The notes under the pieces were generated by a model that saw only the letters and a list, made by a program, of their open reading frames with translations, did no database searches and was not told the origin of the DNA. From a virus, in IMG/VR virus record IMGVR_UViG_3300028837_003302, positions 1 through 38,791 of that record: a stretch of DNA of 38,791 nucleotides, one strand, 5' to 3'. Of the stretch, positions 1-38,791 are shown piece by piece. The position numbers and the translations under genes were made by a program. Within the stretch, counting starts at the first letter, position 1. Each line of letters opens with the position of its first letter.

Positions 1-177
1 ATGAAAGACTATCTTGTAAAGATTACGGTTCACATTCCTTATCCGAAAGAATTTGAGTTTAGGCAGGAGGCGAATAGTTTAGGTACAGCAATCAACCGGG
101 CAGTCAAGAGATTCAGGAAAGAGCTAAGCGGCAGGAAGAAAATTAAAGAGGTTTTCGTAAGAGCTATACAACTATGA
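1..177 (+). CDS. Small basic protein, unknown function
   Basis: This is a 58-residue ORF whose ATG is the first base of the window. It begins MKDYLVKITVHIPYPKEF and is basic, with many Lys and Arg residues in its second half. The N-terminal alternation of hydrophobic and charged residues suggests a beta strand. The stop (175-177) overlaps the next start in an ATGA arrangement, so the two genes are probably translationally coupled. I do not recognise the family. If the genome is circular, this gene directly follows the HTH-HNH gene at the window end and belongs to the same early transcript. Because it begins at base 1, a longer N-terminus cannot be excluded. Confidence 0.6.
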   Translation: MKDYLVKITVHIPYPKEFEFRQEANSLGTAINRAVKRFRKELSGRKKIKEVFVRAIQL

Positions 178-386
178 CTAAACAAGAAAAAAAAGAAATC
201 GAGAGAGTATGTGGTCCGAACTTCAAATACAATGACATCCCGAGCTACATCCGTAGGAGAGATGAGATAACAGAAGCTATGTCCAGAGATTCCGCAGAAG
301 AAGAAGCAATTCAGAGAGAAAGACAAAGAACAGCAGAAGAGAGAGAAGAAATAGCAAGAATGGAGGGAGAGGAGATAATCGTTTAA
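174..386 (+). CDS. Small highly charged helical protein, unknown function
   Basis: A 70-residue protein dominated by Glu, Arg and Lys. The second half (about residues 38-68) is an almost uninterrupted run of charged residues and should form a single long helix or coiled coil. The start overlaps the stop of the previous gene by ATGA, which supports expression. No catalytic motif is seen. It is the last gene before the folded RNA at 391-509. A reverse-strand ORF covers the same bases but is a compositional shadow. Confidence 0.6.
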   Translation: MTKQEKKEIERVCGPNFKYNDIPSYIRRRDEITEAMSRDSAEEEAIQRERQRTAEEREEIARMEGEEIIV

Positions 387-390
387 AAGT

Positions 391-509
391 AATCTTTGTA
401 AAAAGTAATGTTTGCTCTCTCTGGGACTTAATTATCAGGTTTTCTGCAAAGATTCACCTGATTACCGCCAACTTAAGGAATCGTTAACTTAAGCAGGCGA
501 TTAAGTCCC
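391..509 (+). ncRNA. Putative structured leader RNA: three-way junction with possible pseudoknot
   Basis: This lies in the 141-nt gap before the annealing-protein gene. An outer 10-bp stem GGGACTTAAT (423-432)/ATTAAGTCCC (500-509) is perfect. Inside it are two hairpins. The first is ATCAGGT (434-440)/ACCTGAT (456-462). The second is GCC (467-469) plus CTTAAG (472-477) pairing with CTTAAG (488-493) plus GGC (496-498). The junction strands are 1, 4 and 1 nt. The loop of the first hairpin contains CAAAGATT (447-454), which is complementary to AATCTTTG (391-398) upstream, so a pseudoknot is possible. It matches no riboswitch or ribozyme core that I recognise. The repeated ACTTAA/TTAAGT units could instead be protein-binding sites in DNA. 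Confidence 0.55.
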
Positions 510-527
510 GAAGAGACCTTAAAAAAA

Positions 528-1352
528 ATGAAAAAAAAGAAAAGCAAGACAAAAACAATCGTCAAAAAAGAAGATCAAAAACTTCTTTGGCTTGGTGCTC
601 AACGCCTGATGATTAAGCCTAAAAATGAAACCGAGAAAAGAGAACAGAATATAATTCTGATGGCTGCTCGGGTTCTTAAAGTATCTCCGTTCGGAATAAA
701 TATTCTTGGAGGCCAACCTTATATCAACAAATTAGGGTTGGTTCAAAAAGCACAGGAATACCTTAAAAATGTGAAGTTTGAATATGGGTGGGTTAGGTTT
801 GCCGAGGATGACGAGGGAAAGGCAATCTGTAAATGCCGAGTTCTTGATGGAAACAAAAAACCGTTGTGTGACTGGATTGTCGGAGAGTGCTCTTTAACAA
901 CCATGAGTATGAAAACACTCAAGGGGTATCAGAATCACATGGCACAGACCCGGGCCCGCAACAGAGCTATTTTAGAGACATTCGGTAACAGGATTCATAA
1001 GGAGATGATGATGGAGGTTGAGAAGCTTTATCGGAAGGCAGGTGCTAAAGAGATCTTGGATATCACGGCTCCTGTTGTTTCAACTTCGGTTGAAGAGATG
1101 CCAGCAGAGAGACCTATTAAAAGAACATCTGTAAGGAGAGAGAGTAAAGTGACCGGGTTGAATGCTGGAAAAAAAGAGAAAGAAAACATTAAAGAATATG
1201 CAGTAAAGTTGGGGGCTAAGACAGAGGCGGAGATACCAAGCTTCATTAAGAAGACAATAGGGATAAGTGTTGATTTCAACACAATGACAAAGGTCCAGGC
1301 AAGTAAAGTGATGTTTGATCTGCTTGAAAAGTTAAATAAACATAAAGGATAA
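528..1352 (+). CDS. Putative single-strand DNA annealing protein (RecT/Rad52-like)
   Basis: A 274-residue protein. Residues about 50-75 read SPFGINILGGQPYINKLG, and about 135-150 read QNHMAQTRARNRAIL, a pattern I associate with phage annealing proteins of the RecT/ERF/Rad52 type, which pair complementary single strands during recombination and replication. The N-terminus (MKKKKSKTKT) and residues about 190-225 are Lys-rich and probably flexible. The gene sits 4 nt before a PD-(D/E)XK exonuclease, the classical exonuclease plus annealing pairing. It is preceded by the folded RNA at 391-509. Family assignment is by resemblance and context; the exact superfamily is uncertain. Confidence 0.55.
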   Translation: MKKKKSKTKTIVKKEDQKLLWLGAQRLMIKPKNETEKREQNIILMAARVLKVSPFGINILGGQPYINKLGLVQKAQEYLKNVKFEYGWVRFAEDDEGKAICKCRVLDGNKKPLCDWIVGECSLTTMSMKTLKGYQNHMAQTRARNRAILETFGNRIHKEMMMEVEKLYRKAGAKEILDITAPVVSTSVEEMPAERPIKRTSVRRESKVTGLNAGKKEKENIKEYAVKLGAKTEAEIPSFIKKTIGISVDFNTMTKVQASKVMFDLLEKLNKHKG

Positions 1353-1356
1353 AGAT

Positions 1357-2202
1357 ATGGAGAAAGTAAAACTTTACAATGGATCAGTTACGATATTGTT
1401 TGAGCCCAGAAAACATAAGTATCTGCACGAAGACAACAGCAAAATACTATCCGTTTCAAAGGTGAAGGATGTATTAAACAAAGATGCATTAGTCTGGTGG
1501 GCGTCTCATTGTGCTGCGGCTCATGTAAATGAACATTGGGACATAGGTCAAACCTATAATAAGGCAGAAAAGATTGCTTTGTTAAAAGAGGCCTATTTCA
1601 AACACAATGATGTCAAAACACAGAAAGCAAAGACAGGAAAGGGTGTACATGGTTTCGCCGAGCAATTTGTTAAGGGAGAAAAACCTTCGATGCCTGAAGA
1701 TGAGTTGATCAGAAACGGAGCAAACGCTTTTCTCAAATGGTGGAATGAGGCAGATTTCATACCTGTCTATACAGAAAGGATCGTTTATAGCAAGAAACTT
1801 GATATTGCTGGCAGAGGTGATTTGGTTGTTAAAAAGAAGCAAAACGGCAAGTACAAATATCATGTCGTGGATTACAAGGCGGTCTCAATGTATAAAAAGG
1901 CTAAATTTTACGAGGAAGATAAGTATCCTGACGGGTTTGTCATTGATGAAAGGACCGGAGAAAAAGTAAAGTATCCGATATTTGATGAGCCGATAATTCA
2001 GGTTTCAGCTTATAGGGGATTCTTGATTGAGGAATTGAAAAAAGATTTCGGAGAAAGTTATGTTATCAGGTTTGACCAGGAATTTGGAGATTTTGATGTA
2101 ACACCATTATCCGAAGAATTACAGGATCAAGCTTACAAAACTTTTTCTCATCTTGTTCCGGTGAGGCACTATCTTGATAAGTATGGAGTAAAACTTAAAT
2201 AA
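1357..2202 (+). CDS. Phage exonuclease, PD-(D/E)XK fold (RecB/Cas4-like)
   Basis: A 281-residue nuclease that probably resects DNA ends to feed the annealing protein encoded just upstream. The motifs are in order: GKGVHGFAE with H98, YTERIVYS with E140, AGRGDLV with D155, VVDYKA with D172 and K174, and QVSAYRGFL with Q215 and Y219. This is the full active-site set of RecB-like and YqaJ-like exonucleases. The start codon follows the previous stop by 4 nt. The next gene (2209) starts 6 nt after the stop, so the three form one operon. No iron-sulphur cysteine cluster of the Cas4 type is seen. Confidence 0.85.
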   Translation: MEKVKLYNGSVTILFEPRKHKYLHEDNSKILSVSKVKDVLNKDALVWWASHCAAAHVNEHWDIGQTYNKAEKIALLKEAYFKHNDVKTQKAKTGKGVHGFAEQFVKGEKPSMPEDELIRNGANAFLKWWNEADFIPVYTERIVYSKKLDIAGRGDLVVKKKQNGKYKYHVVDYKAVSMYKKAKFYEEDKYPDGFVIDERTGEKVKYPIFDEPIIQVSAYRGFLIEELKKDFGESYVIRFDQEFGDFDVTPLSEELQDQAYKTFSHLVPVRHYLDKYGVKLK

Positions 2203-2208
2203 GGAATT

Positions 2209-2565
2209 ATGACAGAAATCTTACAATTAGAAACAACCATTCAAAAAGTTCAAACCCTTGTAGATAGGGGATTAAAGTTGGAAATTATTACTCCAGAATT
2301 AAATCCCGAAAACGCTGCTAAGTTATTTGCTCTAAAAGGTAAATCAGGGTGGATGCTTTTTAAACCTACTAAAATAACCGAAGCTGAAGTGATTGATCTA
2401 CCAGAAGAAGTTAAAGAGTTTAAAAGTGACAAGACATCAGGCCAGAGATTAAGAGCAATAATATTCCTTTTGTGGAAGCAGTCAAGTCAAAAGGAAACAT
2501 TTGATCAGTTCTACAAAAGACACCTTGAAAAGCTTATAGATCAATATAAAGAACGATTAGATTGA
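2209..2565 (+). CDS. Conserved phage protein of the recombination operon, unknown function
   Basis: A 118-residue protein. The central part, GKSGWMLF, followed by an acidic strand with VIDLPEE and then a helical region (GQRLRAIIFLLW, FYKRHLEKLIDQYKERLD), resembles small proteins I have seen next to phage annealing proteins and nucleases. It lies 6 nt downstream of the exonuclease. No catalytic residues are evident. The most likely role is an accessory factor of recombination or replication, inferred from position only. Confidence 0.6.
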   Translation: MTEILQLETTIQKVQTLVDRGLKLEIITPELNPENAAKLFALKGKSGWMLFKPTKITEAEVIDLPEEVKEFKSDKTSGQRLRAIIFLLWKQSSQKETFDQFYKRHLEKLIDQYKERLD

Positions 2566-2615
2566 CCTTTTACTCTGCTCCCTTCCTTGTGGGGTAGAGA
2601 TAAGAGGTGAATTAT

Positions 2616-2666
2616 ATGGAGGAGAAAAAAGAAAACAAATTAATACCAAACTATGCCAATAATTAA
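2616..2666 (+). pseudogene. Remnant duplicate of the replication-gene start, left of the HNH insert
   Basis: A 16-codon ORF that begins MEEKKENKLI, compared with MEEKKQQLTF at the true start at 2985. The nucleotides ATGGAGGA..AAAAAG..CAA.TTAA match at both places with small indels. It runs directly into the HNH gene, whose ATG lies inside it. The simplest reading is that the HNH gene inserted at the 5' end of the replication gene and duplicated or re-created its start. It may also serve as a leader ORF coupling translation into the HNH gene. Confidence 0.45.
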
Positions 2667-2982
2667 CAAAAATTTACTCATTATTCTCTACGAAAAACAA
2701 AAAGGAAAATGTGCCTATTGTGGTTGTAGTTTGTTAGAGGAGGCAAATAGGGGAATAAATCCTCATTTTGACCATATAGATCCCAAAAGTAAAAAGGGAA
2801 AAGATGAAATTGATAATTTATGTCTTACTTGTGATTGGTGTAATCGTGTCAAAAGTAATAAAACAGTAGAAGAATTTTTGGAATACATTAAACCTTATTT
2901 AGATGGGAAGGTTAAGAAAGAAGACTTAAGTGATTTTAAAAAATATAAAAAATTGCACAAAAAATTTAAAAGCTTTCTTTAA
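2653..2982 (+). CDS. HNH endonuclease
   Basis: A 109-residue HNH nuclease. It has a zinc-binding CAYC (C20, C23), the core HFDHIDPKSKKGKDEIDNL with D40-H41 and N55, and a second CDWC pair (C60, C63) followed by NRVKSNKT. Such compact proteins cut DNA and often act as homing endonucleases. Base composition is more AT-rich than the flanking recombination genes. The start overlaps a remnant resembling the beginning of the next gene, suggesting this is an invading element. The next gene starts 2 nt after its stop, so it has not broken downstream expression. Confidence 0.85.
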   Translation: MPIINKNLLIILYEKQKGKCAYCGCSLLEEANRGINPHFDHIDPKSKKGKDEIDNLCLTCDWCNRVKSNKTVEEFLEYIKPYLDGKVKKEDLSDFKKYKKLHKKFKSFL

Positions 2983-2984
2983 AA

Positions 2985-3812
2985 ATGGAGGAAAAAAAGC
3001 AACAATTAACATTCTTTAAGGTCCGGGATCTAAGAAAAAAAGAGAAATTTATAATTGACGATGCTTATCTTAACGGATATGCAAGGGTCTGCAAACCAGT
3101 AGCCACCGCAGTTTATAACTCTTTATGCCGGCACGCAGAGTTCAATAGCCAAAAAGCATTCCCCTCACAGGAACTAATGGCTTATCAGCATGGTATTTCA
3201 GTTAAAACCGTAAGACGGGGAATCAAAAAATTAGCGGAGTATAAAATCATTCTCATTGGACAAGAGAGAAGAGGAGGAAGATTTACAAATTATGTTTATA
3301 CCCTTTTAGATAGATCAGAGTGGAAACCCTCCAAGGGACAAAAACGACCTATGGTGAACCATAGGGAAAAAACCACCGGTGGTAAAGTGCCTACTAAGGT
3401 TAACAAAGGTATAAGGTTAACAAATAATAGTATGTCGGCAAAGCCGACGGAATGGGACTTTAATGAGAAATTAAAAGAGATGGAGAAAGATAGTCGTCGC
3501 CATATCCAGATTATCGCCCTTTATTGGCAAGAAAAAAACTGGGTATTTAAAAACGAAAAACAATACAAAGATAATCTTAATAGGGAATTGAAACCGGCGG
3601 CGAAACTAACTGGATATACCAATGAAGATATTAAAGCAACAATCAAAGTTCTCAGAAATACTCCCTATCTTACTAAATTTACCCTTGAAACAATCGCCAA
3701 ATATATCCCAGAAGTAGTAAATCAAAAAGAAAAAGAAGGCCCTAAAATAGTTAGATTCGAGCAGATTAAAGAAGATGGTCGGATAGTAATGAGAAAGATT
3801 TATGCCAAATAA
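2985..3812 (+). CDS. Putative replication initiator with winged helix domain
   Basis: A 275-residue protein. Residues about 25-110 form a winged helix-turn-helix: VYNSLCRHAEFNSQKAFPS, then LMAYQHGISVKTVRRGIKKL as the helix-turn-helix and a wing around IGQERRGGRFTNYVYTL. This arrangement is typical of phage replication initiators and DnaD-like or RepA-like proteins. After a linker rich in Lys, Thr and Gly, a helical C-terminal region (about 165-255) may bind a helicase or loader. No helicase or DNA polymerase is found elsewhere in the window, so host replication proteins are probably recruited. A transcriptional regulator role is the alternative. Confidence 0.65.
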   Translation: MEEKKQQLTFFKVRDLRKKEKFIIDDAYLNGYARVCKPVATAVYNSLCRHAEFNSQKAFPSQELMAYQHGISVKTVRRGIKKLAEYKIILIGQERRGGRFTNYVYTLLDRSEWKPSKGQKRPMVNHREKTTGGKVPTKVNKGIRLTNNSMSAKPTEWDFNEKLKEMEKDSRRHIQIIALYWQEKNWVFKNEKQYKDNLNRELKPAAKLTGYTNEDIKATIKVLRNTPYLTKFTLETIAKYIPEVVNQKEKEGPKIVRFEQIKEDGRIVMRKIYAK

Positions 3813-3837
3813 ATTTATGACAAAGCAAAGGAAAACC

Positions 3838-4311
3838 ATGTATCAAAAGAATCTTCCAAATAGCGAACTTAAAAAGGGAAGCGGATCGGCAATCAGGCAG
3901 GCGTTCCATGTATATTCGCGGCTGGTCTGCCGACCGAAGAACTACAAGATATTGAGCGACGAGATAGGTCGGATGGGATACGAGTTTGGGAACCTTATCC
4001 TGGTGGCCAAAAGGTCCCTTAACGGGGATGCGGTTTCTGTCCACAAGACTATCTGGGAGAGATGCCTGAAGGAGGGCAAGACACTTCTGCTTTACATGGC
4101 CAACTCCGGATACTTCTACCGTTTTGAGCCAAAAAAGATAAAAGACACTGTAGAGAACGAACGGGGAGGACAGACGATGGTCAACTTCTCAATCCGGGAG
4201 GGAAAGAACCTGATGAAGTTGCGGGCGGAGCGAGTGGGGGAGGACATTATGGTCGACAAGAACTCTGACGAATACCTGAAGGAATTGTTCGAGTTAGGGG
4301 TATTCGGCTAA
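3838..4311 (+). CDS. Unknown phage protein in a GC-rich island
   Basis: A 157-residue protein from the ATG at 3838, chosen because AAAGGA lies 5 nt before it. Starts at 3802 (overlapping the previous stop) and 3817 are in the same frame but lack a ribosome site. A central region reads EGKTLLLYMANSGYFYRF, followed by the strand-like MVNFSIREG; a nuclease-like fold is conceivable but no catalytic set is convincing. The DNA from about 3880 to 4310 is clearly richer in G and C than the AT-rich genes on both sides and uses different codons, which suggests a separate origin. Confidence 0.6.
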   Translation: MYQKNLPNSELKKGSGSAIRQAFHVYSRLVCRPKNYKILSDEIGRMGYEFGNLILVAKRSLNGDAVSVHKTIWERCLKEGKTLLLYMANSGYFYRFEPKKIKDTVENERGGQTMVNFSIREGKNLMKLRAERVGEDIMVDKNSDEYLKELFELGVFG

Positions 4312-4331
4312 AAAATAAAATCATTAAAGCT

Positions 4332-4598
4332 ATGGTAAAAATTAAACTAATCAAAAACAAAGAGAAGCCAGAGACAACTCCAATTTTAGCTGAAGCTATC
4401 ATTAAGATTTCAAATGCGATAGAAAAATTATCTAAAGAAAGCGGATTGAGTGAGGAAGCATTGATTGTTCTAATTCAAGATAATTGTGAGTATATTCAAG
4501 GCAGAGGAGATTCCAGAAGCAAGCCAACTAAAAACACAGTAAGGGTTGTTTTGAAGTCAATGAAAACACTACGTGGTTGGTATTTAAGAAAAAAATAA
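4332..4598 (+). CDS. Small helical protein, unknown function
   Basis: An 88-residue basic protein. Residues about 15-55 are predicted helical (ILAEAIIKISNAIEKL, then GLSEEALIVLIQDN), and the basic C-terminus GDSRSKPTKNTVRVVLKSMK could bind nucleic acid. The pattern loosely recalls a helix-turn-helix, but I cannot identify the recognition helix with confidence. It lies 20 nt after the GC-rich gene and is followed by two adjacent hairpins, so it may end a transcript segment. Confidence 0.5.
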   Translation: MVKIKLIKNKEKPETTPILAEAIIKISNAIEKLSKESGLSEEALIVLIQDNCEYIQGRGDSRSKPTKNTVRVVLKSMKTLRGWYLRKK

Positions 4599-4602
4599 AA
4601 AA

Positions 4603-4654
4603 CCTCCCATCCTCATCGGAACATAGGGAGGCAGAGTAAGAGATCAAATTACTC
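4603..4654 (+). promoter_or_regulatory. Two adjacent hairpins in the 125-nt gap
   Basis: CCTCCC (4603-4608) pairs with GGGAGG (4626-4631) across a 17-nt loop. GAGTAA (4634-4639) pairs with TTACTC (4649-4654) across a 9-nt loop. Neither is followed by a T tract, so a simple intrinsic terminator is unlikely. One arm is a perfect Shine-Dalgarno-like GGGAGG and the other its complement. Downstream, TTGTCA at 4679 is a weak -35 candidate without a well-spaced -10. Confidence 0.4.
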
Positions 4655-4723
4655 ACTTTAGATAATAGACGGGAAAACTTGTCAATCATTACTAAATAAT
4701 AATTCTTATAAGAAAATAAAAAT

Positions 4724-4894
4724 ATGAAAAAAGAAAATAAATTAGTGTTTATAGCTAAAGATGGATATCCTGTTGAAGGATTTGTTGGAAAGCCGATTAA
4801 AACTTGGATTAGACGGATTTTACTTACAAGAAAAATAATGCGTTATAAAGATTGGCTTAAAGAAACAGGTATAAAAATAGAGTTTGAATCTTAA
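4724..4894 (+). CDS. Short hypothetical protein
   Basis: A 56-residue ORF: a strand-like N-terminus (LVFIAKDGYPVEGFVGKP) followed by a basic helical part (WIRRILLTRKIMRYKDWLKE). It lies in an AT-rich run of small phage genes in the same orientation and fills an otherwise empty gap. No clear Shine-Dalgarno is seen; the upstream is A-rich (aagaaaataaaaatATG). No family is recognised. Confidence 0.45.
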   Translation: MKKENKLVFIAKDGYPVEGFVGKPIKTWIRRILLTRKIMRYKDWLKETGIKIEFES

Positions 4895-4942
4895 TCTTTA
4901 ATCCTAAACCCTAAAGGTCACCAAAAATCTAAATAATAACCT

Positions 4943-5191
4943 ATGCCAAAAACCTTAAAAGATAAAATAATAGAGATATTGATTAGTCCCGCCAAAAGTT
5001 TACCAAAACTGGGTAAAATAATGCTAAAAAATTATCCAAGAGATTATTGTGTTATTTGTGGACATCCATTAAGTCCTTCTAAAAGAATAAATGATATTGC
5101 CGACCAGATTTTAGAGGTGGTGGAGAAAGAAAAATATCCAATGTATCGGGTTGATAAAAACGGGAAAATTACAAGACTTAAAAATAAATAA
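4943..5191 (+). CDS. Small protein with a CxxC motif, unknown function
   Basis: An 82-residue protein. A helical N-terminus (KDKIIEILISPAKSL) precedes DYCVICGHPLSPSKR, in which one CxxC pair could bind a metal, alone or as a dimer, because no second pair follows. The C-terminus is charged. The next gene starts 2 nt after the stop. A possible role is a small nucleic-acid or protein-binding factor of early infection, from context only. Confidence 0.5.
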   Translation: MPKTLKDKIIEILISPAKSLPKLGKIMLKNYPRDYCVICGHPLSPSKRINDIADQILEVVEKEKYPMYRVDKNGKITRLKNK

Positions 5192-5193
5192 CT

Positions 5194-5379
5194 ATGTCCA
5201 CTTTTATAGAGAAAAAAACTTGGAAAGTCCACGCCATAGCAGAATGTCAAGATTGTGATTGGAGAAACGAAGGATATAAAAATGCTCAAGCAACCGCTGC
5301 AATTCACGCCAAAAAATATAAACATTTAGTAAGAGTTGAGACTGGTTTGGTAAGTGAATATGATGGAAGAAATAAATAA
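5194..5379 (+). CDS. Small putative zinc-finger protein
   Basis: A 61-residue protein with CQDC (about residues 18-21) followed by HAKKYKH (about 38-44), giving a C2H2-type ligand set: CxxC, then His-x5-His at the end of a helix. The order strand-CxxC-strand-helix-H..H fits a treble-clef or classical zinc finger. Such small fingers are frequent in phage genomes and usually bind DNA, RNA or a host protein. It lies 2 nt after the previous gene. Confidence 0.55.
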   Translation: MSTFIEKKTWKVHAIAECQDCDWRNEGYKNAQATAAIHAKKYKHLVRVETGLVSEYDGRNK

Positions 5380-5398
5380 TTAAAATAATAAAAGAGAT

Positions 5399-5803
5399 AT
5401 GAAGAACAAACCAAAAAAATGGGAAAAGATTGCTAAACAGTTTCACGATACTTATGAAGAATTAGCACCTTTTTACGGTTATATTACAAGAAAAGATACA
5501 AGAAAGTTTAAACCAAAAAGCCAGAATGGTAAGCTAATGATGGCGGTTTGTAAAAAAGTCATCAAATCCCAAAGAGAACAGGCAGTAAAAGAGGTTTTGG
5601 GAAAGATAGAAAAAGAATTAGCAATGGAATATGAAGCATATTGCCATTTGCCAGAATGTCAAAGTTCAGATACCAATGATTTGCCTTGTGATTGTGGAAT
5701 TCAACAAAGAAATAAAATTTACGATATTATCAGAAAAAAACAGAATGATAAACTTTATGATTTGATAGAAAAATTAAAGAAAAATATATTAGAGGAGATA
5801 TGA
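5399..5803 (+). CDS. Conserved phage protein, unknown function
   Basis: A 134-residue protein. The N-terminal half (WEKIAKQFHDTYEELAPFYG, then KLMMAVCKKVIKSQREQ) is a pattern I associate with short hypothetical phage proteins of varied hosts. The central part carries several cysteines (CHLPECQ, CDCG) that could bind zinc, and the C-terminus is a charged helix. The stop overlaps the start of the resolvase-like gene as ATGA, so they are probably coupled. Confidence 0.55.
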   Translation: MKNKPKKWEKIAKQFHDTYEELAPFYGYITRKDTRKFKPKSQNGKLMMAVCKKVIKSQREQAVKEVLGKIEKELAMEYEAYCHLPECQSSDTNDLPCDCGIQQRNKIYDIIRKKQNDKLYDLIEKLKKNILEEI

Positions 5804-6231
5804 AAAAAGAAAAACAAAAATTGAATACTCGCCAAAAAGGAAGACAATTAGTTAAAGAAACAATCCGAATTCTTAAAGATGACTTTAATTTAGATTGCCA
5901 CGAGACAGCAGGTTCAGGTTCAACTAACAGAGAAAAAGGAGATATTCGTGTCCCGGCCTTAGATTTGGTAATAGAGGCAAAGAAACAAAAGAAAACTTCA
6001 ATGTCTAATTGGGCCAAACAATCGGAGAAAGAGGGCCTGGGATATAATAGGACGGCCTTGGTCTGGCAGATACCAAATACTCCCCATATCAGGGCAGATA
6101 TTGATTTATGTTATTTTGCCGAATTATTACAAAGGGCGGCTGAACCAAAAATTAAAGAGCCAGACAGAAATATGAAGTGTTGGCTCGGGCGGCTAAAAGA
6201 TACAATAAAGCAGGTAGAGAAGAGATTATGA
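5800..6231 (+). CDS. Holliday junction resolvase-like nuclease, PD-(D/E)XK fold
   Basis: A 143-residue protein with the order expected for Hjc-type resolvases: RQKGRQLVKE near the N-terminus, an acidic residue before AGSGSTNREKGDIRV with D48, then LDLVIEAKKQKKTS with E59 and K61, and a later W/Q helix (SNWAKQ). Hjc-like enzymes cut four-way junctions at the end of recombination or clear branched DNA before packaging. This fits with the annealing protein and exonuclease upstream. A VRR-NUC or other restriction-type nuclease is the alternative. The start overlaps the previous stop by ATGA. Confidence 0.7.
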   Translation: MKKEKQKLNTRQKGRQLVKETIRILKDDFNLDCHETAGSGSTNREKGDIRVPALDLVIEAKKQKKTSMSNWAKQSEKEGLGYNRTALVWQIPNTPHIRADIDLCYFAELLQRAAEPKIKEPDRNMKCWLGRLKDTIKQVEKRL

Positions 6232-6251
6232 AATACCAACGCTATTACTTT

Positions 6252-6259
6252 AAAGGTCG
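6252..6259 (+). promoter_or_regulatory. AAAGGTCG leader motif, copy 1
   Basis: AAAGGTCG followed by GTAAATAAAATAAAG, 32 nt before the ATG at 6292. It is the only one of six leader copies that does not follow a clear hairpin. A 10-codon ORF (ATG at 6228, overlapping the resolvase stop) ends in it at 6260. Confidence 0.4.
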
Positions 6260-6291
6260 GTAAATAAAATAAAGAAACAAATAAAACCTTA

Positions 6292-6462
6292 ATGAAAAAT
6301 CACATAGATGAGAAAGTAAATAACGGAGACGAGATTTTCATTGAAGAGAGTTTGGAATTTATGAGCCAACTGAAAATCCGGTCCAAAATATTGAAAATCT
6401 TGAAGGAAAACTTTGACGTTACTGAAAAGTTGGTGATTAAAGAAAAAAAGAAACAAGAGTGA
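6292..6462 (+). CDS. Short charged protein, unknown function
   Basis: A 56-residue ORF rich in Lys and Glu, MKNHIDEKVNNGDEIFIE at the start and helical to the end. It lies between the resolvase-like gene and the DUF4177-like gene, whose ATG begins 4 nt after its stop. The leader carries the AAAGGTCG motif 32 nt upstream. No family is recognised. Confidence 0.45.
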   Translation: MKNHIDEKVNNGDEIFIEESLEFMSQLKIRSKILKILKENFDVTEKLVIKEKKKQE

Positions 6463-6466
6463 CTTT

Positions 6467-6691
6467 ATGAAAAAATGGGAATATAAAGTAATCGAGATAG
6501 ACTTAGAAAGAGAGCCAGGAAATACTTCGGAAGAGAAACTGGAGGAGTTCCTTAACCGGGCAGGATCTCTCGGTTGGGAAATGGTAGAGAGAAAAGAAAG
6601 TCCATTTAATATATTCATTCTTAAAAGAGAAAAGGTCGAAAAGAGAGGTAGTCCTCGTAAGAAAAAAAATGTTAAAACTAAACGAAAATGA
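6467..6691 (+). CDS. DUF4177-like small protein
   Basis: A 74-residue protein. The core MKKWEYKVIEIDL, then EEKLEEFLNRAGSLGWEMV and a final strand FNIFILKRE, matches the usual DUF4177 layout (strand, helix ending in GWE, strand). Function is unknown; the family is small and common in bacteria and phages. A basic tail (residues about 58-74) follows. The stop overlaps the groES start in ATGA, so it is the first gene of the chaperonin operon by coupling. Confidence 0.65.
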   Translation: MKKWEYKVIEIDLEREPGNTSEEKLEEFLNRAGSLGWEMVERKESPFNIFILKREKVEKRGSPRKKKNVKTKRK

Positions 6692-6984
6692 GTAAAAAAT
6701 TGTCAATTCAACCTCTTGCTGACTTCCTCTTCTTGAGGTGGGAAAAGCAAAGGGAAACCAAGAAAGGTGTGATACTGTCAGACACTTCAAAGAGCAAGCC
6801 AGCGATAGCGATAGTAGTAGCCATAGGACCAGGGAAACTTGACCGGCACGGCAACTACATCAAGACACAATTAAAGCCCAAAGATAAGGTGGTGGTCGAC
6901 CCCTTCATTCCTCAACTTATAAAGGTAGAAGGCGAGGAATACTGGGTGGTAGAAGAAAATAAAATATTCGCTAAAATAAACTAA
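6688..6984 (+). CDS. groES: Phage-encoded GroES-like co-chaperonin
   Basis: A 98-residue Cpn10. It opens SIQPLADFLFLRWEK, corresponding to the usual RPL.DRVLV strand. ETKKGVILSDTSKSKPAIA corresponds to the mobile loop with the hydrophobic VIL that binds GroEL, then VVAIGPGKLDRHGN matches the roof region and KPKDKVVVDPF the later strand. The length is standard. It caps the GroEL ring and closes the folding cage. It overlaps the DUF4177-like gene by 4 nt and is separated from groEL by one small unknown gene, an unusual order. It is more divergent than host copies generally are, which fits a phage protein. Confidence 0.85.
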   Translation: MSKKLSIQPLADFLFLRWEKQRETKKGVILSDTSKSKPAIAIVVAIGPGKLDRHGNYIKTQLKPKDKVVVDPFIPQLIKVEGEEYWVVEENKIFAKIN

Positions 6985-6991
6985 CAAAAAT

Positions 6992-7309
6992 ATGGAAGAA
7001 GAAAAAATTGAAACAATAGAGAAAGCGACAGTCAAGATGTTTCTCATCAACGAATATAACAATCATCTTCTAAGGTATGTGAAAGCTTTGGTTGAGGCGA
7101 CTTTTACAGCGGGAAGACCTCAAGACGAAATAGTGTTGACGATTATACAAGAGAGTGGAAACCCACAGATTCCTGGGATAGAAAGGAAAATAAAAGCCAA
7201 AGAAGCCCAGAAAAGAGCCCGAGACAGCATAGACAAGCAAGATAGTATCTTAAAAGTCATTGAAAGGTTGATAAAAGAGGAAGATAAAAAAGAAACAAAG
7301 TTTGAATAA
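6992..7309 (+). CDS. Unknown protein encoded between groES and groEL
   Basis: A 105-residue, strongly helical and charged protein. Residues about 15-50 include FLINEYNNHLLRYVKALVEATF, and about 65-105 form a Lys/Glu/Arg-rich helix. No motif is recognised. It begins 7 nt after groES and its stop lies 1 nt before the groEL start, so it is co-translated with the chaperonin. Position suggests a substrate adaptor, a chaperonin modulator or simply a passenger; nothing in the sequence decides this. Confidence 0.55.
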   Translation: MEEEKIETIEKATVKMFLINEYNNHLLRYVKALVEATFTAGRPQDEIVLTIIQESGNPQIPGIERKIKAKEAQKRARDSIDKQDSILKVIERLIKEEDKKETKFE

Positions 7310-7310
7310 C

Positions 7311-8918
7311 ATGGCAAAACAAATACTATTTAGCAACAAAGCTCTAACAAAACTTAAAAAAGGGATAGATATATTAGCGAGTGCAGTGCGCGGAACCCTT
7401 GGACCAAAAGGTAAAGTTGTAGTTTTTAAACGGGGAGAAAATACCTTTGCTGATGATGGTGCAACCATTGTCAATCAGATGGAATTAAAGGATCCAGTTG
7501 AGGCCATGGGGTCGGATTTGATAAAAGATGTTGCCACAAAAACAGACAAGGAAGCAGGGGATGGAACCACGACATCAATCGTCTTAGCTCAGTTCATCCT
7601 AAAGGAGGGATTGAAGGCGATTGCGGCAGGAGCGGACACACTTATTCTTCGAAAGGGATTGAGTGAAGCATTGAGGATAGCAGTCGAAACAATTAAGAAG
7701 ATTTCCAAACCTCTTAAGAATGGAAATGACATTTCAAACATAGGGACAATTGCCTCGAAAGATAATGAGATAGGGAACATAATATCGGAAATCATCAAGA
7801 AAGTCGGCAGGGAGGCTATCATAGCTGTGGAAGAATCAAATGTGATCGGAATGAGCTATGAGATAGTCAAAGGACTCCAATTCGAACATGGATTTATTTC
7901 ACCTTATATGATGACGCATCCAGATAGAGGAGAAGCAATCATTGACAAACCCTACATTTTGACCACAAGCCAAGTGATAAGCACAAACCAAGACATTGTG
8001 AATATACTGGACGAAGTGATACGTTCAGATAGCAAGTCAATAGTAATAATAGCAGATGAGGTTTCTGGAGAAGCATTGCCAACATTAGTTATAAATAAAC
8101 TACAAGGAAGGATAAGGGTGGCTGCAGCAAAAGCTCCTGGATTCGGAGACGAGAAGATGGAACGATTAGAGGATATGGCCATACTGACAGGTGCTAAACT
8201 TATAGCTGAAGAGACCGGAATCAAAGTTGAGGATACAAAGTTGGAAGATTTAGGCCGGGCAGACAGGGTAATCCTGTCCAAAGACAAGACAATCATAGTA
8301 GGAGGAAGAGGAAAGAAATCGGAAATCCAAAAAAGAATAAATCAGCTGGAAACACTCATTAAGAACGAGAAATCAGAGTATCGCAAGGAAATGATGAAGA
8401 AAAGACTGGGGAAACTGAAAGGAGGAGTGGCAATAATTAAAGTCGGGACGATTTCCGAGCAGGAGAACAAAGAGAAGAGATTCAGGATAGAGGATGCTGT
8501 CAAAGCCACAATGTCGGCCATAGAGGAAGGAATAGTCCCAGGGGGAGGAGTGGCGCTCTTGGAATCCTCAAAGAGAATAGAACAGAAGGCAGAAAGAGAG
8601 AAGAACATCAACTTTAGAATGGGAATGGAAATCCTTGCCCAAGCGATAAAAGAACCAGCATACCAGATAGTGAGGAATGCCGGCGGCAAAGAAGACGTAG
8701 TTATTTCAAAGGTCGAGGAAGGCAGGAAGGAAAACTCGTCATTCGGATATAACTCGGACAACGAGACATACGGAGATTTGTTCAAGATGGGAGTGATTGA
8801 TCCGGCTAAAGTAGTGAGAGTGGCATTGGAGAATGCGGTATCAGTAGTGTCTCTATTCCTGATAACCGAGGCGGTGATAGCCGACCTGCCGGAGGAAAAT
8901 AAGAAAAAGAAGAAATAA
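7311..8918 (+). CDS. groEL: Phage-encoded GroEL chaperonin
   Basis: A 535-residue group I chaperonin. I chose the ATG at 7311 (MAKQILFSNKAL) over the in-frame ATG at 7302 because it matches the family N-terminus. Key motifs are GTLGPKGK, ADDG, EAGDGTTTS (ATP site), KAPGFGDEKME in the apical domain and IEDAVKATMSAIEEG followed by VPGGGVALL. The three aspartates expected for ATP hydrolysis are present. The C-terminus ends ENKKKKK instead of the Gly-Gly-Met tail that normally lines the cavity. With groES it should form a complete folding machine, probably for capsid or other large virion proteins. Confidence 0.95.
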   Translation: MAKQILFSNKALTKLKKGIDILASAVRGTLGPKGKVVVFKRGENTFADDGATIVNQMELKDPVEAMGSDLIKDVATKTDKEAGDGTTTSIVLAQFILKEGLKAIAAGADTLILRKGLSEALRIAVETIKKISKPLKNGNDISNIGTIASKDNEIGNIISEIIKKVGREAIIAVEESNVIGMSYEIVKGLQFEHGFISPYMMTHPDRGEAIIDKPYILTTSQVISTNQDIVNILDEVIRSDSKSIVIIADEVSGEALPTLVINKLQGRIRVAAAKAPGFGDEKMERLEDMAILTGAKLIAEETGIKVEDTKLEDLGRADRVILSKDKTIIVGGRGKKSEIQKRINQLETLIKNEKSEYRKEMMKKRLGKLKGGVAIIKVGTISEQENKEKRFRIEDAVKATMSAIEEGIVPGGGVALLESSKRIEQKAEREKNINFRMGMEILAQAIKEPAYQIVRNAGGKEDVVISKVEEGRKENSSFGYNSDNETYGDLFKMGVIDPAKVVRVALENAVSVVSLFLITEAVIADLPEENKKKKK

Positions 8919-8922
8919 AATC

Positions 8923-9099
8923 ATGATGAAATTCCAGTACAGAGACTTAATAATGAAGATACTGGATGAAGTGGATCCAGATATTAAAATAGAAATGCTG
9001 ATGTTGGGAGAATGGGGAAATGAAGCGTGGACTCTGTTGCCCGATCCTGCCCAGACGATTTTAAGATGGCAAGAATTAAGGGATAGAAAAAAGAAATGA
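8923..9099 (+). CDS. Short hypothetical protein after groEL
   Basis: A 58-residue ORF beginning MMKFQYRDLIMKILDEVDPD, with two Trp-containing segments (GEWGNEAWTLLPDPAQ). It follows groEL by 4 nt in the same operon. An alternative start is the second Met at 8926. Helical and amphipathic; no family is recognised. Confidence 0.45.
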   Translation: MMKFQYRDLIMKILDEVDPDIKIEMLMLGEWGNEAWTLLPDPAQTILRWQELRDRKKK

Positions 9100-9148
9100 A
9101 ATTATGTTAAAAATATCCAACTCCTTGAATTAAAAAGGAAAAAGAGAA

Positions 9149-9376
9149 ATGAAAAAGAAAATAGAGTTTGAAGGATACAATCCATTTATCAGGCAATTAA
9201 GAACTGACAAAGGTTGGCGGGTAGAGTTTGACATCTCTCAAAACGACTACGATAAAATTAAAGACTTGCCGAAAATCCAGGAAAAGAGATTGAAAATTGC
9301 TATCGAGGAATTGGAAGACCAACCGATAAAAACAAAGTCCCTCGGAAGATTAAAGGGAGAAATTAAGAGTCTATGA
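9149..9376 (+). CDS. Small protein, unknown function
   Basis: A 75-residue basic protein of mixed strand and helix: FIRQLRTDKGWRVEFDIS, then a helix LPKIQEKRLKIAIEELEDQP. The ATG is preceded by AAAAAGAGAA, a weak ribosome site. Its stop overlaps the terminase small subunit start in ATGA, so it belongs to the packaging operon. No family is recognised. Confidence 0.5.
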   Translation: MKKKIEFEGYNPFIRQLRTDKGWRVEFDISQNDYDKIKDLPKIQEKRLKIAIEELEDQPIKTKSLGRLKGEIKSL

Positions 9377-9903
9377 CGGAGAACAAACAAGAAACAACAA
9401 AAGAAAGTCCAAAACAAGGAAATGCATTCCTGATTTACCTTCGATTAGGGAGTGAAAGAAGTTTAGTAAGAGTTAGGCAGGAGTTAGGTAAAAAAGGCAT
9501 AAAAATAAGCGAAACGAGCTTGGCCAAATGGAGTAAAAAGTATGAATGGGTAAAGAGAGTCCAGGCGATGGATGAGGAGTCGCAAAGGATAGCAGAGGAG
9601 GCAATGGTAAAGAAAGCAACAATCAAGAAAGCAGAAATGTTTCTCTATTTTCAGAATGTATTAAAAGCAGCCAATGCAGGACTTCTTTCCGGGAAAGTAG
9701 TTCCAACCCCAGGAGACTTCAAGAAAGTGTGGGAGATGATGAGAATAGAACAGGGAAAGTCAATCGGCCAAGAAACAATGCCAACAGTGGCCCCTGCAAT
9801 AAACATCTTCTTGACTAAGAACGAGAAGGTGATAAAGGTCGTGCGAGAAGCCCAAGAGAACTTGAGAAATGTTCTCGAGGGAGAAATAAAAGAAGAGAAA
9901 TAA
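9373..9903 (+). CDS. terS: Putative terminase small subunit
   Basis: A 176-residue protein. Residues about 20-60 contain a helix-turn-helix ending ISETSLAKWSKKYEWVKRVQAMD, a pattern frequent in phage small terminases, where the domain recognises the packaging site. A long helical middle (about 65-95) fits oligomerisation. It lies upstream of the large terminase, with four small genes between. The call rests on the HTH pattern plus position. Confidence 0.65.
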   Translation: MTENKQETTKESPKQGNAFLIYLRLGSERSLVRVRQELGKKGIKISETSLAKWSKKYEWVKRVQAMDEESQRIAEEAMVKKATIKKAEMFLYFQNVLKAANAGLLSGKVVPTPGDFKKVWEMMRIEQGKSIGQETMPTVAPAINIFLTKNEKVIKVVREAQENLRNVLEGEIKEEK

Positions 9904-9905
9904 AA

Positions 9906-10169
9906 ATGACTGAAACAATAACATTCCTAATAGGATTCATCTTCGGCTATGGAATAGCTTCGTTATTATTGAGCAGGAAAAGATTCATAGTCAAGACAAG
10001 CGAAAAAGGAGAAACTACAATCGAGCAGATAGGAAGGCCAAAGCAGAAGATGGAATTTTTACCAGAGATAAGCCAGCAACAATTGGAGGACATTGAGAGG
10101 CCGACTCGTCTCCAGAACTTCTTGAGTAAATTTAAGAAGCCCGCAAAAGAAGAGGAAGAAGAATTATGA
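9906..10169 (+). CDS. Small membrane-anchored protein, unknown function
   Basis: An 87-residue protein with one N-terminal membrane segment (about residues 4-22, ITFLIGFIFGYGIASLLL), then a basic stop-transfer SRKRF and a soluble tail ending in KEEEEEL. It starts 2 nt after terS and overlaps the next gene by ATGA. It is unusual to find a membrane protein between terminase genes; a role in superinfection exclusion or host membrane modification is possible but unsupported. Confidence 0.55.
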   Translation: MTETITFLIGFIFGYGIASLLLSRKRFIVKTSEKGETTIEQIGRPKQKMEFLPEISQQQLEDIERPTRLQNFLSKFKKPAKEEEEEL

Positions 10170-10450
10170 TATCTTACAAACTCGCAAAACAATTAAAAGA
10201 GGCGGGGTTTCCGATCAAGAGGGTAAGTAATTCTGATTTTGCTTACGTTCCTACCCTCTCTGAACTTATTGAGGCGTGTGGAGATAGATTTGGAGAGCTT
10301 ACTAAATGGCGTGGTGATAAGTGTTGGTCGGCTGGTGGGGGGAAAATGGATGGAGTGGATGAAATTGCTTGGGAGTTTGAATCAATCGGCAATACCCCCG
10401 AAGAAGCAGTCGCTAAACTTTGGTTTAAATTAAATAAAAGAAAGGTATGA
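10166..10450 (+). CDS. Conserved phage protein, unknown function
   Basis: A 94-residue protein. The arrangement LAKQLKEAGFP, YVPTLSELIEACGDRF, a Trp-rich centre and GNTPEEAVAKLWFKLN is typical of a small family I have seen in many phage genomes, without a known role. It overlaps both neighbours by ATGA, so it is tightly coupled. The bases are more AT-rich than the terminase genes, suggesting recent mosaic exchange. Confidence 0.6.
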   Translation: MISYKLAKQLKEAGFPIKRVSNSDFAYVPTLSELIEACGDRFGELTKWRGDKCWSAGGGKMDGVDEIAWEFESIGNTPEEAVAKLWFKLNKRKV

Positions 10451-10692
10451 TACATAGCTATAAACAAGATTTAGAAAAAAGATTTGGGATAAAGGCAAAA
10501 AACTCTACTTTGTCAAAAGATTTAAAAGTGGAGAACGGATGGCTTGCCAAGGGAATGGAATGTTTAGTAGTTAGCGATAGAGACTTTATTAAATGCTTCA
10601 ATAAAATGAAGGGGCCTCTTAAACTTGTCTTGCTGAAAGCTCTTTGGTATAGGGGAGTACCAATTATCTCTGAATCAAGAAATGACAACTGA
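10447..10692 (+). CDS. Small basic protein, unknown function
   Basis: An 81-residue protein with a basic N-terminus (MIHSYKQDLEKRFGIKAK) and a hydrophobic helix near the C-terminus (KLVLLKALWYRGVPII). The start overlaps the previous stop by ATGA and the next gene overlaps its end by 11 nt. No family is recognised. The double overlap supports it as a real gene. Confidence 0.5.
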   Translation: MIHSYKQDLEKRFGIKAKNSTLSKDLKVENGWLAKGMECLVVSDRDFIKCFNKMKGPLKLVLLKALWYRGVPIISESRNDN

Positions 10693-11218
10693 AACCGAAC
10701 GCCTCAAAAAACGCACCGAAGAAATCCAAGAGGACTTGAGAAAGGATAGAGAGAGGAGAAAGCCAAAGCCGAATGAGAACATGGATAGGGACATTCCTGA
10801 TTTTGTAAAGTCTTTTGATTTCTGGTGTGATACTTGTCAAGAGGATTTTACCTCTTCGGCCAGAAAGACGAGATACCGACTGGAAGGAGATGTAATAGCG
10901 ACATTACGAGGAGAGTGCCCGAATTGCGGAGAGGTAGCGATAAGGTATGCCACGCACCGGGACCAAGACCCCTACTATCAGAAGTCATTGAAAATCCGCC
11001 GGCAGAGAAACCAGTACATAATAGAGATGTTGCAAGGTAGGGAATACGGATTCAAAACCCATTACGGAGACCCAGACGCAGAAATGAATAAAACAATAAT
11101 GAGAGAGGAAGAGAGAATAATGAGAGCCGATTTGGATACTGGACTCAAAGGGCAATCATTAAGGGCCAAAAGAAAATTAGAAGAGCTTCATCGACTAAAA
11201 GATTGGGGGAGATTATGA
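10682..11218 (+). CDS. Zinc-ribbon protein next to the terminase
   Basis: A 178-residue protein. The N-terminal third is a highly charged helix. In the middle, CDTC (about residues 49-52) and CPNC (about 80-83) flank a beta region and form a four-cysteine zinc ribbon. A helical basic tail follows. It lies directly upstream of the large terminase, so a DNA-binding or packaging role is plausible. The start overlaps the previous gene by 11 nt and the stop overlaps a tiny coupled ORF at 11215 by ATGA. Confidence 0.6.
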   Translation: MTTETERLKKRTEEIQEDLRKDRERRKPKPNENMDRDIPDFVKSFDFWCDTCQEDFTSSARKTRYRLEGDVIATLRGECPNCGEVAIRYATHRDQDPYYQKSLKIRRQRNQYIIEMLQGREYGFKTHYGDPDAEMNKTIMREEERIMRADLDTGLKGQSLRAKRKLEELHRLKDWGRL

Positions 11219-11295
11219 GATATATAAAAACTATAGGAAGGGAAAGCCACATAAACAGCCTTGGGGTATGCATATTGAAAGATAAAAAAACATGA
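11215..11295 (+). CDS. 26-codon coupling ORF between zinc-ribbon gene and terminase
   Basis: The ATG overlaps the upstream stop (ATGA at 11215-11218) and its own stop overlaps the terminase start (ATGA at 11292-11295). The peptide would be MRYIKTIGRESHINSLGVCI plus six residues. It is probably a translational bridge carrying ribosomes across the 73-nt gap rather than a functional protein, though a small protein cannot be excluded. Confidence 0.35.
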   Translation: MRYIKTIGRESHINSLGVCILKDKKT

Positions 11296-12884
11296 AACAC
11301 GACATTAAAGATTTATCAATACCGCATTGGGTGATAGACAACGAGTTTATTAACGAGAGGGGTGAGATTCTTGAATTTTGGAATCATCTTTTTTTATATG
11401 ACATCCTGATGGATACCTCGCAGATTCAAGTGGTAAAAAAATGTGCCCAAGTCGGGGTGTCGGTGACGGAAACCCTGAAGGCGTACTTCGTAGCCCAGAA
11501 GGGAATGATGAATGTCATCTATACAATGCCGTCGGATACCGACGTCAGCGAGTTCGTCAAGACCAAGGCCGACATGATATTCCAATCCAATGAATTGCTG
11601 AGAAGCCAGTTCAGTAGCGACACCGTAGGACTAAAAAAGATAGGGGAGAGATTCATATACTACAAGGGGACGAGATCAAAGACCGCCCCTCTTTCAACAA
11701 GTGCCGACCTACTCATCCACGACGAGATGGACAGGAGCGACCTGGGAATCATCGAAAAGTACCGGTCAAGAATATCAGCATCGAAGTACAAAGGAATATG
11801 GTATATCTCCAACCCGAGCCTGACGGGAATCGGGGTGGACGAGATCTGGAAAAAATCGGATATGAAAGAATGGTTTGTTAAATGTCCGTATTGTGGGGAA
11901 GTACAAACTCTTACATGGGGAGAAAATGTTGACAAGATAAGAAAGATCTATGTTTGTAAAAAATGTGGGAAAGAGTTAAGTGATAATGTAAGAAGGGTAG
12001 GACGATGGATTGCAACAAACCCAGGAAAAGAGATATCAGGATACCACATCTCGCAAATGATGGCGCCGTGGATCTCAGCAAAAGACCTGATTAAGGAAAG
12101 GCAAGAAAGAGGGGAAGAATACTTCAGGAACTTCATACTGGGAGAGGCATACAGCGTAGGAGAGGAGGCGAATATTCGACAGGCGATTCTCGACGTCTGG
12201 ACTCCGAAGCCGATCGATGTAGAGCCGTTCTTTATGGGAATCGACATCGGAATCGAGAAACACTATGTGATTGGATCGCGAGAGGGGATCTTCAAAATAG
12301 GAGTCTGCAAAAGCCGGGAGGAGTTGGAAGCGATAATAGAAAAATACAATCCTGTCTGGGTAATGGATGCTGGCCCAGAAAGAACATGGGCAGAGGAGTT
12401 CAGGAAAAAATATCCCAGAGGATTCTTGAATTTCTACCGGAAGGACAAACCTCGGGCTGAAATAATAAAGTGGGGGGGATACAGTAAGGGAGTGGAAGAC
12501 AAGAAAAATTGGGGATATATCTGGACGGACAGAACAAGAATTATCGACAAGACGCTTTATGAAATCTTAAAAGGAAACACCCAGTTCTCATTGACTCGGG
12601 AGGATTTGGAGAGATACATCAGGCACTGGGAGAGCATGCGGAGAATAGTTGTGCAGACTCCAGACAAGACTGAGAGATACATTTGGGAATCATCAACTGG
12701 GGTGGATCACTTTGTTCATGCGACGGTCTATTATTTGATCGCCACACAAAGGGGAATGGCAAAAATGGAATTCATTCCAGAAAAAGAAGGCAAGAAAGAG
12801 ATAATTGAGAGGACAGAAACAGGATTCAGAATGAGACCCCTTCGGGAAATAATCGAAGAACGCCAACAAGAAGATGAAGGATAA
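11292..12884 (+). CDS. terL: Terminase large subunit, GpA-type
   Basis: A 530-residue DNA-packaging motor and nuclease. VVKKCAQVGVSVTETL (about 47-62) is a Walker A variant typical of lambda GpA-like proteins, and ADLLIHDEMDRSD (about 138-150) the Walker B. SNPSLTGIGVDEIW is followed by a zinc ribbon with CPYC (198-201) and CKKC (222-225), as in GpA. The nuclease domain starts at FMGIDIGIEKH with D318, with a second acidic site in VWVMDAGPE. It packages DNA into the prohead through the portal encoded at 13635. The N-terminal third is GC-rich compared with its neighbours. Confidence 0.93.
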   Translation: MKHDIKDLSIPHWVIDNEFINERGEILEFWNHLFLYDILMDTSQIQVVKKCAQVGVSVTETLKAYFVAQKGMMNVIYTMPSDTDVSEFVKTKADMIFQSNELLRSQFSSDTVGLKKIGERFIYYKGTRSKTAPLSTSADLLIHDEMDRSDLGIIEKYRSRISASKYKGIWYISNPSLTGIGVDEIWKKSDMKEWFVKCPYCGEVQTLTWGENVDKIRKIYVCKKCGKELSDNVRRVGRWIATNPGKEISGYHISQMMAPWISAKDLIKERQERGEEYFRNFILGEAYSVGEEANIRQAILDVWTPKPIDVEPFFMGIDIGIEKHYVIGSREGIFKIGVCKSREELEAIIEKYNPVWVMDAGPERTWAEEFRKKYPRGFLNFYRKDKPRAEIIKWGGYSKGVEDKKNWGYIWTDRTRIIDKTLYEILKGNTQFSLTREDLERYIRHWESMRRIVVQTPDKTERYIWESSTGVDHFVHATVYYLIATQRGMAKMEFIPEKEGKKEIIERTETGFRMRPLREIIEERQQEDEG

Positions 12885-13065
12885 AATTATAAAAGAAGAA
12901 AAAATAAAAGAAGAAATTAAAGTATTGATGGATGAAGGATTTTTCGATTTGAAAAGCGGGCAAGTTGTCATCAACAAAAACAACGGAGTAATACAAAATA
13001 TAAAATTTGTCACCACTCCTTATGAAAGAGGAAAGGGGCTTGACAAAGAAATAGAAAAGAGATAA
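12874..13065 (+). CDS. Small charged protein, unknown function
   Basis: A 63-residue protein, Lys/Glu-rich at both ends with a central strand pair (GQVVINKNNGVIQNIKFV). It overlaps the terminase end by 11 nt and is probably translated by reinitiation. No family is recognised. Confidence 0.5.
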   Translation: MKDKIIKEEKIKEEIKVLMDEGFFDLKSGQVVINKNNGVIQNIKFVTTPYERGKGLDKEIEKR

Positions 13066-13076
13066 AATAAAACAAA

Positions 13077-13409
13077 ATGAAAAAGACAATAATTGTGGCA
13101 ATTATATTGCTATCATTACTAATTCCGAGAACGACTATTCTTGCCTCACCAGTGGATGTTGAGATGGAAATACTAAGAATAAAGATAAGAATACTTGAAT
13201 TACAGATACAACATCTCTTGGCAATGATACAAGAAATACAACTTAAAAAAGGGATGGTGGTTGAAGACAATTCGGAAATTGTTCCCGAAATAGAAGTACC
13301 AATCACAATGCCAGAAATACCAGGGCCTCAACAAAGAGTCCAAGATTGTTTATTACAATATCCAAACCAACCGCAATATTGTGATTTTTCCGGATGTGCC
13401 CAAGAATAA
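13077..13409 (+). CDS. Secreted coiled-coil protein with C-terminal cysteines
   Basis: A 110-residue protein. It has a Sec signal peptide (MKKTIIVAIILLSLLIPR, cleavage probably after ILA or LAS near residue 24), then an amphipathic helix (VEMEILRIKIRILELQIQHL) likely to form a coiled coil, a Pro/Glu/Ile-rich linker and a tail with three cysteines (DC...YC...GC) that could form disulphides outside the cytoplasm. The signal peptide plus short coiled coil resembles many secreted proteins of Patescibacteria. A role in surface modification, exclusion or lysis is possible. It ends the packaging operon, before the HNH remnant and promoter. Confidence 0.6.
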   Translation: MKKTIIVAIILLSLLIPRTTILASPVDVEMEILRIKIRILELQIQHLLAMIQEIQLKKGMVVEDNSEIVPEIEVPITMPEIPGPQQRVQDCLLQYPNQPQYCDFSGCAQE

Positions 13410-13416
13410 AGTATGA

Positions 13417-13491
13417 AGAAATGAGTTAAATGGAATTACTTTATGTAAAGATTGTCATAGAAAAGAACATAATTTCAAAAATTGGCTTTAA
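13417..13491 (+). pseudogene. C-terminal remnant of an HNH endonuclease
   Basis: Read in frame, the 24 codons before the TAA at 13489-13491 give RNELNGITLCKDCHRKEHNF plus four residues. The LCKDCHRKEH segment is the standard end of a zinc-binding HNH nuclease and is close to VLCNRCHHKEH in the HNH gene at 38471. There is a stop (TGA at 13414) just upstream in the same frame and no start codon, so only the tail of a decayed nuclease remains, next to the late promoter. Confidence 0.65.
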
Positions 13492-13495
13492 GCTC

Positions 13496-13523
13496 TTGAC
13501 AATCCTTCTTGATAAACTATAAT
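13496..13523 (+). promoter_or_regulatory. Consensus sigma70 promoter before the structural genes
   Basis: TTGACA (13496-13501), 16-bp spacer, TATAAT (13518-13523): both hexamers are perfect. Transcription should start near 13530. It is the strongest promoter match found in the window and lies before the portal gene, so it is a candidate late promoter. It is followed within about 100 nt by a strong terminator. Confidence 0.8.
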
Positions 13524-13529
13524 TCAATA

Positions 13530-13630
13530 ATAGATGCCCTAACCAGTGGCAATGTGAAATAACATTCTACCAACGGCGGGCAACCATATAACCTAATTTT
13601 TAATTGGGGCATGTGGTTGCCCGCTTTTTT
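13530..13630 (+). ncRNA. Putative ~100-nt small RNA or attenuated late leader
   Basis: This is the transcript predicted between the consensus promoter and the T tract at 13625-13630. It would carry TGCC (13535-13538)/GGCA (13548-13551), AATGT (13551-13555)/ACATT (13562-13566) and the long terminator stem. It could act as a free small RNA, or as a leader whose terminator is overcome by an antitermination factor to express the structural genes. Confidence 0.5.
13576..13630 (+). terminator. Strong intrinsic terminator before the portal gene
   Basis: GCGGGCAACCATAT (13576-13589) pairs with ATGTGGTTGCCCGC (13611-13624): 14 bp with one G-T pair, followed by TTTTTT (13625-13630). It ends the terminase-region transcript but also lies downstream of the promoter at 13496, so the promoter is attenuated. 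The in-frame ATG at 13611 lies within this stem. Confidence 0.85.
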
Positions 13631-13634
13631 AATT

Positions 13635-15554
13635 ATGCCATTAGACATTGAAAAATTAGACGACAGAAAATTAGGTAAGCTTATCGATAACAGATGGGCA
13701 GAGTCTAATTCTCTCTGGAGTGAAATCGAGAAGGCCTACAAAAAAAATAAAGCGGTTTGGAAGAGCGATGATTCGACAGTCGCCACAATCCCGAGAAGAA
13801 AATCGAAAGTGAGAGATAACAGAGCTTTCCTGGCCATGGAGCATGTGATAGCAAATCTGACAGGCAGGCCGTCAAGGCCGAATGTCCTCCCGACAAACGG
13901 GAAAATGGAATCTGGACAGATAGCACTCGACTTACAGGATCTGTTTTTGGAAAAGTATAAGACCTTGAGGGCAAAGAAGAAAATGCGTAGGGGATTGAGA
14001 TGGCTTTTTCTATCAAGGCTGATGGTCTTCAAGATAATCTGGGACAACGATATTGACAATTTCAACATTACAGTAGTTGATCCGAGGAGGGTCAGGTTCA
14101 ACAAGAAGGCGACCAACTCAATGGAGACGGATTTCGCCATTGAGGAGATAGATACCACCATCCCCGACATGATAGAGAGATTCCCAGAGCAGAAAGAAGA
14201 CATCATAAAACAAATCGGGGGTAAAGAAGAAGATATTTTAGTAGCTAATGCCTCAGCTACCTACAAGGAAGCATGGATAGGGGACTGGGCAGTTTACAAA
14301 TTCAGAGAGAAAATTTTAAAAAAAGAAAAGAATCCTTACTGGGACTGGGAAGGAGTATATTTTACAAATAACGAATTAAGGAAATTTGAAACATTGGAAT
14401 TACCGGCGGAAAGAAAAAAGATGTTGGGAATGGCAAGACCCTTGAGAGAAACACGGGCCAAAAGAGCAAACAGATATCAGAATTATCTGGCGAATCATTT
14501 CGATAAGCCGAGGCATCCCTATATCTTCGCCTCAATGCTGGAAATAGAAGAGAAGGCAGTAGGGGAAACTTCGTTGATGGAACAAATAACTCCTTTACAG
14601 AAAAATGTCAACCAGAGAAAAAGACAGATAGCGGACAATGCCGCAATGGCACAGGGAAAATGGAAAGTAGATACTAAATTCGTGGAAGGAAAAACAAAGG
14701 GAGAGATTCAGGCGATGAAGGCAGATCCAGAAGGAATAATTTATGGAGATGGAGTGGGGACAGGAATAACAATCGAAACTGGGAGAGATTTGCCAGCAAT
14801 AGTCAAAGAAGATTTAATACTTTCAATTCAGGAAATCGATGCTATCTTCGGGACTCAACAGACATTCCGAGGAGAAGGTGGAGACAAAGAAACCGCGACG
14901 GGACGGGCAATACTCAGAGAGCAGAGCTTTCAGCGACTAACCGAAGTGATAGACATAGTGGACAGTGTCCACTGGGAGATCTACAACTGGTGGCTCCAGC
15001 TCATGAAGGTCAGGTACACCGAGACGCATTACACAAAAATGCTGGGAAGAGACCGGGCATTGAGAATTATCAAAACTATGCAAGACGACATTACCGACGG
15101 AATAGATGTTCAGGTCATCCCGGGACAGATAATGCCCAAGGACAGAGTGTACCGAGCAGAGAGAGCATTAGAGGGAGTAAAGAACGGATTTATGATCCCT
15201 CTCACTTACTTTGAGGAGGCGGAGTTCGATAACCCAATGGAGACCGCAAAGCAACTTGAGATGTACAAGATAAGCCCCTTTGCAGTTCTTGAGATGGATC
15301 CAGAGGATATAGAGAATCTTAGAAAAGGAATATCATTGCTTCAAGAAGTGGCCCAAGCTACTCAACCAACAGACCAAAGGGCGAAAGCCATAGCCGATCT
15401 CCGAGCTAAAACCCAAGAGATAGTGCAAAGTCCAGAGTTCAAGAAAAAGCCAATTGAAGAGCAAAGACAAATATTAAGTAAACTAAAAGGCCAATTTGCT
15501 AAATTAAGTGAGGCCAAGCCGACTCAAGAGGCTAAGCTGGCTGGAACAAAATAA
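13635..15554 (+). CDS. Portal protein
   Basis: A 639-residue portal. I chose ATG 13635 (MPLDIEKLDDRKLGKLIDNR) because the upstream in-frame ATG at 13611 lies inside the terminator stem. Features of large podovirus-type portals are a helical N-terminus, an early basic region (KSKVRDNRAFLAMEHVIANL), GLRWLFLSRLMVFKIIWD, VVDPRRVRF, the clip/wing region around FGTQQTFRGEGGDKETATG and a helical Gln-rich C-terminus. The dodecameric ring forms the DNA entry vertex and docks the terminase. It follows a terminator, so expression may need antitermination or a second promoter. Confidence 0.88.
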   Translation: MPLDIEKLDDRKLGKLIDNRWAESNSLWSEIEKAYKKNKAVWKSDDSTVATIPRRKSKVRDNRAFLAMEHVIANLTGRPSRPNVLPTNGKMESGQIALDLQDLFLEKYKTLRAKKKMRRGLRWLFLSRLMVFKIIWDNDIDNFNITVVDPRRVRFNKKATNSMETDFAIEEIDTTIPDMIERFPEQKEDIIKQIGGKEEDILVANASATYKEAWIGDWAVYKFREKILKKEKNPYWDWEGVYFTNNELRKFETLELPAERKKMLGMARPLRETRAKRANRYQNYLANHFDKPRHPYIFASMLEIEEKAVGETSLMEQITPLQKNVNQRKRQIADNAAMAQGKWKVDTKFVEGKTKGEIQAMKADPEGIIYGDGVGTGITIETGRDLPAIVKEDLILSIQEIDAIFGTQQTFRGEGGDKETATGRAILREQSFQRLTEVIDIVDSVHWEIYNWWLQLMKVRYTETHYTKMLGRDRALRIIKTMQDDITDGIDVQVIPGQIMPKDRVYRAERALEGVKNGFMIPLTYFEEAEFDNPMETAKQLEMYKISPFAVLEMDPEDIENLRKGISLLQEVAQATQPTDQRAKAIADLRAKTQEIVQSPEFKKKPIEEQRQILSKLKGQFAKLSEAKPTQEAKLAGTK

Positions 15555-15555
15555 C

Positions 15556-15717
15556 ATGCCATTAAATAAAGAAATTAAAAGAAGATTAGGCAAGCCCCGA
15601 AATAACGAAGAAAGAAGAAAGAGACACTTTGAGAGATTTGGAACAAAGAAATTACCGCCAAGAGGTTCGGGATTAAGTGAAGAAGATAAGATTAAAAAAT
15701 TAAAGGCGAGATTCTAA
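15556..15717 (+). CDS. Short basic protein, unknown function
   Basis: A 53-residue, very basic protein (MPLNKEIKRRLGKPRNNEER at the start). ATG 15556 follows the portal stop by 1 nt; an upstream in-frame start would only read portal codons out of frame. It ends SEEDKIKKLKARF. The small basic proteins here could bind DNA or the portal; no family is recognised. Confidence 0.5.
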   Translation: MPLNKEIKRRLGKPRNNEERRKRHFERFGTKKLPPRGSGLSEEDKIKKLKARF

Positions 15718-15721
15718 TAAC

Positions 15722-15907
15722 ATGCCAGCAGTTAGCAAAAAACAACAAATAGCAATGGCAATAGCTAAGCATGCCCCTGGAAAACTGTATAAGAGGAACA
15801 GAGGACTGTTGAAGATGTCCAAAGAGCAACTATCTGACTTTGCCAGAACTAAAAGGAAGAAATTGCCATTACGGGCGGAAATAAAAAGGAGGACAAAGAA
15901 GTCATAA
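15722..15907 (+). CDS. DUF3008-like small phage protein
   Basis: A 61-residue basic protein. It begins MPAVSKKQQIAMAIAKHAPG and continues MSKEQLSDFARTKRKKLP, the pattern of the DUF3008 family and relatives, short proteins frequent next to phage portal and capsid genes. Its role is unknown, possibly a virion or DNA-binding component. It lies 4 nt after the previous small gene. Confidence 0.65.
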   Translation: MPAVSKKQQIAMAIAKHAPGKLYKRNRGLLKMSKEQLSDFARTKRKKLPLRAEIKRRTKKS

Positions 15908-15948
15908 TTTTTGAAATTTGATAGAAACAAATATTAAGTAACAGTTGT

Positions 15949-16003
15949 CTCATCAGGCGGTTCTCCGAAATCCACGAGGATCATCCGGAGAAAAGGCAAT
16001 GAG
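15949..16003 (+). promoter_or_regulatory. Folded leader upstream of the scaffold gene
   Basis: In the 110-nt gap, CTCAT (15949-15953)/ATGAG (15999-16003) encloses TTCTCCG (15961-15967)/CGGAGAA (15986-15992), which in turn encloses ATCC (15970-15973)/GGAT (15978-15981) with the loop ACGA. No T tract follows. The nested stem ends 14 nt before the scaffold ATG and may affect its translation or mRNA processing. Confidence 0.45.
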
Positions 16004-16017
16004 GCGGCCAAAAGAAC

Positions 16018-16737
16018 ATGCCAGACGAGAATGATAAGATCGTTGACCCTGGAGAAGGGGGAAGCGATGGAGGTGGAACTCCTCCTGAGAAGGGCGGGGA
16101 AGGCGCCCCAGAGAATGTCAAAATCGGCGATAAAGAATATACCGTCGATCAGGTGACAGGATTCATTAAAAAGGCAACAGATTACGATGCCTTACTTCCC
16201 GAATTCACCAAGAAGTCGCAGGCATTAGCTGCGCTTACTGGTGGCAAAGACCTTGCTGAGCCGCAAGACCTGCCCTCTTTCCTGAAGCCGGGGTGGAAAC
16301 CCAAGGACTTTACGGAACTTGGAGCAGCCCTAAAGGAGGCAGTCGAATGGGGGGAGAAGAGGTCTCAAAAGGCGACGGAGAAAAAATCCGTCCAAGCCCA
16401 AGAGGCCAAACAACAAGTGGATGCTTTTGTAGCGGAGATTCAGAAGTCGGACAAAGAGTTCGACGACCAGGAATTCTTCCAGTACATTGAACGCCACCAC
16501 TCCCGAGTGGATACTGTTGACGATTTGAAGTCAGAGTATTCTAAATATCGGGAGGCCAATGCCGACGGGAAAATGGCTGAGAGAAGAGTCTTGCTCAACA
16601 AAGTAAAAAGAGGAGCAGACTCCGTATCAAAGCCATCATCTGCAGGAAGCAAACTTCCATACGATGCTACCGAAATTCGGGTAAAGAGTACAGGTATAGT
16701 CGAGGCGGCCAGAGAGGCATTATCAAAATTTAAATAG
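16018..16737 (+). CDS. Putative capsid scaffolding protein
   Basis: A 239-residue acidic protein. A disordered Gly/Pro/Glu-rich N-terminus (to about residue 35) precedes VKIGDKEYTVDQVTGFIKKA, a motif common in phage scaffolds. A long Lys/Glu/Gln helical region (about 95-195) fits coiled-coil scaffold function, and the C-terminus is basic (VKRGADSVSK, then IRVKSTGIVEAAREALSKFK), as needed to bind the inside of the capsid shell. It lies 9 nt before the major capsid gene, the usual order. A minor head protein is the alternative. Confidence 0.75.
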   Translation: MPDENDKIVDPGEGGSDGGGTPPEKGGEGAPENVKIGDKEYTVDQVTGFIKKATDYDALLPEFTKKSQALAALTGGKDLAEPQDLPSFLKPGWKPKDFTELGAALKEAVEWGEKRSQKATEKKSVQAQEAKQQVDAFVAEIQKSDKEFDDQEFFQYIERHHSRVDTVDDLKSEYSKYREANADGKMAERRVLLNKVKRGADSVSKPSSAGSKLPYDATEIRVKSTGIVEAAREALSKFK

Positions 16738-16746
16738 TTTACTAAA

Positions 16747-17796
16747 ATGAAATTTTCAGACGCGGTAAAGACCGTAACCACGGAAACGATCATCCCGATG
16801 GTTTCAGATACCATCCTTAAGGGAAATGTATTCCTTTTGAGGACTTTGGGGAACGCCAGGAGTTGGAAATCTGGCTATCAGTATGATATTCCCATCAAGT
16901 ACAAGAAATCCACTGAAGGAGGAATAGTTGGTATTGGAGGAACTCTTGATACCAATAGGCAGGAAACCAGAGTTAAAATGACCTTCGAGCCACAGCGTAT
17001 CCACAAGCCAGTGGTTATAGACGACATTGAGGCGGCCGTAAACCAAGGAGACGAGAGAGTTCTTGAGTTAATAGCAGTGGAGACAGACTCTATTGCCCAA
17101 GATTTGATGGACGACTGTGGAGATTACTTGCACACAGGAACGTCGGCAACTGGATTATCGTTCGACAGTATCTTGAATGCGGCCGATGACTCTACAAACT
17201 TCGGAACTTACGGAGGTCAATCCAGAGACATCTATACGAGTATCAAGGGATACTATGTAGCAGACGTCGGTGCTTTGGCTATCTCTGACTTGTCTGTCGC
17301 ATATGACGAGGTAGAGATTGGAGGAGTAGGACCAACATTGATAACAACGACTCCGACAATTTGGTCAGCATATGAGGCTCTGTTGCAACCGACAGTCCGG
17401 GCAGGATACCAGACCACGGGATTCCCACAGGTAACAAGGACAGGAGTTGTTTCAAGCACCAACGCCTTAAGTGGAGGTGACCTTGGATTCAATGCCCTAT
17501 GGTATCGTGGGACAGCTATGGTGAAGGACGAGAAGTGCACCAGTCAAAAGATGTTCATGCTCAACGAGAAGAACTTCTTCTGGGCAGGACTGGATCTTCC
17601 CGATTACGAGAAGATCAACACTGGAGAAGCGAACATCGAAGGACCCCAAGCATTGCCGATTCCGAAAGGATTCAACTGGTCAGGAATGATAAGACCATCA
17701 AACCAACCAGCTGAAGTCGGTCATATGTACTTGGTAGGAAACTGGATGTCAAGCGACCCGAGACGTTGCGGTCAATTAACCGGAGTAACCGGGTAG
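16747..17796 (+). CDS. Major capsid protein, HK97-type
   Basis: A 349-residue protein directly after the scaffold. It has an N-terminal helix (MKFSDAVKTVTTETIIPMVS), a Gly-rich beta region with NRQETRVKMTFEPQRIHKPV, an acidic spine helix (DERVLELIAVETDSIAQDLM) and later sheet segments such as IGGVGPTLITTTPTIWSAYE and GGDLGFNALWYRGTAMVKD. These fit HK97-fold capsid proteins. No N-terminal delta-domain or protease gene is seen, so a separate scaffold without cleavage is likely. A very stable hairpin follows the stop. Confidence 0.85.
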   Translation: MKFSDAVKTVTTETIIPMVSDTILKGNVFLLRTLGNARSWKSGYQYDIPIKYKKSTEGGIVGIGGTLDTNRQETRVKMTFEPQRIHKPVVIDDIEAAVNQGDERVLELIAVETDSIAQDLMDDCGDYLHTGTSATGLSFDSILNAADDSTNFGTYGGQSRDIYTSIKGYYVADVGALAISDLSVAYDEVEIGGVGPTLITTTPTIWSAYEALLQPTVRAGYQTTGFPQVTRTGVVSSTNALSGGDLGFNALWYRGTAMVKDEKCTSQKMFMLNEKNFFWAGLDLPDYEKINTGEANIEGPQALPIPKGFNWSGMIRPSNQPAEVGHMYLVGNWMSSDPRRCGQLTGVTG

Positions 17797-17827
17797 AATC
17801 GTTAGAGTGAGAATCGACGCTCTTTAC

Positions 17828-17858
17828 CGGGCGGGAGGAGATTTCTCCTCCCGACCCG
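17828..17858 (+). promoter_or_regulatory. Very stable hairpin after the capsid gene
   Basis: CGGGAGGAG (17832-17840) pairs with CTCCTCCCG (17845-17853) over an ATTT loop. After one bulged A, CGGG (17828-17831) pairs with CCCG (17855-17858), giving 13 bp. No T tract follows, so it is more likely an mRNA 3' stabiliser, a processing site or a pause site than a clean terminator. One arm is a Shine-Dalgarno-like GGGAGGAG. Confidence 0.6.
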
Positions 17859-17871
17859 AGAGAGAACGTTA

Positions 17872-17879
17872 AAAGGTCG
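17872..17879 (+). promoter_or_regulatory. AAAGGTCG leader motif, copy 2
   Basis: AAAGGTCG followed by ATAATTAAAAG, 13 nt after the capsid hairpin and 32 nt before the ATG at 17912, the same distance as copy 1. The remaining leader is almost only A and T. Confidence 0.45.
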
Positions 17880-17911
17880 ATAATTAAAAGTTAAAAAGCT
17901 AAAAATTAAAA

Positions 17912-18901
17912 ATGAAAGCAAGAGATTATATACCAGCTTTAAGATTCGGAGCGAAGATTTATCCTGAAGACTTTGCCAGTCCATTAACCTTCGCCGACTA
18001 TTGGTACGTTGATGGTCAAAATGGAAGTGATGCAGACGGGAATGGAAAGTCAGTAGACAAACCATATCTCACCATTCAAGCTGCCATAGATGCGGCAACC
18101 CAAGAAGATGTAATCTTCGTGAGAGCATTGGATTGGGGAGCGGGAGAAACCGACCCGGATAGCTACGCGGAAAACCTAAACCTCCCATTGGCTTTATCAG
18201 GACTTCAGATAGTCGGTGTCGGAACAGGTAGAGTTCAAGGTGGATTGCCCCAGATTAAGAAGGCAGGTTCCACAGCATTGATTACCATAAACGCCCCGGG
18301 ATGTAGCATCAGGAATATGGGTATCAACGGATACGGAGCTACTGGAGGTGGAATACTGTTAAACGATGACGCAGGAGCCACTATGACATCATTTGGAACG
18401 AGCATCGAGAATTGCCATCTTAAGAACTGCGTGCCGTCTACTGCGACGAATGCTGCGACTGGCGGAGCTATAATGTGGAGCACGAATGGGGGAGCTTGGC
18501 AGACGAGAATCGTTGGGAATCGTTTCTACAAAAATGTTGGAGACGTTGTGCTGATAGGGACGTCTAATAGCGTTCCTCAGGATGTGATTATAGAAGACAA
18601 TGTCTTCTCTGGACCAGCTGCTAACACCGATTGTAATCTTTATCTTAAGGGTGGTTCTGGAATGAATGGAGTCATTATCAGAAACAATGAGTTTCAAGCA
18701 TTTCCAGATCTTGGTGGCACCAATGATACCTTTATGGATTTGACTGGTTGTATCGGTTTACTTTCTGGAAATCGTTTTGCATCTAATGCAAAGACATTTG
18801 GAGCAACTGCTAATGTGAAAGTTCCAACTACCGTTTTGATGGTTGATAACTGGCAAGAAAAAACTGCTACTGGAAGTGAAGCGATATTTAGAACGGCATA
18901 A
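17912..18901 (+). CDS. Right-handed beta-helix virion protein
   Basis: A 329-residue protein. After an N-terminal arm, YWYVDGQNGSDADGNGKSVD and then PYLTIQAAIDAA is the typical entry of pectate-lyase-like beta-helix proteins. Repeated coils follow (SIRNMGINGYGATGGGILL, SIENCHLKNC, RIVGNRFYKNVGDVVLIG, VIIEDNVFSGPAANTD, VIIRNNEFQAF). Such folds occur in tailspikes and head fibres. Its place right after the capsid gene favours a capsid decoration or head fibre, though a receptor-binding spike is possible. The carbohydrate-cleaving residues cannot be judged by eye. Confidence 0.7.
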   Translation: MKARDYIPALRFGAKIYPEDFASPLTFADYWYVDGQNGSDADGNGKSVDKPYLTIQAAIDAATQEDVIFVRALDWGAGETDPDSYAENLNLPLALSGLQIVGVGTGRVQGGLPQIKKAGSTALITINAPGCSIRNMGINGYGATGGGILLNDDAGATMTSFGTSIENCHLKNCVPSTATNAATGGAIMWSTNGGAWQTRIVGNRFYKNVGDVVLIGTSNSVPQDVIIEDNVFSGPAANTDCNLYLKGGSGMNGVIIRNNEFQAFPDLGGTNDTFMDLTGCIGLLSGNRFASNAKTFGATANVKVPTTVLMVDNWQEKTATGSEAIFRTA

Positions 18902-18908
18902 TACTAAA

Positions 18909-19073
18909 ATGAAAAAGAAAACCAAAAAAGTCAAAGAGGTACCAACTGTTTCGCCAAAAGACGTTGAGAAGGTTTTAGGCGAATGTAACGACGACTGCTA
19001 CAAACTCCTGATGAAAGACGGAACATACAAGATAGTGCCGAAAGAAGAAATGCCAAAGAAATTACTTGAATAG
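18909..19073 (+). CDS. Short basic protein, unknown function
   Basis: A 54-residue protein beginning MKKKTKKVKEVPTVSPKDVE. I chose ATG 18909, 7 nt after the previous stop, because the longer frame only reads into the beta-helix gene. ECNDDCYKLLMKDGTYKIVP looks like a small beta hairpin with two cysteines. Probably a minor head component by position. Confidence 0.5.
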   Translation: MKKKTKKVKEVPTVSPKDVEKVLGECNDDCYKLLMKDGTYKIVPKEEMPKKLLE

Positions 19074-19088
19074 AATTATTCCTTGTTA

Positions 19089-19171
19089 GTTCGCTCAGCC
19101 CGTCTCTGCGGGCTGGGACGAGCCAATAAGGCTCGACGCATCGAATTTCCTCGCTGGCGAACGAGCCGAGG
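19089..19171 (+). promoter_or_regulatory. GC-rich multibranched leader with alternative pairings
   Basis: GTTCGC (19089-19094)/GCGAAC (19157-19162) encloses AGCCCG (19097-19102)/CGGGCT (19109-19114) and CGAGCC (19119-19124)/GGCTCG (19130-19135). A second CGAGCC (19162-19167) can compete for the same GGCTCG, and CCTCG (19149-19153) can pair with CGAGG (19167-19171), so two folds exclude each other. The stretch is much richer in G and C than its surroundings. A REP-like repeat is the alternative to a regulatory switch. Confidence 0.5.
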
Positions 19172-19178
19172 GGAGGTG

Positions 19179-19186
19179 AAAGGTCG
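19179..19186 (+). promoter_or_regulatory. AAAGGTCG leader motif, copy 3
   Basis: AAAGGTCG with GGTGCGGAAATTAAAT after it, directly behind the folded leader and a GGGAGGTG sequence (19171-19178), 28 nt before ATG 19215. Confidence 0.45.
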
Positions 19187-19214
19187 GGTGCGGAAATTAA
19201 ATAAAAAAACCAAA

Positions 19215-19916
19215 ATGAAAAACATTACATTTCAATCAGTTTTCGACACCCCGACCGTGAAGATGAGTGATCTGAACGGCGAAGCTCAAACCCCAGACGG
19301 AAGAGTTTGGAGATATCTCCAAGCCACGGAAATCATTGCTAAATACAACGTTACAGAGAGGCCAGCACAAACAGACGTTGACACGGTTGCATCTTCTGCC
19401 AACGCTGCAGGTCAGAACGTTTATGTTACCGAGGCCGATGCCGGATGGACAGTTGGGGATTACCAGGACCACTGGATGGTGGTAAACGACGGAACCCATG
19501 AAGGACAAGTAGCCAAGATTAAGGATAACACCACTGACACCTTGGAGCTTTACGTGGACTATGCTCTTGCCACTGCTCTCACTGTGGCCGCAGCCGATGA
19601 CATTGAGATCGTTCATATGCCAGATGCAGAGAATATGGATACCGGTGGAACTGTCGAGGCCATAAACGGTGTGGCCCAAGTGGCATTCGCTGCAGACGAC
19701 TACGGATGGTTCCTTATCAAAGGAATTGGAGGGATAAACATTGGAGACACTGCAGGGGAGGCGAACGAGCCATTAGTTCCAGGAGACGATACAGCAGGAT
19801 ATGCGAATGGTTGTGGAGATGACTTTGACAGGGAAGATTTTACCATCATCGGAAACTGCATTGTGGCAAATACTACCGCAGACAAGGCGACACTTGCAAT
19901 GATACACATTAGATAG
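19215..19916 (+). CDS. Putative head decoration or structural protein
   Basis: A 233-residue acidic, beta-rich protein. I chose ATG 19215 (MKNITFQSVFDTPTVKMSDL); an in-frame GTG at 19188 follows a strong GGGAGGTG and is a possible longer start. The sequence QTPDGRVWRYLQATEIIAK, repeated GQNVYVTEADAGWTVGDYQ and VVNDGTHEGQVAKIKDN, then TLELYVDYALATAL resembles beta-barrel decoration proteins next to capsid genes. It probably binds the outside of the capsid. The upstream frame extension is only the folded leader and is not coding. Confidence 0.6.
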   Translation: MKNITFQSVFDTPTVKMSDLNGEAQTPDGRVWRYLQATEIIAKYNVTERPAQTDVDTVASSANAAGQNVYVTEADAGWTVGDYQDHWMVVNDGTHEGQVAKIKDNTTDTLELYVDYALATALTVAAADDIEIVHMPDAENMDTGGTVEAINGVAQVAFAADDYGWFLIKGIGGINIGDTAGEANEPLVPGDDTAGYANGCGDDFDREDFTIIGNCIVANTTADKATLAMIHIR

Positions 19917-19925
19917 AAACTTCTC

Positions 19926-20003
19926 CCAGCGGCTTGCTTGTGGCTGGCCGTTGGATGGAGGTTTTTATCCTCAAAAAAGGTCGTATTATCGTAATTGCGA
20001 TAA
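19926..20003 (+). promoter_or_regulatory. Series of short hairpins in the 120-nt gap
   Basis: CCAGC (19926-19930)/GCTGG (19943-19947), GAGG (19958-19961)/CCTC (19969-19972) and TTATCG (19986-19991)/CGATAA (19998-20003). The last is a symmetric site and could bind a dimeric repressor. None is followed by a T tract. Confidence 0.35.
19976..19983 (+). promoter_or_regulatory. AAAGGTCG leader motif, copy 4
   Basis: AAAGGTCG 3 nt after the GAGG/CCTC hairpin and 53 nt before the ATG at 20037, the longest spacing among the six copies. Confidence 0.4.
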
Positions 20004-20036
20004 TTGTTAATAATTAAAGCTTACACGATTACGAAC

Positions 20037-20537
20037 ATGAACATAGCGCAAAAAAAAGCGGAAGAGATGGAACGGAAAATAGTTCGTTTCACCAACATAG
20101 ATAAGGAGAGTTTCACCCATTCTTACCGGGGAGTTTCGATCACAGTTCAGGCTGGAGAGGGATATGTCGGGAGGTTTCCTGAATGCAATCACCTTGCCAC
20201 TCATCTGGCCAGGAAGATGCTCTCAAGGGAAACGAAAAGTAAAATTGACAAGAACAAGCCGATCAAACTTTGGACACCCGAACAGGTGGAGATACTCAAG
20301 GGGAAAATCCTGACCCCGATGGGGAATGAGACCCCTTCAGTAGCTCCGACGGCGAAAGAAAAGAGAGAGAAAGATTTAGAAAGCATAAAGAAAGAGTTCC
20401 CTCCAGCCCCTGCACCTCCCGTCACAAAGAAAGATGTGATAGCGGAACTGAAGAAACGAGGAGTGGAAGCCGACGTCAAAAAGACGCTGAAGGAATTATT
20501 GAAGCAACTCATGGATCTCGAAGCACAAGGAAAATAA
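20037..20537 (+). CDS. Putative virion protein with C-terminal SAP-like helices
   Basis: A 166-residue protein. ATG 20037 is used; an in-frame TTG at 20004 lies in the palindromic leader. The beta-rich N-terminus (RFTNIDKESFTHSYRGVSIT, VQAGEGYVGRFPECNHLATH) is a pattern I associate with small proteins encoded near phage capsid genes. A Pro-rich linker (FPPAPAPPV) leads to KKDVIAELKKRGVEADVKKT, a helix-extended-loop-helix typical of SAP or LEM-like nucleic-acid-binding tails. It is probably a head completion or capsid-associated protein. Confidence 0.55.
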   Translation: MNIAQKKAEEMERKIVRFTNIDKESFTHSYRGVSITVQAGEGYVGRFPECNHLATHLARKMLSRETKSKIDKNKPIKLWTPEQVEILKGKILTPMGNETPSVAPTAKEKREKDLESIKKEFPPAPAPPVTKKDVIAELKKRGVEADVKKTLKELLKQLMDLEAQGK

Positions 20538-20543
20538 AGGATT

Positions 20544-20576
20544 GGGGAGGAAGGTTAAGCCATTTCCTTCCTCTCC
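20544..20576 (+). promoter_or_regulatory. 11-bp hairpin just before the coiled-coil gene
   Basis: GGGGAGGAAGG (20544-20554) pairs with CCTTCCTCTCC (20566-20576) with one G-T pair and an 11-nt loop. No T tract follows. The stem ends 9 nt before the next ATG and would hide the purine-rich arm as a ribosome site, so it may control translation. Confidence 0.55.
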
Positions 20577-20585
20577 GAAAGAAAC

Positions 20586-21155
20586 ATGGAAGACATAGAC
20601 GCAATCATCAAAAAGCGCCAAGAAAGAAAGAAACTGGAGGAGGAAACAGACCTTGCCATAAAAGAGAAGGAGAAAGCGATAGATCAACTGACCACTGAGA
20701 GAAGGAACTTGGAGAGAATCAGGAAAGACAAAGAGATTTTCATTAAGGACAGGGAAATTGAGATGAAGCAGAAGTTCCTTGATGTGGAGAACAAGATAGT
20801 GAAAAGCCACCAGGAATTGGGGAAATTAGAGGAGGAAGGAATCAAAGTAGCATCATCCATCGAAAATACGCTGAAAAATGCCCTTGAGGGAAGTTTATCG
20901 CTAATTACAAGGGCTGAAACACTGGTTGAGAGGTCAGGATACCTCAAAGACCAAGCAGAGAAGACGATTGAGGTCTTAATTAAAGCTAAAGAGGATCTCG
21001 ACAAAAAGATAATAAAGAACAGTGAATTGGAAAAAGAAGTTTTAAAAAGAGAAAAACAAGTTGAAGTTAGAAATCAAAAGGCCGACCAAAAATTAAAAGA
21101 AGCAAAAGAACTGGCATTCTGGCACAAAGAGCCGGGTGCCAAATACAAAGAATAG
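20586..21155 (+). CDS. Long coiled-coil protein, probable virion component
   Basis: A 189-residue protein that is almost entirely Lys/Glu/Gln/Leu/Ile heptads and should be a continuous coiled coil (about residues 5-175) with a short break around ASSIENTLKNALEGSLSLIT. No enzymatic motif. Its place in the head/fibre region suggests a structural or scaffold-like part. The next gene starts 1 nt after its stop. Confidence 0.6.
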   Translation: MEDIDAIIKKRQERKKLEEETDLAIKEKEKAIDQLTTERRNLERIRKDKEIFIKDREIEMKQKFLDVENKIVKSHQELGKLEEEGIKVASSIENTLKNALEGSLSLITRAETLVERSGYLKDQAEKTIEVLIKAKEDLDKKIIKNSELEKEVLKREKQVEVRNQKADQKLKEAKELAFWHKEPGAKYKE

Positions 21156-21156
21156 T

Positions 21157-21486
21157 ATGCACTTAAATCAAGCTCATGGAAAACCTTTTTCCGTAACGCA
21201 TACTCATGCTACGCAGGCTTTAGCCACTAAAGCAGCAGTTTCTGGAAAGCGTCATTTCATAACTGATATTGCTGTGTCGTCTGATAAAGATGGTTCTGTG
21301 ATGCAGGTTAAGGACGGAGCTACAGTGATTTGGCAGGTAAACTTGACTAATGCTGTGACTGGAGGACCTTACATTTTCTGGCAGTCATTTGAGTCCCCAT
21401 TGATAGGGACAAAGGGGAATGCAGTAAGTATTACTATTGACGGGACATCAGTTTGTAAAGCCAACATGTCTGGTTTTACCATTTAA
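21157..21486 (+). CDS. Small beta-sandwich structural protein
   Basis: A 109-residue protein from ATG 21157, chosen because the longer GTG frame overlaps the coiled-coil gene. Strand-like pieces (KRHFITDIAVSSDKDGSVMQ, TVIWQVNL, PYIFWQSF, NAVSITIDGTSVCKANMSGF) suggest a compact beta fold as in small fibre or decoration domains. GGPYIFWQSFESPLIGTKGN is similar to ones I associate with structural proteins of environmental phages. Confidence 0.55.
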   Translation: MHLNQAHGKPFSVTHTHATQALATKAAVSGKRHFITDIAVSSDKDGSVMQVKDGATVIWQVNLTNAVTGGPYIFWQSFESPLIGTKGNAVSITIDGTSVCKANMSGFTI

Positions 21487-21490
21487 TACC

Positions 21491-21775
21491 ATGCAAATAG
21501 TAGGAAGACCCATAATCGCAAATGAAACGATGACATCGTCCAACACGGAATACTCTTACGATATTCCAGCTGGTACGAAAAGGTTCGAGATAAAACTGCG
21601 GGCATTGAACGCCTTGCTAAAGTTGGCATTCGTTTCGGGAGAATCAGGAACGAACTACATCACAATTCCTTACGGGGGAAGCTATGTAGAGAATGACGTA
21701 AAGGCCGGACCTATAACCTTATACTTCCAAAGCCCGAAGGCCAGCCAAGTGGCCGAGATTAAGACCTGGAAATAG
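21491..21775 (+). CDS. Small beta-rich virion protein, paralogue A
   Basis: A 94-residue protein from ATG 21491. It aligns over its full length with the next gene: RPIIANETMTSSNTEYSYDI here against RPTIANVEMTDADTEYSYTL, then RFEIKLR, FVS..SGT.Y and LYFQ...A.QVAEI..W in both. The two arose by tandem duplication. Probably a structural or attachment domain repeated on the particle. Confidence 0.6.
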   Translation: MQIVGRPIIANETMTSSNTEYSYDIPAGTKRFEIKLRALNALLKLAFVSGESGTNYITIPYGGSYVENDVKAGPITLYFQSPKASQVAEIKTWK

Positions 21776-21776
21776 C

Positions 21777-22064
21777 ATGGGAAAGATAATCGCAAGGCCG
21801 ACAATAGCCAATGTGGAGATGACCGATGCCGACACAGAATATAGTTATACATTGCCAGTCGGGACAACGAGATTTGAAATCAAGCTTAGGAAGATGGGAA
21901 TACCTTTGAAAATTTGCTTCGTCTCCGAAGGATCGGGGACGACTTACAAAAATCTGCCTGCCGGGCGGTCGTACCGGGAGGATGACATTAAAAGGGGCCC
22001 GAACATATTATACTTTCAGGCCGCAACAGCGGACCAAGTCGCAGAGATAATATCTTGGGTTTAA
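21777..22064 (+). CDS. Small beta-rich virion protein, paralogue B
   Basis: A 95-residue tandem paralogue of the previous gene, with shared RFEIKLR, SGTTYKNLPAGRSYREDDIK and LYFQAATADQVAEI. It starts 1 nt after its partner's stop and is followed 4 nt later by the fibre-like gene. Divergence between the two suggests an old duplication or separate roles, for example two faces of one complex. Confidence 0.6.
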   Translation: MGKIIARPTIANVEMTDADTEYSYTLPVGTTRFEIKLRKMGIPLKICFVSEGSGTTYKNLPAGRSYREDDIKRGPNILYFQAATADQVAEIISWV

Positions 22065-22068
22065 TTAA

Positions 22069-24522
22069 ATGAAAAAATATATTTTACAAATCGCAATCTT
22101 CCTGTTCTTAGCAGCAGGAGTAGTCAGTGCCCAGATAGGAGGAGGGATCACTCTTTGGTATCTGGACGACACTACACTAAAGCCGGTTGACCCGACTTGG
22201 TCAGTAGAAGTCGCCGGAGTAGGAGATGTCAATTCGGTTGGCGATTGTGCTTCAGGTGCCTGTCTTGACGGTTCTTCTGACGGGGGAACATATGTCAGGA
22301 TTTATGATGGTAATTCTCATTACTTAGAGATAAATCCTGGAGACATTTCAGATAACAGGACAATCTCTTTTAGGGATGCTTCGGGAACTGTTATTCTTTC
22401 TGGGGATACTTTTACTGGAGATGTGACAGGGACTTTGGATACTGATGGTTCAACTGCCTTGACCATTGCCGCAGATTCAGTGGCTCTTACTACAGATACT
22501 ACAGGCAATTATGTCGAGAGTATTGCTGATGCTGGCAGTTCAACAATTACTGTAGTTAATGGAATCGCTGAGGGAGGAGCTGTAACCTTAGATACAGTGG
22601 ACTTGAATTGCACGAATTGTATAAATGCCACTGAAATTGAAGATATTTACCTCTTGATTGCTGGAGATGACATGGCGGGGCAGTTGGACATGGCCAACAA
22701 TGCACTTATAAATGCTGGAGATGCTGGAAATGACTTTGGGGCGATGAATAGTTTGGTTTCAACGCAGTTTAGCGGACACATATACATGATAACAAATGAA
22801 ACTGACTTTTTTGCCCCGAACAATGATGACGGAGACTATATGCTTTTTAATGCTCGGGATAGTGATACCGATTCTCAAGTGCCAGTGGGAGGACTTACGG
22901 GAGCGGCAGATCCATACTTTGCACTTGGAGGGACATCCGAATTCAAGTTCTACAATTCAGGAGATGCCTTAGTCGACTTAGATAAAAAAATACAATTTGG
23001 AGACGATGGGGTTTACATTCTTTCAGATGATGACGGGCATCTGGATTTGACGGCTGACACAAGTATAGACCTTAATAGCACAGTCGCCTTGGGGGCGAAT
23101 AACCTGACGATGACAGGATCAATTTCTGATACGACTAATAGAGTGACTAAAGGTTGGTTCGCCGATTTAGAGGTTACAAACGATATTACAATTGGAGGAA
23201 CAGCTTTAGCTGCTACTTACTCGCCAATAGCAGGAAGCGCCAGCATATTAACCGTAGGAGTATTAGATAGCGGTTCAATTACATCAGGGTTTGGAACGAT
23301 TGCCACAGGCGATTCTATTTCTGGAAGTACCCTTGTGGCCACAGCGGCCGACTCATTAACATTAGGGACTTCAAGCTCGGCCGATGGATCGATTATTCTT
23401 AAAAATGCTACGAATGCGAATACATTAACGATTCAGAGCGGGGCCACTTCTACTTCTTATACTCTTACCTTGCCGTTAGAAGTGGCAGGAGCTGGAGAAG
23501 TGCTGACAGATGCAGCAGGAAATGGTGTATTAAGCTGGACAGGAGTAGGAGCAGGAGATGTGGTGTCAGTCGGCGATTGTTCAACTGGAGCTTGTTTTGA
23601 CGGAAGCTCTGACGGAGGAACAAACCTTGAATTCTACAATATAGATAGCAACAAAACTCAACTGATAGCTTCCGACACCGCTTCAGATTTGATTATTACC
23701 CTGCCGGCTACAACAGGAACATTGGCAACAACAGGAGTAGCGACCCTTTCATCTCTTACCTCTATAGGAACGATAGCAACTGGAACATGGGAAGCGACAG
23801 ATATAGGAGTAACCCACGGAGGGACCGGAGTTTCAACCTTAACCGATCACGGAGTTTTGGTCGGTTCAGGAGACACCGATATCACAGCTTTAACGGTAGG
23901 AACAGACGGACAAATATTAGTTGGTTCAGACGGAGCCGATCCAGTGTTCGCAACTCTGAATTGTGATAACGCACTAACTTGTACGACCGGAGCTGGAACG
24001 CTTGAGATTGATGTAGATGATGCTTTCATTAAACTTGGAGGAGATATAGCTTCAGCAGGGACCTATGATTTCGGTTCGGCAAACGTTGTTCTTGAAATCC
24101 CTAATGCCGCAGCCCCGACAATAGATGCCGCAGGAGAGATAGCGGTCGATACCACGACTGACCAGTACGTCTATTATGGCGGAGCTAAAAGAGTGATGAC
24201 CTACTGGAGAGAGATGTGCTTCACTTTAGAGACTCCAGCTGCTGCTGATGACGATGTGCCGATATGGTCTCCAAAAGACAATATTACAATCACGGATGTC
24301 TATTGCAGAACCCAAGGTGGGACATCAGCTGAGGTAATAATATCTGACGGAACTAATGCTTTAGAAACAGTAACCTGCGATGCTGACGGTCAAGCAGATG
24401 ACGACTCAATCGCAAATGGCACATTCACGGCCAATGAAAGAATGGAGTTTGATATAGGCACAGTTACAGGCGAAGTTGACTGGGTTAATGTTTGTATAAC
24501 TTACACAATAGATGCAGACTAA
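22069..24522 (+). CDS. Large fibre-like protein with signal peptide
   Basis: An 817-residue protein. It begins with a clear Sec signal peptide (MKKYILQIAIFLFLAAGVVS, cleavage near SA/QI). The rest is beta-rich, low in Lys and rich in Thr/Ser/Gly/Asp, like trimeric fibres. SVGDCASGACLDGSSDGGT near residue 60 recurs as SVGDCSTGACFDGSSDGGT near residue 505, an internal duplication. GTWEATDIGVTHGGTGVSTL (about 570-600) is a motif frequent in phage tail fibres and bacterial surface proteins. It is probably a receptor-binding fibre or a secreted surface decoration; the signal peptide is unusual for a virion protein. Confidence 0.7.
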   Translation: MKKYILQIAIFLFLAAGVVSAQIGGGITLWYLDDTTLKPVDPTWSVEVAGVGDVNSVGDCASGACLDGSSDGGTYVRIYDGNSHYLEINPGDISDNRTISFRDASGTVILSGDTFTGDVTGTLDTDGSTALTIAADSVALTTDTTGNYVESIADAGSSTITVVNGIAEGGAVTLDTVDLNCTNCINATEIEDIYLLIAGDDMAGQLDMANNALINAGDAGNDFGAMNSLVSTQFSGHIYMITNETDFFAPNNDDGDYMLFNARDSDTDSQVPVGGLTGAADPYFALGGTSEFKFYNSGDALVDLDKKIQFGDDGVYILSDDDGHLDLTADTSIDLNSTVALGANNLTMTGSISDTTNRVTKGWFADLEVTNDITIGGTALAATYSPIAGSASILTVGVLDSGSITSGFGTIATGDSISGSTLVATAADSLTLGTSSSADGSIILKNATNANTLTIQSGATSTSYTLTLPLEVAGAGEVLTDAAGNGVLSWTGVGAGDVVSVGDCSTGACFDGSSDGGTNLEFYNIDSNKTQLIASDTASDLIITLPATTGTLATTGVATLSSLTSIGTIATGTWEATDIGVTHGGTGVSTLTDHGVLVGSGDTDITALTVGTDGQILVGSDGADPVFATLNCDNALTCTTGAGTLEIDVDDAFIKLGGDIASAGTYDFGSANVVLEIPNAAAPTIDAAGEIAVDTTTDQYVYYGGAKRVMTYWREMCFTLETPAAADDDVPIWSPKDNITITDVYCRTQGGTSAEVIISDGTNALETVTCDADGQADDDSIANGTFTANERMEFDIGTVTGEVDWVNVCITYTIDAD

Positions 24523-24998
24523 TGATTAAAAAAATCAAAGAAAAATTAGCCAACGCTGGAAGATGGATTAAAAAGAAAGCTAAGCAAATTCTTATATCTC
24601 TTGGGATTATTACAGTTGTTGCTTATGCTATGGTAGGACAACCGCCAAAGCAATACAAAGATTACAAGTTTTGGTATATCCACAGAGATGACGATGGATA
24701 TATTCTGGATGCAGGAATTAGATTTTATGAAGGAGAGTATAGAAAAGTCCAAATAGAAAATATAAAGGGGGAAAAAGAGCAAGTAACTCAGTATATTAGG
24801 ACAAAAAGATTAACTAAAAATGACTTACAAGATTTAGGTGAAGAATTTACGAAGGAGTTTAATAATACAGATGCTAAAATTTATTATCCTTCTGATTTCG
24901 GGAAAATTAAGACCGATGATGAATTACGAGAGTTTCTTGATAAAGAGTTAGCGAAAATTAAGGGTCGAGAAGCAATAAATGAGCAAAAAATAAAATGA
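24522..24998 (+). CDS. Membrane-anchored protein, unknown function
   Basis: A 158-residue protein from ATG 24522, which overlaps the fibre stop by one base (TAATG). A basic amphipathic N-terminus (MIKKIKEKLANAGRWIKKKA) is followed by one membrane segment (ILISLGIITVVAYAMVG) and a soluble, charged domain. A start at 24492 would only read fibre codons in another frame. It overlaps the next gene by 4 nt. With secreted neighbours on both sides, it may work at the cell envelope. Confidence 0.55.
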   Translation: MIKKIKEKLANAGRWIKKKAKQILISLGIITVVAYAMVGQPPKQYKDYKFWYIHRDDDGYILDAGIRFYEGEYRKVQIENIKGEKEQVTQYIRTKRLTKNDLQDLGEEFTKEFNNTDAKIYYPSDFGKIKTDDELREFLDKELAKIKGREAINEQKIK

Positions 24999-25723
24999 GA
25001 AAAAAATTATTATTGATATTGTCTTTCTTATTATTCTTTATCCCGGTTAGTGTTTTGGCTGATACTTTAACAGTTTATCCAGACCCAGATACAGAAAGCA
25101 CATCAGTAGATGGACATGTAGGAGAGAGCGCTTCAGATGCCACTTGGGCGACCATTCACGGTGCTGCGGGCAGTGTTTCTGACGACTCAAGTGATCGTGC
25201 AGTGTTTGTTTACATTGACTGTGACGGCGCTGAGAATAGGTTCCGTGTTCTTTATAGAAGCATCTTTCTTTTTGACACTTCGCCTATTAGCGATGCAGCT
25301 ACACTTGACTCTGCGGTTTTATCTCTCTGGGGAAAAGAAAAAGGGAGTGAGGCAGACATAGATGTTGATGCTGTAGTGGTATCCTCAGACCCAGCCAGCA
25401 ATATTGCTCTTGAGAATGGAGATTATGATAGTTTGGGAACTATTGCTTTCTCCAATGTCATTTCCTATGCCAGTTGGGATACTGCTGGATATAATGATTT
25501 TACCCTCAACGCATCGGGCGAGTCAGCTGTGGACTTCACTGGAGTCTCTAAGTTCGGAATAAGAGATGACCAATACGACAGGGCGAATGTGGAACCCACT
25601 TGGGATTATAATAGTGGTAGCTTTTTAGAGGGCTACTTTGCCGACCAAACGGGCACAGATAATGACCCGAAATTGGTGATAACTTATACTGTAGCCAAAA
25701 GAAGAATGATCATAGTTCAATAA
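24995..25723 (+). CDS. Secreted DNRLRE-like beta-sandwich protein
   Basis: A 242-residue protein with a signal peptide (MRKKLLLILSFLLFFIPVSV, cleavage near VLA/DT). RSIFLFDTSPISDAATLDSA and VLSLWGKEKGSEADIDV match the DNRLRE-type domain, a beta sandwich found in secreted, often carbohydrate-binding proteins. The C-terminal strand DPKLVITYTV is also typical. It overlaps the previous gene by 4 nt. A role in sugar recognition at the cell or virion surface is plausible. Confidence 0.65.
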   Translation: MRKKLLLILSFLLFFIPVSVLADTLTVYPDPDTESTSVDGHVGESASDATWATIHGAAGSVSDDSSDRAVFVYIDCDGAENRFRVLYRSIFLFDTSPISDAATLDSAVLSLWGKEKGSEADIDVDAVVVSSDPASNIALENGDYDSLGTIAFSNVISYASWDTAGYNDFTLNASGESAVDFTGVSKFGIRDDQYDRANVEPTWDYNSGSFLEGYFADQTGTDNDPKLVITYTVAKRRMIIVQ

Positions 25724-25730
25724 AAAATAA

Positions 25731-26531
25731 ATGGAGAATCAAAAATTAAACAATTTAGAAAGAAGAGTTAAAGAACTGGAAAGGATTATGGCATTTCACA
25801 CCCATAGTGGGTCTGACAAGACAAAAGTTATCGGAGAAGGAAATATTATGCTGAAAAGAGGCAAGATGGTTAAGTTAGGGAAAGCGTATCTTGGAAACGA
25901 TGATGTATATGAAGGACTCTCAAATGAGGTTGATAGATTGATTTTAGCGACAGGGTTAGACGAAGAACTCGGTTATGGATATAGAACAAAAAACACGCAA
26001 ATGACGGTAGAGCATCAAGAAGGAGCCCTTTCATTCTTCTATGGAGTGAGACCGCCTTTGGCCTCTGGACCGAGAACGGGAACTATAAGTATAACAAGCG
26101 ATGAAAGCACGATTACCGATACAGAGCAAACCTTTACAACCAATGAATTTGCTGGTTCCTACATTAGTGTTGTGGGGACGACCAGTGGAACACTCGAGAC
26201 ACATTTAATCGCATCAAACACCGCTACCCAAATAACAATATCGACCACATGGGGATTCTCGGAAGGAGTTACTTATGTGGCATTTAAGCCAATGTATCTC
26301 GGAGCAGCGAATTATCCTTGGCAAAGACTTTACTTGATGGGAGACCTGAGATTTGGCAGGGGAGCAAGTGCGGGAGCGAATGTCATTTACATTAAGTATG
26401 GAAGCGGAAGTCCGGAAGGTTCAGTTACCGCAAATGTCGGCAGTTTATATTTAAGAACCGACGGTGGAGCCAATACCACTCTTTATGTCAAAGAGAGTGG
26501 AACTGGTAACACTGGTTGGAGTGCAATTTAA
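25731..26531 (+). CDS. Tail fibre-like structural protein
   Basis: A 266-residue protein. An N-terminal coiled coil (LNNLERRVKELERIMAFHTH) should trimerise it. The beta-rich centre follows, and the C-terminus SPEGSVTANVGSLYLRTDGG, then TTLYVKESGTGNTGWSAI, is a highly typical end of phage tail fibre and neck-appendage proteins. The start lies 7 nt after the previous stop. Confidence 0.75.
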   Translation: MENQKLNNLERRVKELERIMAFHTHSGSDKTKVIGEGNIMLKRGKMVKLGKAYLGNDDVYEGLSNEVDRLILATGLDEELGYGYRTKNTQMTVEHQEGALSFFYGVRPPLASGPRTGTISITSDESTITDTEQTFTTNEFAGSYISVVGTTSGTLETHLIASNTATQITISTTWGFSEGVTYVAFKPMYLGAANYPWQRLYLMGDLRFGRGASAGANVIYIKYGSGSPEGSVTANVGSLYLRTDGGANTTLYVKESGTGNTGWSAI

Positions 26532-26565
26532 TATGATTCCATTGCCACCATCACAAGCGTAAAAT

Positions 26566-28368
26566 ATGCAAATCGCAATTCCGCCACAAGATACAAAACG
26601 ATTTATCAAACCTTCCAAAGGAGAGGTTTATGGCAATCTCTGGGCCACGAGGAATATGGATTTTACCTCCAATAGAGGAAAGGCCAGACTTTCAGAACGG
26701 CTTTATAGGTTATTCGACGATGGGGACGATGCCGACTTGGAAGTACCAGTTAAATTTCTAAGGGCGAAGACTTATACTGGAACAGAATATGTTGAGAAAT
26801 GGTGGGCATTGGTCCAAGGGGGAGCAAGCTCTACAAGCGATGGGTTGCTTTTTAAGACAACAGGCACCGATCCTCGAACAGGGTGGATCCAAGATACATT
26901 AACGAACACTCCAACGGATTGTGTCGATGATATGGAGATTAGAGGGTATGTAGGGGTTCCCGAGCATGACTATCTTATGGTGGCAAGAGATACTGACATA
27001 GCGATGTTTAGTCTATCGGTAAACACTTGGATTGCAAACTGGTGGACACATGATGATTATTTAGACCAGTCTTCTCTATCTCCATCAAATCCTCATCCCC
27101 TTCATAGTTTTATTAATTTGACAATCGTTGCAGATGGAAATGAAGTGCATACTATAGATGATAGTTTTGTGGTAGCGAACGAAAGATTAGTCCTTCCCAG
27201 AACATATCAAATAATCTGGATTGAGGATGACGGTTTCCGAACTTACTTTGGGACAAGGCACAAAAGAGGAGGAGAGGCGCTGGTCTTTCCTTGGAACGGG
27301 ACGGACGCAACATATGATTCTCCCATTCCAGTGAAGGATAGTATTTCGTTGGCCGGAGTCGCTGACGCGGAAGGAGTGATGCATACCCTTAATGGAAAGG
27401 GGCAACTTCTGGGATATAACGGACAGGATTTCGTTGAGGTAGCCGCGTTCCCGATAGCCGAGAATAAGTTGTTGAGATGGGCACCCGATCAAGCCCGAGG
27501 GCAGAAGGTTCACCCGAATGGCATGACTTTGATAGACGGAAAGATAGACATTCTGGCAGACGGAAGAGACAAGGACGGCAATCGAATAGAGAACATGCCG
27601 AGTGGAATATGGGAGTATGATAAGGATATTGGGTTTTACCACAGAAATTCGCTCGGGCAATACGACGGATCTACCAACAATGAATGGGGAGCATCGCAGA
27701 TTATCGCGCCTGGAGCATTGGTAGAGACAACAGAGGACAAAGGAAAGATACTCGCCGGAGCCGAAATTTATATCGATAATGCTTCTACTAAGAGAGAGAT
27801 TATCGCTACCCTAAAATCCGAGAATAACCAAAGAGGATATTTCGTCACCTCTCAAATAAACTCGACTGAGATTAGGTCATTCTGGAAGAGGTTGAATATC
27901 GCCTTTAAGAAGTTTGAGAATACGACCGACAGGATAATAGTTAAATATAGGACGGAGAAAGATAAGAATTTCGTTGAAACGAACGGAGTAATGAACTCAT
28001 TTAGCATTACTTGGAGCGATACCGACACATTCACTTCCACGGGAGCAGTGCTGGCACATGCCGAAGTAGGAGATGAGATAGAAATAACCATGGGAAAGGG
28101 AGCAGGAGCCTGCGCGCACATTCTATCTATTAGCGGAACTTACACGGTTAACCTTGATGAAGCGATACCCAATGTTTCAGGAACGGCATTGGCGAGAATA
28201 CAGAATTGGATAAAACTGGGAGAAATAAGCGATAGCTCTTTAGAGAGAACACTTTTCAAGATAACAAAAAGGTCAAAGTGGATCCAGCTAAAAATAGAAA
28301 TGAGGGGGGGACAGACATCCCCAGAGCTGGAGGAACTTTTATTAACACTTAACCCTTCAAAAAGATGA
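26566..28368 (+). CDS. Probable beta-propeller tail or neck protein
   Basis: A 600-residue protein rich in strands with spaced Trp and Asp/Gly turns (IEDDGFRTYFGTRHKRGGEA, MHTLNGKGQLLGYNGQDFV, GMTLIDGKIDILADGRDKDG, GIWEYDKDIGFYHRN), which suggests propeller blades, then a beta-sandwich C-terminal third. In podoviruses such proteins build the tail hub below the portal. The ATG follows a 34-nt gap and the stop overlaps the adaptor gene by 4 nt. The structural role is fairly secure; the exact tail position is inferred. Confidence 0.6.
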   Translation: MQIAIPPQDTKRFIKPSKGEVYGNLWATRNMDFTSNRGKARLSERLYRLFDDGDDADLEVPVKFLRAKTYTGTEYVEKWWALVQGGASSTSDGLLFKTTGTDPRTGWIQDTLTNTPTDCVDDMEIRGYVGVPEHDYLMVARDTDIAMFSLSVNTWIANWWTHDDYLDQSSLSPSNPHPLHSFINLTIVADGNEVHTIDDSFVVANERLVLPRTYQIIWIEDDGFRTYFGTRHKRGGEALVFPWNGTDATYDSPIPVKDSISLAGVADAEGVMHTLNGKGQLLGYNGQDFVEVAAFPIAENKLLRWAPDQARGQKVHPNGMTLIDGKIDILADGRDKDGNRIENMPSGIWEYDKDIGFYHRNSLGQYDGSTNNEWGASQIIAPGALVETTEDKGKILAGAEIYIDNASTKREIIATLKSENNQRGYFVTSQINSTEIRSFWKRLNIAFKKFENTTDRIIVKYRTEKDKNFVETNGVMNSFSITWSDTDTFTSTGAVLAHAEVGDEIEITMGKGAGACAHILSISGTYTVNLDEAIPNVSGTALARIQNWIKLGEISDSSLERTLFKITKRSKWIQLKIEMRGGQTSPELEELLLTLNPSKR

Positions 28369-29315
28369 AATCATTCAATGAGCTTTACCAAGAACTCCAG
28401 GATCTAACTGGAGAAACGTCATCGACCCAACTAACAATATTCAAAAGGTGGATTAACGACACCGACAAGTTGGTGTCGGCCAAAGCTCCCTTCCTTTGCT
28501 TAGAAACCACTGCCACGAAGGAAACAGTGGAATCGCAGGAAGGATATCAAATACCAAACACAATCCAAAGGATAAGAAGTGTTAAGGTAACCCTGTCCGG
28601 AGGGACAATTTACCGGCCGAGACCTGTCGAGGATCCAAGATATTGGGAATACCTTCAATCCTTACAGGCAGGAGATTCAGACGCTACAAGGGCATTTATG
28701 AAACAGGGAAATCAAATATTGCTTTGGCCCGAACCAGCGACAACAGGAAGCACTATTACTATCAGGGGGAGAAGAAGATTGAGGGACTTGTCTCTGGCAG
28801 ATTACACGACGGGAACAATAGTCACCGCCACTTTAGACGATGAAACTATAACAGGAGATTCGACTGCCTGGGCAACAAACGCAGTAGGCAACTGGATAAG
28901 GATAGATTACACCACAGGGGACTTCCGATGGTATGAAATAGATTCGATAACCGACGCCACGCACTTGGAATTAGTCAAGCCATATGAAGGAACGAGCATC
29001 GTTGCTGGAGCTGAAACCTACACAATTGGAGAATTCTCCTACATTCCGGGAGAGTATCATCCTCTGCTTACTTACAGACCCTTGGCTATATATTATGCGG
29101 GATTAGAAGACACGGCAAACTCGGAGAGATACTGGAGAATGTATGACGGAGGGAAGGAAGCGGGATTATCCGACAGAACGGGAGGAATACTTAAAAACAT
29201 GATGACAGAAGAACTTAGCAGAAATGAAGGGGTGTACGTCGAACCTCTTCAGACTGAAGAACTCAGCATTGAGGACTTCAGGATCCCCAGAGGGGGAATA
29301 GAAATAGAATCATAA
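28365..29315 (+). CDS. Head-tail adaptor (connector) protein
   Basis: A 316-residue protein. An N-terminal helical part (NELYQELQDLTGETSSTQLT, FKRWINDTDKLVSAKAPFLC), then QEGYQIPNTIQRIRSVKVTL and LLWPEPATTGSTITIRGRRR, matches adaptor proteins that sit below the portal. A beta insertion (about 145-215) with DETITGDSTAWATNAVGNWI looks like an added immunoglobulin-like or barrel domain. The C-terminal helical part returns with YRPLAIYYAGLEDTANSERY. Overlap of 4 nt with the previous gene. Confidence 0.7.
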   Translation: MKSFNELYQELQDLTGETSSTQLTIFKRWINDTDKLVSAKAPFLCLETTATKETVESQEGYQIPNTIQRIRSVKVTLSGGTIYRPRPVEDPRYWEYLQSLQAGDSDATRAFMKQGNQILLWPEPATTGSTITIRGRRRLRDLSLADYTTGTIVTATLDDETITGDSTAWATNAVGNWIRIDYTTGDFRWYEIDSITDATHLELVKPYEGTSIVAGAETYTIGEFSYIPGEYHPLLTYRPLAIYYAGLEDTANSERYWRMYDGGKEAGLSDRTGGILKNMMTEELSRNEGVYVEPLQTEELSIEDFRIPRGGIEIES

Positions 29316-29319
29316 TAGT

Positions 29320-30663
29320 ATGAAAACATACACTGTAAAAAAAGGAGAAACATTAAGCGGGATAGAAAAGAAGATGGGAGTCGATTGGAAAAAGATCACT
29401 GGATACAAATCGGGAGATCCTAATCTTATCTATCCTGGGGAGAAATTGAACATTCCTGGAGAAGAACCAGTTACTCCGACTGCCACGCCAGGATCACTTC
29501 TTGGATTAGGAGATGAAGTAAAGAATAGGGCATTGGGGGCGGGAACTCCAGGAGAAGAGACAGAAACGCCACAAGATAAACTGATATCCGATTTGACCAG
29601 CAGACTTACAGCATACACCTCCGCCCCGAGCTTAATGGAAGAAAAGGGACGGCTTGAGGAAGAAAAAGGAGTACTTGGCATGAGGGAGAGAGTAGGTTCT
29701 TTTGAAGAAGAAATGGCTACGACACAGACATTACTTGATCAGTTGGAAGGAGACATAACCAAGAGGACTCGGGAGTTTTTAGTGAGTGAGCCACAAAGAC
29801 GGAGAGTTCTGGCGACAGAGAGAGAACCACTTATGGAGCAACTCGGCATAGCTACGAGAGGATTGGAAGCAACAACGGGCAGGTTGGAGAGAACGGAGCA
29901 GGACATCTTGACAGAACTCGGGCTCTTAGAAAAAGAAAGAACAATGCCCATGGATCTCTTCGAAAGGGAACTTAGCATCAGGAGCCAGATAAAAGACCTG
30001 ACGACTAAGGACATTCCCAATGTGACCACTTCCCAATTCAACGACGAGGGAGACTTAACCATAGTGACACAGGATCCGACGACTGGAGCATTCAATACTC
30101 AGACCATAAAGGGAATAGGAAAGAAAGCCAGCGAGTACGAGCAATTCTCCACAATTACCAATGATGCCGGAGACGTGACGATCATCGGAATAAAGAGAGA
30201 CGGTACGACTCAACAGATAGGAAGCTTCAAAGGGATAGGAAAAGCAGCAGGAGGTGGAACTGTTGATACAACCCAAAAGCAAATAAGATCGTATATCAAC
30301 AGCATTAAGGATTCCTATATGGCCACCAAGGGGAAGACCCCAGGATACAGGGAGGACTTAATCGATAGCCTTATAACTGACGCCGGAGAGGAATATAGGG
30401 ACTTTATAACCAACGAAGTTTACACCCAACTGGTTGATATTGGTGAGGGAACCGGGGAACAATTCCTAACAAGGGACTGGTTTATAAATACATATGGGGA
30501 GAACGCCTTAACCAAACAAGCAAGAAGTGCAGGACATTGGTTGCATCTAACTAATAAGGGGCAAATGGATGCATATATTGAAGAAATAATGAAAGCCATT
30601 GAAGTACAGAGACAAGCAGGAAAATCCGACCAAGATATACTGGCCGAAATGATGAAAGAATAG
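29320..30663 (+). CDS. LysM-domain virion protein
   Basis: A 447-residue protein. Residues about 3-46 form a LysM domain (YTVKKGETLSGIEKKMGVDW ... IYPGEKLNIPG), which binds peptidoglycan. A Thr/Pro/Glu-rich linker leads to a long charged coiled coil (about 105-230), a beta-like stretch and a helical C-terminus. It lies just before the giant internal-virion-like gene, so it may help the ejected apparatus cross the cell wall. Catalytic wall-hydrolase motifs are not visible. Confidence 0.75.
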   Translation: MKTYTVKKGETLSGIEKKMGVDWKKITGYKSGDPNLIYPGEKLNIPGEEPVTPTATPGSLLGLGDEVKNRALGAGTPGEETETPQDKLISDLTSRLTAYTSAPSLMEEKGRLEEEKGVLGMRERVGSFEEEMATTQTLLDQLEGDITKRTREFLVSEPQRRRVLATEREPLMEQLGIATRGLEATTGRLERTEQDILTELGLLEKERTMPMDLFERELSIRSQIKDLTTKDIPNVTTSQFNDEGDLTIVTQDPTTGAFNTQTIKGIGKKASEYEQFSTITNDAGDVTIIGIKRDGTTQQIGSFKGIGKAAGGGTVDTTQKQIRSYINSIKDSYMATKGKTPGYREDLIDSLITDAGEEYRDFITNEVYTQLVDIGEGTGEQFLTRDWFINTYGENALTKQARSAGHWLHLTNKGQMDAYIEEIMKAIEVQRQAGKSDQDILAEMMKE

Positions 30664-30667
30664 AAAT

Positions 30668-33600
30668 ATGGCATTAACTTTTCCTAAATTAAAACTACCG
30701 GCATTGCCTAAACTTCCTCATCTTGGAGGCAAGCCAGAGGGGATTTTAGGATTAGAGGACAGAAAGGTTGAGGAGACCAAGCCAAGCATTTTGGATACTC
30801 TTAGGATTGGTGGATTGCCCCAATTGGAGAAAATTGAGCCAATGGGGGTGACACCAAGAATGGTTATTAAAGAAATCCCAAAAGCAACAGAAAAAGTAGG
30901 AACAGCGATTGGAAAATTTATATTAGAATCTTTTGCTCCTGTTGTGATACCGACCTACAAAAAAGTAAAAGCAGGAAAATCGCTATGGGTGGCATATAAA
31001 GAATCTTATAAAGAATTGGATGAAAAAGAAAAAGAAGTTGCAAATACGATTGCCAAAGAATACGAGGAGGCAGAGAAAAAAGGAGCTTCAACGTGGGAAT
31101 TAAGTAAAATAGCATCAAATTCACCAATAGCTCAAAAGATTGCCCTTTCAACATTTTATTTTATAGGTGGAATGAAATTTACCTCTTTGGAAAAAATGAC
31201 TTCAGATTTGGCAAGAAATGTTTTGAAGGTAGGGAAAAAAGCTACAGAGAAAGAAATTCAATCAGCATTTAGGACAGCAATTCATAAGCCTGAGATACGA
31301 AATATATTAACTGGATTATCAAAGAAGTCGGGAGCAAAAGAAATGAACATACTAACAAAAGCAAGAGATGTTTTATTAAAAAGAATACCTAAGAAAATTC
31401 CAACCAAGCCCTTAGCTTTGCCTGGAATAAAAGAAGTTAAACTAAAAATCAAGCCAAAATCAATAACACAACTCCGGAAAGAAATAAAGCTGGAGATAAA
31501 AACAAAAGCCGAACAACAAAAGTTCCTTCAAAACTTAAAAAAGGACATAACTATAGCAATAGAAAAAACCAATTATCAAAGAACAAAAGATTTATTAAAA
31601 CTTCAAACAGAGATAGAAACAGAAATATTAAAAAAAAGAATAGGAAAGGCCAGTATTAATCAAATAAGAGAAGTTTCCTTCATCGCTAAAAGGAAAGCTC
31701 TTATCACTCCAGAAGGAAAATCAACTCCACAATATCGAAAATTGGCGAGGGCAATAACAGATGAAAGCAGAATAAAAAATATGACAGAGATAGAGGCCGA
31801 TGCTTTTATTAATGCCCTTAAGAGAATTGCTGAACCAAAATACATAAAAGGAAAGTTAGTTCCACCTTCTATTCCGATTACTACAAAAATTGTCCCAAAA
31901 GGATTTTTTGAGGGAATGAAATTTAAAGAGCCGACTATTGTAAGGATTGTAACCCCTCAAACCTATTATTCCCAGGTTTTAGGGGTAAAACCATTGGTTG
32001 AACCTTTGGAACTGGCAAAGCAAAGATTTGATTTGAGATATAGAGACATGTCCAATGGTGTGGATAAGATGATTAAATTGGTAGATAAGGTTAGCAGAAC
32101 ATCTTTCCAAGAAAAAGCAAGGGCAAAAACAAGAAACATCCCCACAAAAGCAGTTTCTGAAATGAGAGATTTGTTGGACAAATACGAGGAAGCTCCCGCA
32201 AATTTATCGCCAGAAAAAAAAGAAATCTTTAATTGGTTCAGAAGCTTGAACAGAGAGATGTTAAAAGCCCAGAATGAAATCAGGGAGAAGATAGAGTTAA
32301 ATCCAATTAGATACCGCAAGGCCTATGTGAGGCATACTGCCGATTCTATGGCCCAAGAGATGCTCCAAGGGAAATATCCATTCCCTGAGGGATTAAAATA
32401 TTGGTCAGGAAGAGTAGTCGGGAAAAAGATATTCAACCCGATGGAATTTCAAAGACAATTAGCTGAGGATTTAGAAGGATTATGGACAAAAGACTTGGCT
32501 CATGCCACCAAATCGATGATTTGGACTGGATTGAAAGAAATACATTTAGATCAGCCATTACAATCTTTTAATGAACAGTTAGGAGCAATCTCAAAAGATA
32601 TTTCTGTCTATAAAAATCTGACCCCAGAAGAACAGGAAATTTATAACCAAATAAGGACAATCCCCGCCTCCACTAAGAAATGGCTCATTGATTATGTAAA
32701 CCAGGTTATCAAGGGACAGGAAACCTGGCTGGATGAACAAGTAAACAATGTGGTTACCAAGACAGGTCTCAGCGGTTTGCTTAATAAAGTATTGGCTCCT
32801 TTCGGAAGAACAATAGGAAGGAAGCCAATTACTGACATTTTTCAAATAGGAGGAAGGGTAATGATTCACGGAGTAATGGGGCCAATAAGACCCAAGCAAC
32901 TCATTAGAAATAAATTTCAGTTAACTCAGAATTTGGCCTTGTATACCATAAAGGCGAATCTAAAAGGATTCTATCCTGTATCGGCTAATAAAACCTTGAA
33001 AGAATTGATGGATAAAAGTCTATTCTTAAAAACCTATACTGGAATCGAAGAATTGCCTCAGAATCTTCAAGGAAAATTAGAAAAATTAAATCTTGCTGCC
33101 TTTCAATGGACTGCATCTTCTAATGTTGCTCAGGCTATGAAGGTCGCTTACTGGGATACTCTTGATTTAATTACTAATCCTAAATATAAAAATCTTGGAT
33201 GGGCTGATCCAGAAAGAACATACAAAGAAGCAAAAGGGTTTCTATACCCGAGCGAAAAAGAAAAACTCCTTAAAGAGATGGAGTTCGGAGCCGGGGTGAC
33301 CCAATATCATTATATTGCGATGGGAATGCCTGAAGTATTCAGGCACAAAGCTCTTGTTCCTCTAACCAGACTACAGAGTTGGTGGATGAACTACTTTTTC
33401 AAATTCAACAGGGAGGCGATTACAAGGGCGATTACCGGGAAGACGGGCTATGGGATGAAATTGCCTTGGTCAAGAAGATTAGGATGGTTTAGGTACTTGA
33501 TATTGGGAGGACTAATATTGAATACTTTGGGATACGAAAAAAGCTATTTATGGGGAGTAGCCCCAACAGGTACTCCTCCGACTGCTCAATTTATGGCAGG

Positions 33601-34351
33601 ATTGTATACATACCTAACGACCCTTCCTAATCTTGATGAAGACTGGGCGAAGAAAAAGAATACTCAAGCCAAAAAGCAAATGTTTTATGCGATGAAGACT
33701 TTTGTACCAGGATACCTGGCTTGGAAAGATTTCATGGGACTATGGAGCGGAGAAAAATCTTGGGATGAATACTTCTTTTATAAAAAGGGCAAAGAAAAAA
33801 AAGAAGGGGGGGGAGGATTGCCAAAATTGCCGGAACTTCCACCATTTCCTAAATCACCATCACTTCCCAAATTACCATCATTTACTGAAGTCAAGCAGAG
33901 TACAGAAAAAATCCCCCGAGTCAAGGAGAACAAAGAGGTTAAGGAGTCCAGTGTCTTGGATACTATACTGCTTTATGCCAAGTCTATAGGCACAGATCCA
34001 CACACCGCATTCAACAGGATATTCACTGGCCAGAGGATAAGAAGGATAGATAACAACACTATAATAGTAGAGAGAATGCCATTTTCGGAGTCGGAGGCCG
34101 TGAAGGAGAAGCAAGGGGCTGGCGGAGATATGGTTTTGGACCACACGATACCCCTGCAACTGGGAGGATCCAACAACAAGGGGAACTTAAAGATAGTTTC
34201 AGTTGATGAGTGGGAATCATACACCCCCATTGAGAATTACCTCGGAGGACTTTTAAGGAACGACAGGATTACGAAACGAAAGTCCCAACAACTGATAAGG
34301 GATTTCAAAGAAGGCAAAATAAGTTCTGAGGAAATTTATCGGATAAAATAA
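30668..34351 (+). CDS. Giant internal virion protein with C-terminal HNH nuclease domain
   Basis: A 1227-residue protein. It opens with a Pro/Leu/Lys repeat (FPKLKLPALPKLPHLGG) that recurs near residue 1050 (GLPKLPELPPFPKSPSLPKL). In between are long Lys-rich helical regions and an apparently membrane-interacting segment (LGWFRYLILGGLILNTLG near 935-960), as expected for proteins ejected to form a trans-envelope channel. The last 76 residues hold VLDHTIPLQLGGSNNKGNLK with D1158-H1159 and N1173, then a helical tail (LLRNDRITKRKSQQLIRDF), as in HNH toxin-type nucleases. So a nuclease is likely delivered with the genome or acts in packaging. Confidence 0.75.
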   Translation: MALTFPKLKLPALPKLPHLGGKPEGILGLEDRKVEETKPSILDTLRIGGLPQLEKIEPMGVTPRMVIKEIPKATEKVGTAIGKFILESFAPVVIPTYKKVKAGKSLWVAYKESYKELDEKEKEVANTIAKEYEEAEKKGASTWELSKIASNSPIAQKIALSTFYFIGGMKFTSLEKMTSDLARNVLKVGKKATEKEIQSAFRTAIHKPEIRNILTGLSKKSGAKEMNILTKARDVLLKRIPKKIPTKPLALPGIKEVKLKIKPKSITQLRKEIKLEIKTKAEQQKFLQNLKKDITIAIEKTNYQRTKDLLKLQTEIETEILKKRIGKASINQIREVSFIAKRKALITPEGKSTPQYRKLARAITDESRIKNMTEIEADAFINALKRIAEPKYIKGKLVPPSIPITTKIVPKGFFEGMKFKEPTIVRIVTPQTYYSQVLGVKPLVEPLELAKQRFDLRYRDMSNGVDKMIKLVDKVSRTSFQEKARAKTRNIPTKAVSEMRDLLDKYEEAPANLSPEKKEIFNWFRSLNREMLKAQNEIREKIELNPIRYRKAYVRHTADSMAQEMLQGKYPFPEGLKYWSGRVVGKKIFNPMEFQRQLAEDLEGLWTKDLAHATKSMIWTGLKEIHLDQPLQSFNEQLGAISKDISVYKNLTPEEQEIYNQIRTIPASTKKWLIDYVNQVIKGQETWLDEQVNNVVTKTGLSGLLNKVLAPFGRTIGRKPITDIFQIGGRVMIHGVMGPIRPKQLIRNKFQLTQNLALYTIKANLKGFYPVSANKTLKELMDKSLFLKTYTGIEELPQNLQGKLEKLNLAAFQWTASSNVAQAMKVAYWDTLDLITNPKYKNLGWADPERTYKEAKGFLYPSEKEKLLKEMEFGAGVTQYHYIAMGMPEVFRHKALVPLTRLQSWWMNYFFKFNREAITRAITGKTGYGMKLPWSRRLGWFRYLILGGLILNTLGYEKSYLWGVAPTGTPPTAQFMAGLYTYLTTLPNLDEDWAKKKNTQAKKQMFYAMKTFVPGYLAWKDFMGLWSGEKSWDEYFFYKKGKEKKEGGGGLPKLPELPPFPKSPSLPKLPSFTEVKQSTEKIPRVKENKEVKESSVLDTILLYAKSIGTDPHTAFNRIFTGQRIRRIDNNTIIVERMPFSESEAVKEKQGAGGDMVLDHTIPLQLGGSNNKGNLKIVSVDEWESYTPIENYLGGLLRNDRITKRKSQQLIRDFKEGKISSEEIYRIK

Positions 34352-34366
34352 TTTATCTAAACCAAT

Positions 34367-34636
34367 ATGCAAGAAAATTATCAATTACTATACATCTTAG
34401 GACCCGTTGGGATACTTTTCCTTTTCGCTATAAAAGAGTTTTTCTCTTATCTTAAAAATAAGAATGGCGGGAATAAAACTGAAGTCCAGTTGGCACGGCT
34501 TAATGAAAAAATGGATAACCATATTGAGCATATCACACAAGAGTTAATCCGAATAAATGCCAACCTTAAAAAAAATACCGGTGATACAAACGAAATGAAA
34601 AAAGATATAGCAGTGATGAAAGAAAAATTAAAATAG
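34367..34636 (+). CDS. Holin-like protein with coiled coil (XhlA-like)
   Basis: An 89-residue protein: a short N-terminus, one membrane segment (LLYILGPVGILFLFAIKEFF, about 7-26), then a Lys/Asn-rich linker and a heptad coiled coil (LARLNEKMDNHIEHITQELI). This layout is like XhlA-type proteins, which work with a holin, although the membrane segment here is N-terminal. It opens the lysis region, 15 nt after the giant virion gene. Confidence 0.6.
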   Translation: MQENYQLLYILGPVGILFLFAIKEFFSYLKNKNGGNKTEVQLARLNEKMDNHIEHITQELIRINANLKKNTGDTNEMKKDIAVMKEKLK

Positions 34637-34656
34637 TTCTTTAGAAAGGAGGAAAG

Positions 34657-34842
34657 ATGAAAAAAATAAAACTTTCCTTAAAAGGACAACAAAAGGTTTT
34701 ATGCCCTTACTGCCACCGAGAAATGACAGAGAAAAAGACAGCCTTCCAAAAGAAAACATATTACTGGTGCGGTAAGTGCGGTGTGATAGTATCTTCAAAA
34801 GAAAACGCTTGGAAAAAAGAAGGTGAGAAAAATGCCTATTGA
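34657..34842 (+). CDS. Small zinc-ribbon protein A
   Basis: A 61-residue protein with CPYC (about 16-19) and CGKC (about 38-41), a four-cysteine zinc ribbon, and a basic tail. A perfect AAAGGAGG (34645-34652) lies 4 nt before the ATG, the best ribosome site found in the window, so it is probably well translated. It overlaps zinc ribbon B by 11 nt. Function unknown; it may bind nucleic acid or the hydrolase encoded downstream. Confidence 0.65.
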   Translation: MKKIKLSLKGQQKVLCPYCHREMTEKKTAFQKKTYYWCGKCGVIVSSKENAWKKEGEKNAY

Positions 34843-34972
34843 AGTCCTTATCTGTCCCAAATGCGGGCGAATACATAACCCCGAAACCTATGATGGGACA
34901 AAATGCCGAGACCCCAAATGTGATGGCGAGTTAGTCCTTACCACTATGTTTGAGAAGGCAAGAGATGGATAA
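34832..34972 (+). CDS. Small zinc-ribbon protein B
   Basis: A 46-residue ORF with CPKC (about 8-11) and CRDPKC (about 25-30), thus again a zinc ribbon, in the frame shifted from protein A and overlapping it by 11 nt. The sequence LICPKCGRIHNPETYDGTKC is typical of zinc ribbons. The tandem of two tiny ribbons is conserved in layout here and supports it as a real gene. Confidence 0.6.
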   Translation: MPIEVLICPKCGRIHNPETYDGTKCRDPKCDGELVLTTMFEKARDG

Positions 34973-34984
34973 TCATCTCAAGAA

Positions 34985-35065
34985 TCGGGGCATCTATTCT
35001 ATTTAAGAAGTCATACTTTCTAAGAAAGCAAAGGTTCTTAAAACAAAAGAGTAGCTCTGCCCCGA
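34985..35065 (+). promoter_or_regulatory. Nested hairpin leader before the LAGLIDADG-containing gene
   Basis: TCGGGGCA (34985-34992) pairs with TGCCCCGA (35058-35065). Inside, TAAGAA (35004-35009) pairs with TTCTTA (35035-35040), and CTTTC (35016-35020) with GAAAG (35024-35028). The outer stem ends 10 nt before the ATG at 35076. No T tract follows, so a role in translation or RNA processing is more likely than termination. Confidence 0.5.
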
Positions 35066-35075
35066 CCATATAATT

Positions 35076-36239
35076 ATGCTAACAACTAAAGAAAAACTAT
35101 TCGCAAATTTAATAGGGAACTTCCATACTTATTCCCGCAATATGGCGAGAATGATAGTTAAACCAAAACCGATAGTCAAATCAAAACAAGAATTAAAAGA
35201 TTTCATTAAGGGATTAGGTTTTGGCATTACTCCTTCCCTACACGACCAAGAATACTATTTTGATACTTGGGATAAATGGCTCAAAGCAATAGAAATTGAT
35301 TGGACTAATATGAATAAATACATTACGGATGCTTATGATTGTAAAATTCCCTCTGAATTAGCTTTTGCTTGGGGACTATTTTTTAGTGATGGTTCTTGTG
35401 GGCTTCGTAAAGGAAAAGCTTGTGGAGCTTGGTGGAATATAGTCAATTCAAACCTGAGTTACTTAAAAAGAGCTAAAAAGGCATTAGACAAAGAACATAA
35501 AGAATTAGTTTTTAAAATTAAAGAATATCCTTATTATCAAAAAGGTAGAGTAACCAATTATGGTCCAAGAAAAAAAACTTTATATCGTTTAGAAGCAACC
35601 TTAAACAAAAAAAACCAAAAAATAGACAAATGGGGAAAGCCTTTTAATAGTAATGGTGGAGCAAGAAAAAAACTAATTGAACTTTATAGACACTTATTTT
35701 ATAAAAGGAGCAAGAAAAAAACACCATCTACCCTATACGATAAATATTATTGGCAAAGAGTAAAATACCTTGAAGGTGTTATTGCTGGAGATGGGTGCGA
35801 AAAGGGAAAATATATTTCAGTTGGATATTCTAATCAAAATGGAGCTTATGAATTAGCAGAACTTATGAATAGCTTAGGTTGGAAATACCGAATTGATGAA
35901 TTTAAAAACAAAGAATGGAGAATTTACTATACAAAAGTTAAAGGAAAATGGAAACCTTGGTTTTGTGATAACTTCGCTGATTCTTTTAATGCCCGAATGT
36001 CAGAGTATTACGGCTGGAATACATCAGGAAGGTTGAGTGTTGCTTTGTATAGACCGAATACTAATAAAATAATCGGCTATCACAGAGCAAGTATAATCGT
36101 AGTCAAGGAAGGCCCGGTTTTAAGAGCTTATGCTTATGACCCGATGATTGGAATGGAAGACAAATACGACAAAATTGAGAAGGCATTTATCCAAATTAAG
36201 AACTGGATCTATAAACCGAACTTTATTTCGTTTAATTGA
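35076..36239 (+). CDS. Cys/His hydrolase-like lysis protein interrupted in frame by a LAGLIDADG endonuclease
   Basis: A 387-residue protein. Two LAGLIDADG motifs, LAFAWGLFFSDGS (95-107) and YLEGVIAGDG (231-240), mark a two-motif homing endonuclease. The flanks look like one split domain: YITDAYDC ends at C89, and CDNFADSFNARMSEYYGWNT restarts at C297. Joining them gives YDCDNFAD, as in Cys/His hydrolases, with IIGYHRASIIVV (H336) and AYAYDPMIG (D355) as possible partners. The insert is 208 residues, too short to hold intein splicing blocks plus the endonuclease, and lacks the His-Asn end. It lies amid lysis genes, so the host gene may be a wall hydrolase. Confidence 0.65.
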   Translation: MLTTKEKLFANLIGNFHTYSRNMARMIVKPKPIVKSKQELKDFIKGLGFGITPSLHDQEYYFDTWDKWLKAIEIDWTNMNKYITDAYDCKIPSELAFAWGLFFSDGSCGLRKGKACGAWWNIVNSNLSYLKRAKKALDKEHKELVFKIKEYPYYQKGRVTNYGPRKKTLYRLEATLNKKNQKIDKWGKPFNSNGGARKKLIELYRHLFYKRSKKKTPSTLYDKYYWQRVKYLEGVIAGDGCEKGKYISVGYSNQNGAYELAELMNSLGWKYRIDEFKNKEWRIYYTKVKGKWKPWFCDNFADSFNARMSEYYGWNTSGRLSVALYRPNTNKIIGYHRASIIVVKEGPVLRAYAYDPMIGMEDKYDKIEKAFIQIKNWIYKPNFISFN

Positions 36240-36240
36240 G

Positions 36241-36348
36241 ATGAGCTACGAAAAATACATAAAAATTATTATCAGTCTCGTAGGAATAGTAATCTGATTA
36301 AGTATTATGTCTTTTGTAGGGTTGGTTATTTATGTGGTGATTAGATAG
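36241..36348 (+). pseudogene. Tiny membrane-protein ORF interrupted by an in-frame TGA
   Basis: ATG 36241 gives MSYEKYIKIIISLVGIVI and stops at TGA (36295-36297). The same frame continues LSIMSFVGLVIYVVIR to TAG at 36348. Together these form one 35-residue single-membrane-span protein with one stop, as if a Trp codon had become TGA or the stop is read through. Elsewhere in the window TGA is used as a normal stop. A restart at ATG 36307 could give a shorter peptide. Possibly an inactive or fine-tuned holin-like protein. Confidence 0.4.
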
Positions 36349-36356
36349 TTCTTTTC

Positions 36357-36422
36357 TTGCTGGAAGTGTTAGGCATTAAAACTTCGGAAGGAACATGCCA
36401 GTGGCTTCCGAGCTTCCAGCAA
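36357..36422 (+). promoter_or_regulatory. Closed stem with possible H-type pseudoknot before the holin gene
   Basis: TTGCTGGAAG (36357-36366) pairs perfectly with CTTCCAGCAA (36413-36422). Within it, GGCAT (36372-36376) can pair with ATGCC (36395-36399), and CGGAAG (36385-36390) with CTTCCG (36405-36410); the two interleave, giving a pseudoknot or two alternative folds. It lies 48 nt before the holin ATG. Confidence 0.5.
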
Positions 36423-36436
36423 AAAGGGAATTATTT

Positions 36437-36444
36437 AAAGGCCG
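36437..36444 (+). promoter_or_regulatory. AAAGGCCG leader motif, copy 5
   Basis: AAAGGCCG followed by ATAGAAAATTAAAG, 14 nt after the folded element and 25 nt before the holin ATG at 36470. Confidence 0.45.
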
Positions 36445-36469
36445 ATAGAAAATTAAAGAAGAAAAAAAT

Positions 36470-36667
36470 ATGAAATCAATATATAAAAGCAAGACTCTTT
36501 GGTTTAACTTACTGGCTTTGATTCTAATGATAGCTGGGAATTTCGGATTTAAAGAATTCATACCTTCTCTTTGGGTAAATGATGTTGGCGTAGCGTTGAT
36601 AATAATTATCAATCTGATTTTGAGATTTCTAACCAAACAGCCAGTTAAGTTTTCTCTAAAAAAATAG
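36470..36667 (+). CDS. Holin-like membrane protein
   Basis: A 65-residue protein with two membrane segments (about residues 10-28, LWFNLLALILMIAGNFGF, and about 37-53, VNDVGVALIIIINLILR) and a basic C-terminus ending KQPVKFSLKK, the usual holin layout. It would open the inner membrane for the downstream transglycosylase. Its last two Lys codons form the slippery A AAA AAA directly before the TAG, and the -1 frame runs on into the transglycosylase ORF. Confidence 0.7.
   Translation: MKSIYKSKTLWFNLLALILMIAGNFGFKEFIPSLWVNDVGVALIIIINLILRFLTKQPVKFSLKK
36658..36664 (+). other. Possible -1 ribosomal frameshift site (A AAA AAA) at the holin stop
   Basis: Seven As end the holin gene in the phase CTA AAA AAA TAG. 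A -1 slip continues as ATA GAT GGG AAG GCG, and the frame stays open through IDGKAIILLPILLVLWTSQ into the transglycosylase. That ORF has no ATG or GTG between the preceding in-frame stop and the TTG at 36688. No clear stimulatory structure follows, and A runs are common here, so this is a hypothesis. Confidence 0.4.
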
Positions 36668-36687
36668 ATGGGAAGGCGATAATACTC

Positions 36688-37203
36688 TTGCCCATTCTCC
36701 TTGTGCTCTGGACAAGTCAGCCTCTTATTGCTTTAGCCCCTTCAATTCCGTCCCAACAGGAATTAACCATAATTCAGGGAAATTCAGTTCAAGCGAGGAA
36801 TCCCCCATCTTTGCCAGAAACAAAGTCCTATGGTGTGATTTTAGCGACAAGAAGTGGGATTAAAGAGTTGGCACGGGAAAAATATCAGCAGTTTTTGAGA
36901 GAAGAACTATTAAGGATTGGGGAGACAGACAAAGACTTTCTTATAATGAAGGAAGTTATTTTTTGTGAATGCGATTGGGAGCATTATTATCTAACCGGGG
37001 AAGTCAAAGTCTCAAAAGGAAATGTAGGTTTCGGACAGATCAACATTGTAGCCCATTATAAAACCTATACTAAAATGGGTTTGGATATTTATGACCCTTA
37101 TGACAATTTAAGGTTCGCTGCTTTTCTCTACCAGAGAGACGGCTTAAATCCTTGGTTGCCATACTCTGGCCATTGTTTTTTGCCAAGGATCCAAAATATT
37201 TAA
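36688..37203 (+). CDS. Lytic transglycosylase-like endolysin (SLT family)
   Basis: A 171-residue protein. The catalytic core shows IMKEVIFCECDWEHYYLT with probable catalytic E94, then NVGFGQINIVAHY, YDPYDNLRFAAFLYQR and NPWLPYSGHCF, the order of SLT-type lytic transglycosylases that cleave peptidoglycan. A hydrophobic N-terminus (ILLVLWTSQPLIALA) looks like a signal peptide but lacks its basic start. The only standard start is TTG 36688, with GGAAGG 11 nt upstream. Alternatively it is made as a -1 frameshift fusion with the holin, which would restore KAIILLPILLVLW as a membrane segment. An intrinsic terminator follows 5 nt after the stop. Confidence 0.75.
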   Translation: MPILLVLWTSQPLIALAPSIPSQQELTIIQGNSVQARNPPSLPETKSYGVILATRSGIKELAREKYQQFLREELLRIGETDKDFLIMKEVIFCECDWEHYYLTGEVKVSKGNVGFGQINIVAHYKTYTKMGLDIYDPYDNLRFAAFLYQRDGLNPWLPYSGHCFLPRIQNI

Positions 37204-37208
37204 ATATG

Positions 37209-37233
37209 CTTGTCAGACTTGACAAGGTTTTTT
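37209..37233 (+). terminator. Intrinsic terminator after the lysis genes
   Basis: CTTGTCA (37209-37215) pairs with TGACAAG (37220-37226) over GACT, then G and TTTTTT (37228-37233). It lies 5 nt after the transglycosylase stop. Its 3' arm contains the TTGACA used as a -35 element by the promoter at 37219. Confidence 0.75.
37216..37227 (+). repeat. 12-bp direct repeat left of the integrase gene
   Basis: GACTTGACAAGG is identical to 38268-38279 on the other side of the integrase gene. Both copies contain a -35-like TTGACA, so shared promoter function may explain it; an insertion duplication or recombination site is the alternative. Confidence 0.45.
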
Positions 37234-37247
37234 GTTTGTGTTATTAG
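37219..37247 (+). promoter_or_regulatory. Sigma70 promoter P1 upstream of the integrase
   Basis: TTGACA (37219-37224), 17-bp spacer, TATTAG (37242-37247). Perfect -35, partial -10. A transcript from here would begin near 37254 and include both arms of the inverted repeat 37258-37314. Confidence 0.5.
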
Positions 37248-37255
37248 CAAAATGG

Positions 37256-37284
37256 TTGGGATTGGCAACCAAAACTGCTATAAT
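37256..37284 (+). promoter_or_regulatory. Extended -10 promoter P2 upstream of the integrase
   Basis: TTGGGA (37256-37261), 17-bp spacer, TGC plus TATAAT (37279-37284). The -10 is perfect and has the TGn extension, so the weak -35 matters little. The start would be near 37291, just before the terminator at 37292. Confidence 0.65.
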
Positions 37285-37314
37285 TTAATTGCCCGTGAGT
37301 AAGAAGCCAATCCC
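37258..37314 (+). repeat. 9-bp inverted repeat spanning promoter P2 (possible antiterminator)
   Basis: GGGATTGGC (37258-37266) is perfectly complementary to GCCAATCCC (37306-37314). The right arm overlaps the inner stem of the terminator at 37292-37333, so the two structures exclude each other. Only RNA started upstream of 37258 contains the left arm. It could also be an operator or part of an attachment site. Confidence 0.5.
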
Positions 37315-37333
37315 TTCTGAAAGCGGGTTTTTT
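37292..37333 (+). terminator. Attenuator-like terminator before the integrase gene
   Basis: CCCG (37292-37295) pairs with CGGG (37324-37327), and AGAAG (37302-37306) with CTTCT (37314-37318), followed by TTTTTT (37328-37333). The stem has a large internal loop, so efficiency may be moderate. It lies between promoter P2 and the integrase start at 37389. Confidence 0.6.
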
Positions 37334-37355
37334 ATTTGGAGGGATATAATAACTG

Positions 37356-37363
37356 AAAGGCCG
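37356..37363 (+). promoter_or_regulatory. AAAGGCCG leader motif, copy 6
   Basis: AAAGGCCG followed by ATTAGGAGGAG, 22 nt after the terminator T tract and 25 nt before the integrase ATG, the same distance as copy 5. Confidence 0.45.
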
Positions 37364-37388
37364 ATTAGGAGGAGAAAAATAAAAAAAT

Positions 37389-38261
37389 ATGAAAATATCT
37401 AAGTTAGAAAAAAACTTTTATAGTTGGTCTCTTTACGACAGAGGCCTCAGTCCAATAACTATTCAAGATTATCAAAGGAGCTTGAATGTTTTTAAGACAG
37501 ACATAGGAGATCTCCCTGTCGAGAAAATTACTTTAGACCATTTTACTAAGTGGAAAAAGAAATGTATGGAAAGAGGAGTAGGAAGGTATTGTATTGCTGG
37601 CTATATTTTTAATTTGAGAACCTTTTTAAGATATTGCCGATTGAAAGGATTTAAAATGATTGATCCATCAGATATTAAACCACCTAAGTTCATCAAAAAA
37701 GAAGTGATTGTTTTAAACAATAAGGAGGTGAAAAAATTTACTGAGAACATAGACATTAATAAAATTGAAGGATTAAGAAACAGAACTTTAGTTGAAACAT
37801 TATTGGGGACCGGAATGAGAATATCAGAAGCTTTGTCTCTAAATATCTCAGATATTAGAAATGGAGAAGCTAAAATAACAGGAAAAGGAGGAAGGTCAAG
37901 AATAGTTTATTTTTCAAACCGAGCTTTATTTTGGATTGAAAAATATCTCAATGCCAGAACAGACAACTCACCGGCTTTATTTATTACCCATTGCCAGGAA
38001 GGGAAAAGAATATCATTAGCCGTTTTCCAAAGTTGGATACCTCGATATAGGAGACAAATAAAAATGGATTACAAACCAATTTCAGCTCATATTTTCCGTC
38101 ATACTTTCTGCACAAATCTTTTAAGAAACGGTTGCGATATTACATACATTCAAAGACTGGCTGGTCACGAAAGGATTGATACCACTATTCGTCATTATAT
38201 TAATTTGGATCAGAGAGCGCTTAAGGAAGCTCATCAGAAATATCTCAGTTATGATGTATAG
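37389..38261 (+). CDS. int: Tyrosine integrase/recombinase
   Basis: A 290-residue tyrosine recombinase of XerC/D-like size. An N-terminal SAM-like domain (LYDRGLSPITIQDYQRSL) is followed by a catalytic domain with R144 in LLGTGMRISEALSL, K166 in TGKGGRSR, H234 and R237 in HIFRHTFCTNLL, H260 in AGHERIDTT and nucleophile Y270 in RHYINLD. All catalytic residues are present, so it should be active for site-specific integration or excision. GGAGGAG lies 14 nt before the ATG. Its leader holds two promoters, a terminator and an alternative pairing, so its expression is probably regulated at the RNA level. Confidence 0.9.
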   Translation: MKISKLEKNFYSWSLYDRGLSPITIQDYQRSLNVFKTDIGDLPVEKITLDHFTKWKKKCMERGVGRYCIAGYIFNLRTFLRYCRLKGFKMIDPSDIKPPKFIKKEVIVLNNKEVKKFTENIDINKIEGLRNRTLVETLLGTGMRISEALSLNISDIRNGEAKITGKGGRSRIVYFSNRALFWIEKYLNARTDNSPALFITHCQEGKRISLAVFQSWIPRYRRQIKMDYKPISAHIFRHTFCTNLLRNGCDITYIQRLAGHERIDTTIRHYINLDQRALKEAHQKYLSYDV

Positions 38262-38267
38262 TTTGGG

Positions 38268-38279
38268 GACTTGACAAGG
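38268..38279 (+). repeat. 12-bp direct repeat right of the integrase gene
   Basis: A second copy of GACTTGACAAGG, identical to 37216-37227, 7 nt after the integrase stop. It includes the -35 of the promoter at 38271. Confidence 0.45.
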
Positions 38280-38299
38280 ATTCTTGGATTTGGTAATAT
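38271..38299 (+). promoter_or_regulatory. Sigma70 promoter for the early HTH genes
   Basis: TTGACA (38271-38276), 17-bp spacer, TAATAT (38294-38299). Transcription should start near 38306, 23 nt before ATG 38329. If the genome is circular, it would run on into the genes at 1-386 and the folded RNA at 391-509, making it a candidate early promoter. Confidence 0.65.
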
Positions 38300-38328
38300 G
38301 GGTATGTAAGGATAAACTGTGGAAAACT

Positions 38329-38514
38329 ATGAAAAACAATCCTAATATAAAGCACGAAGAAAGAGATAAAAGAATTTATGAAATGTATAAGAAAACCGCT
38401 TATACTTTTCGAGGTTTAGGAAAATTATTTAGATTAAGTCATCCAAGAATTATTGCTATTGTAAAAGAATATGAGAAAAAAGAGAAAGAAAGAAAGCTAT
38501 CAAGAGATAGCTAA
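38329..38514 (+). CDS. Small helix-turn-helix protein
   Basis: A 61-residue basic protein. ATG 38329 is used; the TTG at 38284 lies inside the promoter. RDKRIYEMYKKTAYTFRGLG, then KLFRLSHPRIIAIVKEYE, is a helix-turn-helix like region 4 of sigma factors or homeodomain-like repressors. It may regulate the integrase or early promoters. It overlaps the next gene by 44 nt in another frame. Confidence 0.6.
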   Translation: MKNNPNIKHEERDKRIYEMYKKTAYTFRGLGKLFRLSHPRIIAIVKEYEKKEKERKLSRDS

Positions 38515-38791
38515 TTATTGGGGTGTTTCCCGGCAAAGAGTTCATCAAGTTTTAACTGGTTATCGTTCAAAATACGCATCAAAAGAAGCAATTTTAAAAC
38601 GAGATCATTATCGATGCCAAAAATGTGGAGAAGACAAGGAAGAACTTTTAGACATACATCATATTCTTCCACGAAATTTTGGTGGCACAAACAGAAAAGA
38701 AAATTTAATAGTTTTGTGTAATAGATGTCATCATAAGGAACATTGGAAAATTATCAATAAAGCTTTAAAGCTTTATTATAAGAGAAAATGA
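38471..38791 (+). CDS. HTH-HNH endonuclease
   Basis: A 106-residue protein. The N-terminal helix-turn-helix SYQEIANYWGVSRQRVHQVL (about 9-28) is followed by an HNH nuclease with C49 and C52 (CQKC), DIHHILPRNFGGTNRKENL (D61, H63, H64, N78) and CNRCHHKEH (C83, C86, H91). The HTH resembles that in the overlapping upstream gene, so the two may derive from one HTH module. Sequence-guided homing or restriction-like activity is possible. It ends on the last base of the window. Confidence 0.8.
   Translation: MRKKRKKESYQEIANYWGVSRQRVHQVLTGYRSKYASKEAILKRDHYRCQKCGEDKEELLDIHHILPRNFGGTNRKENLIVLCNRCHHKEHWKIINKALKLYYKRK

Follow-up and report, generated by a model that had tools for sequence, protein, structure and literature searches.

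The window analysed in this study is a whole virus record in one piece (38,791 bases), which carries genes for terminase, portal, capsid, tail proteins, GroES/GroEL and integrase. On its plus strand, an ORF of 387 aa at 35076-36239 is open through both junctions of an insertion. The N-terminal flank (35076-35342, residues 1-89) forms the start of a MOA-like protease domain and ends in ...DAYDC. The insert (35343-35966, equivalently 35340-35963) comprises 208 codons with the two motifs of a LAGLIDADG endonuclease, and is followed by the C-terminal flank (35967-36239, residues 298-387 and the stop codon), which contains the DNFAD helix, His336 (codon 36081-36083) and Asp355 (codon 36138-36140). 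The catalytic Cys codon, TGT, occurs in two copies, the upstream one encoding Cys89 (35340-35342) and the downstream one Cys297 (35964-35966).

Strong hairpins are found on both sides of this ORF. The first lies immediately 5′ of it (34980-35075, -29.4 kcal/mol, z -5.3), with arms TCGGGGCA and TGCCCCGA; it matched no Rfam family and occurs in one copy among the sequences fetched. The second (36345-36435, -36.0 kcal/mol, z -5.8), for which no Rfam family was found either, is located about 100 nt past the ORF and ahead of a holin-like gene at 36470-36667 (phrog_34682, E 0.005). The sequence-only reading had called the 35076-36239 ORF a lysis enzyme, which is an unproven guess from this holin-like ORF and the other neighbours only. 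Upstream, a 1227-aa protein (30668-34351) has a final stretch of about 150 residues that looks HNH-like (HTIPLQLGGSNNKGNL) and lies outside the part common to the 70%-identical relative L011; this protein is possibly a nuclease fusion. At 38471-38791, a small protein combines an HNH nuclease with a helix-turn-helix resembling that of sigma-70 region 4.

GroES- and GroEL-like genes occupy 6688-8918 of this 39-kb virus. The best identity of the virus GroEL was 50% to chaperonins of the Nealsonbacteria phylum (GroEL present in 104/116 genomes) and 49% to those of the Woesearchaeota phylum (18/119 genomes). Relatives of the terminase were found in MAGs labelled Nealsonbacteria, Parcubacteria and Woesearchaeota. 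The terminase relatives point to a candidate host among Patescibacteria and also to one contig labelled Woesearchaeota; the GroEL comparison is not decisive.

C89 and C297 are separated by 207 residues; together with either one of these cysteines, the insertion amounts to 208 codons. Both ends share the 4 nt TTGT (35339-35342 and 35963-35966), and thus the junction can be placed only to within these four bases. We scored 400 possible joins of the flanks with a profile made from uninterrupted homologues only. The top join was removal of residues 90-297 (identical to removal of 89-296) with 75.3 bits and E 1e-22; the runner-up among different joins reached 70.1 bits, and the unjoined 387-aa protein 64.1 bits. 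An unguided MAFFT alignment placed a single gap between C89 and D298. Removal of residues 90-297 restores YDCDNFAD, and the host gene neither gains nor loses residues.

Uninterrupted relatives of the host gene were obtained with two patterns. A DNA pattern for YDCDNFA, which is able to find uninterrupted genes only, gave 44 stretches in viral contigs, about thirty of which encode uninterrupted homologues of the joined flanks; L033 and L058 showed 40-41% identity to them (E 6e-29), and L049 is another uninterrupted example. The second pattern, DWTDxKKY, lies roughly 12 codons ahead of the site and is hence independent of the insertion. It gave 19 stretches with 14 family members, all of them (14/14) uninterrupted, among them the close relative L104 (43% over 111 residues). 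Alleles of this gene are therefore normally insert-free, and no interrupted one is known apart from that of the window. At the empty site, 14-19 of the central 22 bp were matched in distant insert-free relatives. Neither the full protein nor its joined flanks, used directly as protein queries, found a real relative in viral contigs or cultured phages; L002 was rejected because it matches another phage protein by chance, and matches in cultured phages at E 0.1-10 were not real. With two members as queries, the family was not found in the cultured-phage collection, from which it appears to be absent, and a scan of the genome collection for the flank family gave no confirmed relatives.

By profile and alignment, the flanks belong to the MOA/PSL family of papain-like proteases. 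Among uninterrupted viral members, 14/16 match PF18022 and 11/16 match PF18021, and the viral family profile matched Polyporus squamosus lectin and Marasmius oreades agglutinin in the PDB (3phz, 2iho) at 2.5e-13 and 1.1e-11, with an alignment that covers their papain-like protease domain. The joined window flanks alone fell below Pfam significance. Counted along the printed alignment, the interrupted Cys aligns with Cys215 of MOA and the conserved His with His257; Cys215 is the catalytic nucleophile of MOA, and the role of His257 is taken from the same work (PMC4764322). At the position of MOA Glu274, which is near-invariant as Glu across the viral family and is Glu in all uninterrupted relatives examined, the window protein has Asp355, a conservative change. 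Ca-dependent proteolysis is a feature of the MOA/PSL family. Domains of this type, known from fungal chimerolectins, are frequent in uncultivated viral contigs (L015, L034, L044, L058 and others). We also considered decay of the flanks and rejected it: they depart from conserved positions at 5/20, including E-to-D and N-to-S changes, which is not distinguishable from ordinary divergence, as the uninterrupted L104 departs at 8/21.

Predicted structures gave a similar picture. The model of L058 (pLDDT 88) matched PSL1a with Z 12.4 (rmsd 2.9, 127 residues) and MOA with Z 11.7, the next fold reaching 7.1; MOA was not among the matches listed by Foldseek for L058, and was found by the second structural comparison. 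In this model the catalytic Cys opens helix H91-106, which puts the insertion at the boundary of the catalytic helix and the loop (YD) ahead of it. In the AlphaFold model of the unspliced window protein, residues 33-386 retained the MOA fold (Z 10.4; 124 residues aligned at rmsd 3.0 Å). Residues 116-291 matched PI-SceI and I-DmoI, with the nuclease placed outside the protease fold and the protease pocket adjoining the insertion. The nuclease part is a low-confidence model, with Z 7.0 to PI-SceI over 102 residues and rmsd 5.6. Since the alignment given to AlphaFold consisted of insert-free homologues and the insert was poorly predicted (pLDDT under 50 in residues 90-124), this looped-out picture is partly built in.

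These results agree with much of what had been read from the letters. The proposed insertion between C89 and C297, with YDCDNFAD restored on joining, corresponds to the best of the 400 joins and to the MAFFT gap, and alignment to MOA Cys215 supports the view of the interrupted residue as a probable catalytic cysteine. A search for insert-free relatives had been suggested, and viral contigs supplied about thirty; far from being unrelated, or present only in homologues of the same full-length domain order, both flanks belong to one domain with uninterrupted homologues. The description of the flanks as Cys/His-hydrolase-like holds for the Cys/His motif, and is refined here from a generic hydrolase to a MOA/PSL papain-like protease.

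The insert accounts for the sole Pfam match of the ORF, LAGLIDADG_3 (PF14528, residues 227-286, E 3.4e-5, above the Pfam cut-off), which covers its second motif, YLEGVIAGDG (35766-35795, residues 231-240). The first motif, LAFAWGLFFSDG (35358-35393, residues 95-106), was identified by reading and has no profile match of its own. The acidic residue is intact in both motifs (D105 and D239). GC3 is 0.18 in the insert, as against 0.29 and 0.41 in the flanks, which points to another origin of the insert. Its reading frame runs through 208 codons without a stop and continues into the downstream flank, and the other two frames contain 15 and 24 stops. No in-frame ATG, GTG or TTG occurs between the start of the insert and residue 264; with neither its own start in this region nor a stop, the endonuclease must be made as a fusion. 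To look for relatives of the nuclease, we scanned 380 genomes from the Nealsonbacteria phylum and 371 from the Woesearchaeota phylum, and all matches were too weak to be usable. No homologue with the same arrangement of protease and endonuclease was found in viral contigs or cultured phages, leaving the window as the single interrupted allele known.

Features of an intein were also searched for in the 387-aa protein. No Hint domain was found at E up to 1, and the same scan detected Hom_end_hint in the LAGLIDADG intein of phage BS-TP3 at E 5.7e-4. Only a few residues of the insert lie outside the LAGLIDADG fold, and Trp-Phe precedes C297 in place of the C-terminal His-Asn of inteins.

We consider it probable, at modest confidence, that a lone, non-splicing LAGLIDADG homing endonuclease has been inserted at the catalytic Cys codon of an accessory viral MOA-type protease and is translated with it as one fusion. 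According to this model, the endonuclease would have moved in frame into the catalytic-cysteine codon of the protease gene, bringing no splicing element. Translation from the protease start would then yield a single 387-residue fusion, in which the endonuclease would be looped out between the YD loop and the catalytic helix. The insert may cleave insert-free alleles at YDCDNFA, the most conserved stretch of the gene, and would spread when it is copied in by repair, and a frame open at both ends would keep the whole gene translatable. The protease of this virus is probably impaired or inactive, although its flanks depart only mildly from conserved positions. Loss of the protease gene seems tolerable because the related virus L011 lacks the gene altogether. 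However, an insertion at the nucleophile would normally be costly without excision, and this explains the preference of inteins and introns for such positions. Moreover, only one interrupted allele is known.

The alternative that survives best, although unlikely, is an RNA intron, which may be of group I with its core hidden in the endonuclease frame, or archaeal with a bulge-helix-bulge cut by the tRNA endonuclease. Both the insertion site and its exactness are typical of introns, and in its length of 624 nt and its compact LAGLIDADG frame the element is similar to archaeal rRNA introns. In addition, the first Foldseek match of the full model was the archaeal, intron-encoded I-Tsp061I, a weak match at E 0.016, and the terminase relative in a Woesearchaeota-labelled MAG leaves an archaeal host conceivable. 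Endonuclease frames that overlap the intron core are known, and many group I introns carry an in-frame stop (PMC3984707). At this locus, however, the frame runs on through the downstream junction, for which an intron would have no need. Searches at E up to 5 and 10 with the group I core (RF00028) gave no match, group I and group II both being negative; as a control, the Team1 phage recA introns were detected in this way at E 0.025, and a very divergent core could be missed. None of the joins that restore YDCDNFAD shows a U before the intron together with a G at its end, and P1/guide pairing is lacking at these joins as well. The best bulge-helix-bulge score at the junctions was 8, which about 19% of 5000 random positions also reach, and the RNA of the insert region folded no more stably than shuffled sequences (z +0.99). 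We also rejected translational bypassing from one TGT codon to the other, which is implausible over 624 nt; the well-known phage bypassing case skips 50 nt.

More generally, the 208-codon element may be excised at the RNA or protein level with neither a Hint domain nor a group I core nor a bulge-helix-bulge, so that intact protease is made. We regard this as improbable; if true, such an element would represent a new kind of splicing homing element. We consider it quite improbable that the endonuclease has ceased to be selfish and now belongs to a stable functional fusion, such as a DNA-targeted protease or a regulator. In the model the added domain lies outside a preserved protease fold, and the Cys, the His and the motif are intact, but the arrangement is represented by one instance with no homologue, and the composition of the insert suggests recent arrival. 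Very improbable is a dead end, in which capture mediated by the TTGT microhomology, or an assembly chimera, broke the gene. The 4-nt direct repeat at the two ends, the single instance and the E-to-D and N-to-S changes at conserved flank positions are in line with such an event, whereas an insertion that is exact to the codon and hits the most conserved position, a frame kept over 208 codons and intact motif residues argue against it. Least probable of all is a highly reduced or new protein-splicing element with Cys89 as residue 1, Cys297 as +1 and chemistry from a non-Hint source: Cys stands at both junctions, the insert is in frame on both sides and its exact excision regenerates the catalytic motif, but no Hint domain is detected by a scan that works on its control, little remains outside the LAGLIDADG fold, the terminal Asn and penultimate His are missing, and one of the two cysteines is accounted for by the protease's own Cys.

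The sequence-only reading had noted the lack of intein splicing blocks and WF rather than HN before C297, which the Hint scan with its working control confirms. Of its three alternatives, a tolerated (or inactivating) insertion is the best supported; an intron with an open frame is conceivable but received no positive evidence, and a novel self-splicing element has nothing beyond position in its favour.

Mobile nucleases are thought to persist inside coding genes mainly through an accompanying splicing device. For an exact insertion at the nucleophile without such a device, either an expendable host gene lets the insertion persist, or a mechanism of removal has been missed. The protease gene is small, and its insert-free relatives can serve as controls. 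The present data also reveal, in many uncultivated viruses, relatives of the protease domain that fungal MOA-type chimerolectins carry.

The lone, non-splicing endonuclease favoured here can be compared with several known systems. The flanks share with the C-terminal protease of MOA/PSL1a (PF18021, PF18022) the Cys, the His, a conserved motif and the predicted fold; in contrast, the window protein has no lectin domain, has Asp at the Glu274 position and is interrupted by the insert. LAGLIDADG inteins, such as that in the BS-TP3 protein annotated as terminase (L063), are also in frame on both sides, with end cysteines and a conserved site, but the window insert has neither a Hint domain nor the terminal His-Asn. 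Group I introns with LAGLIDADG ORFs (Team1 recA, L064) and archaeal introns (I-DmoI, I-Tsp061I) likewise combine a compact nuclease with a conserved coding site, whereas the window shows no ribozyme core, no P1 or terminal G and no bulge-helix-bulge, and its frame is open into the downstream exon.

Insertions in other phage genes are closer. The ShiLan insertion hides an out-of-frame HNH (PMC11855218). It resembles the window in being an in-frame insertion in a phage gene, between conserved residues, with no stop and no Hint domain or intron; however, its HNH nuclease is encoded in another frame, and the nuclease of the window is in the frame of the host gene. In actinophage methylases (Taj gp79 and relatives), a second LAGLIDADG endonuclease of 139 aa is located outside any intein (PMC9957025), and this insertion was later described as lone, with no detectable intein or intron (PMC11855218). 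The window shares with this type a LAGLIDADG domain inserted in frame at a conserved site of a phage enzyme gene, the lack of a Hint domain and of a detectable intron, the existence of insert-free homologues and a host gene that is dispensable in relatives. The Taj-type insertion, in contrast, appears vertically inherited, whereas that of the window is a 208-aa, two-motif nuclease in a protease, is placed exactly at the catalytic nucleophile and is known once. Since lone in-frame LAGLIDADG insertions have been reported in mycobacteriophage methylases (PMC9957025, PMC11855218), the window represents a variant of a scarcely described kind. On present evidence it is not a new category, and it fits the description of the Taj type in a different gene, with a two-motif nuclease, at the catalytic nucleophile.
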